Under the pieces are notes generated by a model. That model ran no database searches. It was not told the origin of the DNA and worked only from the letters and a program-made list of their open reading frames with translations. From IMG/VR virus record IMGVR_UViG_3300050821_005250, positions 1 to 39,599 of that record: a DNA stretch of 39,599 bases; one strand, given 5' to 3'. Origin of the DNA: a virus. Below, piece after piece: positions 1 to 39,599 of the stretch. Numbering within the stretch: position 1 is the first letter of the stretch; each line of letters begins with the position of its first letter. The translations under genes and the position numbers were made by a program.

Positions 1-43
1 TGTAGCGATTCGCGTTCAGTAGAAGGTGAATTCGCACGAAGAG

Positions 44-98
44 TGCGGAAGAAGGGACTCGAACCCCTACGGCCTTTCGGCCACCAGCTCCTAAGGCT
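44..98 (-). pseudogene. 3' half of host tRNA-Leu(UAG), interrupted by the prophage
   Basis: Read on the minus strand this gives the anticodon loop CTTAGGA, the 3' side of the anticodon stem (GCTGG), the long variable arm, a T-arm with TTCGAGT loop, and acceptor strand CTTCCGC followed by A73. No CCA is encoded. The 5' half is absent here: beyond the core at 89-98 the sequence is unrelated to tRNA. The missing half is at 39502-39540, and acceptor (GCGGAAG/CTTCCGC) and anticodon stems (CCAGC/GCTGG) pair perfectly when the two are joined. The gene is therefore split by integration and should not yield a tRNA. Confidence 0.93.
85..98. repeat. attL core (integration site, left)
   Basis: CAGCTCCTAAGGCT here matches CAGATCCTAAGGCT at 39498-39511 at 13 of 14 positions, with a 10-bp identical core TCCTAAGGCT (89-98 and 39502-39511). 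The core covers the anticodon loop of the host tRNA-Leu, a site class used by tyrosine recombinases. Crossover should lie within the identical 10 bp. Confidence 0.88.
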
Positions 99-111
99 TG
101 TTGCTTAATTG

Positions 112-176
112 AGTATCTACTCTAGAATGTTCAAGTTGACGGATGGCTGTGATCAGTGGTGCCATTTCTGGTGCCA
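112..176 (+). repeat. Left copy of imperfect end repeat (candidate integrase arm sites)
   Basis: Starts with AGTATCT (112-118), followed by GAATG, and ends with two direct copies of TGGTGCCA (157-164 and 169-176). A similar block in the same orientation is at 39320-39382: AGTATCT, then GAATG, then TTCTGGTGCCA at 39372-39382. Repeats shared by both prophage ends and lying outside the core are the expected form of arm-type sites for integrase or excisionase. Function is inferred. Confidence 0.5.
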
Positions 177-184
177 ATCAAGAT

Positions 185-271
185 TGGTGCGGAGCAGAGG
201 ATTCGAACCTCCACGGCCTTTCGGCCAACGGCTCCTAAGGCCGTCGCGTCTGCCAATTCCGCCAGCTCCGC
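185..271 (-). tRNA. Prophage-borne tRNA-Leu(UAG) with encoded CCA
   Basis: Complete class II tRNA on the minus strand. Acceptor GCGGAGC (271-265) pairs with GCTCCGC (195-189), A73 is at 188 and CCA is encoded at 187-185. The anticodon stem ACGGC/GCCGT encloses loop CTTAGGA, so the anticodon is UAG. The long variable arm and T-arm (TTCGAAT loop) are intact. D-arm, anticodon loop and variable arm equal those of the split host tRNA-Leu(UAG). The acceptor, anticodon and T stems differ by paired, compensating changes, so this is a separate functional lineage and not a copy of the host gene. The 5' end is only 6 bases past the integrase stop on the same strand, so it is probably made from that transcript. 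It could replace the interrupted host tRNA. Confidence 0.95.
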
Positions 272-277
272 ATATCC

Positions 278-1318
278 CTAGGCCGCTTTCCGCTTTTTGA
301 CGACGATCCGCTCAATCGCGTCCTTCTTGTGATCGGGGGAAAGATGCGCGTAGCGCATCGTCATCGAAATGCTCTTGTGACCGAGGAGCTCCGAGACGGT
401 CCGGATGTCGACGCCGGCCATGACCAGGCGCGAGGCGAAGGTATGCCGGAGGTCGTGCCAGCGAAAGTTTAGGATCTTCGCGGTACGGACCGCCGTCTCG
501 AACCATCTGCGCCAATCGCGCTGTGCCGAGCTCTTCGTCTCCCTGCAAACCCATTCCGAGCCGGCGGCCATCTTGCGGAGCTTGTCAATCGCCGCGCGCG
601 CGGCCGAATTGATTGGGATAAATCGCCTCCCCGTTTTTCCGCGGACCGTCAAGATACCATGATCGAGATCGACGTCGAGCCAGCGCAAGCCGAATTGTTC
701 GCCGCGGCGCATGCCGGTATTAAGGGCGAGATCGAGCTCCGGGATCCTGTCCGGACATTCCTTGCGGATCGCCTTGCGCAGCGCAGCCTCTTCGGTCTTA
801 TCGAGAAAGCGGATTCTGTGTTCGCCTTCCTTAAATTTTGGGACGCCGGCGACGGGATTCGCGCCGGCCAGGCCCGCGCGCACGGCGTAAGAGAACGCGC
901 TTGAGATCGTCGAGCGGTAGCGATTCACGGTCGAGCCGCTAACCTTCTTGGCATACTCGCGCATGAGCGTATCGATGCGATCGGAGGTCACTTCGGCGAG
1001 CTCGAGGTCGCCGATCGATTCCAGGATCCTGTTCGCGCGGAGCTCGTCGTTAAAGTACGCGGTCTTCGAGACGCGCGGTTGCTTATGCGCGAGAGCTCGC
1101 TCCATGAGCGACCGGAAGAGCATTCGTGATCGCCGGCCAGGGGGGACGAACTTTCCCTCGCGGATCTCGCGCTTGCGCTGGTAGTAGGCGTCGAGCGCGA
1201 CCGACCGTCGGCCGACCTTCTCGCGATGCCGCTTACCCGCGGCGTCGAAGTAAGAGATCCACCAAATGCCGGAATCACGCGGCCGCTCGAAAATGCCTCT
1301 AACGGCGTTTTGTTTCAT
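278..1318 (-). CDS. int: Tyrosine recombinase / phage integrase (left copy)
   Basis: 346-residue site-specific recombinase expected to join and excise the prophage at the tRNA-Leu core. An N-terminal arm-binding region (about 1-60, opening with GIFERP and WWISYFD), a core-binding helical domain (about 65-165) and a C-terminal catalytic domain are present. Catalytic set: R204 (TGMRRGE), K228 (RGKTGRR), H288 and R291 (HDLRHTF), H314 (LLGHKS) and nucleophile Y323 (RYAHLS). The ATG at 1318 is chosen because homology to the other two integrase copies starts there; an upstream ATG at 1465 would lie inside the RHH gene. It overlaps that gene by 20 bp, which suggests coupled translation, and is followed 6 bases later by tRNA-Leu. 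Confidence 0.95.
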   Translation of the reverse strand: MKQNAVRGIFERPRDSGIWWISYFDAAGKRHREKVGRRSVALDAYYQRKREIREGKFVPPGRRSRMLFRSLMERALAHKQPRVSKTAYFNDELRANRILESIGDLELAEVTSDRIDTLMREYAKKVSGSTVNRYRSTISSAFSYAVRAGLAGANPVAGVPKFKEGEHRIRFLDKTEEAALRKAIRKECPDRIPELDLALNTGMRRGEQFGLRWLDVDLDHGILTVRGKTGRRFIPINSAARAAIDKLRKMAAGSEWVCRETKSSAQRDWRRWFETAVRTAKILNFRWHDLRHTFASRLVMAGVDIRTVSELLGHKSISMTMRYAHLSPDHKKDAIERIVVKKRKAA

Positions 1319-1541
1319 TTGACGCCGGGGGATCTCCCCGCTTGGATTTGTGGGCCGCCGGAGCCGTCGCCGTCCTGAGCGCGTGCAGCGAGCCAAGTTC
1401 TTCGTATCGTTCGAAGCCGATGCGAAACACCTTCCGCACGAAATCCGCGACCGACAAGTCTTCATAGTCGGCCGCTCGCTCTACGCGCCCGGCGAGTTCC
1501 GGTCCGGCTCTGAACGATATCTGCTTACTGGGATTAATCAT
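1299..1541 (-). CDS. Ribbon-helix-helix (CopG/Arc-type) DNA-binding protein beside integrase
   Basis: 80 residues. A short basic strand (KQISFRAG, residues 6-13) and two helices ending in ADFVRKVFRIGFERYEEL give the RHH pattern of small dimeric repressors. The tail is basic and disordered. The ATG at 1541 places the strand at the N-terminus as in the family; starts at 1580 and 1607 are possible but lack a better ribosome site. It overlaps the integrase start, so the two are probably made together, and it may set integrase expression or help build the integration complex. A partial paralogue is at 7523-7726. Confidence 0.72.
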   Translation of the reverse strand: MINPSKQISFRAGPELAGRVERAADYEDLSVADFVRKVFRIGFERYEELGSLHALRTATAPAAHKSKRGDPPASNETKRR

Positions 1542-1740
1542 TGCAATTCCGGGTCTAGTGTACGCCTGAAGTGGATTCATTTGCAGTGAACGAATCCAAA
1601 AACGCAAAGAGAAGTTACCAGAGATGCGGAGCCTTGTCCAACCGGAAAGGGGTTGCGGAGCCAGTGGAGCAAATCATCCTATTGACGTACTTGGCTCCAA
1701 GTGATAGATATGGCTCTAGAAGTTTTTGGGAGAACCTTCT
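1542..1740. promoter_or_regulatory. Divergent early control region with candidate operators
   Basis: 199 bp between the leftward RHH-int genes and the rightward RHH-Xis-Rep genes. TTGACG (1682-1687), a 17-bp spacer and TAGATA (1705-1710) form a candidate rightward promoter; the -10 match is weak. TGCGGAGCC occurs twice in direct orientation (1625-1633, 1654-1662), and related inverted GGCTCC/GGCTCT motifs lie at 1693-1698 and 1712-1717, over the spacer and just past the -10. The motif CTTGG-CT-CCAAG is centred in the spacer. Repeats overlapping a promoter suit operators for the RHH proteins made on both sides. Confidence 0.5.
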
Positions 1741-1926
1741 ATGAACCGCAACAAACCCAAGAAGCACGATCCATCTAAGAACTACAATCAAATCAGTTTC
1801 CGCGTAAGCGACCACGTTTTACAGATGCTCACCGCAATTGCCGACAAAGAGAGACGCTCCGTGGCGTCCGTTGTCCGGAACCTCATCGTAGACCGCTTCG
1901 AGAAACGCTCGAGCGCGGCCGCATGA
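1741..1926 (+). CDS. Ribbon-helix-helix protein, first rightward gene
   Basis: 61 residues. A basic N-terminus leads into strand NQISFRVS (16-23), then helix HVLQMLTAIADKE and a second helix VASVVRNLIVDRFEK, the RHH layout. GGGAG lies 8 bases before the ATG at 1741, so this start is preferred to 1726. Its stop overlaps the next start (ATGA). The position next to the divergent control region suggests an autoregulating repressor, and it is the best candidate here for a lysogeny or early-gene regulator because no CI-like protein was found. Antitoxins share this fold, but no toxin partner follows. Confidence 0.72.
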   Translation: MNRNKPKKHDPSKNYNQISFRVSDHVLQMLTAIADKERRSVASVVRNLIVDRFEKRSSAAA

Positions 1927-2150
1927 GCGACCGCATCCTGTATTCGCGAGAGGAAGCGGCCGAGGCTCTCTCTCTCTCGGTTTCGACGATCGACGTGATG
2001 ATCGGCCGCGGCATGCTGCGCGCGCGCCGGCACGGTCGCCGCGTCCTCATCCATCGCAGCGAGATGGAGCGCGTTTCCCGGATGGATCTGCCGCGCATCT
2101 GGCCTCTGCGGAAATCCCTCAAGAAAAACGAGCAAGAGAAAATCGCGTGA
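1923..2150 (+). CDS. Excisionase / AlpA-like helix-turn-helix protein
   Basis: 75 residues. The N-terminal block YSREEAAEALSLSVSTIDVM and the following GRGMLRARRHGRRVLIHRSEME match the excisionase-type (HTH_17) DNA-binding domain with its wing. Such proteins bend the attachment site and turn integration into excision, or act as transcription activators. It overlaps the upstream RHH gene by 4 bp and lies 3 bp before the replication gene, so it belongs to the first rightward operon. Whether it acts with the left or the right integrase cannot be told. Confidence 0.75.
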   Translation: MSDRILYSREEAAEALSLSVSTIDVMIGRGMLRARRHGRRVLIHRSEMERVSRMDLPRIWPLRKSLKKNEQEKIA

Positions 2151-2153
2151 GCC

Positions 2154-2909
2154 ATGAGCAGCGCTGGCCCACCTCCGATCTCTTACATACCGATCGCGCC
2201 TGGACTGATCGAGTGGAAGCACATTCTACGGATGGGCGGAGGGTCCGTACGGATGGGAGGGTCCGCATTGTGGCTCTTCACGTTCCTCGTTCATCACCAG
2301 CGGCGACCAGACGGCCTGGTGCACGGCGGCCGGCCGATCACCTACCAGTGGATCGCCGAGAGGCTCAAGGCGCCGCCAACAGCGGAGCGAACACTCCGGC
2401 GATGGATGCAAGTCCTAAAATCCGGCGCCTACATCCGCACCCGAAAAGTGCGGGACGGGGGCGGAATGATCGTCTCGGTCGTCGCGCAAAAAAAATGGCC
2501 GGGCTACTCATCGCAGGGGCGTCTATTTCCGCGGCCGGAGCCGGCGAAAATGCCAGGTACCAGGACCGCCAGCAAAGCCTGTGGAAAACCTGTGGAAAAG
2601 CCTGTGGAAAACGTCGAAAGCGGCCTGGTACTGGACCGGCCCGGTGAGGCCGGACCAGTACCAGGTTTAAGGCCGTTGAGTAGCTTTAAGAAAGAAATAG
2701 ACAAACCTAATAAGAACGCGCAACCCGCGGCGAGAGACGCCGTCGGTCCTGAGGATAACGCGGTTTTTCTCGCGCGTCTCGCGGCGATCGCCAAGGCCAA
2801 AGCGATCGACAAGCGGCCGGCCATGACCGACCAGGAGCTCGACGCACGGCGCCGGCTCCTGCTCGACCAGGTGGAGCAGATCCGGAAGAGGCAAAGCAAA
2901 GCCTCCTGA
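2154..2909 (+). CDS. Phage replication initiator, lambda O-like arrangement
   Basis: 251 residues. The N-terminal 120 residues look like a winged helix-turn-helix (SALWLFTFLVHH, then ITYQWIAERLKAPPTAERT and LRRWMQVLKSGAYI), as in phage O-type replication proteins. The middle is low-complexity and basic, coded by DNA holding iterons and a large inverted repeat. The C-terminal 60 residues are charged and helical. Lambda O has the same plan: an iteron-binding N-domain, the origin inside the gene, and a C-domain that contacts the helicase loader. No helicase or loader is recognised nearby, so host DnaB may be recruited directly. Assignment is by pattern and context. Confidence 0.62.
   Translation: MSSAGPPPISYIPIAPGLIEWKHILRMGGGSVRMGGSALWLFTFLVHHQRRPDGLVHGGRPITYQWIAERLKAPPTAERTLRRWMQVLKSGAYIRTRKVRDGGGMIVSVVAQKKWPGYSSQGRLFPRPEPAKMPGTRTASKACGKPVEKPVENVESGLVLDRPGEAGPVPGLRPLSSFKKEIDKPNKNAQPAARDAVGPEDNAVFLARLAAIAKAKAIDKRPAMTDQELDARRRLLLDQVEQIRKRQSKAS
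2580..2715 (+). other. Candidate replication origin inside the initiator gene
   Basis: Three direct TGTGGAAAA elements begin at 2580, 2591 and 2603, about one helical turn apart; the complement TTTTCCACA resembles a DnaA box. An inverted repeat follows with 18-bp arms (2624-2641 and 2648-2665, 17 of 18 pairing, 6-base loop). CCAGGTACCAGG at 2553-2564 repeats part of the arm. An AT-rich purine tract at 2681-2715 then stands out from the GC-rich gene. Iterons next to an unwinding element inside an initiator gene is the lambda ori arrangement. Confidence 0.55.
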
Positions 2910-2954
2910 CAAGAAAAGCGCAATCCGGTCGCCTTCTAGGGGAGGGCTCGGAGA

Positions 2955-3242
2955 ATGCCGAAAGGTTTTCCGAAAACCCGCGCCGAACTACACCTAGCCG
3001 GATACGTCTGGGTTGGCGTCGGAGAGTGTCGCGGATGCAACGAGCGTATCGAGTGGTTTCAAACGCCGAATCGCCGCGCCGACGGATCCTACCCGAAGAT
3101 TCCCATCTCGACGCTCTTGGACGACACGGTCACCGCGCATTTCGCAATCTGTCCCGCGCGCGAGGCGTTTAAGCGCGCGGACAAAGCGCACCGCGATCGC
3201 GTCGAAGGTCCCAAGCCGGAGCAGGGAGTCCTCTTCCGATGA
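2955..3242 (+). CDS. Small zinc-finger-like phage protein
   Basis: 95 residues, function unknown. CRGCNERIEWFQTPNRR (24-40) followed by KIPIST and, later, HFAIC looks like a single metal site made of CxxC plus a distal H/C pair. CGGAGA sits just before the ATG. The protein at 3869-4105 has the same plan (CGKCQRRIEWWED, then HYSAC), so the two are probably related members of one phage-accessory family. It follows the replication gene on the same strand. Confidence 0.7.
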   Translation: MPKGFPKTRAELHLAGYVWVGVGECRGCNERIEWFQTPNRRADGSYPKIPISTLLDDTVTAHFAICPAREAFKRADKAHRDRVEGPKPEQGVLFR

Positions 3243-3257
3243 CATTGCGGAGGCAAC

Positions 3258-3524
3258 ATGCCGAAAAGCAAAACTGTAAATAAAAGTTTACCGCCGGATC
3301 GGCGCACGCAGCGCTACTTTCCCGGCGATCCCGCCGTTAACTTGCTGAACGCGGCGACCGATTGGGTGCGATCGCGCGGCGGAGATGTGCTGGTCATTGG
3401 CGGAGTCGAGGTCCAGCGCTGGCCGGAAGATCTGGAATTTACGTTTCGTGTCGCGGTCCGCTGTACGGGGCGGTCGCCGGTCGCAGTTCCGTCTGACGAC
3501 GCGGCTGCGGTCACTAACGAGTAG
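3258..3524 (+). CDS. Hypothetical early protein
   Basis: 88 residues, no recognised family. A strong GGAGG lies 5 bases before the ATG. The middle, VLVIGGVEVQRWPEDLEFTF, suggests a compact beta-rich fold. The last residues AAAVTNE and the stop are coded by the first copy of a 20-bp tandem repeat that continues beyond the gene (3504-3583), so the repeat seems to have expanded from the gene's own 3' end. Confidence 0.62.
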   Translation: MPKSKTVNKSLPPDRRTQRYFPGDPAVNLLNAATDWVRSRGGDVLVIGGVEVQRWPEDLEFTFRVAVRCTGRSPVAVPSDDAAAVTNE

Positions 3525-3583
3525 CTGCGGTCACTAACGAGTAGCTGCGGTCACTAACGAGTAGCTGCGGTCACTAACGAGTA
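3504..3583 (+). repeat. Four perfect 20-bp tandem repeats
   Basis: GCTGCGGTCACTAACGAGTA occurs four times without a mismatch, at 3504, 3524, 3544 and 3564. Copy 1 is coding (end of the 3258-3524 gene), and copies 2-4 fill the gap before the ATG at 3591. There are no spacers, so it is not a CRISPR array. It may be a binding-site cluster or a recent slippage expansion. Confidence 0.95.
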
Positions 3584-3590
3584 GGCGACG

Positions 3591-3872
3591 ATGACATTCG
3601 AATCCGAGCACGAGGAGAGACTTCGCGAACGGCTGGAAGCGCTACTGCTCGGCGCCGTGAACTATCACACGATCGAGGAAATCAAAACGGCGCTCGAGAA
3701 ACGGCACGGCGCGCGCGTCGCGAAGGCCGAGGTTATCGCTCAGCTCGGAAAACTCAAGCGGGCCGGATACGCTCTGCACAAACTGCAGCGCGGGCCGGAG
3801 CCGATTTACAAGCTCGGAGCACGCGCGAGCGATCAGCTACCGCTGCTCGCCGCGAAGGACTATCCGGATTGA
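3591..3872 (+). CDS. Winged-helix-like small protein
   Basis: 93 residues. TIEEIKTALEKRHG, AKAEVIAQLGKLKRAGYAL and PEPIYKL follow the helix-helix-wing order of small winged helix-turn-helix proteins. No catalytic motif is seen. It is separated from the previous gene by the 20-bp repeats and overlaps the next gene at TTGA. A transcription-regulating role is possible, but the fold is inferred from pattern only. Confidence 0.62.
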   Translation: MTFESEHEERLRERLEALLLGAVNYHTIEEIKTALEKRHGARVAKAEVIAQLGKLKRAGYALHKLQRGPEPIYKLGARASDQLPLLAAKDYPD

Positions 3873-4105
3873 GGATCTACGACGAGGCCGTCCTCGAGCG
3901 CATGGGCTTTGTAAAAGTAGCTAGGCCGGACGGCTTCTGCGGAAAGTGTCAGCGGCGGATCGAATGGTGGGAGGACCGCCTGCAGCACAAGGTCCCGTTT
4001 ATACGCACCAAGGGCGGAAAACTCGCTCCGCACTACTCGGCATGTCGAGGAGTCGTGAAGGCCAGCAAGACGGTTAGAGCGAAGGTGAAAAAATGGGAAG
4101 ACTGA
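3869..4105 (+). CDS. Small zinc-finger-like phage protein, relative of the 2955 gene
   Basis: 78 residues from TTG at 3869, overlapping the previous stop, with AAGGA in front; ATG at 3902 is an alternative. CGKCQRRIEWWEDRLQHKVP and HYSACRG mirror CRGCNERIEWF and HFAICPA of the 2955-3242 protein, so the pair look like diverged paralogues with one metal site. Its 3' end overlaps the next gene by 13 bp. Function unknown. Confidence 0.65.
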   Translation: MRIYDEAVLERMGFVKVARPDGFCGKCQRRIEWWEDRLQHKVPFIRTKGGKLAPHYSACRGVVKASKTVRAKVKKWED

Positions 4106-4539
4106 AAAAATACATCAATCAGAAACTCGTTAACGATTTCGGTGTCACTAGAGCTCTCGATCGCCGGCTCGAGGATTGGATGGCCGTCGCGCGCGAGCGC
4201 ATCCTCGGGGAATTGGCCGACGGGCTGCTCTGTCCGGACGGCGGTCCGTATCTGCTCGGGATCGAGAAGGGCTCGAAGGCCGTCGTCGACTGGCAGGGCG
4301 AGCTCTTTACCGTGCTGGTCGCCTCTTCCGTTGCGGCCGGCAATCACGACATACGAGTCGCCGAGAAGTTCGCCGCGAAGCGGATCCAGGCGATTCAGAA
4401 AAAAGCCAAGCGCGAAAGGTTCGCGCGCCTGGTCGTCAAGATCAATCCGGGTTTCGAGCACGAATTCGCGAAGCAAACTCTCGAGCACCTGGCGACGGTC
4501 GGAGATCAGAAAGAGCGGCGCCAGAGGCCTCGCCGATGA
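4093..4539 (+). CDS. Hypothetical early protein, helical
   Basis: 148 residues, no family recognised. The N-terminal half is helical (INQKLVNDFG, LEDWMAVARERILGELADG); the middle has YLLGIEKGSKAVVDWQGEL, and the C-terminal third is strongly basic (KFAAKRIQAIQKKAKRERFA). Overlaps at both ends (13 bp and ATGA) tie it to its neighbours in one translation-coupled operon. Nucleic-acid binding is possible from the charge only. Confidence 0.65.
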   Translation: MGRLKKYINQKLVNDFGVTRALDRRLEDWMAVARERILGELADGLLCPDGGPYLLGIEKGSKAVVDWQGELFTVLVASSVAAGNHDIRVAEKFAAKRIQAIQKKAKRERFARLVVKINPGFEHEFAKQTLEHLATVGDQKERRQRPRR

Positions 4540-4925
4540 GCAGCGATTTGTTGCTGAAGCTATGCGTCCCGCACAAGACGCGCGGCCGCCTGGTCCCCGC
4601 CGAGTACACGGTCAACGGCGAGGGAATGTGCAAAGCGTGTTACCGCGGCGCGGCGATCGACGAGAAGCCGGCGCTCGCCGTAGTCCCGGCCAAAACAGAA
4701 ACAAAATCCGCTGCAAAGGAAAATCACATGCCAGCACGCAAGGAAATCGATTGGTCCGCGGTCCAGCGCGATCGCGATGCGGGAGTCCCGGTTAGCGAGC
4801 TCGTAACGAAATACAAAGTTTCGAATCCTGTGATCTACGCCAGGACGCACACGAACGGCAAAAAACGTGCGGGGGGGGGCAAAACGGGAAAAGCAAGCGA
4901 GCGGGCCGCAAAGGAGGCGGCGTGA
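4536..4925 (+). CDS. Zinc-finger plus helix-turn-helix protein with G9 tract
   Basis: 129 residues. The N-terminal part has CVPH and CKAC spaced like a metal site. The part from residue 65 (PARKEIDWSAVQRDRDAG, VSELVTKYKVSNPVIYARTH) looks like a homeodomain-like helix-turn-helix, with a Lys/Gly-rich tail. It starts in an ATGA overlap and ends in a GTGA overlap. A run of nine G at about 4869-4877, near the 3' end, codes part of the Gly-rich tail and is a likely slippage site. A DNA-binding regulator is the best guess. Confidence 0.62.
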   Translation: MSSDLLLKLCVPHKTRGRLVPAEYTVNGEGMCKACYRGAAIDEKPALAVVPAKTETKSAAKENHMPARKEIDWSAVQRDRDAGVPVSELVTKYKVSNPVIYARTHTNGKKRAGGGKTGKASERAAKEAA

Positions 4926-5029
4926 CGAAGCGCAATGGAGGACGCGCGAGATTCGCTGGCGCGCTCGAGGAGCTCCGCGCGGAGCGCGAGCGGATCGACG
5001 CAATTATTCTGCAGCTTGAGGCGATGTAG
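4922..5029 (+). CDS. 35-residue helical small protein
   Basis: GTG start overlapping the previous TGA (GTGA). After a basic start (TKRNGGRARF) it forms one amphipathic helix, ALEELRAERERIDAIILQLE, with a heptad pattern typical of a short coiled coil. The next gene follows after 12 bp with its own AGAGAGG ribosome site. The coupling makes a real gene likely. Function unknown. Confidence 0.55.
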   Translation: MTKRNGGRARFAGALEELRAERERIDAIILQLEAM

Positions 5030-5041
5030 AGAGGAAAGCCG

Positions 5042-5341
5042 ATGAGAGAGCCGGACTTTTTGCTTTGCGTGTTTTGGGGAATGCAGCCGATACCGTCGCG
5101 ACGCGTGCGCTGCTCGCAATGTCCCAACCTGGTCGCGATCGATCTGCGCAACCACTTCGACATGCTGTTTCCCGAAATGCTTCCGATTTGTCCCGAGTGT
5201 TTTTTGCGGCTGGTGGATCCGACCTTCGGAGGAGTAGCGATCGGCGGCCGCGTCCTAGAGACGGAGAAAATCTCTATACCTCCGCGCATGGTGGAGTACG
5301 CGCGCGACGTCGTCAAACAGTGGAAGGCCAGCCGGAATTGA
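5042..5341 (+). CDS. Cys-rich small phage protein
   Basis: 99 residues with AGAGAGG 7 bases before the ATG. CSQC and CPEC (separated by about 27 residues) make a likely four-Cys zinc site. The C-terminal part holds GRVLETEKISIPPRMVEYARD. It ends in a TTGA overlap with the next gene. Function unknown; it belongs to the early Cys-rich cluster. Confidence 0.7.
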   Translation: MREPDFLLCVFWGMQPIPSRRVRCSQCPNLVAIDLRNHFDMLFPEMLPICPECFLRLVDPTFGGVAIGGRVLETEKISIPPRMVEYARDVVKQWKASRN

Positions 5342-5610
5342 TCACCGTTTTCAAATATCGAATCGAGCCCGGGGAGACGATCCTCCACATGCCGAAAGGC
5401 GCCGGCCTGCTCCATTTTGACTTCGTGCCGAAAGATAGGGCCTGGTTTGTGTGGGCCCTGGTCGACACCAGGCGGCCGGACGAGATCCGGACGCTGCGCA
5501 TGTACGGGACCGGTCACGAAATCCAGACCTACGGCGTATATATCGGCACGGCGATCAGCCTGCAGGGTTTCGTCGCGCATCTCTTCGAGGTCGCAAAAAC
5601 CGATGCTTAA
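5338..5610 (+). CDS. DUF7352-like small phage protein
   Basis: 90 residues from TTG at 5338, sharing bases with the previous stop. The pattern KYRIEPGETILHMPKGAGLL, WALVDT, then GTGHEI and IGTAISLQGFVAHLFE is that of a short conserved phage and plasmid protein family of unknown function (my recollection is DUF7352; the family name is less sure than the similarity). It overlaps the next gene by 8 bp. Confidence 0.65.
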   Translation: MITVFKYRIEPGETILHMPKGAGLLHFDFVPKDRAWFVWALVDTRRPDEIRTLRMYGTGHEIQTYGVYIGTAISLQGFVAHLFEVAKTDA

Positions 5611-5773
5611 ATTCAAATTGAACGTCCGCGCAAAATGCGAAAAGCATCCTCGCTACGATCCCCAAAAAGACGGCGAGGCGGGAATCAAGGGCGGCTGCGA
5701 GCGATGCACGGCTCTGTACAAAGCATTTCGCCAGCTCGCCGCGGCGACGGCGTTTTTCGGAGGGGGCAAATGA
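5603..5773 (+). CDS. 56-residue CxxC protein
   Basis: ATG at 5603 overlaps the end of the upstream gene. CEKHPRYDP and CERCTALYKAF give C..H and CxxC pairs for one likely zinc site. The protein is basic and ends FFGGGK. It overlaps the next gene at ATGA. It is too short for family recognition and sits among other Cys-rich early proteins. Confidence 0.62.
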   Translation: MLKFKLNVRAKCEKHPRYDPQKDGEAGIKGGCERCTALYKAFRQLAAATAFFGGGK

Positions 5774-6030
5774 TGCGAAAACAGGTAACGGCCGAGGACA
5801 TCGTCGCCGCGGCCGCCGTGCGCGAGGCCGGCGAGCTGCGCGTGCAGGCGGCGCTCGAGGAGATGGATTTTATGTGCGTCGGATGCGGCTGCACCAAGCT
5901 CCGCGCTTGTCCTGGCGGCTGCTCCTGGGTCGCTTACGACGAGGCGAGCGGAACGGGGATTTGCTCGCGCTGCGTCGATATGCCGATGGAGCAGCTTATC
6001 GAACAGGCCCGGAGGATCTTTTCCGCGTGA
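5770..6030 (+). CDS. Four-Cys zinc-ribbon small protein
   Basis: 86 residues. A helical N-terminus (VTAEDIVAAAAVREAGELRV) is followed by CVGCGC, CPGGCSWV and CSRC, a typical Cys-rich phage zinc domain seen in many temperate phages (CxxCG ... CxxC). It is coupled to the upstream gene by ATGA. Function unknown. Confidence 0.72.
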   Translation: MMRKQVTAEDIVAAAAVREAGELRVQAALEEMDFMCVGCGCTKLRACPGGCSWVAYDEASGTGICSRCVDMPMEQLIEQARRIFSA

Positions 6031-6051
6031 GAACGCGGCTAAGGGGGAGAC

Positions 6052-6312
6052 GTGAGTAATCTTGGAGCATACAAGCCGAAGTATTCAGAACAGAGCGAGC
6101 ATGAGATTTCGATAACGTTCAAAGGTTTTCTCGCCGTCCGCTTAATGGAGTTCGACTATGCGGGGAAACACTACAGCTACCACGGCAAAAAACTTGAAAA
6201 CGCCGTAGCGAGATTAACCGCCGACGGCGGGCCGGTCGGCGCGACGGCCGGCGAGCTCGTGATATACGGACAGGCTACGCACGATTGGAGGATGTTTCCT
6301 AAACGGGCATGA
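6052..6312 (+). CDS. Hypothetical early protein
   Basis: 86 residues from GTG at 6052, preceded by GGGGGAG. Contains SITFKGFLAVRLMEFDYAGK and HYSYHGKKLENAVARL, suggesting a small alpha/beta fold, with no known motif. It overlaps the next gene at ATGA. Confidence 0.65.
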   Translation: MSNLGAYKPKYSEQSEHEISITFKGFLAVRLMEFDYAGKHYSYHGKKLENAVARLTADGGPVGATAGELVIYGQATHDWRMFPKRA

Positions 6313-6500
6313 GTCCGCTCTACCTTTTTGTGTTCGGGATGATCTTCGGCGCCTTTGTGCGTCACGTCCTCGGCGCCGTGCTCGATCGCGCCTTCGACCT
6401 TCGCGAAAGGGTTCGGCGCGGCCGCGGCCGCGGGTATTGGAAGAAAGTCAAAATCGAGAGGGACCTGTGCCGACACTTCCCAAGAGGAAAGCAACAATGA
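6309..6500 (+). CDS. Single-span small membrane protein
   Basis: 63 residues. PLYLFVFGMIFGAFVRHVLG (3-22) is one membrane helix, followed by a very basic cytoplasmic tail (RERVRRGRGRGYWKKVK). It is coupled to the previous gene by ATGA. Function unknown. After it, 6501-6644 holds only an 8-codon reading frame and a weak CCCG/CGGG hairpin before a T-rich stretch. Confidence 0.6.
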   Translation: MSPLYLFVFGMIFGAFVRHVLGAVLDRAFDLRERVRRGRGRGYWKKVKIERDLCRHFPRGKQQ

Positions 6501-6644
6501 AAAGCGGGCTCGGCTGCGCCTGAGAGCCTTCCGACGTCCTCCCGCACGTGTCGCGCCGGATTTGTCGGTCAATCTCGGATCCGAGCCCGTCGCTTTGCTT
6601 ATCAGGTTTCGCGGGTTTTCTTTTGTGCAAAGGAGAACACGGCC

Positions 6645-6875
6645 ATGACTTTTACGAATGTTGGATTTTTGACCGGCGACGGAACGGACTACCCGGATCG
6701 CATCCAACTCGGCGATCGCGTGAAACTAACCGGGCCGAATCAGCACGCCGGCGAAACCGGCATCTATTTCGCGAGCCGGTTTAACGGGCTCTTGAAGTAT
6801 CACGTCGTCCGGCTCGACGGATCCGGCGACGAGACGATCGTCGCGGATCCGGAAGCCGAGATGCGGAAAATCTGA
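6645..6875 (+). CDS. Hypothetical small beta-rich protein
   Basis: 76 residues, with AAAGGAG before the ATG. The stretch LGDRVKLTGPNQHAGETGIY resembles a KOW or SH3-like beta barrel, as in small nucleic-acid-binding or transcription-associated proteins. The rest (YHVVRLDGSGDETIV) continues a beta pattern. Function unknown. Confidence 0.62.
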   Translation: MTFTNVGFLTGDGTDYPDRIQLGDRVKLTGPNQHAGETGIYFASRFNGLLKYHVVRLDGSGDETIVADPEAEMRKI

Positions 6876-6891
6876 AAAAGGAGAAAAACGA

Positions 6892-7041
6892 ATGGCACCA
6901 GGTAAATCAGATCACGTGTTGACCGAAGAGGTAAAAACAAAGCTACTGACTCGGATTAAAGAAGCACTAGAAAAAGAACAGTCGCCCGACCAGCTCGAGG
7001 TTCTGTCTCGCACGTTTGAAAGGGCGAGGCAAAAAACCTAA
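6892..7041 (+). CDS. 49-residue helical protein
   Basis: A strong AAAGGAG ribosome site lies 8 bases before the ATG at 6892. After MAPGKSDHVL, nearly the whole chain is helical and charged (EEVKTKLLTRIKEALEKEQ, QLEVLSRTFERARQK). Base composition is less GC-rich than its neighbours, which may mark separate acquisition. Function unknown. Confidence 0.6.
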   Translation: MAPGKSDHVLTEEVKTKLLTRIKEALEKEQSPDQLEVLSRTFERARQKT

Positions 7042-7151
7042 GGTGACTCCACCAGTGATTCGTGGAGTAAGTCGGCGAAAAGTGGTAGAACGGCTAAAGG
7101 GATCCTCGCCGCAACGCGGCGCGAATCTCAATCTCTAGGGGAGGTTTAGAA
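7042..7151 (+). other. Intergenic hairpins before the 7152 gene
   Basis: Two short stem-loops are visible: ACTCCAC/GTGGAGT soon after the previous stop, and CGCCGC-AAC-GCGGCG at 7107-7121. Neither has a T-run. The piece between looks loosely like a tRNA D-arm, but no acceptor or T-arm follows. They may affect mRNA stability or translation of the following gene. Confidence 0.35.
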
Positions 7152-7424
7152 ATGGAAATTGGAGACAAAATCGAGACGCTGGACGTCGCAGCGGTTCTCC
7201 GCGGTCAGTGGGGATTGTTCCGGGTCACCGGGCCGACCGGGGAATCAAATCTGTACACTTGCGCCAAGGGGTATTCGATCAAGTCGATCGTCTTCGACGA
7301 TCAGTTTGAATCGAGAAAAAACAACCGCTTTCTAGTCGAGAAGATCGCCGAGCCGGTTTCACTCGCGCTCGAGCCGGATCCGATGCCGGCGACGACGGGA
7401 AGGCACAGGTCGCGGGCCGCGTAA
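7152..7424 (+). CDS. Hypothetical early protein
   Basis: 90 residues, with GGGAGG in front of the ATG. The N-terminal 60 residues alternate strands (IETLDVAAVLRGQWGLFRVT, SNLYTCAKGYSIKSIVF), and the tail is Pro/Arg-rich. No family recognised. It is the last ordinary early gene before the broken RHH-integrase copy. Confidence 0.6.
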   Translation: MEIGDKIETLDVAAVLRGQWGLFRVTGPTGESNLYTCAKGYSIKSIVFDDQFESRKNNRFLVEKIAEPVSLALEPDPMPATTGRHRSRAA

Positions 7425-7522
7425 TTTCGTCGCTATGCCGGGGAAGTGAGGACGCTGTTGCTTTGCGAGTTTCCAACGCGTCCGAGCTTCTCCGGTACAT
7501 GATTCTCCCGAGAGGCGATCCA

Positions 7523-7726
7523 ATGACAGACGAGACAACGAAAGCGAGCGCGCCGGCAACAACCGCGGCGCAACCTGCAGCGGCAACGACCGCCGCGGAC
7601 TTCGTGCGGAAAGTCTTCCGCATCGGTTTCGATTGGTACGAGCAACTCGGCTCCCTGCAAGCTCTGCGGGAAGCTGCAGCCAGCCTTCCAGCAAAGCCAG
7701 GCGCCAAGCGCCGCAGGCCGTCCTAA
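7523..7726 (+). CDS. Truncated ribbon-helix-helix paralogue lacking the DNA-binding strand
   Basis: 67 residues from ATG at 7523. ADFVRKVFRIGFDWYEQLGS is nearly identical to the second helix of the RHH protein at 1299-1541 (ADFVRKVFRIGFERYEELGS), but the N-terminal DNA-contacting strand is replaced by an Ala/Thr-rich stretch. The basic tail is kept. Its stop overlaps the ATG of the integrase fragment (TAATG), the same gene order as in the left module. It may be a decaying duplicate, or a dimer-forming antagonist without DNA binding. Confidence 0.6.
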   Translation: MTDETTKASAPATTAAQPAAATTAADFVRKVFRIGFDWYEQLGSLQALREAAASLPAKPGAKRRRPS

Positions 7727-8043
7727 TGAAACAAGGTGCCGTGAGAGGTATTTTCGAACGGCCGCCGGCGTCGGGGATTTGGTGGATCTCGTATTTCGAC
7801 GCCGTCGGTAAATGGCATCGCGAGAAGGTCGGCCGCCGGGCGGTCGCCCTGGACGCCTACTACCAGCGCAAGCGCGAGATCCGCGAGGGAAAGTTTGTCC
7901 CGCCGGCCGCCAGGCGGTCGCGCATGACTTTCCGCGACCTGTGCACGCGCGCCCTGGCCCATAAGAAAACCCGCGTATCCGCCAGTCACGCCATGAATGA
8001 CGAGCTCCGCGCAAAGAAGATCCTCGCCTCGATCGGCGACCTC
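7726..8043 (+). pseudogene. Integrase N-terminal fragment (third integrase copy)
   Basis: Residues 1-106 align with the left integrase almost throughout (both open MKQ-AVRGIFERP; both have AYYQRKREIREGKFVPP and end SIGDL). Arm-binding and part of the core-binding domains are kept, and the whole catalytic domain is missing. After 8043 the reading frame stays open to 8229 but is unrelated, because it runs out of frame through a zinc-ribbon gene. This is a duplicated RHH-int module cut at one sharp junction. A remnant is most likely; a competing DNA-binding fragment is an alternative. Confidence 0.85.
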
Positions 8044-8059
8044 GGCGCCGGCGGCATCG

Positions 8060-8275
8060 AGCGCAGTCGCGATTCGCGTTTTTCTCCGGCCGGATCTGGT
8101 TTGCGGATGCGGAGCCGCGTTTTCCTCGCGCGAGGTTCTGAAAAACGCGAACGGATCGCTTACCGGCGAGGTTCGCTGCAAATGCATGAATTCAGCATGC
8201 CCGATCAAAGGCCGCGAGATCATCGTTGACATGCGTCCGCTGCAAGCTCGCTACGTTAACGCGGCAGGCAAATAG
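8060..8275 (+). pseudogene. Zinc-ribbon small protein, 5' end replaced by integrase fragment
   Basis: In a frame shifted from the integrase fragment, VFLRPDLVCGCGAAFSSREV followed by CKCMNSACPIKGRE reads as a small Cys-rich zinc ribbon (CxC ... CxCx4C) ending at 8275. No normal start codon lies near its beginning; the frame opens at ATG 7997 only through out-of-frame integrase sequence. The junction at about 8044-8065 probably removed the true start. It may be silent or made as a fusion from 7997. Confidence 0.5.
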
Positions 8276-8301
8276 AATTCCTTAAAACGATCGACGATAA
8301 A

Positions 8302-8342
8302 AGCTCCGCCGAGACTCCATGTGCGGCGGAGCTCCTCTTTTC
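8302..8342 (+). terminator. Rho-independent terminator of the early operon
   Basis: AGCTCCGCCG (8302-8311) pairs perfectly with CGGCGGAGCT (8324-8333) over 10 bp with a 12-base loop, followed by CCTCTTTTC. It lies 26 bp past the last early reading frame and separates early from late genes. Confidence 0.85.
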
Positions 8343-8448
8343 ACTCCACCTGTTAACGCCTAAGTCGCACGTCTATATACGCTCTCCGCCTAACCCTGTA
8401 CGGTAACTACTACACGCCTAGTAGTGAGCTCGGGGAGAGCAAAAAGTC
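8343..8448 (+). promoter_or_regulatory. Probable late promoter region
   Basis: It follows the early terminator and precedes the whole head-tail operon. TATATA near 8376 could be a -10 element, with TTAACG-type sequence upstream at non-ideal spacing. ACTACT (8406-8411) and AGTAGT (8420-8425) form an inverted repeat just downstream, a possible activator or repressor site. GGGGAGAG lies before the next ATG. No activator gene was identified. Confidence 0.4.
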
Positions 8449-8778
8449 ATGTCCAGCAAAAAAATCGGCCTCGCCGTCGAGGTCATTGGTTTTCTGTCCG
8501 TCCTGGCAGGTGCAGTTCAATCCATCAAACACGTAGGAATCGCGCTTCCTGTTTTCCTCGGAGCCGTGGCGATCTTTGTCGGCCGTCTGCTCGCATCCGG
8601 AGAAACGATCGCGCAAGTCGGATCCACCATCTCGAGCGACGTCCAGCGGATCGGCGCGATCGCGAGAACCGATTTGCAATCATTCGCGGCGCGGCTAAAA
8701 AGCGCGGCCGGAAGCGACGCGACTTTCATCGCGACCGAAGCGCGCTCGATCGCGACAAGTATCGAATCGAAGATTTAG
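8449..8778 (+). CDS. Small membrane protein, possible holin or lysis-associated
   Basis: 109 residues. Two hydrophobic helices (about 7-24, LAVEVIGFLSVLAGAV, and 30-48, ALPVFLGAVAIFVGRLLAS) are followed by a long amphipathic region rich in Ala/Ser. The first late gene, next to another membrane protein and a lysozyme-like gene, is a usual place for a holin or antiholin. No family match was recognised, so the role is inferred from topology and position. Confidence 0.55.
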   Translation: MSSKKIGLAVEVIGFLSVLAGAVQSIKHVGIALPVFLGAVAIFVGRLLASGETIAQVGSTISSDVQRIGAIARTDLQSFAARLKSAAGSDATFIATEARSIATSIESKI

Positions 8779-8787
8779 GCCGTCGCT

Positions 8788-9066
8788 GTGCGCAACCCGA
8801 TCGGAGTTGTGATCGACGCATGTCGCGGCCGGCACACGGTCATGGTTATGGCGTTTTTCATTTCCGGCCACGTAATGCACTGGTTCGGAAAACTGACGCC
8901 AACCTATATCGGTTACATGGCGGCGCTGATGTCCTTCGTTCTAGGCAAGTCGGTTAAAGACGATTACTTCGCAAAGCAGAACACACCCGACGGCGAAGGC
9001 ACACCAGCAACAGCCAGCGCAACTCCACCGCCATCGAATCCGCAACACGGAGCACAGGCAGGTTAA
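8788..9066 (+). CDS. Small membrane protein, holin candidate
   Basis: 92 residues from GTG at 8788. One or two membrane segments (VMVMAFFISGHVMHWF and YIGYMAALMSFVLG) and a hydrophilic Pro/Thr-rich C-terminal tail are typical of small phage holins or their partners. It follows the 8449 membrane protein by 9 bp and overlaps the HNH gene by one base (TAATG). Confidence 0.5.
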   Translation: MRNPIGVVIDACRGRHTVMVMAFFISGHVMHWFGKLTPTYIGYMAALMSFVLGKSVKDDYFAKQNTPDGEGTPATASATPPPSNPQHGAQAG

Positions 9067-9542
9067 TGCCAACGCGCGCAAGCCGGGTATGTCAGCACGC
9101 ACAATGCGGGCAACTGTGCGCGGGCCGCTACTGCACGCTCCACGTCGATCAAATAAATAAAAAAGCAATAGAGTATGACGACAAGCGCGGCAGCTCGCAC
9201 GCACGCGGCTACTCGAGCCGCGGCGAGTGGATGCGACTGCGCAAGATGTGTCTGGCGCGCGATCCGCTCTGCAAGATTGCGTACCGCACCATCTGCAACG
9301 GATTCGCGCCGTCGACCGTCGCCGATCACATCGTCGCCAAGAACGCCGGCGGCGAAAACTCGATCGACAATCTGCAGGGCTGTTGCCAGCGATGCCACGA
9401 TCGCAAGACACGACTCGTCGATGTGCCGGCGATCAGAGTGCATCGGAGTCAACTGCTAGCGACTGCTAGGAGTGGAAGAGGGGATAGGGGGGTGTCTTCT
9501 GCGAATGCGATGGCACCGCAGACCGTCGCGCTAGGGCCCTAG
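9066..9542 (+). CDS. HNH endonuclease next to terminase genes
   Basis: 158 residues. The N-terminal CQHAQCGQLCAGRYC is a Cys cluster. The HNH core is DHIVAKNAGGENSIDNLQG followed by CCQRCHDRKT: the DH pair, the Asn and the final His/Cys residues are in place. HNH proteins beside small and large terminase and portal genes in HK97-type phages assist the terminase in cutting DNA for packaging. The last 35 residues are low-complexity. Start is ATG at 9066. Confidence 0.87.
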   Translation: MPTRASRVCQHAQCGQLCAGRYCTLHVDQINKKAIEYDDKRGSSHARGYSSRGEWMRLRKMCLARDPLCKIAYRTICNGFAPSTVADHIVAKNAGGENSIDNLQGCCQRCHDRKTRLVDVPAIRVHRSQLLATARSGRGDRGVSSANAMAPQTVALGP

Positions 9543-9607
9543 ACACACCCGCGTAATTGGAATTTTCCGTTTTATCGGGATTTCGAAAGTGGAGGGTACG
9601 TGCGGCA

Positions 9608-10012
9608 ATGGTAACTAACGACTTTATCGAGCGCTTCGCAAAATCCATCGGCGTAGCAGAAGGTTTCGGCCAACCCGGAGCCATCCCGACGCGCGCAAAT
9701 AATCCCGGCGACATTACCGACGACGGAGATCTCGGTTATGGAGTCATTCGTAGCATCGGACCGCACGGCGCGGCGATCACCATCTATCCGAATGTGTCCG
9801 ACGGATGGAGCGCGCTCTATCGCAAGGTGCGGCGCGCGGCCTGTGGCGCTTCCGAAGTGTATTTGCTCACCATGACCATCGTGCAGTTCGGCCAGAAATG
9901 GTCGGGCGATCCGATCTGGGCGAAAAACTTTTCCGAGGACTTCGGCTGCAAGCCGACCGACACGCTGCTCGAGCTCGTCAATCAGGATTTGCAAAAACAG
10001 GAGCAGACCTAG
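9608..10012 (+). CDS. Lysozyme-like peptidoglycan hydrolase (P5-type)
   Basis: 134 residues from ATG at 9608, with GGAGG upstream; a longer start at 9557 lacks support. FAKSIGVAEGFGQPGAIPTR followed by ANNPGDI, then WSALYRKVRR and LTMTIVQFGQKW, matches the short lysozyme-like proteins named structural protein P5 or phage muramidase, where the ANNPG motif is characteristic and the early Glu (AEGF) may be catalytic. It could be the endolysin, or a virion enzyme used at entry. It abuts the small terminase gene. Confidence 0.65.
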   Translation: MVTNDFIERFAKSIGVAEGFGQPGAIPTRANNPGDITDDGDLGYGVIRSIGPHGAAITIYPNVSDGWSALYRKVRRAACGASEVYLLTMTIVQFGQKWSGDPIWAKNFSEDFGCKPTDTLLELVNQDLQKQEQT

Positions 10013-10558
10013 ATGGGGAAGGGACGCCGGCCACTACCGACCGCGGTTAAAAACCTCCGCGGGAATCCCGGACATCGCGAGCAAAACGACGCCGAGCCGG
10101 TAACCGATGCGGCCGTCCCGGACATGCCTCCGGACCTTTCCGCCGAGGCGATCGCGGAGTGGAACGATATCGTCCCGATTCTCTCCGCGATGCGCGTGCT
10201 CGGCCGCGCGGACGGAAAAGCTCTCGCGGCCTACTGCCACGCTTTCGCGCTGTGGATGCGAGCCGAGAAAGAGATCGACAAGCTCGGCCTCATGGTCGAA
10301 GAGCCGATCATGCAGGGACACGGCGAGATGCGAGAGCTCGTCGGCGTTAAGTACAAAAAGAATCCCGCGCTCTCGATCGCCTTCGACGCACTGAAAATTA
10401 TGAAGTCCTATCTCGTCGAGTTCGGCATGACGCCGGCGAGCCGCACCAAGATCCGCGTCGAGAAACCGGCCGAAGAGGATCCGTACGAGAAGTACCTGGC
10501 CGGCAAGGCCGCGCGCAGCGCGGCGGCGCTTGAAAAATCCGGAGTCAAACCGAATTGA
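10013..10558 (+). CDS. terS: Terminase small subunit, P27 family
   Basis: 181 residues. The start GRRPLPTAVKNLRGNPGHRE is the signature of P27-type small terminases. The central LSAEAIAEWNDIVPILSAMR and ADGKALAAYCHAFALWMRAE give the helical core, and the C-terminal part with RTKIRVEKP is the linker region. It recognises phage DNA and guides the large subunit. It begins directly after the lysozyme-like gene stop, and is followed by a tiny reading frame and the large subunit. Confidence 0.9.
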   Translation: MGKGRRPLPTAVKNLRGNPGHREQNDAEPVTDAAVPDMPPDLSAEAIAEWNDIVPILSAMRVLGRADGKALAAYCHAFALWMRAEKEIDKLGLMVEEPIMQGHGEMRELVGVKYKKNPALSIAFDALKIMKSYLVEFGMTPASRTKIRVEKPAEEDPYEKYLAGKAARSAAALEKSGVKPN

Positions 10559-10576
10559 TTTAAGGGAGGAAACACC

Positions 10577-10723
10577 GTGTTCAAGGACTGGGCTCAACCC
10601 GTTACCTCGAAGCCTTGGGCGTTTGTCACGACGATTTTGTTTTGGGTGTCCAAGGCGAGCGGCCATCGAATTTTCAGTTACGCGAAGTGCATCGCTTGGG
10701 AAAAGGCGGTCGCTGTCCGCTAG
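10577..10723 (+). CDS. 48-residue membrane-type ORF between terminase subunits
   Basis: GTG at 10577 preceded by AAGGGAGG at ideal spacing. It codes a short basic protein with one hydrophobic stretch (PWAFVTTILFWVSKA). The stop at 10721-10723 is followed at once by the large-terminase ATG, so at least its translation could feed the downstream gene. Coding status rests on the ribosome site and tight spacing; no family recognised. Confidence 0.5.
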   Translation: MFKDWAQPVTSKPWAFVTTILFWVSKASGHRIFSYAKCIAWEKAVAVR

Positions 10724-12451
10724 ATGATCGATCTAAAACATCCGGCCGAAAAGTACGCGCGCGACGTCATCGCGGGGAAGCTCCCCGCGTGTCGCCTAAC
10801 CCTGCTCGCCTGCAAGCGGCATGTGCGGGACCTGGCGGCCGGGGGAAAACGGGGCCTATGGTTCGATCCGGAAGCGGCACAGGACGCAATCGACTTTTTT
10901 CAATTCTTAAAGCATTCGAAAGGCGAGTGGTCCGGGCAGCCGTTCAAGCTCGAGCCGTGGCAGCAATTTATCCTCTACTGCTTATTCGGATGGCGGCGCG
11001 CCGATGGTTTCCGTCGTTTTCGCGAGGCCTACGTCGAGGTAGCGCGCAAGAACGGAAAATCCACGCTCGCGGCCGGGATCGGTTTGTACCTGTTCGCCGG
11101 CGACGGCGAACCTGGTGCGGAAGTCTACTGCGCGGCCACAAAAAAAGACCAGGCGAGAATCGTCTTTAAGGAAGCCGAGCGCATGCGCAAGGCCTCGCCG
11201 GCCTTGGCCAAGCGGATCCAGCAATTCCGCGACAATATGTGCATCCCGGGGACCGCGTCCAAATTCGAGCCGCTCGGCGCGGACGAGGACACGCTCGACG
11301 GGCTGAACATACACGGCGCGATCGTCGACGAGTACCACGCGCACAAGACCGCGAAAGTCGCCGAGGTCCTGGACACCGCGACCGGCGCGCGCCGGCAGCC
11401 GCTTTCCTTCACCATCACGACCGCGGGAAGCGATCGCCAATCGCCATGCTGGAAGCAGCACGCCTATTGCGAGAACGTCCTCGAGGGAGTCCAGGAAGAC
11501 GATCGCCTCTTCTGCATCATCTTCGGCCTGGACGCGAAAGACGATTGGAAAAACGAGGCAACCTGGCCGAAGGCGAATCCTAACCTCGGCGTCTCTTGCA
11601 AGCTCGACGATCTGCGCGGCAAAGCGGTCAAAGCGAAAAACGTCCCGACCTACCAAAACGCTTTTCTCCGGCTGCATCTGGACAAGTGGACCGAGCAGGA
11701 TACGCGCTGGATGTCGCTCGACAAGTGGAACGCTTGCGCGGGTTTCGCGCTCGGCAAAGGCAACGGATTCGACGACGCGAAGGTCCTGCGCGACTTCACC
11801 ATCGCGCGCCTGGCGGGGAAGCGCTGCGTCGCGGGCCTCGATCTCTCCTCGAAGGTCGACCTAACCTGCTACTTCAAATTGTTTTTCCCGACCGAAGAGG
11901 ATCCCCTCTGGATTCTTATCCCGGAGTTTTACGTCCCGGCCGACAACGTCGCCGAGCGCGTCGCCAAAGATCGCGTCGCCTATGACGTGTGGATCCGCGA
12001 GGGATTCATCCACGCGACCGACGGCAACGTAATCGATTACGACGTGGTAAAGGCGAAGATCCTCGAGGACAAGGATCTCTATCAGCTCGACGAGGTCGCC
12101 TTCGATCCCTGGAACGCGACGCAGCTCGCCAATCAGCTCACCGAGGCCGGGGTAACGATGGTCGAATTCCGCCAGGGATTCGCGTCGATGTCCGAGCCGA
12201 CCAAGAACCTCGAGACGCTGGTCCTCGGGAAAAAACTCGCGCATCTCGCGAATCCCGTCCTGACCTGGAATATCTCGAACCTGGTGATCAAAGAGGACGA
12301 GGCCGGGAATATCAAACCGAATAAAAGCCGGAAGACGGAAAAAATCGACGGCGCCGTCGCGCTAATTATGGCGCTGGGTCGCGCGCAGTACGCGCCGGGC
12401 GAGGCGAGCGGCTCCTCTGTCTACGACTCGAGGGGGATTCTCTCACTGTGA
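10724..12451 (+). CDS. terL: Terminase large subunit (packaging ATPase-nuclease)
   Basis: 575 residues, normal length for HK97-type TerL. Walker A ARKNGKST at 107-114, Walker B GAIVDEYH at 198-205 (D202, E203), and CAATKKDQARIVFKEAERM between them give the ATPase. The nuclease domain has acidic motifs GLDLSS (D373) and AFDPWN (D461). The family motif RWMSLDKWNAC lies before the nuclease. It pumps DNA into the prohead and cuts it. It overlaps the portal gene by 4 bp (GTGA). Confidence 0.97.
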   Translation: MIDLKHPAEKYARDVIAGKLPACRLTLLACKRHVRDLAAGGKRGLWFDPEAAQDAIDFFQFLKHSKGEWSGQPFKLEPWQQFILYCLFGWRRADGFRRFREAYVEVARKNGKSTLAAGIGLYLFAGDGEPGAEVYCAATKKDQARIVFKEAERMRKASPALAKRIQQFRDNMCIPGTASKFEPLGADEDTLDGLNIHGAIVDEYHAHKTAKVAEVLDTATGARRQPLSFTITTAGSDRQSPCWKQHAYCENVLEGVQEDDRLFCIIFGLDAKDDWKNEATWPKANPNLGVSCKLDDLRGKAVKAKNVPTYQNAFLRLHLDKWTEQDTRWMSLDKWNACAGFALGKGNGFDDAKVLRDFTIARLAGKRCVAGLDLSSKVDLTCYFKLFFPTEEDPLWILIPEFYVPADNVAERVAKDRVAYDVWIREGFIHATDGNVIDYDVVKAKILEDKDLYQLDEVAFDPWNATQLANQLTEAGVTMVEFRQGFASMSEPTKNLETLVLGKKLAHLANPVLTWNISNLVIKEDEAGNIKPNKSRKTEKIDGAVALIMALGRAQYAPGEASGSSVYDSRGILSL

Positions 12452-14310
12452 GCGATCAGACTTTTATCCTCGACAAAAATCCCTCGGCCGCGCTCGGCCA
12501 GATCGTCCGCCTCGCGCGCTCCGAAGAGCTCGATCGCCAATTTGTCCAGCGCAAAGCCGTGCTCGATCAGGAAATCGCTGAGATGCGCAGCTCGCTGGAA
12601 AATCCACAAACGCCTCTGTCCTTCCCGGCGGAATGGCTGCTCGATATCTGGCAGGGCGGCGCGACCGACTCCGGGATCCGCGTCTCGGAAATGACCGTGC
12701 TGCAGGCCTCGACCGGCTTCGCTTGCGTGCAAATCCTGGCGAACACTCTCGCGGCGCTCGACTTCAACGTCTACGAGCGGTACCTCTCGAATAACAAGCG
12801 CGTCGGTAAACGCCTCGCCTTCGATCACGATCTTTTCGATCTGCTCGAGAACGAGCCCAACATCGAGATGACGGCCTTCCAGTTCCGAAAAACGCTCATG
12901 GTCCATGGGTGTGTGTGGGGCAATGCTTATGCCGAGATCGAGCGCAACGGCGCCGGCCAGGCGATCGCCCTATGGCCGCGCAACCCGGCGCGCTGCAAAC
13001 CGTACCGCACCAATAGCGGGCTCCTGGTCTTCAAAACTTCCGAAGGCCTGGACGACGTCACGATCCCCGGGATCGAGTCCAACACCGAAGGACCGCAGCG
13101 CACCATCTTCGCCGAGAACATGCTCCACGTCCCGGGCCTCTCGATCGATGCGCGGCTCGGCCTCTCGACGGCTTGGCTCTTGCGGCAAGTCTTCGGCCTG
13201 GCGCTCGCCGCGGAAAAATTCGGAGGCAAGCTCTTCGCCAACGGCGCGCGGCCTGGCGGGCTCCTGATACACCCGGGCAAACTCTCGGACAAAGCGCGCG
13301 CGACTCTCAAGCAATCCTGGAACGAGGCGCAAGGCGGCGAGAATGCTCATCGGCTCGCGGTCCTCGAGGAAGCGATCAAATACGAAAAGATCGCCTCAAC
13401 GGCCGAGGAAGCGCAATTCCTGCAGACGCGCGAGTATCAGCGAGTCGAGATCTGCTCCATCTTCGGCGTGCCTCCGCACATGATCGGCGATTCGGGAAAA
13501 TCGAATCGCGCGAACACCGAGCAGCTCGGCGCCGAGTTCCTAACCTACGGCCTCAACCCGCACATCAAGGCCTGGCAGCAAGAGGTAAACCGCAAGCTCT
13601 TCCCGAAGGTCGGCCGCTCGAGCGGAAAGTTTTTCCCGAAATTTGACACGCGGCCGCTGGTCATGCCGGACGCGGCCTCGCGGAAGGATTTTTATTCCGC
13701 CGGCAAGCAATGGGGGTTTCTGTGTACGGACGACATTCTCGAGCAAGAGCATCTCGAGCCGACCGATCAGCCGGGCAGCGACAAGTACTGGCAGCCGGTC
13801 AACATGGGAATTATGTCGGAGGAAGGCCCGACGGTGCCGGCGCGCACGCCGGATCCGGACGCGGCGATCCCCGCGGCCGGCGGAGCCGAGGACGATCCGA
13901 ACGCTCCGGCGCCGAAGAAGAAGCCGGCCGCGGATCCCGCTAAGAAGGTCGGCCGATCGCTCGCGCGGATCTATTCCCCCACGATTAACGACGCATTTAG
14001 GCGCATTGCAACGCGCTCGAAGCCTGGTCCGGACGCCTTTAGACACGTATTCCTGCCTGTCCTGGTTTCGATATCGGAGGCCGTCGACGAGCTCTCCGGA
14101 GGCGACGGAGCGGCCGCGGCGCCGAAATTCCTCGAGGATCTGGTCGAAGGGATCCGCGTCCGCAGCGTGAGCAAAGAAAACCAGGGAGTCGAGATCTCAA
14201 TCATCGTCGAGCGCGAGATCCCGCGAATCATTCGGGCGATAACGATCGAAGTCTTTCGCAGTCTCGCGACGATCCGAGCGAAAGAACAAACGGAGGACCT
14301 AGGCGCATGA
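12448..14310 (+). CDS. Portal protein, HK97 family
   Basis: 620 residues from GTG at 12448, coupled to terL. The family core is clear: GIRVSEMTVLQASTGFACVQ, LLENEPNIEMTAFQFRKTLM, the turn WGNAYAEIERNG, and FGVPPHMIGDSGKSNRANTE near the end of the portal fold. It forms the dodecameric channel at the capsid vertex. After about residue 460 there is an acidic/Ala-rich linker and an extra domain of some 130 residues (RIYSPTINDAFRRIATRS onward) not needed in the shortest family members. It overlaps the protease by 4 bp. Confidence 0.95.
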   Translation: MSDQTFILDKNPSAALGQIVRLARSEELDRQFVQRKAVLDQEIAEMRSSLENPQTPLSFPAEWLLDIWQGGATDSGIRVSEMTVLQASTGFACVQILANTLAALDFNVYERYLSNNKRVGKRLAFDHDLFDLLENEPNIEMTAFQFRKTLMVHGCVWGNAYAEIERNGAGQAIALWPRNPARCKPYRTNSGLLVFKTSEGLDDVTIPGIESNTEGPQRTIFAENMLHVPGLSIDARLGLSTAWLLRQVFGLALAAEKFGGKLFANGARPGGLLIHPGKLSDKARATLKQSWNEAQGGENAHRLAVLEEAIKYEKIASTAEEAQFLQTREYQRVEICSIFGVPPHMIGDSGKSNRANTEQLGAEFLTYGLNPHIKAWQQEVNRKLFPKVGRSSGKFFPKFDTRPLVMPDAASRKDFYSAGKQWGFLCTDDILEQEHLEPTDQPGSDKYWQPVNMGIMSEEGPTVPARTPDPDAAIPAAGGAEDDPNAPAPKKKPAADPAKKVGRSLARIYSPTINDAFRRIATRSKPGPDAFRHVFLPVLVSISEAVDELSGGDGAAAAPKFLEDLVEGIRVRSVSKENQGVEISIIVEREIPRIIRAITIEVFRSLATIRAKEQTEDLGA

Positions 14311-15203
14311 AACGCGAATTGAGAATTTACAAGGGCTCGGAAATCCGCGCGAAAAAAGCGGAGAACCAAATCGAGGGACACGCGGCCGTTTTTAACGATC
14401 TCTCGCAAGACCTCGGCGGTTTTTTTGAACGCTGCATGCCGGGCGCTTTTACCGACGACCTCAAAACGAATCCGGACGTGCGCGCTCTATTCAATCACGA
14501 TCCGAATATCGTTCTCGGCCGCACGACGTCCAGGACGCTCCGCCTCTCGGAAGATGCGAAGGGCCTGGCCTACGTCGTCGACATGCCGGACACGCAACAA
14601 GCGCGGGATCTCACGACCTCGATCGACCGCGGTGATATCTCGCAATGTTCCTTCGGCTTTTACGTCACCTCGCAGAAATGGAGCGAGGAGCCGGATCCGA
14701 CCGACACGACGGGCAAGGGTACGCGCCTGATCCGCGAGCTCCACAAGGTCTCGGTGTTTGACGTCTCCCCGGTCACCTATCCGGCCTATACCGGCACCGA
14801 CGTCGACACCAGGAGACTTTTCCCGGACGGAATTCCCGGCGAGGTCCGCGCGCACGTCCCGGGCCTCAATCGCCGGCATGCATCGCGCGACGGAAAGACG
14901 GCGGCCGAGCTCGAGATCGAGCGGCGGGCCGCGGCCGATGAGTGCGCATGCAACTGCGCGAGCTGCGCGGCCGACGATTGCGCGAATTGCACCATGGGCG
15001 ACGACTGCACGGATCCCGATTGCGAGCACGACGACGAGTCGGCCGACCGCTCTTTGCGTGCGCAGAAGCGCGCGGCGGCGAAAGCGGCAAAGCTCGCGGC
15101 GGCCGCAACCGAAACCAAGCCGGCGCCGGCGACAGTAACCGCGATCGACGACGGACTCGAGAAGCAAAGGATGCGAGCCAGACTCGCCGCGCACCAGGAC
15201 TAA
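14307..15203 (+). CDS. Prohead protease, HK97 type, with Cys-rich tail
   Basis: 298 residues. The Ser-protease triad of the HK97/U35 family is visible: H64 (ALFNHDPN), S115 (SQCSFGFYV) and E144 (RELHKVSVFDVSPVTYPAY). It trims scaffold and capsid during maturation. Beyond residue 200 is an unusual segment with eight Cys in 27 residues (213, 215, 217, 220, 225, 228, 234, 239, then EH), followed by an Ala/Lys-rich tail; this looks like a metal-binding or disulfide knot. It is coupled to the portal gene by ATGA. The 144-bp gap to the capsid gene shows no gene. Confidence 0.95.
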   Translation: MKRELRIYKGSEIRAKKAENQIEGHAAVFNDLSQDLGGFFERCMPGAFTDDLKTNPDVRALFNHDPNIVLGRTTSRTLRLSEDAKGLAYVVDMPDTQQARDLTTSIDRGDISQCSFGFYVTSQKWSEEPDPTDTTGKGTRLIRELHKVSVFDVSPVTYPAYTGTDVDTRRLFPDGIPGEVRAHVPGLNRRHASRDGKTAAELEIERRAAADECACNCASCAADDCANCTMGDDCTDPDCEHDDESADRSLRAQKRAAAKAAKLAAAATETKPAPATVTAIDDGLEKQRMRARLAAHQD

Positions 15204-15347
15204 ACGATTTTGCTCTCGGGGTCTCGCCGGATGCGGCTCGACGTGAAAGTCGAAGAGATCGCCGGGAGGAGCGCAGCTCTCCGCGGAGCGGAGCAAGCCA
15301 GCGACACGCACTAGAAGCAAAATTTTGATTGTGAGGAAAACAGAAAA

Positions 15348-16718
15348 ATGAGTATCGCAAAAGCTCTCGAGCTCCGCAAACAGCGGGCCAAACTCGTTAC
15401 AGACGCACAAGCACTCATCGCGAAAGAGGGAGTTAGCGCAGAGGACCGCACTAACTTCGACAAAATGATGGCCGACGCCGACTTGCTCAAAGCCGACATC
15501 GATCGCAACGAACGGAGCGCAGCTCTCGCGGCGGAGCTCACCACGACCGCGGCGCAAGTTCGCGCCGAGGATCCGATCGTCGGCGCCGAAGAAGACGCCA
15601 AAAAAGTCAAAGCGGCCATCGTCGAATACCGCACGGCAGTACGACGCGCGAAAGGTCCCGATCCTCTCGCGCTGATGAAGCCGGAAAATCGCTCGATCGC
15701 CGAAGGGCTGCAGGGCCGTTTCTTCGACGCGATGAAAGAGTATCTCCGCACCAAGGACGCGCATAACCTCTCGGCCGAAACGCGCGCGGTCCTCAGCGGG
15801 CAGCTCCCCGAATTCCGCGACATGGGAGTCGGTACGGGCGCGCTCGGCGGATACCTCGTCCCGCAAGGCTTCGTCTACGACGTCGAAAACGCGATGAAGT
15901 ACTTCGGCGACATGCTCGGTACGTCGACGATCATGGACACCGCAACCGGCAACCTCATGCCCTACCCGACCGACAACGACACGTCCAACAAGGGCGAGCT
16001 CGTCGGAGAAGGGGTGCAAGTCAGCGATCAGGACGTAGCCATCGGGCAGATCACTTTCAACGCCTGGAAGTTCTCGACCAAGATGGTCAAGCTCTCGATC
16101 GAATTGCTGCAGGACTCGGCTTTCGACCTCGAGACTTTCCTCAAGAACAAATTTGCCGAGCGGCTCGGTCGTGCTCTGAATACTTACTTCACGACCGGGA
16201 CCGGCACGTCGCAACCGATGGGAGTTTTGACCGCGGCGACCGCGGGAGTCGTCGCCCTTGGATCTTCGGCTAACACCGGCGGAGCCGAAACCGGCGGAAG
16301 CTCGGTCGGCACCAAGGACTTCACGGCGCTCGAGCACTCCGTCGACAAGGCCTACCGTCAAGGCGCCATCTACGTGATGCACGACACGACGGAGCAGGCG
16401 GTCAAGGAAGTTCTCGACAAGTACGGCCGTCCGATATGGCAGGCCGGGCTCGCCGTCAACGCTCCGGACACGATCAACGGGTATCCGCTCAGCATTAACA
16501 ACGACATGCCCGTTATCGCGCTGAACGCGCAGACCATCCTCTTCGGCCAACTCAAAAAGTACACCATCCGTCGCGTGAAAGAGCTTGCGATCGTCAAGCT
16601 CTCGGAACGCTACGCGGATTACGGGCAGGTCGCCTTCCTCGGGTTCGCTCGTTACGACGGGCAGCTCATGGATGCGGGGACGCACCCGGTCAAGTACCTG
16701 GCGCAAGCCGCGGCGTAA
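15348..16718 (+). CDS. Major capsid protein, HK97 fold
   Basis: 456 residues. The first 110-140 residues are helical and charged (KALELRKQRAKLVTDAQALI ...), the scaffolding delta domain that the upstream protease should remove. The mature part starts near RDMGVGTGALGGYLVPQGF, with the family segments FGDMLGTSTIMDTATGNLMP, FSTKMVKLSIELLQDSAFDL and, near the end, FGQLKKYTIRRVKELAI. The ATG follows GAGGAAAACAGAAAA. The strong 11-bp hairpin at 16741 follows. Confidence 0.96.
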   Translation: MSIAKALELRKQRAKLVTDAQALIAKEGVSAEDRTNFDKMMADADLLKADIDRNERSAALAAELTTTAAQVRAEDPIVGAEEDAKKVKAAIVEYRTAVRRAKGPDPLALMKPENRSIAEGLQGRFFDAMKEYLRTKDAHNLSAETRAVLSGQLPEFRDMGVGTGALGGYLVPQGFVYDVENAMKYFGDMLGTSTIMDTATGNLMPYPTDNDTSNKGELVGEGVQVSDQDVAIGQITFNAWKFSTKMVKLSIELLQDSAFDLETFLKNKFAERLGRALNTYFTTGTGTSQPMGVLTAATAGVVALGSSANTGGAETGGSSVGTKDFTALEHSVDKAYRQGAIYVMHDTTEQAVKEVLDKYGRPIWQAGLAVNAPDTINGYPLSINNDMPVIALNAQTILFGQLKKYTIRRVKELAIVKLSERYADYGQVAFLGFARYDGQLMDAGTHPVKYLAQAAA

Positions 16719-16740
16719 TTGGCTTGGGCAGGGTAATAGG

Positions 16741-16767
16741 GAGCGGCGATCCCCTAGATCGCCGCTC
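16741..16767 (+). terminator. Perfect hairpin after the capsid gene
   Basis: GAGCGGCGATC (16741-16751) pairs perfectly with GATCGCCGCTC (16757-16767) around a 5-base loop, 22 bp past the capsid stop. No T-run follows, so it may be a partial terminator, or an RNA-end stabiliser that helps raise capsid mRNA over the downstream genes. Confidence 0.5.
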
Positions 16768-16799
16768 TCGCATTCTCAAATTTTCGGGAGGTTCGGACA

Positions 16800-17075
16800 A
16801 TGCCAGGACTGGTTTCGATCATGCTTCGAGGTTCCAAGAAAATTATTAAAGTCGTCCCCATGGTCGCGCGCGCGCGCGTCGCCGGCGGAACGGCCGACTA
16901 TGTGAACGATGCGACCGGCGAAATTATCGATCCGAAAACGGCCGCAGGTGAAACGAATACGGCCGCGATCGAGACGGAACCGGCCAAACCGGAGACGGCC
17001 GCGCTCGCGCCAGGCGGCGAGACGGCGACCAGCTCCGCGCAGAATCCGCCGAAAAAGTCCAAGCACGGAAGGTAA
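16800..17075 (+). CDS. Hypothetical small head-region protein
   Basis: 91 residues, with GGGAGG before the ATG. The N-terminal half is beta-like and basic (GSKKIIKVVPMVARARVAGG, ADYVNDATGEIID). The C-terminal half is Ala/Glu/Thr/Pro-rich, low complexity, ending in Lys residues. It lies between capsid and connector, a usual place for small head-completion or structural proteins, but no family was recognised. Confidence 0.62.
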   Translation: MPGLVSIMLRGSKKIIKVVPMVARARVAGGTADYVNDATGEIIDPKTAAGETNTAAIETEPAKPETAALAPGGETATSSAQNPPKKSKHGR

Positions 17076-17081
17076 CCGAAG

Positions 17082-17978
17082 ATGACGGCAAGCCTACAAG
17101 TCGAGATCGCGCCGGCACTCGAGCCGGTATCGCTCACGCTCACGAAGAAGCATCTCCGCGTCACGACTTGCGAGGACGATGATCTTATCGGCGTTTACAT
17201 CATGGCCGCGCGCGAGCTCGCCGAGGTCTATACGAGCCGATCGTTCATCACCAAGGGCTACCGCCAGGACTTCGACTCGTTTCCGTACTTTATCGACGCG
17301 GCGCAAACGACGCAGGCCTATCCGCCGAGCTATGCCTCGCTTCCACGCTACGCGACGACGCAATGGAATTACTCGCAGATGATCAAGCTCTACGTCTCGC
17401 CGCTTATCGCCGTCTCCAGGATCGAGTACCTCACGCCGGCGGGCGAATGGCTCGAGCTCTTGCCGGCGCTTTTCCCCTGGTTCCCGGAGGAGGAGTACGT
17501 CGTCGGCGACCAGATCCAGGATGTGAACGGCAACACGCAAACGGTGACGGCGGCGACGCCGGACTCCGAGGACGGAACGAGCTCGAGCGGGACGTCGACT
17601 CCGGCCTGGTCGGCGACCGAAGGGCAGACGACGCAGGACGACGCTCTCGTCTGGACTTGCGGACCTCCGGCGCCGGCGGGCGACTTCCTGGTCGACGCCG
17701 ACTCCGAGCCTCCGCGGCTGTTTCCTAACCCGGGTCAAACCTGGCCGGCCGTTCAATACGCACCGCACGCCGTCCGCATTCACTTTACCGCCGGCTACGG
17801 GAACACGCCGGCGTCGCCGATCCCCGGGACCGTCAAGGTCGCGGTCCTGATGTCCGTCGCCAATTTTTACGAGAATCGCGAGAACGTCACGGCCGCGGAC
17901 ATGAAGGTTATTCCGAATCACTTCGAGGATCTGCTCTGGTCGATCCGCGTGATCGATCTCGCGCCGACGCCAGGCTAG
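17082..17978 (+). CDS. Head-tail connector (HK97 gp6-like) with inserted beta domain
   Basis: 298 residues, longer than the usual 100-200. The N-terminal SLTLTKKHLRVTTCEDDDLI and YIMAARELAEVYTSRSFITK and the C-terminal VKVAVLMSVANFYENRENVT are standard gp6-like connector segments, which form a ring below the portal. Between them, residues about 131-194 (roughly 17472-17664) hold an extra domain with Y..GD.I.D.NGN.QTVTAA ... P.W ... TT.DD..VWT, the same pattern as an insertion in the tail-tip protein at about 27549-27727. Confidence 0.87.
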   Translation: MTASLQVEIAPALEPVSLTLTKKHLRVTTCEDDDLIGVYIMAARELAEVYTSRSFITKGYRQDFDSFPYFIDAAQTTQAYPPSYASLPRYATTQWNYSQMIKLYVSPLIAVSRIEYLTPAGEWLELLPALFPWFPEEEYVVGDQIQDVNGNTQTVTAATPDSEDGTSSSGTSTPAWSATEGQTTQDDALVWTCGPPAPAGDFLVDADSEPPRLFPNPGQTWPAVQYAPHAVRIHFTAGYGNTPASPIPGTVKVAVLMSVANFYENRENVTAADMKVIPNHFEDLLWSIRVIDLAPTPG

Positions 17979-18053
17979 CGGACATTGCTGCTCGGAATTT
18001 TACGGGCCGCGAAAAATTTAACAGACGTCAACTTTCGAACGAGGAGAAACAAA

Positions 18054-18419
18054 ATGCCCTTTACCCTAATCGCACCGCAGACACCGAAAGGACCGTACAT
18101 CGCAGCTCCGGCGGCGCTCGCACTCGCGATCACGCTCGCGGCCATGGATGCCGCGAACGGCAACGAGTTCGCGCTTACCGGTCACGAGGTTTTGATTATT
18201 CAAAACCCGGACACCGCGGCGCACACCATCACGCTCAACTCGAGCCCGGATTCTCGCGATCGCTCGCAGGACATCACGGCCTACAACATTCCGGCCGGCG
18301 GCTTTATGGCCTTCTCGTATCTCTCGGGCACCGAGGGATGGGAGCAGACCGACGGGACCGCGCACGTCACGCCGTCGAGCGCGCTACTGCTCGCGGCCGT
18401 GCTCTACGTCCAGAGGTAA
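18054..18419 (+). CDS. Small beta-sandwich virion protein (decoration candidate)
   Basis: 121 residues from ATG at 18054, with GAGGAGA before it; the frame is open to 17985 but without support. The pattern GHEVLIIQNPDTAAHTITL, ITAYNIPAGGFMAFSYL and GTEGWEQTDG reads as a single beta sandwich found in many phage genomes between connector and neck genes. It resembles the 20231-20614 protein in plan (exchange of alternating strands with T/N-rich turns). Capsid or tail decoration is the best guess. Confidence 0.62.
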   Translation: MPFTLIAPQTPKGPYIAAPAALALAITLAAMDAANGNEFALTGHEVLIIQNPDTAAHTITLNSSPDSRDRSQDITAYNIPAGGFMAFSYLSGTEGWEQTDGTAHVTPSSALLLAAVLYVQR

Positions 18420-18430
18420 CCAGAGGGGAA

Positions 18431-18808
18431 ATGCAGGCGCCTCCGAATATGAGAATTCCGGCGGGAAGACTCCGGCACCGAATCAAGGTGATGGATCTAA
18501 CCCTGCGGCAAGACTCGTCCGGAGGCGTCGATCCCTCGCTTGCGACGCTGTTCCTTGAGACATGGGCCGCGGTCGACACGCTCACCGGCCGGCAACTCTA
18601 TGCCGCGCAGCAAGAGGTGAGCGAAGTCACGCACAAGATTACGATGCGCTGGGCTCCGGGGATCCGCTCGCGCCAGGTTATTTTTTTCGACGATCGCTAT
18701 TTCGACATTCAGGCCGTACAGGATCCGGACGGCAAAAGAAAAATGCTCGAGCTCCTGTGCATCGAGAGAAACGACTCGCGGAACATTCAAGGCGGAGGGG
18801 CCGAGTAA
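18431..18808 (+). CDS. Head closure protein (SPP1 gp16-like head-tail adaptor)
   Basis: 125 residues from ATG at 18431 (18449 is an alternative). RIPAGRLRHRIKVMDLT, ETWAAVDTLTGRQLYAAQQE, then THKITMRWAPGIRSRQVIFF and YFDIQAVQDPDGKRKMLELL follow the phage head-tail joining/closure family from end to end. It closes the DNA exit channel after packaging. Its stop meets the next ATG. Confidence 0.9.
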   Translation: MQAPPNMRIPAGRLRHRIKVMDLTLRQDSSGGVDPSLATLFLETWAAVDTLTGRQLYAAQQEVSEVTHKITMRWAPGIRSRQVIFFDDRYFDIQAVQDPDGKRKMLELLCIERNDSRNIQGGGAE

Positions 18809-19279
18809 ATGCCCGACGGAGTCTCAGTCACGGTCAAGGGCGCGGCCGAGCTCGAGGACGCGCTCGCGCGCCTGCCGCTTATCGCCGCGAAAGCGATCGT
18901 CAAGGTCGCGCTCGTCGCGGCCGGGAAGATATTTCTCGACGAAATGAAGGCGCGCGTCCGTCGCGGCTTCCACGTCTTCAAAAGTGGCCAGGGGAAATAC
19001 AAAGGCCAGCGGCTCAAGGGCCGCACGCGCGAGTACGGCGTCCTCTCGCGGGCCATGGGGGAGACGGTCGTCGTCGCCTCTGACGGCCTGGGCGGGATCG
19101 TCAAAGTGGGGCCGCGCAAAAAAGCATTCTGGGCCTTGTTCCTGGAATTCGGGACCGCCAGGTCGCCGGCTTTCCCGTTTATTCGGCCGGCTTTCGAAAC
19201 GAAAAAGCAGGCCGTGCTCGAAAAGTTTATCGACACCTGCAGGGAAGAGCTCAACAAGGCGGGACTCAAAGTCCAATGA
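18809..19279 (+). CDS. Neck / tail-completion protein, HK97 gp10-like
   Basis: 156 residues. VTVKGAAELEDALARLP, the long helix AKAIVKVALVAAGKIFLDEM, and the late block ALFLEFGTARSPAFPFIRPA are the classic HK97 gp10 family signature (FGT ... P.PF.RPA). It joins tail and head assemblies. It overlaps the next gene by 4 bp. Confidence 0.93.
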   Translation: MPDGVSVTVKGAAELEDALARLPLIAAKAIVKVALVAAGKIFLDEMKARVRRGFHVFKSGQGKYKGQRLKGRTREYGVLSRAMGETVVVASDGLGGIVKVGPRKKAFWALFLEFGTARSPAFPFIRPAFETKKQAVLEKFIDTCREELNKAGLKVQ

Positions 19280-19701
19280 TAAGCGACGGACTCTACTCGA
19301 AAGCGGCCGCGGGCCCGGGGATCCTGGCGATCCTCGGCTCGCCGGCGACGCGCAGCGATAAAAGTACGGGAATTTTCGCGACGCTTGCGCCTCCCGGCGC
19401 GATCGGTCCGTATACCGTCCTGTCCGACGTCGGCGGATCCGGGACGCCGTCGCTCGCCGGCGCGAACAGTTTCGGATCCGCGCGCTGGCAATTTTCCTGC
19501 TATGCGGCGACCTACAAGGCGGCGAAGCAGCTCGCGCGCGCGGTCCGCATGGAGTTCGAAGGATGGCAGGGAACGCTCGCCGACGGCACCGAGGTCGATT
19601 CCATGGTCTATCTCGGCGAGCTCGACAGCTTCGAAGACGCACCGGCTTTGTTTCATGTTCCGCTCGATCTCGAGATCTGGTTTCGAGACGTCGGAGCGTA
19701 A
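19276..19701 (+). CDS. Tail terminator protein, DUF3168-like
   Basis: 141 residues. GLYSKAAAGPGILAILG at the start, then RWQFSCYAATYKAAKQLARA and the C-terminal FHVPLDLEIWFRD, match the DUF3168/gpU-like family that caps the tail tube. The central AGTFGS-like loop and SMVYLGELDSFED are consistent. The order gp10-like, DUF3168, tube is conserved in siphoviruses. ATGA overlap with the previous gene. Confidence 0.87.
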   Translation: MISDGLYSKAAAGPGILAILGSPATRSDKSTGIFATLAPPGAIGPYTVLSDVGGSGTPSLAGANSFGSARWQFSCYAATYKAAKQLARAVRMEFEGWQGTLADGTEVDSMVYLGELDSFEDAPALFHVPLDLEIWFRDVGA

Positions 19702-19744
19702 AAGAGTTTTCACGGCGGCGGCGCCAAATTAGGGAGATCAACTT

Positions 19745-20164
19745 ATGACTTACACAGGATCGAAGGCCTTTGCAGGACAGGGAGCGCAGTTACAGCTCGC
19801 TGGCACGACCGTCGCCGAGATCACCAAGATCCAGAGGTCCGGATCGAAGATGGACATCGTCGACGTAACCAACATGGATTCGATCGGCGCGTACCGCGAG
19901 AAGCTCCCGACCTTGCTCGACGCCGGGGACATCTCGTTCGACGCGCTGTACATCCCCGGCGATCCGACACAGCAAGCTCTGCAGGGGCAGTTCGACAATC
20001 GCACGCTCTCGGCCTGGTCGATCGTACTGCCGAATACTCTCGGGACGTGGACGTTCAACGCCTATCTCACGACATGCGACTTCGACCTCTCGGTCGACAA
20101 GGCCTCGACTCTCTCCGGAAAGCTCGCGATTACCGGGAAGCCGGTCTTCACGCCGGGAGTGTAA
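19745..20164 (+). CDS. Major tail tube protein
   Basis: 139 residues, the usual size. FAGQGAQLQLAGTTVAEITK, SGSKMDIVDVTNMDSIGAYR, LLDAGDISFDALYIPGDPTQ and TFNAYLTTCDFDLSVDKAST are typical of the phage tail-tube fold (two stacked beta sheets with a connecting helix). It polymerises along the tape measure. GGGAG lies upstream. Confidence 0.93.
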   Translation: MTYTGSKAFAGQGAQLQLAGTTVAEITKIQRSGSKMDIVDVTNMDSIGAYREKLPTLLDAGDISFDALYIPGDPTQQALQGQFDNRTLSAWSIVLPNTLGTWTFNAYLTTCDFDLSVDKASTLSGKLAITGKPVFTPGV

Positions 20165-20230
20165 TCCAGATTTTGCACGACGGAGACGGGCCTAGGCCTG
20201 CTCCGAAATTCTCTCGAGGAGCAACAGAAA

Positions 20231-20614
20231 ATGACTCAGACCATCAATTCCAATGCGGTAGTCCCGGCGACGTCGCCGGATAACGACTCCGCAATCGGCA
20301 TAGCTCTTAACGCGAAATCGCAGACCGAGATCGACACGGCGGCCGGCGCGATCGCCATCAAGTCCGGGACCGTCATGCTCACCGGCGCAGTCGCGCAAGC
20401 CATGACGCTCGCCGCTCCGATCGCGGGGACGGACGACTTCAAAACGGTAAGAATCTATTCGAACGGCGCTTATGCGCACACGGTCACGACGCCGGCGCTC
20501 GGATTAAACGGCGTGCATCACATCGCGACCTTTGCCGCGGCCGGCGATCACATCGAGCTCACGGCCTACCAGGGAACATGGCTGGTCGGCGAAAACAGCA
20601 CGACGATCAGCTAG
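20231..20614 (+). CDS. Hypothetical virion protein near tail tube
   Basis: 127 residues, with GAGGAG before the ATG. Mostly beta (GAIAIKSGTVMLTGAVAQAM, KTVRIYSNGAYAHTVTTP, HIELTAYQGTWLVGENSTT), ending in a TWLVG strand like phage fibre- or decoration-type sandwiches. It lies between tube and chaperone genes. It could decorate the tail or capsid. No family assigned. Confidence 0.6.
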   Translation: MTQTINSNAVVPATSPDNDSAIGIALNAKSQTEIDTAAGAIAIKSGTVMLTGAVAQAMTLAAPIAGTDDFKTVRIYSNGAYAHTVTTPALGLNGVHHIATFAAAGDHIELTAYQGTWLVGENSTTIS

Positions 20615-20627
20615 GACACACCGGGGA

Positions 20628-20664
20628 GCGGTACTCGTAAGTACGCCGTACTTGCGGGTACCGC
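20628..20664 (+). promoter_or_regulatory. 17-bp RNA hairpin before the tail chaperone gene
   Basis: GCGGTACTCGTAAGTAC (20628-20644) pairs with GTACTTGCGGGTACCGC (20648-20664) over all 17 positions if two G-U pairs are allowed, with loop GCC. It begins 14 bp past the previous stop and ends 17 bp before the ATG at 20682. No T-run follows, so terminator action is unlikely; an mRNA-processing or translation-tuning element is more plausible. Confidence 0.7.
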
Positions 20665-20681
20665 CTCGGCAAAGGACAGCC

Positions 20682-21176
20682 ATGCCTAAAGAGAGAAGTC
20701 TCTTGCGGAGGCGCATCGCGCCTTCGACTCCGCTCTCGCTCGAGCTCGTCGACGATAGCGGCGACAAGTTCACGAAAAATTTTCGGCTTTCGCTCGACTA
20801 TAACGCGGCCAGTTATATCGAGCTCAAGTCCGGCCTCGGTTTCCTGGACGGCGAGATCTGGGGACGGCTAAACGCGACGACGATCTCGATCATGCTGTAC
20901 GCGGCCATTCTCGCGAACCATCCCGAATACTGGACCGTCGATCGCGAGGACCGTCCGACTGACGACGGCCTCGAGGTCATCCGCTCCTACATGGACATGG
21001 AGAACACCGAGAAAATCACCAAGGCGCTAAACGATGCTTACGTCGCGAGCTTGCCTCCGGACAAAAAAGAGCGAGCTCTCAAGGCGCAAGCCGAGGCCGA
21101 GGCGAGAGCCGAAAACCCTACCAAGCCGGCCGCGACGCCGTCGCCTCAGCCGACAGCGATCGGGGCGGGCGGCTAA
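20682..21176 (+). CDS. Tail assembly chaperone (G-like)
   Basis: 164 residues from ATG at 20682. Residues 15-60 (LSLELVDDSGDKFTKNFRLS, DYNAASYIELKSGLGFL) and the helical middle match the small chaperone coded before the tape measure in GTA-like and siphoviral tails. The C-terminal 40 residues are Ala/Glu/Pro-rich and disordered. The next reading frame lies in the -1 frame and is open well upstream of this stop, as in lambda G/GT. Confidence 0.75.
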   Translation: MPKERSLLRRRIAPSTPLSLELVDDSGDKFTKNFRLSLDYNAASYIELKSGLGFLDGEIWGRLNATTISIMLYAAILANHPEYWTVDREDRPTDDGLEVIRSYMDMENTEKITKALNDAYVASLPPDKKERALKAQAEAEARAENPTKPAATPSPQPTAIGAGG

Positions 21177-21211
21177 CCTGGCCGCAGATCTACGCCATCG
21201 GCCGGTATGAC

Positions 21212-21499
21212 TTGGGATTGTCTGAGACGGAAATCGGCGAGTGTAATTTCGAGCTCTTCGAGGAGCTCCTCGATCGCCATCTCGAAGAGCATCGTCGCCG
21301 GATGCTGTACGCGGGAATCGTCGCGGCGGAGTTGTGGAATTCCAGTCCTTACCGCGGCGAGAACGCGAAGTATATCTCGCCTCTCGATTTTGTTCCGGAC
21401 AGCTCGCGCGTGAAAGCGAAAGCGAAACCGCAAACGCTCGAGGAGCAGATTGCGGTCCTCACGCGGATTATGGGATGCGGACCGGGGAAGCCTAACTAA
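21212..21499 (+). CDS. Second tail chaperone reading frame (T-like), possible -1 frameshift product
   Basis: 95 residues if started at TTG 21212, but no ribosome site supports that start. The frame is open upstream through the stop of the previous gene, adding LTWPQIYAIGRYD, a motif usual in tail chaperones. The helical ECNFELFEELLDRHLEEHRR follows. A -1 shift near the GC-rich end of the 20682 gene would fuse the two, as lambda does to make GT. No ideal heptamer is seen. It overlaps the tape measure by one base (TAATG). Confidence 0.65.
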   Translation: MGLSETEIGECNFELFEELLDRHLEEHRRRMLYAGIVAAELWNSSPYRGENAKYISPLDFVPDSSRVKAKAKPQTLEEQIAVLTRIMGCGPGKPN

Positions 21500-23919
21500 T
21501 GAGTGGAAACGCGCTCGGCTCCATCTATTTAGAACTGAAGGCCAACGTCGCGGACTTTATCGCCGGGATGTCGAAGGCGAGCTACGCCTCGAAGCAAACG
21601 GCTAGTCAGATCAAGCAAGGTTTCGGCGAGATGGGCAACGCCGTACAAGAGGCGCTCGGGAAGTTCGGAGTATTCGGCGAGGCGTTCTCGAGCATGGGCT
21701 CGGGGATCACTTCGACTTTCTCAGGGATCGCCGGTGGCACCGGCGGCGCGATCGCCGGCATTTTCGCGGTCGGGGCCGCGGGAGTCGGCGCGGCGGCGGG
21801 ACTCGCGGCTCTGGCAATGCACGGCGCGGAGGTCGTCGAGCGTCTCAACCTAATCAGTCAGAAAACCGGATTATCCATTCACACCCTGCAGGGTTTCGAA
21901 GCCGCGGGCAGGACGGTCGGCGTGTCGCTGGAAGACATGGTGACCGCCATGCGGAAACTGGACCAGGGTATTACGGGAATCGGCAAGGGCTCGCACGCAG
22001 CGCAAACCATTTTGAAGGGGCTGGGCGTCACCAGCAAAGACAACAAAGAAGCGCTTCTGCAGCTCGCCGACGCCTTCGGGAAAATGCCGGACGGCGCGCA
22101 AAAAGCGGCCGACGCGGTCGCGGTCCTGGGACGTTCGGGAATGCAGCTCATCCCGCTTCTCAATATGGGCCGCGAGAAACTTCGGGACTTCAACGACATG
22201 GTGGACCAGTACGGCCCGAAAATCGGAGTCGAGGCCGTCCGGGCGAACGAAGAATTCCTGGTGTCGCAAGCCAAGCTGAACCTGATATGGCAGAACCTCG
22301 CCGTCACCGCCGAGCAAACCTTCCTGCCGGCCATCGCGCGGATTGCGGCGGCAATGGCGGACCTGACGAAAACAACAACCGATTACTGGTCCGCGATGAA
22401 AACCGAAACGTGGACGGACGTCGGAAAATATTGGTCCAGCGTCGCCACAGGCAAACCGAGCGACATTGGCAAATCCCTCGCGCAGCCGACCAACAGCGGC
22501 AACGCCGACGCAGCGAAGGACGCGGCAGACAAGAAAACGCAGGACGCGCTCGACAAACAAATGGAGGCCTACGAACGTCTCAAAGCCGGGAGCGCGGCGG
22601 TGTATGCGCTGGAGAGCAAGCGCGCCGAGATCGAGGTCTTTGTCAGCGCGGGCAAAGGGAAAGAGGCGGCCGCAGCCCTAAGCGAGATCCCGGCGCTGCA
22701 GAAAGCGGTCGACCTCGAAGCCGACGCGGCCAGGCTCGCGCAAAACCGGCTGGACATCCAGAAAAAAATCGCGGCAATCGTCAATGAGGGCAACGGCGGC
22801 GCGGCGCATTTCGCGAAGTACCGCGCGCCGCAAACTCCTGAGCAGCAAGCGGCCTCGGTCGCCGCGGCTCCGGACGTCGGCGCGGGCGCCGGCACTGGAT
22901 CCTTCGACCTCGGTTCCGTCCTCGGAAAGATAAAGCCTCCGGCGGGGATCGACGTCGCGAAAGCGGCCGTCGATGATTTCTATAGCTCCTGGACATCCGG
23001 CGCAAAAAAAACCGAGGACGACGTAAACGACACTTACACCGGCGAGCTCAATGCGCTCAAGGCGTACGTCACACTCGGCGAAATTAGCTATAAGCAGTAC
23101 ACCGACTCGATTCAAGCGATGGATAAGGCCTGGGCCGCGGCGCTGAAACAGACTCGCCAGGATCTCGGCACCAGCACATTCGGCGACGCCTTCCAGGATA
23201 TGTTCAAGAAAATCGCCGACTCCGGACGCGACTTCGCACGGAGCTTGACCAGCGACATCGGCGACGCGCTCAGCTCCCTCAATTCGCAGATGGCGAAATT
23301 CATCGTGACGGGCCAGAAGATGAATTTGCAAAAGCTCGGCCAGGGATTCGCGGAAAATCTCGCGCAGACCGGGATCAAAAAAGTCGAATCGTTCGGTGCC
23401 GACTTTTTAGGGACCAAGACCGGGAAGAGAGGCGAGACGGCCGGAAATCCTCTTTACACCTGTCCGGTCGACGCGAGCGGAAACGTTATCGGCGCCGCGC
23501 TGGGCGGCGCCGACGGAAATCTTCCGATGACGCTCCCGCCTGGCGCGCTTTCAAGTCTGACGGCTCTCGGCGGCGGAGGCCTGCCCGGAGCAGCGGCCGG
23601 CGCCGGCGGCGGCGGGATCTTCGGGATGTTTGCGGGCATTTTAAGCAAGCTCGGCTCGTTCGCCGGCTTCCTCGCCGGCGGCGGCGACGTCACGCCGGGA
23701 AAAAGCTACATCGTCGGCGAGGATCATCCGGAGTTTTTCTCGCCGAAGACGGCCGGCACCGTCGCGCCGTCTCTAAAATTCAGCGGGGGAAAGCCGGCTC
23801 CGGTAATCAATTTCGCGGTTAACGGCGTGTCGGACATGGATTCCTTCCGGCGATCGCAACCGCAGATCGCTGCAGGCCTGCAGCAACAGCTCGCGATCGC
23901 GAGCGCAAGGAACCGATAA
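21499..23919 (+). CDS. Tape measure protein
   Basis: 806 residues, the length ruler of the tail and a DNA-ejection factor. N-terminal LGSIYLELKANVADFIAGMS and the following helix are the standard tape-measure opening. Residues about 68-112 form a long Gly/Ala hydrophobic region able to cross a membrane. VVERLNLISQKTGLSIHTLQ and DALLQLADAFGKMPD-like segments continue the family. The C-terminal part has a Gly-rich segment and a conserved end (GKSYIVGEDHPEFFSPKTAG). By the usual residue-to-length rule the tail should be short to medium, around 120 nm. Confidence 0.95.
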   Translation: MSGNALGSIYLELKANVADFIAGMSKASYASKQTASQIKQGFGEMGNAVQEALGKFGVFGEAFSSMGSGITSTFSGIAGGTGGAIAGIFAVGAAGVGAAAGLAALAMHGAEVVERLNLISQKTGLSIHTLQGFEAAGRTVGVSLEDMVTAMRKLDQGITGIGKGSHAAQTILKGLGVTSKDNKEALLQLADAFGKMPDGAQKAADAVAVLGRSGMQLIPLLNMGREKLRDFNDMVDQYGPKIGVEAVRANEEFLVSQAKLNLIWQNLAVTAEQTFLPAIARIAAAMADLTKTTTDYWSAMKTETWTDVGKYWSSVATGKPSDIGKSLAQPTNSGNADAAKDAADKKTQDALDKQMEAYERLKAGSAAVYALESKRAEIEVFVSAGKGKEAAAALSEIPALQKAVDLEADAARLAQNRLDIQKKIAAIVNEGNGGAAHFAKYRAPQTPEQQAASVAAAPDVGAGAGTGSFDLGSVLGKIKPPAGIDVAKAAVDDFYSSWTSGAKKTEDDVNDTYTGELNALKAYVTLGEISYKQYTDSIQAMDKAWAAALKQTRQDLGTSTFGDAFQDMFKKIADSGRDFARSLTSDIGDALSSLNSQMAKFIVTGQKMNLQKLGQGFAENLAQTGIKKVESFGADFLGTKTGKRGETAGNPLYTCPVDASGNVIGAALGGADGNLPMTLPPGALSSLTALGGGGLPGAAAGAGGGGIFGMFAGILSKLGSFAGFLAGGGDVTPGKSYIVGEDHPEFFSPKTAGTVAPSLKFSGGKPAPVINFAVNGVSDMDSFRRSQPQIAAGLQQQLAIASARNR

Positions 23920-23921
23920 CG

Positions 23922-24614
23922 ATGAGTTTCTTCGAGCTCGAATTCCCGCGACAGATCCAGTACCGGCGCGTCGGCGGTCCCGGATTTTCAACGACGATCA
24001 ACACCGGATTTTCCGGCAACGAGAACAGAAACAAAAACTGGTCGCGCGCGCGCAGCGAGTGGACGGCCTCGATCTTGACGCCGGCGGCCGACCAGCGGCC
24101 GGCGATCAGCCTGCAGGGCTTCGTCGATTTGCTGAATGCGTTTTTCTTGAACGTAGGCGGCCGTGGCGACGCTTTCCGGCTTTTCGATCACGTCGACAAT
24201 CAGGCGCTCGGTGCGATCCTCGGCACCGGCAACGGAACGGCCGCGGTCTTTCAGCTCGTCAAGACGTACACGATCGGCGGCCGCACATACACGAGGACCA
24301 TCTACAAACCGATCACTCCGGCCGTCACGAATTACCAGGGAGTCGCGCTCGCGCAGACGGTGAAGCCGTATTTCAATGGCACGCCGGTCGCGGGCGGCGC
24401 CTGGTCGGTCGATGCGACGACGGGCCTGGTCACGTTCTCGCCCGTGCCGGGCGCGGGAGTCGTCGTCACCGCGGACTGTCAGTTTCATTACCCGGTTAGG
24501 TTCGACACCGACAAGCTACCGATCCAGGTCGAGGAGTCGGACGTCGCCGGCGGAAATCCCATAGTGTCCGTGAATTCGTTTCAGCTCCTAGAAGTCCGCG
24601 CGCCGAATTTCTGA
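23922..24614 (+). CDS. DUF2460 distal-tail / baseplate protein (GTA-like)
   Basis: 230 residues. FFELEFPRQIQYRRVGGPGF, RSEWTASILTPAADQ, LNAFFLNVGGRGDAFRLFDH and VRFDTDKLPIQVEE are the DUF2460 (TIGR02217) signature, the distal-tail protein of gene transfer agents and related phages. It starts 2 bp after the tape measure and is followed 2 bp later by DUF2163, the usual order. Confidence 0.93.
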   Translation: MSFFELEFPRQIQYRRVGGPGFSTTINTGFSGNENRNKNWSRARSEWTASILTPAADQRPAISLQGFVDLLNAFFLNVGGRGDAFRLFDHVDNQALGAILGTGNGTAAVFQLVKTYTIGGRTYTRTIYKPITPAVTNYQGVALAQTVKPYFNGTPVAGGAWSVDATTGLVTFSPVPGAGVVVTADCQFHYPVRFDTDKLPIQVEESDVAGGNPIVSVNSFQLLEVRAPNF

Positions 24615-24616
24615 TT

Positions 24617-25522
24617 ATGAAAACGATCTCTCTAGCTCTGACCGCGCACCTCTCGCTCTCTTGCACGACGGTTGCGATTCTCTGGAAGGTCACGCGCCAG
24701 GACGGGATCATTCTCGGCTTTACCAATCACGACCAGGACATCACCTACAACGACGGTGTGAACACCGTCGACTATCACGCGCTTACCGGCTACACGCCGA
24801 GCGCGAACGAATCCGGATCGGACCTCGCGACTGACAACGCGCAGGCGACTGCCTTCCTCGACTCGAGCTCGATCGACGAGGCCGATCTGCGCGCCGGCGT
24901 TTATAACTATGCGGCGATCCAGATCCGCCTGGTGAATTACATGGATCTGACCATGTCCGATCTCAAGATCCGCAGCGGCACTCTCGGCCAGGTGAAAATT
25001 CAGAACGGCGAATTTGTCGCGGAGATCCGCGGGCTTACCTTCTGGCTGACAACGGTCCTCGGCATGACCTACGGGCCAGGTTGCCGCTTGGATCTCGGAG
25101 ACAGTAAGTGCCAGGTCAACCTGAGTCTGCTCGCGCAGTCGGGCTCGGTTGCCTCCGTCACCGACAACGAGACTTTCGTCCCGGCCTCGGGGCTCTCGCC
25201 TTCCGGCGCCGGATATTTTAACTACGGGATCGTGACCTGGACGTCCGGAGCGAACGAAGGGTACGCCATGGAAATCGCCTCATGGGACGGGACGACGGCG
25301 ATCTTTTTCGAGTCCATGCCCAACAACATCGCGATCGGCGACACGTTCACGATCGAGCCGGGATGCAACAAGGGCACCGACTGCAACACGAAATTTGTCG
25401 GCGTAAAACTTTTGGACGGGTCGACGACGGGATCGGGCGGAAACATTCTCAACAAACATTCCGAAGACTTCATCCCCGGGATGGATTCGATCCTGCAGTA
25501 TCCCAACGCAAATGGTGGCTAA
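24617..25522 (+). CDS. DUF2163 / BR0599-family baseplate hub protein
   Basis: 301 residues. SCTTVAILWKVTRQDGIILG, FTNHDQDITY and ANESGSDLATDNAQATAFLD open the DUF2163 domain; the end has the BR0599 motif GCNKGTDCNTKFVG and LNKHSEDFIPGMDSIL. Cysteines at YGPGCRLDLGDSKCQVNL are conserved in the family and may bind a metal. In gene transfer agents it forms part of the hub below the distal-tail protein. The stop shares a base with the next ATG. Confidence 0.93.
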   Translation: MKTISLALTAHLSLSCTTVAILWKVTRQDGIILGFTNHDQDITYNDGVNTVDYHALTGYTPSANESGSDLATDNAQATAFLDSSSIDEADLRAGVYNYAAIQIRLVNYMDLTMSDLKIRSGTLGQVKIQNGEFVAEIRGLTFWLTTVLGMTYGPGCRLDLGDSKCQVNLSLLAQSGSVASVTDNETFVPASGLSPSGAGYFNYGIVTWTSGANEGYAMEIASWDGTTAIFFESMPNNIAIGDTFTIEPGCNKGTDCNTKFVGVKLLDGSTTGSGGNILNKHSEDFIPGMDSILQYPNANGG

Positions 25523-25743
25523 TGCCTCAATGCGATCGATGTCCGGAGCTCGCGGTAAGGGGGACGTACAACCTGGTCGAGATCCCGCGCGCGCCTGGCG
25601 ACTGGCGGGAATTCCGCAACGCGGGTCGGATCTTGAACGGCTGCGCGAAGCATCCTCCGGAGTCATACGTCACCTACATCGACGGCCGTGTGATTCGCAC
25701 CGCGCAACAAGTTCCGGAAAGAGTGCCGGAGGCCGGCCGATGA
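25522..25743 (+). CDS. 73-residue CxxC protein between DUF2163 and NlpC/P60 genes
   Basis: Starts at ATG 25522 within the previous stop (TAATG). CDRC (4-7) and a later C make one likely zinc site; EIPRAPGDWREFRNAGRI and YVTYIDGRVIR follow. No family known. Its last 70 bp are overlapped by the antisense HNH gene, which separates it from the peptidase gene. Confidence 0.6.
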   Translation: MPQCDRCPELAVRGTYNLVEIPRAPGDWREFRNAGRILNGCAKHPPESYVTYIDGRVIRTAQQVPERVPEAGR

Positions 25744-26186
25744 CGACGAGGCGCAAGGTGGAAATGCGGTCCGCGCGGCATGCGCGCGTGCTGAGCGTGA
25801 GTGAGGGGGTTTCCGTGATCCGGGTTGACGCATCTCTTAACCGCGCAGAGATGATCGAGCTCGCGTCCGCGAGGCAGAGGCCCGTACTTTCTCTTGTAAA
25901 ACCAGACGTGCGCCAGGTGAGTCCTGCAGTTCCGCTCGAATCTGCCGTAACCGCCGGGCCTGTTGAGCGATCGAGTCCAGATCCAGCACGGCGAAGGGAA
26001 GCCCTTTCTCAAGCGCGCAATTCGAAACGCACTGCTCGGATCGAAACCTTTTCCGAGGCGGGACGGGAAGCCGTTGTGGCCGTTTATATATCGGAGATAT
26101 TGCCCTTTGACATGCCCTTGGCTCGCTTTCGTTTTCGAAGCGCGCCTGGTTCGTCTCCCGCAGCCGCATTCGCAGAGGCCATTCAT
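25674..26186 (-). CDS. HNH endonuclease antisense in the baseplate operon
   Basis: 170 residues on the minus strand. An N-terminal Cys cluster (CECGCGRRT ... VKGQYLRYINGHN) is followed by PCWIWTRSLNRPGGYGRF and the nuclease core HLAHVWFYKRKYGPLPRGRE, LDHLCAVKRCVNPDH. These are features of HNH_3-type homing-like nucleases. It opposes every neighbouring gene and fills the gap between two baseplate genes. Its best ATG (26186) uses the same CATG as the peptidase start; 26204 is an alternative. No ribosome site is clear. It is probably a selfish insert. Confidence 0.8.
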   Translation of the reverse strand: MNGLCECGCGRRTRRASKTKASQGHVKGQYLRYINGHNGFPSRLGKGFDPSSAFRIARLRKGFPSPCWIWTRSLNRPGGYGRFERNCRTHLAHVWFYKRKYGPLPRGRELDHLCAVKRCVNPDHGNPLTHAQHARMPRGPHFHLAPRRHRPASGTLSGTCCAVRITRPSM

Positions 26187-26640
26187 GGTTAAGACGGCCG
26201 ACATCGTAGCATGCGCCAGACAGTACGTGGGCACTCCGTTCCGTCATCAAGGCCGGATCGCCGGCCTCGGGATCGATTGTGTCGGCCTGGTCCTGTGCAT
26301 CGGCGAGGATCTCGGCCTCGTCGATCGCGAGGGGATCCCGTTCCGGCGCCTGGACTATCCGAATTATGCGGCGCAACCGACCGACCGTTTCGTCCTCGAG
26401 GAGCTCCGCCGGCGCGCGCTCACGCAGCCGATCGGCCGAGAGATCGAGCCCGGAGAAATCACGGCCATAAGGATCCCGCACCTGCCATGTCACGCGGCCG
26501 TCGCGGTCGATCGCGCGGGAGTTCACTACATGATTCACGCTTACGACTCGGGGCCGCGGCAATGCGTCGAGCACATCCTCTCGCAAGCCTGGCGCAATCG
26601 CGTCGTCGGAGTTTTTCGCTTTCCGGGAGTCACGGCCTAA
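26185..26640 (+). CDS. NlpC/P60 tail peptidase (GTA gp14-like)
   Basis: 151 residues from ATG at 26185, preceded by AGAGG. TADIVACARQYVGTPFRHQG and LGIDCVGLVLCIG carry the catalytic Cys (C32), and HLPCHAAVAV the His (H103), in the NlpC/P60 order, with MIHAYDSG after it. Such tail-tip peptidases cut cell-wall peptides during entry. The gene lies between DUF2163 and the tail tip, as in gene transfer agents, but is preceded here by the antisense HNH gene. Confidence 0.92.
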   Translation: MVKTADIVACARQYVGTPFRHQGRIAGLGIDCVGLVLCIGEDLGLVDREGIPFRRLDYPNYAAQPTDRFVLEELRRRALTQPIGREIEPGEITAIRIPHLPCHAAVAVDRAGVHYMIHAYDSGPRQCVEHILSQAWRNRVVGVFRFPGVTA

Positions 26641-29600
26641 TGGCGCGAATCGCACTCATCGCGGGGATGGCGGCCGCCGGCGCCGTGCTCTCGGTTATGA
26701 CCGGAGGCCTCGGCGCCTTCGCCGTCGGCGCCTGGATCCCGGACATCATGGCGGGCCTGGCCGCCGGCGCCGCGGTCGGTGAAACCATCGGCAGCCTGGT
26801 CTTTCAACCGCGCACCAACGGACCGCGGCTCGCCGATCAGCAAATCAGCAACTCCGCGAACGGCTCGCCGATTCCTTTCGGATACGGCGGCTTTCGCATT
26901 GCCGCGCAAATTATTTGGAGCTCCGGGATCGTCGAGACGGCGACAGACCAAAGTCAAAACAGCGGAAAAGGCATGGGCTCGCCGACCGTCCTCACCTACA
27001 CCTACACGATCGACTTCGCCGCGGCCTTCTGCGAAGGGCCGGCAAATGTCACGCGCATCTGGGGCGACGCGAAACTGATTTATGACTCGACGTCGAAAGG
27101 CGCCGTTACCTCCGATACTTTCGACACCGGTCTGCAGAACACCGGCAAACAAGGCGGAGCGCAGACGACCATGGTCGTCCCGGTCGTCTACACCGGGACC
27201 TCGACGCAAATGCCGGATCCGACGATCCAGGCCTCCGAGGGGATCGATCAGACGCCGGCGTTTCGCGATCTCTGCTACATCGTTTACAACGGATTTCCGC
27301 TCGCGGACTTCGGAAATCGTCTGCCGAATATTCGCGGCGAGATCTCGACCTCGACGACCGACTCCTACGTCAAAGACATTTATCCGCCGATCAATCTCGA
27401 CGTGCCAACGCAGGGCGGCGGCGGGACGTCGGTCTACAATCCGACGTTTTGCTACGTGGATCCGATCGGACGCGCCGCGCTCCTGGTCGACGGCGTCGGC
27501 GCGACCGCAGAACGCATCGACCTCGCGACGACCAACACCGAGCCGCTCCTCTCCTGGCAGCCGGCTACGGTCTACGCTCTCGGCGTGCAAATTCTCGACT
27601 CCGCCGGCAACGTCGAAACCGTCACGCGCGCGGGGACTTCCGGCGCAACACAACCGGTTTGGGTTTCGGGCGGCGAGACGGGAATCACGATCGATAACAG
27701 TTCCGTTTGGTGGACGAACACCGGGCCCGGGCCCGAAGCAATCCTGGTCACCGCGAAAGGGATTCTGAATCCTCTTCTCTCCGCTAGCGAAAGCCTTGCC
27801 TCCGAGTACGCAAGATCATTGCCGCTCGCCGGCGCGATCGACACGCGCGGATATTTCTGGGCCTGCTACGAGGTTTTTACCTCGTCGACGAGCGTGTTTT
27901 ACGCCGTGCAGTTCGACGCGACAACTTTCCAAGCGGTCGCGCGCGTCGCGCTCGGCGCTCCGGCGATCTCGATCGCGACCATCCATATTGCTCAGGGCGA
28001 TTTCGTCGTTGTCACGACGGCTCAGAATTTCCCGGACGGGGGCATCTGCTACATGATTCGCGCGAAAGGCGCGAAAGTCGCGCAACAGGCTTCTTGGATT
28101 CCATCGACGGATGGCTCGAGCTTCACCGGACCGGCATATCCCGCGATCGATCCCTCGACCGGGACCGTTTACATCGTCACCAATCCCGGGCCTGGCTCGC
28201 CTTACGAATGGAATATCACGGTCCTCGATCCGCGCTCCGGAGCTTTCATCGTATCGGCTTTCCAGTTCCACGGCGATGCTACGCACGGCTCCGGGATCTC
28301 GGCGATGTTCGATCCGATCGACGACAGCTTGATCGTTTTCACCGATAACGGAAGCATTTATAAAGTCGAGATCTCGAGCATGACCGTCGTCGCCTCGGCC
28401 GCGGCAGTAGTCACGACCGGCGGAAACCAGAATTGGCAATTTCCGAAATGGAACAATGGCGCCGTCCCGGGAGTCGGGCTCTTCCTGGCCGCGGACACAG
28501 CGAACCATCTGCTCTATATCAATCACTCGACACTCGCGATCGAGCAAGCCATCGCGATGCAGTCGTGGTTTTCCGCGTCGCTCGGCGGAGGCTTTACCGA
28601 CGCGCAGCTCGATCCGCAAACGCTGTCCCTCGTTTGCACGCCGTCAGACGAGGCGGGCGCGTATGGGTCATTCGCCTTCCGGATTTATCTCAATCGCCAG
28701 GAAGTCGCGGGCGAGACTCTCGATCAGATCGTCCTCGATATTTGCGAGCGGGCCGGGCTCTCGAGCAGCTCGGTCGATGTGACGGCGCTTGCCGGGACGA
28801 CCGTCCTCGGCTATCCGGTCACGCGCAACGGCGACGCGAAATCGATCCTGGTCCCGCTCACGGCGGCTTTTTTCTTCGACGCGGTCGAGTCCGATTTTGT
28901 TTTGAAGTTTGTCCCGCGCGGCGGAGCCGTGGCCATGACGATCCCAGAGGCGGATCTCGGCCTCGCCTCGGATGGCTTCGAGCTGCAGCTAACCATCGCG
29001 CAAGAGCACGATCTGCCTAAAACGATCGAGGTCCTCTATGCGGATCCCGCGCTCGATTACCAGACCGGAAAGCAGCGCGCGTCCCGGCCGTCGCGCGTCG
29101 TAAAAACCCTCACGAAGTCCGTCCTGGAATTTCCCATCACCATGAACGGCGACGCGGCCGCGCAGGCGGCCGAATCGACGATCCGCATGATCTGGAACGA
29201 GCGCAATCAGTACGCTTCGAAATTGACATCTCCGAAATACCTGGTTCTCGATCCGACCGACGTCTTCGAGTTTATCTATGAGGGGAATCCCTACGTCGCG
29301 CGCATGGTCAAGGACACCATCGGGCAAGATCTGGTCACCGAGTTTATGGCCTGCTCGGAAGATCCCGAGGGCTACATCGCGACCGCCAAGGCAAATAACG
29401 GATCCGGCTTTCCGCCTCAAGTTTTGAATCCGGCCGCACCGACGTCGCTCTATCTCATGGATCTCCCGCTGCTCGCCGACACCGACAATGATCCGCCGGG
29501 GAGTACCGGCTACTACTTCGCGATGGCTTCGGCTTCCGCCGGATGGCCAGGCGGCGCGCTCTTCAACTCGCCGGACGATCAAAACTTTACGCAAGTCGGT

Positions 29601-30386
29601 TTCGCGCAGTCCGCGATCCGGTACGGATCCGTCGGCGCCGCGACGCCGGCACCGCCCGGGCCGATGGGTTGCTTCGTCCTGGATACGACGACGCAAATCA
29701 TCGTCCGCATTTTCGGCGGCGGGACTGTTTCGTCGACGACGCTGCTCAACGTTTTGAACGGAGCAAACGCCTTCGTCCTGGGCGACGAGCTCATCCAGTT
29801 CCAAACCGCGACGCTTAACGCCGACGGATCCTACACGCTTTCGAATCTGCTCCGCGGCCGGCGCGGCACCGATTGGGCCGCGAGCGAGCACGTTACCGGC
29901 GAGGTCGCGCTCTTCCTTCCGGCGGGCCTCCATCGCAATAACGTCCCGGTATCGCTCGTAGGCCTGGCCCAGTTTTACCAGGCGGTCACGATCGGGCAGC
30001 CGCGGCTCACCGCGGACGCGCAACCCGTCACGCTCGAGGGCAACGATCTAAAGCCTTACTCGCCGTGCCAGATCGCGGGATCCCGCGACGGCTCAGGGAA
30101 TTTGACCGTCACCTGGTTGCGGCGAACGCGGATCGGCGGCGAGCAGGATTGGCTCGACGGCGTCGCCGATGTTCCGCTCTCGGAAGTAAGCGAAGCGTAC
30201 AGCGTCGATATTTTGAACGGCTCAGCGGTCGTCCGCACTTTTAACGGACTCACCTCTCCGACGGTCGAATATACGGCCGCGGAGCAGGTGACGGACTTCG
30301 GATCCGATCAGCCGGCTGTCACGGTCAACGTCTATCAGATTTCCGCGGACGTCGGCCGAGGGTTTGCCGGCGTCGCGACGGTCTAA
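26640..30386 (+). CDS. Tail tip / host-specificity protein
   Basis: 1248 residues from ATG at 26640, overlapping the previous stop by one base; the frame is open further upstream but only as a shadow. The N-terminus has Gly/Ala hydrophobic segments (about 4-60), then QQISNSANGSPIPFGYGGFR and TYTYTIDFAAAFCEG, the opening of large phage tip proteins. The middle is repeated beta structure, including an inserted domain (about 304-363) like the one in the connector. The C-terminal third has LRGRRGTDWAASEH and fibronectin-like strands (LTVTWLRRTRIGG). It docks the tail to the cell and anchors the following fibre-type proteins. Confidence 0.9.
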   Translation: MARIALIAGMAAAGAVLSVMTGGLGAFAVGAWIPDIMAGLAAGAAVGETIGSLVFQPRTNGPRLADQQISNSANGSPIPFGYGGFRIAAQIIWSSGIVETATDQSQNSGKGMGSPTVLTYTYTIDFAAAFCEGPANVTRIWGDAKLIYDSTSKGAVTSDTFDTGLQNTGKQGGAQTTMVVPVVYTGTSTQMPDPTIQASEGIDQTPAFRDLCYIVYNGFPLADFGNRLPNIRGEISTSTTDSYVKDIYPPINLDVPTQGGGGTSVYNPTFCYVDPIGRAALLVDGVGATAERIDLATTNTEPLLSWQPATVYALGVQILDSAGNVETVTRAGTSGATQPVWVSGGETGITIDNSSVWWTNTGPGPEAILVTAKGILNPLLSASESLASEYARSLPLAGAIDTRGYFWACYEVFTSSTSVFYAVQFDATTFQAVARVALGAPAISIATIHIAQGDFVVVTTAQNFPDGGICYMIRAKGAKVAQQASWIPSTDGSSFTGPAYPAIDPSTGTVYIVTNPGPGSPYEWNITVLDPRSGAFIVSAFQFHGDATHGSGISAMFDPIDDSLIVFTDNGSIYKVEISSMTVVASAAAVVTTGGNQNWQFPKWNNGAVPGVGLFLAADTANHLLYINHSTLAIEQAIAMQSWFSASLGGGFTDAQLDPQTLSLVCTPSDEAGAYGSFAFRIYLNRQEVAGETLDQIVLDICERAGLSSSSVDVTALAGTTVLGYPVTRNGDAKSILVPLTAAFFFDAVESDFVLKFVPRGGAVAMTIPEADLGLASDGFELQLTIAQEHDLPKTIEVLYADPALDYQTGKQRASRPSRVVKTLTKSVLEFPITMNGDAAAQAAESTIRMIWNERNQYASKLTSPKYLVLDPTDVFEFIYEGNPYVARMVKDTIGQDLVTEFMACSEDPEGYIATAKANNGSGFPPQVLNPAAPTSLYLMDLPLLADTDNDPPGSTGYYFAMASASAGWPGGALFNSPDDQNFTQVGFAQSAIRYGSVGAATPAPPGPMGCFVLDTTTQIIVRIFGGGTVSSTTLLNVLNGANAFVLGDELIQFQTATLNADGSYTLSNLLRGRRGTDWAASEHVTGEVALFLPAGLHRNNVPVSLVGLAQFYQAVTIGQPRLTADAQPVTLEGNDLKPYSPCQIAGSRDGSGNLTVTWLRRTRIGGEQDWLDGVADVPLSEVSEAYSVDILNGSAVVRTFNGLTSPTVEYTAAEQVTDFGSDQPAVTVNVYQISADVGRGFAGVATV

Positions 30387-30396
30387 GGAAAAAAAA

Positions 30397-31386
30397 ATGA
30401 GCCGAGTTTTCGATCAAACGCAAACAGGGGCAAACCAGGAAAGCATCATCGCTCCGCCTAGTCCTGTCTACAACAGCATGGCTGCGTTCACCTTGGCTGC
30501 TTGGGTCTTCATCCCCTTATCGGGAGGCTCCACAAACGGGGCCGTAATAATAAAAGACCCTGACAACCAGCAGGCTCCCGAGTTGATCTGCGTGAGTCTT
30601 GTTGGAAGTCCTACAGAGCTTGTTCTAGAGGGACAAGCAGATGACAACAACTTTGCGTTTAGCATCTCGAACGAGTTAGTACCGCTAAACGAATGGGTGC
30701 ACCTGGCTTGCACGTTCGACGTCAACTCTGCGGACAAATTTGTACATCTCTACATAAACGGGGTGGAGTGCACTTACAACCCTGAGTTTCACTTCTCTGG
30801 TGCGCTTCCTATACAAGACGATTCTGACGAAGGGTATTATTTCGGTGGCGCTGGCACCAGTGAGCAGATTCCTTTTGAGGGCAGCATCGCAGAGGTGGCA
30901 ATCTGGAACGCGCAACTTTCTTCCTCTGACATCGCAAACCTCGCCGCCAGCACCGGCGGCGCAGCCGGCATCCGCTCCGCTAATTTAGTCGGGTATTGGC
31001 ATCTTTGCGGACTCGCGAGCCCGGAACCAGACTCTTCGGGAAACGGTAACAGCGGAGTCCTCAGCTCTAATCCACCTTTGCCTGGAGTTGCGTCCCCCGG
31101 ATATTCCGGCTGCAGCGGGGGAAACACCTACGACCCGACGAAACCTTTCATCGGCTCCGTCCGCGTTCTCGGATCGGCGCCGGCGGGCGAGGCGAACGAT
31201 TTTATCGGGACGATGCGCGTTATCGGCTCGCCTCCGGCCGGCGAGGAGAATCCATATCTCGGGAGTGTCACGGTCGGGACTCCGAGCTCCGGCGATCCGA
31301 ATCCCGCGCTCGGCCAGGTTGTAATCGTGAGCTCGGTACCGACCGGCGCCGACGACGAGTATTTAGGACAAATCGAGGAGAGCTAG
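30397..31386 (+). CDS. LamG-domain tail protein, candidate receptor binder, with C-terminal repeats
   Basis: 329 residues from ATG at 30397. Residues 1-245 form a concanavalin/LamG domain (AFTLAAWVFIPLSGGSTNG, NEWVHLACTFDVNS, HLYINGVECTY, FEGSIAEVAIWNAQLSSSDI, LVGYWHLCGLASPEPDSSGN). From about residue 250, four short repeats follow: FIGSVRVLGSAPAGEAND, FIGTMRVIGSPPAGEENP, YLGSVTVGTPSSGDPNP and a final one. The LamG part is clearly less GC-rich with different codon use from both its own 3' end and its neighbours, pointing to a swapped-in domain. Carbohydrate binding is likely but inferred. Confidence 0.85.
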   Translation: MSRVFDQTQTGANQESIIAPPSPVYNSMAAFTLAAWVFIPLSGGSTNGAVIIKDPDNQQAPELICVSLVGSPTELVLEGQADDNNFAFSISNELVPLNEWVHLACTFDVNSADKFVHLYINGVECTYNPEFHFSGALPIQDDSDEGYYFGGAGTSEQIPFEGSIAEVAIWNAQLSSSDIANLAASTGGAAGIRSANLVGYWHLCGLASPEPDSSGNGNSGVLSSNPPLPGVASPGYSGCSGGNTYDPTKPFIGSVRVLGSAPAGEANDFIGTMRVIGSPPAGEENPYLGSVTVGTPSSGDPNPALGQVVIVSSVPTGADDEYLGQIEES

Positions 31387-31400
31387 TCTAAGGGGAAAAA

Positions 31401-32237
31401 ATGAGCAGCTCACCAAATCTCGCAATCCCGCTACTCGCCGAATCGCAGTCCTCGAAGTACGTCACGGTCAACAATGCGATCGATCTGCTCGATACCGCCA
31501 TGACCGGACTGCTCGTCGTGGCGATGGCCGACGCGAACGTCGTGCTCACCGCGGCGCAAGCACTCGAGAATATGTCTTTCAAGTGCACCGGCGCGGACAC
31601 CGCCGATCGGAACCTGGTCGTCCCGACAAATACGAAGCTCTACGTCGTCGAGAACGCGACGACCGGAGGACACAACATTGTCGTAAAAACTGCCGCGGGG
31701 ACCGGCGTAACGGTCGGGCCGGCGGCCGGCTTCGTCATTCTCTACTGCGATGGCACGAATGTTGACACGGTCAACCCGGCAATCGGCGCCGCGGCCACGA
31801 CCTTCGTCGCGCTCACCGACGCGCCGGCGTCCTATTCCGGCTCGGGCGGCTATGCCGTGCAAGTCAACTCCGGAGCGACCGCGCTGGTTTTTGCAGCCAA
31901 ACCTTTCGACGTCGCCGTGTTCGCGCCAGGAGTAGGAACGAACGCGCAAAAGCTCGCGCGGTTTGCCATGGCGCGCGCCGTCTCGTTTCCCTCCGGCGCC
32001 GCGGGATCGCAGGCGACGGCCTCGGCCAATGCCACGGCCTCGACGACCTTCACGCTCAAGAAAAACGGGACTTCCTTCGGGACTGTTGTTTTTGCTTTGG
32101 GCGGCGCGAGCGGCGCTTTCACGATCACGACGACGACGAGCTTCGCGGCCGGCGATCTGCTCGAGATCGATGGACCTGCGACGGCCGATGCGACTCTCGC
32201 CGACGTCGGGATCACGCTGTCCGGGACGAGAACCTAA
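31401..32237 (+). CDS. DUF2793-like tail protein
   Basis: 278 residues, with GGGG before the ATG. The opening SPNLAIPLLAESQSSKYVTV followed by NNAIDLLDTAM is the plan of DUF2793-type phage tail proteins. The middle (KLYVVENATTGGHNIVVKTA) and the C-terminal TFTLKKNGTSFGTVVFALGG followed by GAFTITTTTSFAAGDLLEID form fibre-like beta domains. It probably attaches to the tip complex. Confidence 0.75.
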   Translation: MSSSPNLAIPLLAESQSSKYVTVNNAIDLLDTAMTGLLVVAMADANVVLTAAQALENMSFKCTGADTADRNLVVPTNTKLYVVENATTGGHNIVVKTAAGTGVTVGPAAGFVILYCDGTNVDTVNPAIGAAATTFVALTDAPASYSGSGGYAVQVNSGATALVFAAKPFDVAVFAPGVGTNAQKLARFAMARAVSFPSGAAGSQATASANATASTTFTLKKNGTSFGTVVFALGGASGAFTITTTTSFAAGDLLEIDGPATADATLADVGITLSGTRT

Positions 32238-32903
32238 ATGAGCATCGCTCTCCAATCAGCTTTCTCGAGCGGCAGCGCATCCGGGATTATCACCGCGGTT
32301 TTCGGCAGCAACGTCACGGCCGGCGACAAGATCATCGCCATTGCCATGAACGATTCGCTAACGGGTACCTTCACGATCTCCGACACGCAAGGGAACGTTT
32401 ACACCGCTCTGCAGGGGCCGCTCGGCGGCACGCAGGAAAGCTCCCAAGCCTGGATCGCGACGGCCGGCTCGACCGGCGCTTGCTCGGTTTCGATCAATTC
32501 GAGCGGGACGTTTCCCGTCCTCATCATTGCCGAGTATCCCTCGAGCCTGGGAATCGGAGCGGTCGACCAGACGTCGCACAATGACGCCTCGAGCGGAACG
32601 GCACTCACCAGCGGGAGCGTGACGACGACGCAAGCGATCGAGTTGCTTATAAGCTACGGCGGGTCGGAGACGAATAACGGGACTTTCACTCTCGGATCCG
32701 GATGGAACATGGAGCTCGCGGTTACGGCGGGAAGCGGAGGGACTTGCCTCTTCCTCGCCGATCAACAGGTTTCCTCGATCGGCGCCTATCAGGGGAGCGC
32801 GACGATGTCGCCGAGTCAACACTGGTTCTGCAGCATCATCACGCTAAAGCTCTCGAGCGCTCCTCCGCCGAGTGCCAAGCCGGTCGTATGCATCATGCAA
32901 TAG
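32238..32903 (+). CDS. Beta-sandwich tail-associated protein
   Basis: 221 residues, starting directly after the previous stop. Low-charge, Ser/Thr/Gly-rich strands (GIITAVFGSNVTAGDKIIAI, FTISDTQGNVYTALQG, IELLISYGGSETNNGTFTLG) resemble extracellular jelly-roll domains often found beside phage fibres. No named family. The last residues overlap the next gene. Confidence 0.68.
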   Translation: MSIALQSAFSSGSASGIITAVFGSNVTAGDKIIAIAMNDSLTGTFTISDTQGNVYTALQGPLGGTQESSQAWIATAGSTGACSVSINSSGTFPVLIIAEYPSSLGIGAVDQTSHNDASSGTALTSGSVTTTQAIELLISYGGSETNNGTFTLGSGWNMELAVTAGSGGTCLFLADQQVSSIGAYQGSATMSPSQHWFCSIITLKLSSAPPPSAKPVVCIMQ

Positions 32904-33136
32904 CGGATCCGGCCGACCGCCTGGCGGCGATCGCCGTGCTCACGCTAAAGCGAACGATGGCGCAAGAGCAGCGCATGCCGGCGGCCGAAGATTTCGCCCG
33001 GGATTTCAGGAAGCACGTCGACCTCGAGATTTTGATCGCGAGACTCCGCGCAGTCCGGGTTCCACACGCGGAGCGCGACGCTTACGCGAAGGCCATTATC
33101 GCCGAGCTCGCGAAAGTGGGGAGGAATGAGCGATAA
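32888..33136 (+). CDS. Small helical protein, first of a tandem pair
   Basis: 82 residues from ATG at 32888, overlapping the previous gene by 16 bp. DRLAAIAVLTLKR, EDFARDFRKHVDLEILIARL and AYAKAIIAELAKVGRNER mirror segments of the next protein (ADFRDCLRTHIRREILMAEL, RVIIAALADLDRDEG), so the two are diverged paralogues. All-helical. Function unknown. Confidence 0.62.
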   Translation: MHHAIADPADRLAAIAVLTLKRTMAQEQRMPAAEDFARDFRKHVDLEILIARLRAVRVPHAERDAYAKAIIAELAKVGRNER

Positions 33137-33404
33137 AACGAATTTGCGCGCGACCGCCGAAGACACACCCGAAGGGCGCCTGGCGGCCGTGTGTCACGCG
33201 CTGTGCGAAAAATTTCGCATGATACCGGACTCTCACCCGCCCGATATTGCAGATTTTCGCGACTGCCTCCGCACCCACATCCGGCGCGAGATCCTCATGG
33301 CCGAGCTGGACGAAGCGCGCCGGCCGAGTCTTCTGCGCGGCGAGCGCATGCGGGTAATTATCGCCGCGCTCGCGGATCTCGACCGCGACGAAGGCCCGGG
33401 ATAG
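33126..33404 (+). CDS. Small helical protein, second of a tandem pair
   Basis: 92 residues, overlapping its paralogue by 11 bp. RLAAVCHALCEKFRMIP, ADFRDCLRTHIRREILMAEL and ERMRVIIAALADLDRDE align with the 32888-33136 protein. The stop is adjacent to the next ATG. Function unknown. Confidence 0.65.
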   Translation: MSDKTNLRATAEDTPEGRLAAVCHALCEKFRMIPDSHPPDIADFRDCLRTHIRREILMAELDEARRPSLLRGERMRVIIAALADLDRDEGPG

Positions 33405-33662
33405 ATGGACCGCACCGGCTTAATTCTCTGGCTGGTCCAGGTCGCTTTTTTCGCCGGCGTGCTGTGGATGATCGTGCAGCGGATCAAGAAAGATCTCTCC
33501 GGCCTTGGCTCGAAGGTCCGCGGAATTCAGGAAGGGAGCGAGCAGCGGTACTTGACGATCGTTCTAATCACCATGCTCGAAGGCATCGACGAGTCGAAGC
33601 AGGAAAAATATCGCAGGATCGCCGACTTGTATCTCGACGCTGCGAAAGGGCGGAAGTTATGA
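33405..33662 (+). CDS. Single-span membrane protein at the end of the late operon
   Basis: 85 residues. LILWLVQVAFFAGVLWMIVQ (6-25) is one strong membrane helix with the N-terminus probably outside; a basic and then acidic helical domain follows (RIKKDLSGLGSKVRGIQEG, LITMLEGIDESKQEKYRRIA). It overlaps the next, also membrane-anchored, gene by 4 bp. A holin or lysis accessory is possible from position and topology only. Confidence 0.62.
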   Translation: MDRTGLILWLVQVAFFAGVLWMIVQRIKKDLSGLGSKVRGIQEGSEQRYLTIVLITMLEGIDESKQEKYRRIADLYLDAAKGRKL

Positions 33663-34348
33663 CAGTTCCAACAGTAACGACAGCAACGACAGCAACGACA
33701 GTGGCGACACTGACAGCAAGGGCCAAGGTCGAAATTTTGTGCGCGATCCTGGCCATCGCGCTTTTCGGAGTCGGCGTTTACTCCTGGCTAGGGGAGCACG
33801 ACGCGAGGCTCAAGGCCGACCAGTCGGCGAAGGTCGCGCAGGTGACGATCGACAAGGATGCGAATCTGCGCAAGGCCGAGGCCGAGGCCGACGTCGAGCG
33901 CGACAAACAAACCGCGGCTACGGTCGCGAAGATCCAGACGGCCGCGGCCGCCCAGAAAACACCGGCACAGATCGTAAAATGGATTCCCCTGCAGCTTCAC
34001 GCGCCGGCACCGGTCCAGATGCGCATCCCGACGGCGACGCCGGCGGATCCCGTTCCGGACGCGATCGTCGACGTCCCGCAAGTGGATCTCGCTCCGATCC
34101 GCGACATTATCGCGAAATGCCAGGCGCAAGCGGCCGAGCTCGGGGGATGCACGAAAGACGCGGCCTCGCTCAAATTGCAAATGACGCAAGCCGGCGAGCA
34201 GCTCTCGAAAATGACGGCCGAGCGCGACGAGTACAAGAAAGCGGCCGGTCGGACGAAATGGCAGCGCGCAGAGCATGTCCTCGAGATCGTCGGAGGCGTC
34301 GCGGCCGGCGCCGGCGTAGGATATGCAGCGGGGAGGGCTCACAAATGA
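33659..34348 (+). CDS. Membrane-anchored coiled-coil protein, spanin-like
   Basis: 229 residues from ATG at 33659. A Thr/Val-rich start (coded by short CAACGACAG-type repeats), one membrane helix (VEILCAILAIALFGVGVYSW, about 23-42), a charged coiled coil (KDANLRKAEAEADVERDKQT), a Pro-rich stretch, a second helix (QMTQAGEQLSKMTAERDEYK) and a hydrophobic end (IVGGVAAGAGVGYAAG). An inner-membrane helix with a periplasmic coiled coil suits an i-spanin, but no o-spanin lipoprotein was found. ATGA overlap with the next gene. Confidence 0.55.
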   Translation: MTVPTVTTATTATTVATLTARAKVEILCAILAIALFGVGVYSWLGEHDARLKADQSAKVAQVTIDKDANLRKAEAEADVERDKQTAATVAKIQTAAAAQKTPAQIVKWIPLQLHAPAPVQMRIPTATPADPVPDAIVDVPQVDLAPIRDIIAKCQAQAAELGGCTKDAASLKLQMTQAGEQLSKMTAERDEYKKAAGRTKWQRAEHVLEIVGGVAAGAGVGYAAGRAHK

Positions 34349-34698
34349 ACGGTCGGCTATACAGCCATCCCGGCGCGATCCGCCGGGTCGAAGTCCGTTT
34401 TTTCTTTCCGGGAAACAAGCGGTCGAAATTGCACGTCGCGCAAGCGAGTCCTCGCTGCGCGTTTACGCCGGATCAGGTCGAGGAGATCCTAGAAAATTTT
34501 ATCGAGCAGATCGACAAGGAAATTCCTACCGAGGACTTCGAGCTTGTCTCGATCGGACCGGGCAAATATAATTGCGTGCACCGCGGAGCTCGCAAGGCCG
34601 CGGAGCCGGAGATCGAATCATTCAGCAAGCCGGAAACGAGCGCGGAGATCAAGCAACGGATCATGGAGCGGCTCGATCGCGAGGAGCGCAGCGCGTGA
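34345..34698 (+). CDS. Hypothetical late protein
   Basis: 117 residues, coupled to the previous gene (ATGA) and the next (GTGA). RRVEVRFFFPGNKRSKLHVA and CAFTPDQVEEILENFIEQID suggest a small alpha/beta fold with a helical C-terminus (AEIKQRIMERLDREERSA). No family recognised. Confidence 0.62.
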   Translation: MNGRLYSHPGAIRRVEVRFFFPGNKRSKLHVAQASPRCAFTPDQVEEILENFIEQIDKEIPTEDFELVSIGPGKYNCVHRGARKAAEPEIESFSKPETSAEIKQRIMERLDREERSA

Positions 34699-34928
34699 GC
34701 TTGTCCGCGGAAGAGCTCGCGAAGTTTGCCGCGTATCTTGAGCAGGACGCGGCGAGTGACGAGCTCCATATCGCCCGGCTGGAAAAACGTCCGGACGGCT
34801 ACCTGCTCGCGCAGAAATTAATGGGCGGAGTGATCGCGACTCGAATGGTCGCGGGGAAATTGCGATCGTCGATCGCCTTCTCGCCTGGCGGCAATGGCCG
34901 CACTCGAGATTCCGGAGCGGAAGCGTAG
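34695..34928 (+). CDS. Last late gene, hypothetical
   Basis: 77 residues from GTG at 34695 overlapping the previous stop (GTGA). Helical N-terminus (SAEELAKFAAYLEQDAASDE) and a more basic middle (GYLLAQKLMGGVIATRMVAG). Its 3' end, including the stop, lies within the stem-loop of the operon terminator. Function unknown. Confidence 0.58.
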   Translation: MSLSAEELAKFAAYLEQDAASDELHIARLEKRPDGYLLAQKLMGGVIATRMVAGKLRSSIAFSPGGNGRTRDSGAEA

Positions 34929-34981
34929 TCGCGTGATAGCTGGGGACGCGGCTACTCGCTGGCATCCGCTCCGGAATTTTT
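34909..34981 (+). terminator. Nested terminator of the late operon
   Basis: ATTCCGGAGCGGA (34909-34921) pairs perfectly over 13 bp with TCCGCTCCGGAAT (34965-34977), followed directly by T residues to 34981. Inside the loop GTAGTCGCGT and ACGCGGCTAC form a second stem with one G-U pair. The last gene's stop lies in the loop, so translation to the end could open the outer stem. Confidence 0.72.
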
Positions 34982-35001
34982 GCAGCGTCCCGCTGCAATT
35001 T
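34980..35001 (+). terminator. Second terminator hairpin
   Basis: TTGCAGC (34980-34986) pairs with GCTGCAA (34992-34998) over 7 bp with a 5-base loop, followed by TTT. It directly follows the nested terminator, giving a tandem end to the late transcript between convergent operons. Confidence 0.6.
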
Positions 35002-35225
35002 CCGTCGCCACCGGCTCACGAAAGCGCGTAAATATTACGCGACTTTGCGCGCGTCTCTTCCTGGAAAAGCCGATCGTGCGCGGTACTGGCGCGGTACCTG
35101 GACTTTACGGCCGTTTTCTGCGCTTCCTAGCGTGTTGATTCCAAGGCGGTAATTCGGGCGGAGAATTCTGCGCGGGACTCGGAGTCCTCTCGTCTTCGAT
35201 ACGCGCCGAGCAAGAAATGCACGGC
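35002..35225. other. Convergent intergenic region
   Basis: 224 bp between the late operon (plus) and the GIY-YIG gene (minus). CGCGTAA-ATA-TTACGCG (35025-35041) is a perfect 7-bp inverted repeat that may end the minus-strand transcript. A 71-codon minus-strand frame (35035-35250) has no ribosome site or family pattern and is not called. Confidence 0.5.
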
Positions 35226-35609
35226 TTACCAGAATCGGCCTCCGTTCCATCCGCGCGTGCGCTCGCCGTCATGTTCTGACCTCGGTTTCGAGCGCAGATC
35301 GAAGTTGGTCAGCTCCGGCTCGCGAAAGAGATCGATCCAGAAGGCCTCCCGATCCTGCCAGCGGTCGCCAGGCGCGACCTCTTCGAGAATTACGAGCTCC
35401 GGTCGCAGGCCTCGCGCGCGCAGCCCTGCGAGCCATGCATGCTTCGCCTCGATCACACCGTAGTCCGCTTTGAAACTGCGCCCGTCCCAGAGATGGTGCC
35501 AGAGCCGGGCCCGCGGATCCGTCGAGCATCCGATGTAGCGGATGATCGTCGTCTCCGGATCGGCCAGCGCGTAGACGATTTTCGGGCGGATCCGCTCGAG
35601 CAGATTCAT
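35226..35609 (-). CDS. GIY-YIG family nuclease
   Basis: 127 residues. IVYALADPETTIIRYIGCS (about 11-29) is the GIY-YIG strand pair (YAL ... RYIG), followed by DPRARLWHHL with the expected Arg. AKHAWLAGLRARGLRPELVI, LEEVAPGDRWQDREAFWIDL carries the later Glu, and TNFDL closes the fold. This type is a single-domain phage nuclease; it could act in DNA repair, mobility or defence. GGAGG lies upstream of ATG 35609. It is the last gene of the minus operon headed by the right integrase. Confidence 0.85.
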   Translation of the reverse strand: MNLLERIRPKIVYALADPETTIIRYIGCSTDPRARLWHHLWDGRSFKADYGVIEAKHAWLAGLRARGLRPELVILEEVAPGDRWQDREAFWIDLFREPELTNFDLRSKPRSEHDGERTRGWNGGRFW

Positions 35610-35612
35610 GGT

Positions 35613-36035
35613 CTAGCCTCCCTCTGGATCGTCCTCGTCCGGATCGTCGTCGACTCCGCGGCCGTTCTCTAAGATTTGCGTTTCGATTGCCGGCAGATCC
35701 CGCGGCACAATGTCGTAAAGCGAGAGCGGCCTCTCCCGCATGGCCGCGCTTGCTTTCCTCGCGATCTCTTCGGTCGTCGGCGTTATGCAGCAGATCGATC
35801 CGATTCCGTACAATTGCGAGTAGGCCGGGATCGCCGGCTTCGCTTGGGTCCGCCGTTTCTGTCCCGCAAAGTAGGGATCATCGACCAGCGACGCAGGCAC
35901 CTCCGCAACCTCCGGGACGTCGATCCGGAGCAGCGACGCGCCTCCGATTACTTGCTCGCTCACGCGGCCGGCAAGTCGCCTGTGTCCCATGAGCTCGACA
36001 ATTGCCCACGCTTCGAAGGTTTCCTTCGTTTCCAT
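35613..36035 (-). CDS. Conserved phage-associated hypothetical protein
   Basis: 140 residues with AGAGGA before the ATG. AWAIVELMGHRRLAGRVSEQ, LLRIDVPEV, then QLYGIGSICCITPTTEEIAR and an acidic tail (DDDPDEDDPEGG) form a pattern I recognise from many phage-linked proteins of unknown function. No catalytic motif is apparent. It lies 3 bp before the GIY-YIG gene. Confidence 0.72.
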   Translation of the reverse strand: METKETFEAWAIVELMGHRRLAGRVSEQVIGGASLLRIDVPEVAEVPASLVDDPYFAGQKRRTQAKPAIPAYSQLYGIGSICCITPTTEEIARKASAAMRERPLSLYDIVPRDLPAIETQILENGRGVDDDPDEDDPEGG

Positions 36036-36059
36036 TTTCGTCCTCTCTATCCGCCGTGC

Positions 36060-36287
36060 TCACGTCCATTCGGTCGGCTGCGCTCGCGGATCTGGATCGG
36101 CCTCCGCGATCGCGCACCGTACCGCGGCGTCCTTCGCCTCGAGCAATTTGCGGAGCGCAACCGTCCGTTCCGGGTTGCGCGGCATCGTCATCACAAACTG
36201 CGCGAGGTTCGAGAACGGCTCCGAAACTTCCCGCAGCTTCGGCGGGAGATGGGCGTACGTAAAAAACTGCATAATGTGCTCTATCAT
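36060..36287 (-). CDS. Conserved small helical protein (LPPKLREVS family)
   Basis: 75 residues from ATG at 36287, overlapping the upstream gene by 4 bp. FFTYAHLPPKLREVSEPFSN and LPRNPERT-type MPRNPERTVALRKLLEAKDA form a widespread conserved phage protein of unknown function, found in many bacterial genomes, often near a companion helical protein. The tail is Pro/Asp-rich. Confidence 0.78.
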   Translation of the reverse strand: MIEHIMQFFTYAHLPPKLREVSEPFSNLAQFVMTMPRNPERTVALRKLLEAKDAAVRCAIAEADPDPRAQPTEWT

Positions 36288-36448
36288 CTGTGGCCTCTTC
36301 GTCTCGGCCGATCGCCGAGCAGTCCGCTGCGGATCCTCTCCCATTCGCGGAGCTCCTCGCGGACGAGCAGCCGGCGGATCAGTGTCGCGAGTTGCTTCTC
36401 GATCCGCGCGACCGCGCGCTCGATCTTTTGGAATTCCGCTTTCGTCAC
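36284..36448 (-). CDS. 54-residue coiled-coil protein
   Basis: GTG at 36448 overlaps the previous stop (GTGA) with GAGG upstream. TKAEFQKIERAVARIEKQLA and TLIRRLLVREELREWERI form one long charged coiled coil; the tail is Arg-rich. It is coupled on both sides. Function unknown. Confidence 0.6.
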   Translation of the reverse strand: MTKAEFQKIERAVARIEKQLATLIRRLLVREELREWERIRSGLLGDRPRRRGHR

Positions 36449-36921
36449 AGCATCCTCTCGAGGTCTTGCTTCTCGGAGCATTGCAGCAAGTGGATCACGG
36501 CTCGCGATCCGGCCGGCGCGACCGCGCCACACTCCGGACATTGCATATCGTGTTCAAACTTCGGCGCCTGCTCCATCGCGTGCACACGGCGAAGAGCTTC
36601 GTCGTCGGCACGCGGTATCACCGCGCTACTTCCAACCCTCGGCGGCTCGGGGATTTTTCCATTCGATACGAATGGCTGATAGCCTCCAACACTTCGATGC
36701 CTCTCGTATTCGGCGATGCTGGCGTCGACCTGGCGATCGCTGCGCGCCGTGTCGACAATTTTCCCGGCGTCGCCGGCGCGCCGGCCTGGTCCGCGGTAGG
36801 GAGCGATCGGCGGATCGATGCTGCGCGGCCGGCGGCCGCCGGTACCGACGAGTAGAAAGAGCGCAGCCGTAACGGCGCATCCGGCCACAAAAAACACCGC
36901 GGGGAAATAAATGGGACTCAT
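36445..36921 (-). CDS. Membrane-anchored protein with C-terminal zinc ribbon
   Basis: 158 residues from ATG at 36921. IYFPAVFFVAGCAVTAALFL (4-23) is an N-terminal membrane helix. A long Pro/Arg-rich linker leads to a C-terminal CPECGAVAPAGSRAVIHLLQ followed by C, a CxxC plus H/C zinc site. It overlaps both neighbours by 4 bp. Function unknown. Confidence 0.62.
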   Translation of the reverse strand: MSPIYFPAVFFVAGCAVTAALFLLVGTGGRRPRSIDPPIAPYRGPGRRAGDAGKIVDTARSDRQVDASIAEYERHRSVGGYQPFVSNGKIPEPPRVGSSAVIPRADDEALRRVHAMEQAPKFEHDMQCPECGAVAPAGSRAVIHLLQCSEKQDLERML

Positions 36922-37145
36922 CTTCGTATTCTCCCGGCATGGTCGGGACAAAGATCCTTGTCCTCGCCGATCGGCTTCGCACACTCCCCGCAGCACGGCG
37001 CGTCGCACGTCTTCCCGTTACCAAGGTCGAAGTCGCACTCGATCGTTGCGACGCGGCCAGGACAAAACCTGCAGCTTCGTCGCCGGCGCCGTACACCGCA
37101 GATGATCCCGACGTCGCCGTTAGGCATCCGGATCCGTTCGCACAC
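36918..37145 (-). CDS. Cys-rich zinc-binding small protein
   Basis: 75 residues starting 1 bp after the right integrase stop. CRFCPG, CDFDLGNGKTCDAPCCGECA and CPDHAG provide ten Cys and one His, enough for two metal sites, with a pattern like small zinc-finger phage proteins. It is coupled to the next gene by ATGA. It is the first gene after the integrase, so it could be a partner in excision control, but this is a guess. Confidence 0.68.
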   Translation of the reverse strand: MCERIRMPNGDVGIICGVRRRRRSCRFCPGRVATIECDFDLGNGKTCDAPCCGECAKPIGEDKDLCPDHAGRIRR

Positions 37146-37146
37146 G

Positions 37147-38199
37147 TTAGGCGCTCCTCGAGATCTTCTCGGCGGCCTCCGCGGTATGGTCGGGCGAGAG
37201 ATGCGCGTATTTCATCGTCATCACGATGCTCTTGTGTCCCAGCAATTGCTGGACGGCGCGGATGTCGGCGCCGGCCATCACCAGGCGCGAGGCGAAAGTG
37301 TGCCGGAGGTCGTGCCAGTGAAAATCCTTTACGCCGGCGGACTCGGCGCTCTTCTCTAGCCAACGTCGCCAATCTCTCTGCACCTCGTTGGTGGTCTCCG
37401 GACACACATACTCGTTGACCGGATTGCCGTGCGCGTCCTTCTCGCAGCGATCGTGGATCCGCTCGATCGCGGCCTTCGCCGTTGAATTGAGTACGACGTG
37501 CCGGCGGCCAGTCTTACCGCGCACGGTCGCCACGCCGCGCTCGAGCGAGACGTCCTTCCACTTGAGCGTAAATTGTTCGCCGCGGCGCATCCCCGTATAG
37601 AGCGCGAGGTCGAATTCGTCTTCGTTTTGCGGGTAGTGCTCGCGGATGTACTTCCGGAGCCGGACCTCTTCGTCGGCGAGCAGGTAGCGCAGGCGGGACT
37701 CGTTTTCCTTGAATTTTTTCACGCGCGCGACAGGGTTTGTCTTAAGCCGGCCAGTGCGGAGCGCAAAGGAATAGATCGAAGAGATGAGCGATCGATAACG
37801 ATTCGCCGTCGATCCGCAGATCCCCCCGTCGATGAGCTTGGCGAAAGCGCGTTCGAGCTGCTCCGGCGTGAGCTGCTCGGCCGGGACCGAGCCGATGAAC
37901 GGCAGGATCCTTCCGAGGCGGAGGCGATCGCTTTTGTAGGATTGCGGAGCCAGGCGCAACCGCTTGTACTCGAGCGCAGCATGCGCGAGATCGCGAAACG
38001 GAAGAGCGGCTCGCGCCGGCGAGATGTACATCCCGTCCGCAATCTCTTTGTGCCGGCGCGTGAGAGCCTGCAGAGCTTCCGATTTGCGGCCGATCTTTTC
38101 CTTGTGGCGCTTTCCTTCGGCGTCGTAGTAATCGATCCAGAAAAAGCCGGACTTGCGCGGCCGCTCGAAGATGCCTCCGCGCGTCTTTGTCTCGATCAT
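37147..38199 (-). CDS. int: Tyrosine recombinase / phage integrase (right copy)
   Basis: 350 residues, related to the left integrase throughout, at roughly half identical positions. Arm-binding start GGIFERPRKSGFFWIDYYD, then a core-binding domain. Catalytic set: R205 (TGMRRGE), K229 (RGKTGRR), H296 and R299 (HDLRHTF), H322 (LLGHKS), Y331 (KYAHLS). All residues needed for activity are present. GGGGAG lies before ATG 38199. Unlike the left copy it has no RHH partner and heads an operon of small genes instead. Which integrase uses the tRNA-Leu core is not decided by sequence. Confidence 0.95.
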   Translation of the reverse strand: MIETKTRGGIFERPRKSGFFWIDYYDAEGKRHKEKIGRKSEALQALTRRHKEIADGMYISPARAALPFRDLAHAALEYKRLRLAPQSYKSDRLRLGRILPFIGSVPAEQLTPEQLERAFAKLIDGGICGSTANRYRSLISSIYSFALRTGRLKTNPVARVKKFKENESRLRYLLADEEVRLRKYIREHYPQNEDEFDLALYTGMRRGEQFTLKWKDVSLERGVATVRGKTGRRHVVLNSTAKAAIERIHDRCEKDAHGNPVNEYVCPETTNEVQRDWRRWLEKSAESAGVKDFHWHDLRHTFASRLVMAGADIRAVQQLLGHKSIVMTMKYAHLSPDHTAEAAEKISRSA

Positions 38200-38423
38200 C
38201 GATACTCCCCGCCTGCGTTGCGGGGAAGTCTACTCCTGCCTCCACAAGCCTGTAAAGTCCTGTGGATGTGAATATATTTACACCGGGGGAACCAGGTGGG
38301 GCGGAAGGGAAAGAAAAGCCGGGGAAGTCTGATAGGATGCGATTCTACAGGAACACCTTGAAGGTTCGATGCTCCCCCGCGGCGAAGCGCTCCGTTATGG
38401 CCGGCGCGCTTCGCCGTTCGCTT
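38200..38423. promoter_or_regulatory. Region between right integrase and secreted-protein gene
   Basis: Holds the probable promoter of the minus-strand integrase operon, though no convincing -35/-10 pair was found. CCACA and TGTGG bracket TGTAAAG, and TGTAAA/TTTACA form a wider inverted pair, possible operator sites. CCTGTGGA here also occurs three times in the candidate origin. At 38381-38390 and 38406-38415 a perfect 10-bp inverted repeat (GGCGAAGCGC/GCGCTTCGCC) follows the secreted-protein stop and may end its transcript. Confidence 0.42.
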
Positions 38424-39056
38424 TTAATTGAGGGAGTTCGGTCGGTGGACGGCGATCTTTCCTTCTCGCGCGTGCTCGGACGAGGTTTCTACCTTGAGAT
38501 ATGGGGACCGGCCCTTGCCGATCGGATTACCATCCTGATAGAGGGTCGCGAAAAATCCGGGACGATCCCAGGTGACGACGCGACTTTTCCACGTCGCGCC
38601 AAACGAATTTTGGAACACTCCGCCAGCGTGCGCGGTTGGCACACCAAACTTCTTTACCGCATCCGCGAGCGCGGCATCATTCGATGCGGGAATTAACATC
38701 GTAAGACTCACAACCTTCCCGCTCTCAATCGTCCAAGCCGCGCCGGATTCAGTAGATCGAATCTCGAGCCGCTCGCCAGACGAAACGGGAGCGAGCCAAT
38801 CACAAAGAGAGGCGAACATCGGGGGAAGTTCGCCGTCGAACATGAACGGGTGCGCGGGGAGGAGTGGTTTCGCGCCTCTCGCGTCCTCGGGTCGGCGGCA
38901 GTAATCCGTCCAAATTTTGAGGTCTGCATCTTCGCGCATGAATCGCTCCGAGGTTTCTCCTACGGCGTGGCCTTTGATAACCGGGGAGGTTTGCGCCCAG
39001 GCGCTTCCGGATAACATCAAGAAGGCAATCACTCCAAATGCCTTGAATGTTTTCAT
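38424..39056 (-). CDS. Secreted protein, probable lysogenic cargo
   Basis: 210 residues with GGAGG before ATG 39056. Residues 1-21 are a signal peptide (basic start, hydrophobic core, cleavage after SAWA before Q). The mature part has DLKIWTDYCRRPEDARG, SLCDWLAPVSSGE, AVKKFGVPTAHAGG, VFQNSFGATWKSRVVTW and KGRSPYLKVETSSEH; Cys residues may form a disulfide. No known family, but the style recalls secreted proteins of unknown function in soil Acidobacteriota. It lies between the right integrase and attR on the strand of the split tRNA promoter, a typical place for cargo genes expressed in the lysogen. Confidence 0.82.
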   Translation of the reverse strand: MKTFKAFGVIAFLMLSGSAWAQTSPVIKGHAVGETSERFMREDADLKIWTDYCRRPEDARGAKPLLPAHPFMFDGELPPMFASLCDWLAPVSSGERLEIRSTESGAAWTIESGKVVSLTMLIPASNDAALADAVKKFGVPTAHAGGVFQNSFGATWKSRVVTWDRPGFFATLYQDGNPIGKGRSPYLKVETSSEHAREGKIAVHRPNSLN

Positions 39057-39117
39057 GTGGTGAATCCTCCGACCTAAAGGTACCGGCCGAATAGGCCGGG
39101 GTATATAGGACTTGTGG

Positions 39118-39294
39118 TTACTTAGTCACTCCACTATCGAGGGTCGCCGAGACTTCGACATCGACGCCGGCGTTGAGCAATACGTCGTGTTTCTTCCAGG
39201 CCGCGGCCGCATCGTCGAAGCGGTCGAGCTCTCTCACGCGCCAAAACCGGCCGCCACTTGCGTCCACCAGGTACAGGATGTAGGTTGCTCGCAT
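39118..39294 (-). CDS. Small cargo protein next to attR
   Basis: 58 residues from ATG at 39294 with GGAGG 4 bases before it. RATYILYLVDASGGRFWRVR followed by ELDRFDDAAAAWKKHDVLLN suggests a small beta-alpha fold. No family known. It is upstream of the secreted-protein gene (61-bp gap holding a CCGGCC/GGCCGG hairpin and TATATA, a possible promoter). It lies just inside the right-end repeat. Confidence 0.6.
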   Translation of the reverse strand: MRATYILYLVDASGGRFWRVRELDRFDDAAAAWKKHDVLLNAGVDVEVSATLDSGVTK

Positions 39295-39319
39295 AATGCC
39301 TCCATTCAACATGTATGGA

Positions 39320-39382
39320 AGTATCTGCTACGAATGGAGCCATAACAATAGTACCGGCGGTCTAGTGGCAGTTCTGGTGCCA
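39320..39382 (+). repeat. Right copy of imperfect end repeat (candidate integrase arm sites)
   Basis: AGTATCT (39320-39326), then CGAATGG, then a degenerate TGGCAG and TTCTGGTGCCA (39372-39382). It matches the left block 112-176 in order, orientation and near-equal length (63 against 65 bp). Its last element is about 120 bp from the attR core, while the left block starts 14 bp from the attL core. Confidence 0.5.
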
Positions 39383-39497
39383 CTTGCCGTTTACGTCGGC
39401 GCGACCTGGCAGGACTCGGCGCGGGCTAACGGCGATGGAGCGAAAGGGCTTAGGCACTCGGCAGGGGACAGCCGCGCGCAGCATGAGTCAAATGAAT

Positions 39498-39511
39498 CAG
39501 ATCCTAAGGCT
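39498..39511. repeat. attR core (integration site, right)
   Basis: CAGATCCTAAGGCT, sharing the 10-bp core TCCTAAGGCT with attL. To its right the tRNA 5' half continues; to its left is prophage DNA that does not rebuild the tRNA 3' half. Confidence 0.88.
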
Positions 39512-39540
39512 GGCGCGTCTGCCAATTCCGCCACTTCCGC
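39502..39540 (-). pseudogene. 5' half of host tRNA-Leu(UAG), interrupted by the prophage
   Basis: On the minus strand from 39540: acceptor GCGGAAG, the D-arm ending GGCAGACGC, anticodon-stem strand CCAGC and loop CTTAGGA, then prophage sequence. It completes the 3' half at 44-98 exactly. With no variable arm, T-arm or acceptor partner behind it, it cannot give a tRNA. Confidence 0.93.
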
Positions 39541-39545
39541 AGTGG

Positions 39546-39575
39546 AATCCAAAGTATAACATTTGCGCTGGATTT
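39546..39575 (-). promoter_or_regulatory. Promoter of the split tRNA-Leu
   Basis: On the minus strand TGTTATACT (39561-39553) is an extended -10 element 12 bases before the tRNA 5' end; no good -35 is seen. After integration this promoter no longer makes a whole tRNA but points leftward into the prophage, toward the cargo genes at 39294 and 39056. Confidence 0.55.
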
Positions 39576-39599
39576 CACGCGTTCACGCTTCGGCATCAT

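Follow-up and report, generated by a model that had tools for sequence, protein, structure and literature searches.

A candidate replication origin was found inside the initiator gene of an apparent prophage. It covers positions 2580-2715 of the window, by which we mean the whole stretch of 39,599 bp that was analysed, a virus record. We give a probability of roughly 0.83 to the reading in which the phage initiator binds GC-rich dyads, the host DnaA binds the boxes in front of them, and the AT-rich tract behind them opens (Table 1). The DNA itself shows which parts are present, in what order and at what fixed spacing they lie, and that they recur in diverged relatives. This comparative sequence evidence supports the origin reading well, and from it we infer which protein would occupy which site.

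Table 1. Position of the candidate origin parts and of the protein regions encoded around them; offsets are counted from the core of the first dyad.
Feature	Position	Strand	Remarks
Replication initiator gene, 251 aa	2154-2909	+	ORF; match to PHROG_7498; family matches of relatives
Winged-helix DNA-binding domain, residues 20-113	2211-2492	+	AlphaFold2; Foldseek; conserved in alignment A2
Disordered linker, encoded by the candidate origin	2493-2747	+	pLDDT <50, residues 113-198; relatives poorly alignable
Degenerate copy of the left palindrome arm (tentative)	2555-2570	+	69 bp upstream of the arm; by eye
Probable DnaA box 1 (TTTTCCACA)	2580-2588	-	offset -58
Probable DnaA box 2 (TTTTCCACA)	2591-2599	-	offset -47; one-mismatch boxes there in L136 and L339
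Probable DnaA box 3 (TTTTCCACA)	2603-2611	-	offset -35, exactly as in L136, L339, L342 and L343
42-bp palindrome, core dyad GGCC-N6-GGCC at 2638-2651; probable initiator site (iteron 1)	2624-2665		
Degenerate second iteron, right half-site alone (tentative)	2661-2674		exactly 23 bp after the first, just ahead of the AT tract
AT-rich purine tract, probable DNA unwinding element	2676-2715	+	lowest-GC 40-mer; recurs in relatives
C-terminal helical region, residues 199-250	2748-2903	+	AlphaFold2 helices 199-219 and 226-250

The window looks like a prophage with both attachment sites, as indicated by a repeated tRNA end and an integrase gene. A tRNA-Leu gene lies at 185-271, and its 3′ end is repeated at the right end of the window as a 20-bp direct repeat (245-264 and 39514-39533, traced through overlapping 16-mers). 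The two copies are probably attL and attR, which would place both prophage ends within the window. Beside the tRNA-Leu gene lies a full integrase gene (278-1318). Another full integrase gene is present near the opposite window end (37147-38199), and a mid-window fragment of an integrase N-terminus (7726-8229) shares about 76% DNA identity with the gene at 278-1318. Further along, the window carries, in this order, what we take from reading the sequences to be terminase, portal and capsid genes. ORF 2154-2909 is the sole recognisable replication gene. Among the early proteins scanned in PHROGs (2.9-9.5 kb), no helicase or helicase loader was recognised, nor a P-like loader gene next to the initiator, as is typical of a lambda-type origin. 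Cumulative GC skew is uninformative, because nearly all genes of the window are on one strand.

The product of ORF 2154-2909 has a single PHROG match, to PHROG_7498 (“DnaD-like helicase loader”, E=3e-7), and no match in Pfam, plasmid Rep families included. Its diverged relatives match replication-initiation or O-like families. The O-like matches are weak in L161 and L340 and strong only in L341, and the window protein itself has no significant match to the O-like family. AlphaFold2 models only two parts with confidence, the C-terminal helices and a winged helix located within residues 20-113. Foldseek searches returned generic winged-helix proteins from the PDB (best E 0.01), and, from viral models, several replication initiators or replisome organizers with weak E-values. 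The preliminary description had placed the origin in a poorly conserved middle part of the initiator; residues 113-198 have pLDDT values below 50, and this linker can be aligned only poorly between relatives. All parts of the candidate origin fall in the DNA encoding this linker. Since the linker is predicted to be disordered, the candidate origin sits where the protein can vary freely.

Searches with the initiator sequence itself yielded little. Scans for 8-mers of the window or L136 initiator retrieved identical copies only, tblastn gave nothing in phages and one weak match, covering 37% of the protein, in a plasmid collection, and a PDB sequence search found no relative. A profile of alignment A2 found nothing in 294 genomes from the phylum of L105, and a degenerate ERTLRRWM DNA pattern pointed to one further contig, L212. 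The window protein carries an 8-residue insertion (within RMGGGSVRMGG, 2235-2275), which is missing from the relatives and is apparently a short DNA duplication.

Relatives were fetched by terminase scans of phage contigs, without using the repeats in the selection. A terminase search with a single protein retrieved the near-identical phage only, and L008, being 99.99% identical, was rejected as independent evidence. The initiator N domain was found in L130, L133, L136, L137, L143 and L161, with 27-34% identity to the window over the full alignment. In all six, the DNA for the initiator linker contains GC-rich 4-N6-4 dyads, between two and four of them, at distances of 22-24 bp. Examples are GGCCAAAAATGGCC, present twice in L133, GGCCAAAAGTGGCC, present twice in L143, and GCCCGAAAACGGGC with three variants in L161. 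In L136, L137, L143, L133 and L161 the dyad pair outscores every other pair in the locus, and none of 400 synonymous shuffles attains its score; the pair of L130 is weaker, its score being reached by 11 of 400 shuffles. Furthermore, an AT-rich tract follows directly 3′ of the iterons in 7/7 genes (the window and the six relatives), as in lambda-type origins. In each of them, the gene's lowest-GC 40-mer starts at most 4 nt from the dyad end, and in the window, L130, L136 and L137 this 40-mer has the lowest, or joint lowest, GC content of the whole locus.

Two further observations concern the neighbourhood of the initiators in these loci. L133 carries adjacent copies of the initiator N domain (3-251 and 229-1149), of which the upstream one ends early. 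Downstream of the initiator, L130 (4512-6317) and L133 (5161-6993) encode proteins of about 600 aa with a P-loop-like GQGKS/GAGKS motif, and no such protein was seen in the window.

In the window, the place of the first dyad is taken by the core of the palindrome, GGCC-CGGTGA-GGCC (2638-2651). The inverted repeat with 18-bp arms and one mismatch, reported in the preliminary description, pairs at 17 of 18 positions (2624-2641 with 2648-2665) around a 6-nt loop. No second repeat of this kind exists in the window, and none of 400 synonymous shuffles reached the level of this one. The GTACTGGACCGGCC of the palindrome recurs identically at the start of the L133 iterons. Most relatives have an A-rich N6, which the palindrome core (CGGTGA) lacks. 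The second site (2661-2674) is not above chance, and the score of the dyad pair in the window is not above that of synonymous shuffles. The dyads of the window amount to one full and one half copy, whereas the relatives have tandem dyad iterons about 20-24 bp apart. The AT-rich purine tract that had been noticed after the repeats was recovered as the lowest-GC 40-mer of the window (27.5% GC), tied with one at 4086.

The viral contigs were also scanned, on DNA alone, for two GGCCANANNTGGCC sites. This gave 14 matches, 11 of them in winged-helix genes of the phage-initiator type, including L136 and contigs of L133 and L143 that were already known from the terminase search. Among the new loci, L339, L340, L342, L343, L344 and L346 match the N-domain profile, and L341 and L347 match replication-initiation PHROGs, L341 being an O-like initiator (PHROG_391, E=4e-25). 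Because the dyads were the selection criterion, these loci can speak for the gene type and the boxes but not for the dyads themselves. In L339 and L347, the dyads are directly followed by the AT minimum of the ORF; in L341, 23 nt separate the two. In L340, L342, L343, L344 and L346 the lowest-GC stretch of the ORF lies elsewhere; in L340 and L343 the first 45 bp past the dyads have a lower GC content than the DNA around them. Most of the relatives examined have a GC-poor tract on the 3′ side of the dyads.

Upstream of its dyads, the window holds exact copies of TGTGGAAAA at 2580, 2591 and 2603, spaced by 11 and 12 bp as described earlier, and no others in 39,599 bp. These sites are also the only matches to the DnaA consensus TTWTNCACA on either strand of the window. 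As in DnaA-box arrays, all three boxes (TTTTCCACA) fit this consensus, and they are close together, in the same orientation and helically phased. TTTTCCACA belongs to the mioC/R5 type of DnaA boxes, which binds Escherichia coli DnaA (PMC5835720). The preference of the prophage host may differ. A 9-mer triple as dense as this array was found in 0 of 100 dinucleotide shuffles. Given the protein and the codon usage of the prophage (TGT 17%, CCT 11%, GTG 14%), the probability of three exact copies is about 5e-7; if one mismatch is tolerated and the codons are drawn from the gene itself, the TGTGGAAAA count is only modestly unusual (15 of 500 synonymous shuffles). The iterons had been said to encode a repeated KPVEKPVE-like peptide, which is the case for boxes 2 and 3 (PVE[K/N]) and not for box 1, which is read in another frame (CGK). 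Therefore, the repeat exists at the DNA level and is not simply a peptide repeat, and a pure peptide-repeat reading of the array was ruled out. The suggestion that DNA function shapes the linker peptide is supported.

Boxes of this type are concentrated in front of the dyads. Across 15 genes, the 130-bp stretches upstream of the dyads (1.95 kb) contain 8 perfect TGTGGAWAA sites, compared to 4 in 240 kb elsewhere. When the window is excluded, the other 14 genes have 5 sites against 0.036 expected (P about 5e-10, an enrichment of about 140-fold). Four of these five, in L136, L339, L342 and L343, start exactly at -35 from the first dyad. The fit of TTTTCCACA to TTWTNCACA and this enrichment strengthen the earlier proposal that the host DnaA may take part. 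Upstream of their dyads, L133, L137, L161, L340, L346, L341 and L347 showed neither a perfect box nor one with a single mismatch, and with 7 of 15 genes lacking it the box array is an optional part.

These box-less relatives seem to have a complete origin of dyads and AT tract, as would be expected if the boxes were regulatory DnaA sites, controlling the initiator gene or titrating DnaA, and the dyads and the AT tract alone made up the origin. DnaA boxes are indeed known to titrate DnaA (PMC5835720). Nevertheless, we consider a purely regulatory role unlikely, given that the exact -35 spacing and the same-strand orientation relative to the dyads suggest a direct cooperation at the origin, and that a position deep within the gene would be unusual for a repressor site.

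Similar arrays were detected far beyond these initiators. In viral-contig arrays of at least three boxes, 139 of 192 spacings are 11, 12, 21 or 22 bp, which puts the boxes on one helix face. The triple TGTGGAAAA array was present in 3 of 200 Pseudomonadota genomes. Two of these three have an intergenic cluster of 11-12 boxes about 11 bp apart, with TGTGGATAA and TGTGGAAAA mixed, and from their sequence these clusters (L333:1263-1576 and L334:1446-1676) look like chromosomal origins. None of 299 Bacillota genomes contained the exact triple array, and some arrays occur in contigs with genes that we take, on our own reading, to be eukaryotic-virus-like. For these two reasons the motif alone is no proof of DnaA. 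In the related contigs L227, L249 and L262, TGTGGAAAA arrays are located just upstream of what is presumably, judged by eye, a small-terminase-like gene.

The preliminary description had regarded TGTGGAAAA as the iterons of the initiator, in which case the boxes would be additional sites, or the true iterons, of the phage protein, and DnaA would not be involved. Their location inside the initiator gene, at a constant distance to the dyads, speaks for such a role, but we rate it as quite unlikely. The same gene occurs without TGTGGAAAA in L133, L137, L161, L340 and L346, which is the observation that the preliminary description had named as refuting its iterons, and several relatives with the same initiator domain lack the boxes but keep the dyads. 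Moreover, unrelated viruses and the box clusters on bacterial chromosomes share the motif and its 11-12-bp spacing, and position 7 alternates between A and T (TTATCCACA in L343), matching the DnaA consensus TTWTNCACA. The dyads are therefore the better candidates for the initiator sites, because they are present in every relative examined while several relatives lack TGTGGAAAA, and the TGTGGAAAA copies are better candidates for host DnaA boxes.

A location of the origin elsewhere in the prophage, with the in-gene elements being accessory, is improbable. An exact tandem array at 3504-3584, 0.6 kb downstream of the initiator gene, could be such a place, but its unit is absent from all fetched loci except the near-identical L008 and its sub-loci, whereas the in-gene layout recurs across diverged initiators. 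This perfect tandem repeat (20 bp x 4.1, GCTGCGGTCACTAACGAGTA) lies at the end of ORF 3258-3524, and its copy number is unchanged in L008. It is highly improbable that the palindrome is an RNA hairpin (a terminator or attenuator) in the initiator mRNA and that the repeats are coding repeats, with no origin at all: the RNA folds strongly (z -4.3), but the terminator reading was ruled out by the lack of a U-run after the palindrome, the relatives keep short tandem dyads in the same register with an AT tract rather than one long hairpin, and box 1 is in a different reading frame.

In the proposed in-gene origin, the winged-helix domain of the initiator would bind the dyads at 2638-2674, by analogy with lambda O (PMC7466680, PMC5043065). 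The host DnaA would bind the three same-strand boxes at 2580-2611, whose distance from the first dyad is fixed at 35 bp. Joint binding of the two proteins would put the DNA under strain and thereby open the AT-rich tract at 2676-2715, a step again modelled on lambda O, and the host helicase DnaB could then be loaded at the opened tract through DnaA and/or the C-terminal helices of the initiator. The domain layout of the protein, a winged helix, a disordered linker and helices, speaks in favour of this model.

The length of the C-terminal part after the dyads differs between initiators with and without boxes. It measures 45-84 aa in those with a box array (with one exception of 189 aa) and 98-307 aa in the box-less ones, some of the longer parts belonging to initiators of the loader or O-like type. 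The comparison included seven versus seven related genes, L343 being left out as its frame ends at once, and was made post hoc (Mann-Whitney p=0.004, or p=0.04 without the weak L143 boxes). This trend suggests that DnaA may substitute for a loader-recruiting domain, which seven versus seven genes cannot establish. A tripartite in-gene origin, where the host DnaA takes over the helicase loading and the phage has traded its own loader-recruiting domain for the array, is thus a tentative and rather doubtful extension of the model.

In-gene origins are best known from lambdoid phages. In ori-lambda, which lies in gene O, the initiator binds dyad repeats in the middle of the gene and an adjacent AT-rich tract opens, and in lambdoid phages extra repeats alter the linker of the initiator protein (PMC7466680, PMC5043065). 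The candidate origin resembles them in its mid-gene position, its dyad-symmetric repeats and its adjacent AT-rich tract. With the recurrence of dyads and AT tract in the linkers of diverged relatives, a lambda-like origin within the initiator gene, as first proposed, appears likely. In contrast to ori-lambda with its four iterons, the window has one full and one half dyad, and DnaA-type boxes precede the dyads at a fixed distance. Furthermore, no P-like loader gene was found among the early proteins, and the window protein has no significant match to the O-like family. We do not claim membership in the lambda O family, given the ambiguous homology to O and the failure to find a P-like loader.

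In oriV of the plasmid RK2, DnaA boxes, iterons and a DNA unwinding element follow one another, and the position and orientation of the boxes are important (PMC4980987, PMC5043065). The window appears to have the same order. Unlike here, the initiators of the iteron plasmids RK2, P1 and pSC101 bind mostly direct repeats, as monomers, and not dyads; moreover, the candidate origin lies within the gene and its protein matches no Pfam Rep family. The genomic island SGI1, likewise an integrated element, has an oriV in which iterons occur together with AT-rich regions and a putative DnaA box (PMC7433901). The window seems to combine the same kinds of parts, yet the SGI1 oriV is located downstream of rep and has 17-bp direct repeats. 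Our verdict from the sequence comparison is a probable lambda-like placement with an RK2-like order of DnaA boxes, iterons and unwinding element. In the open literature searched, mostly titles and abstracts, we came across no phage origin in which DnaA boxes lie within a gene next to dyad iterons; on in-gene origins of lactococcal phages the search gave nothing usable.

The same in-gene logic would now extend to phages of uncultured hosts. Its signature, two 4-N6-4 dyads about 23 bp apart followed by an AT-rich tract, locates candidate origins from DNA alone. The DnaA-box array at a fixed distance is an addition to the in-gene origin, by which a direct use of the host DnaA becomes testable. 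The model also opens the question of how a coding sequence evolves when it doubles as an origin. Another in-gene box array is possible in L238 and L242, where a probable phage initiator gene contains TTTTCCACA at intervals of 15 bp, encoding the peptide PQVDFPQVDF.
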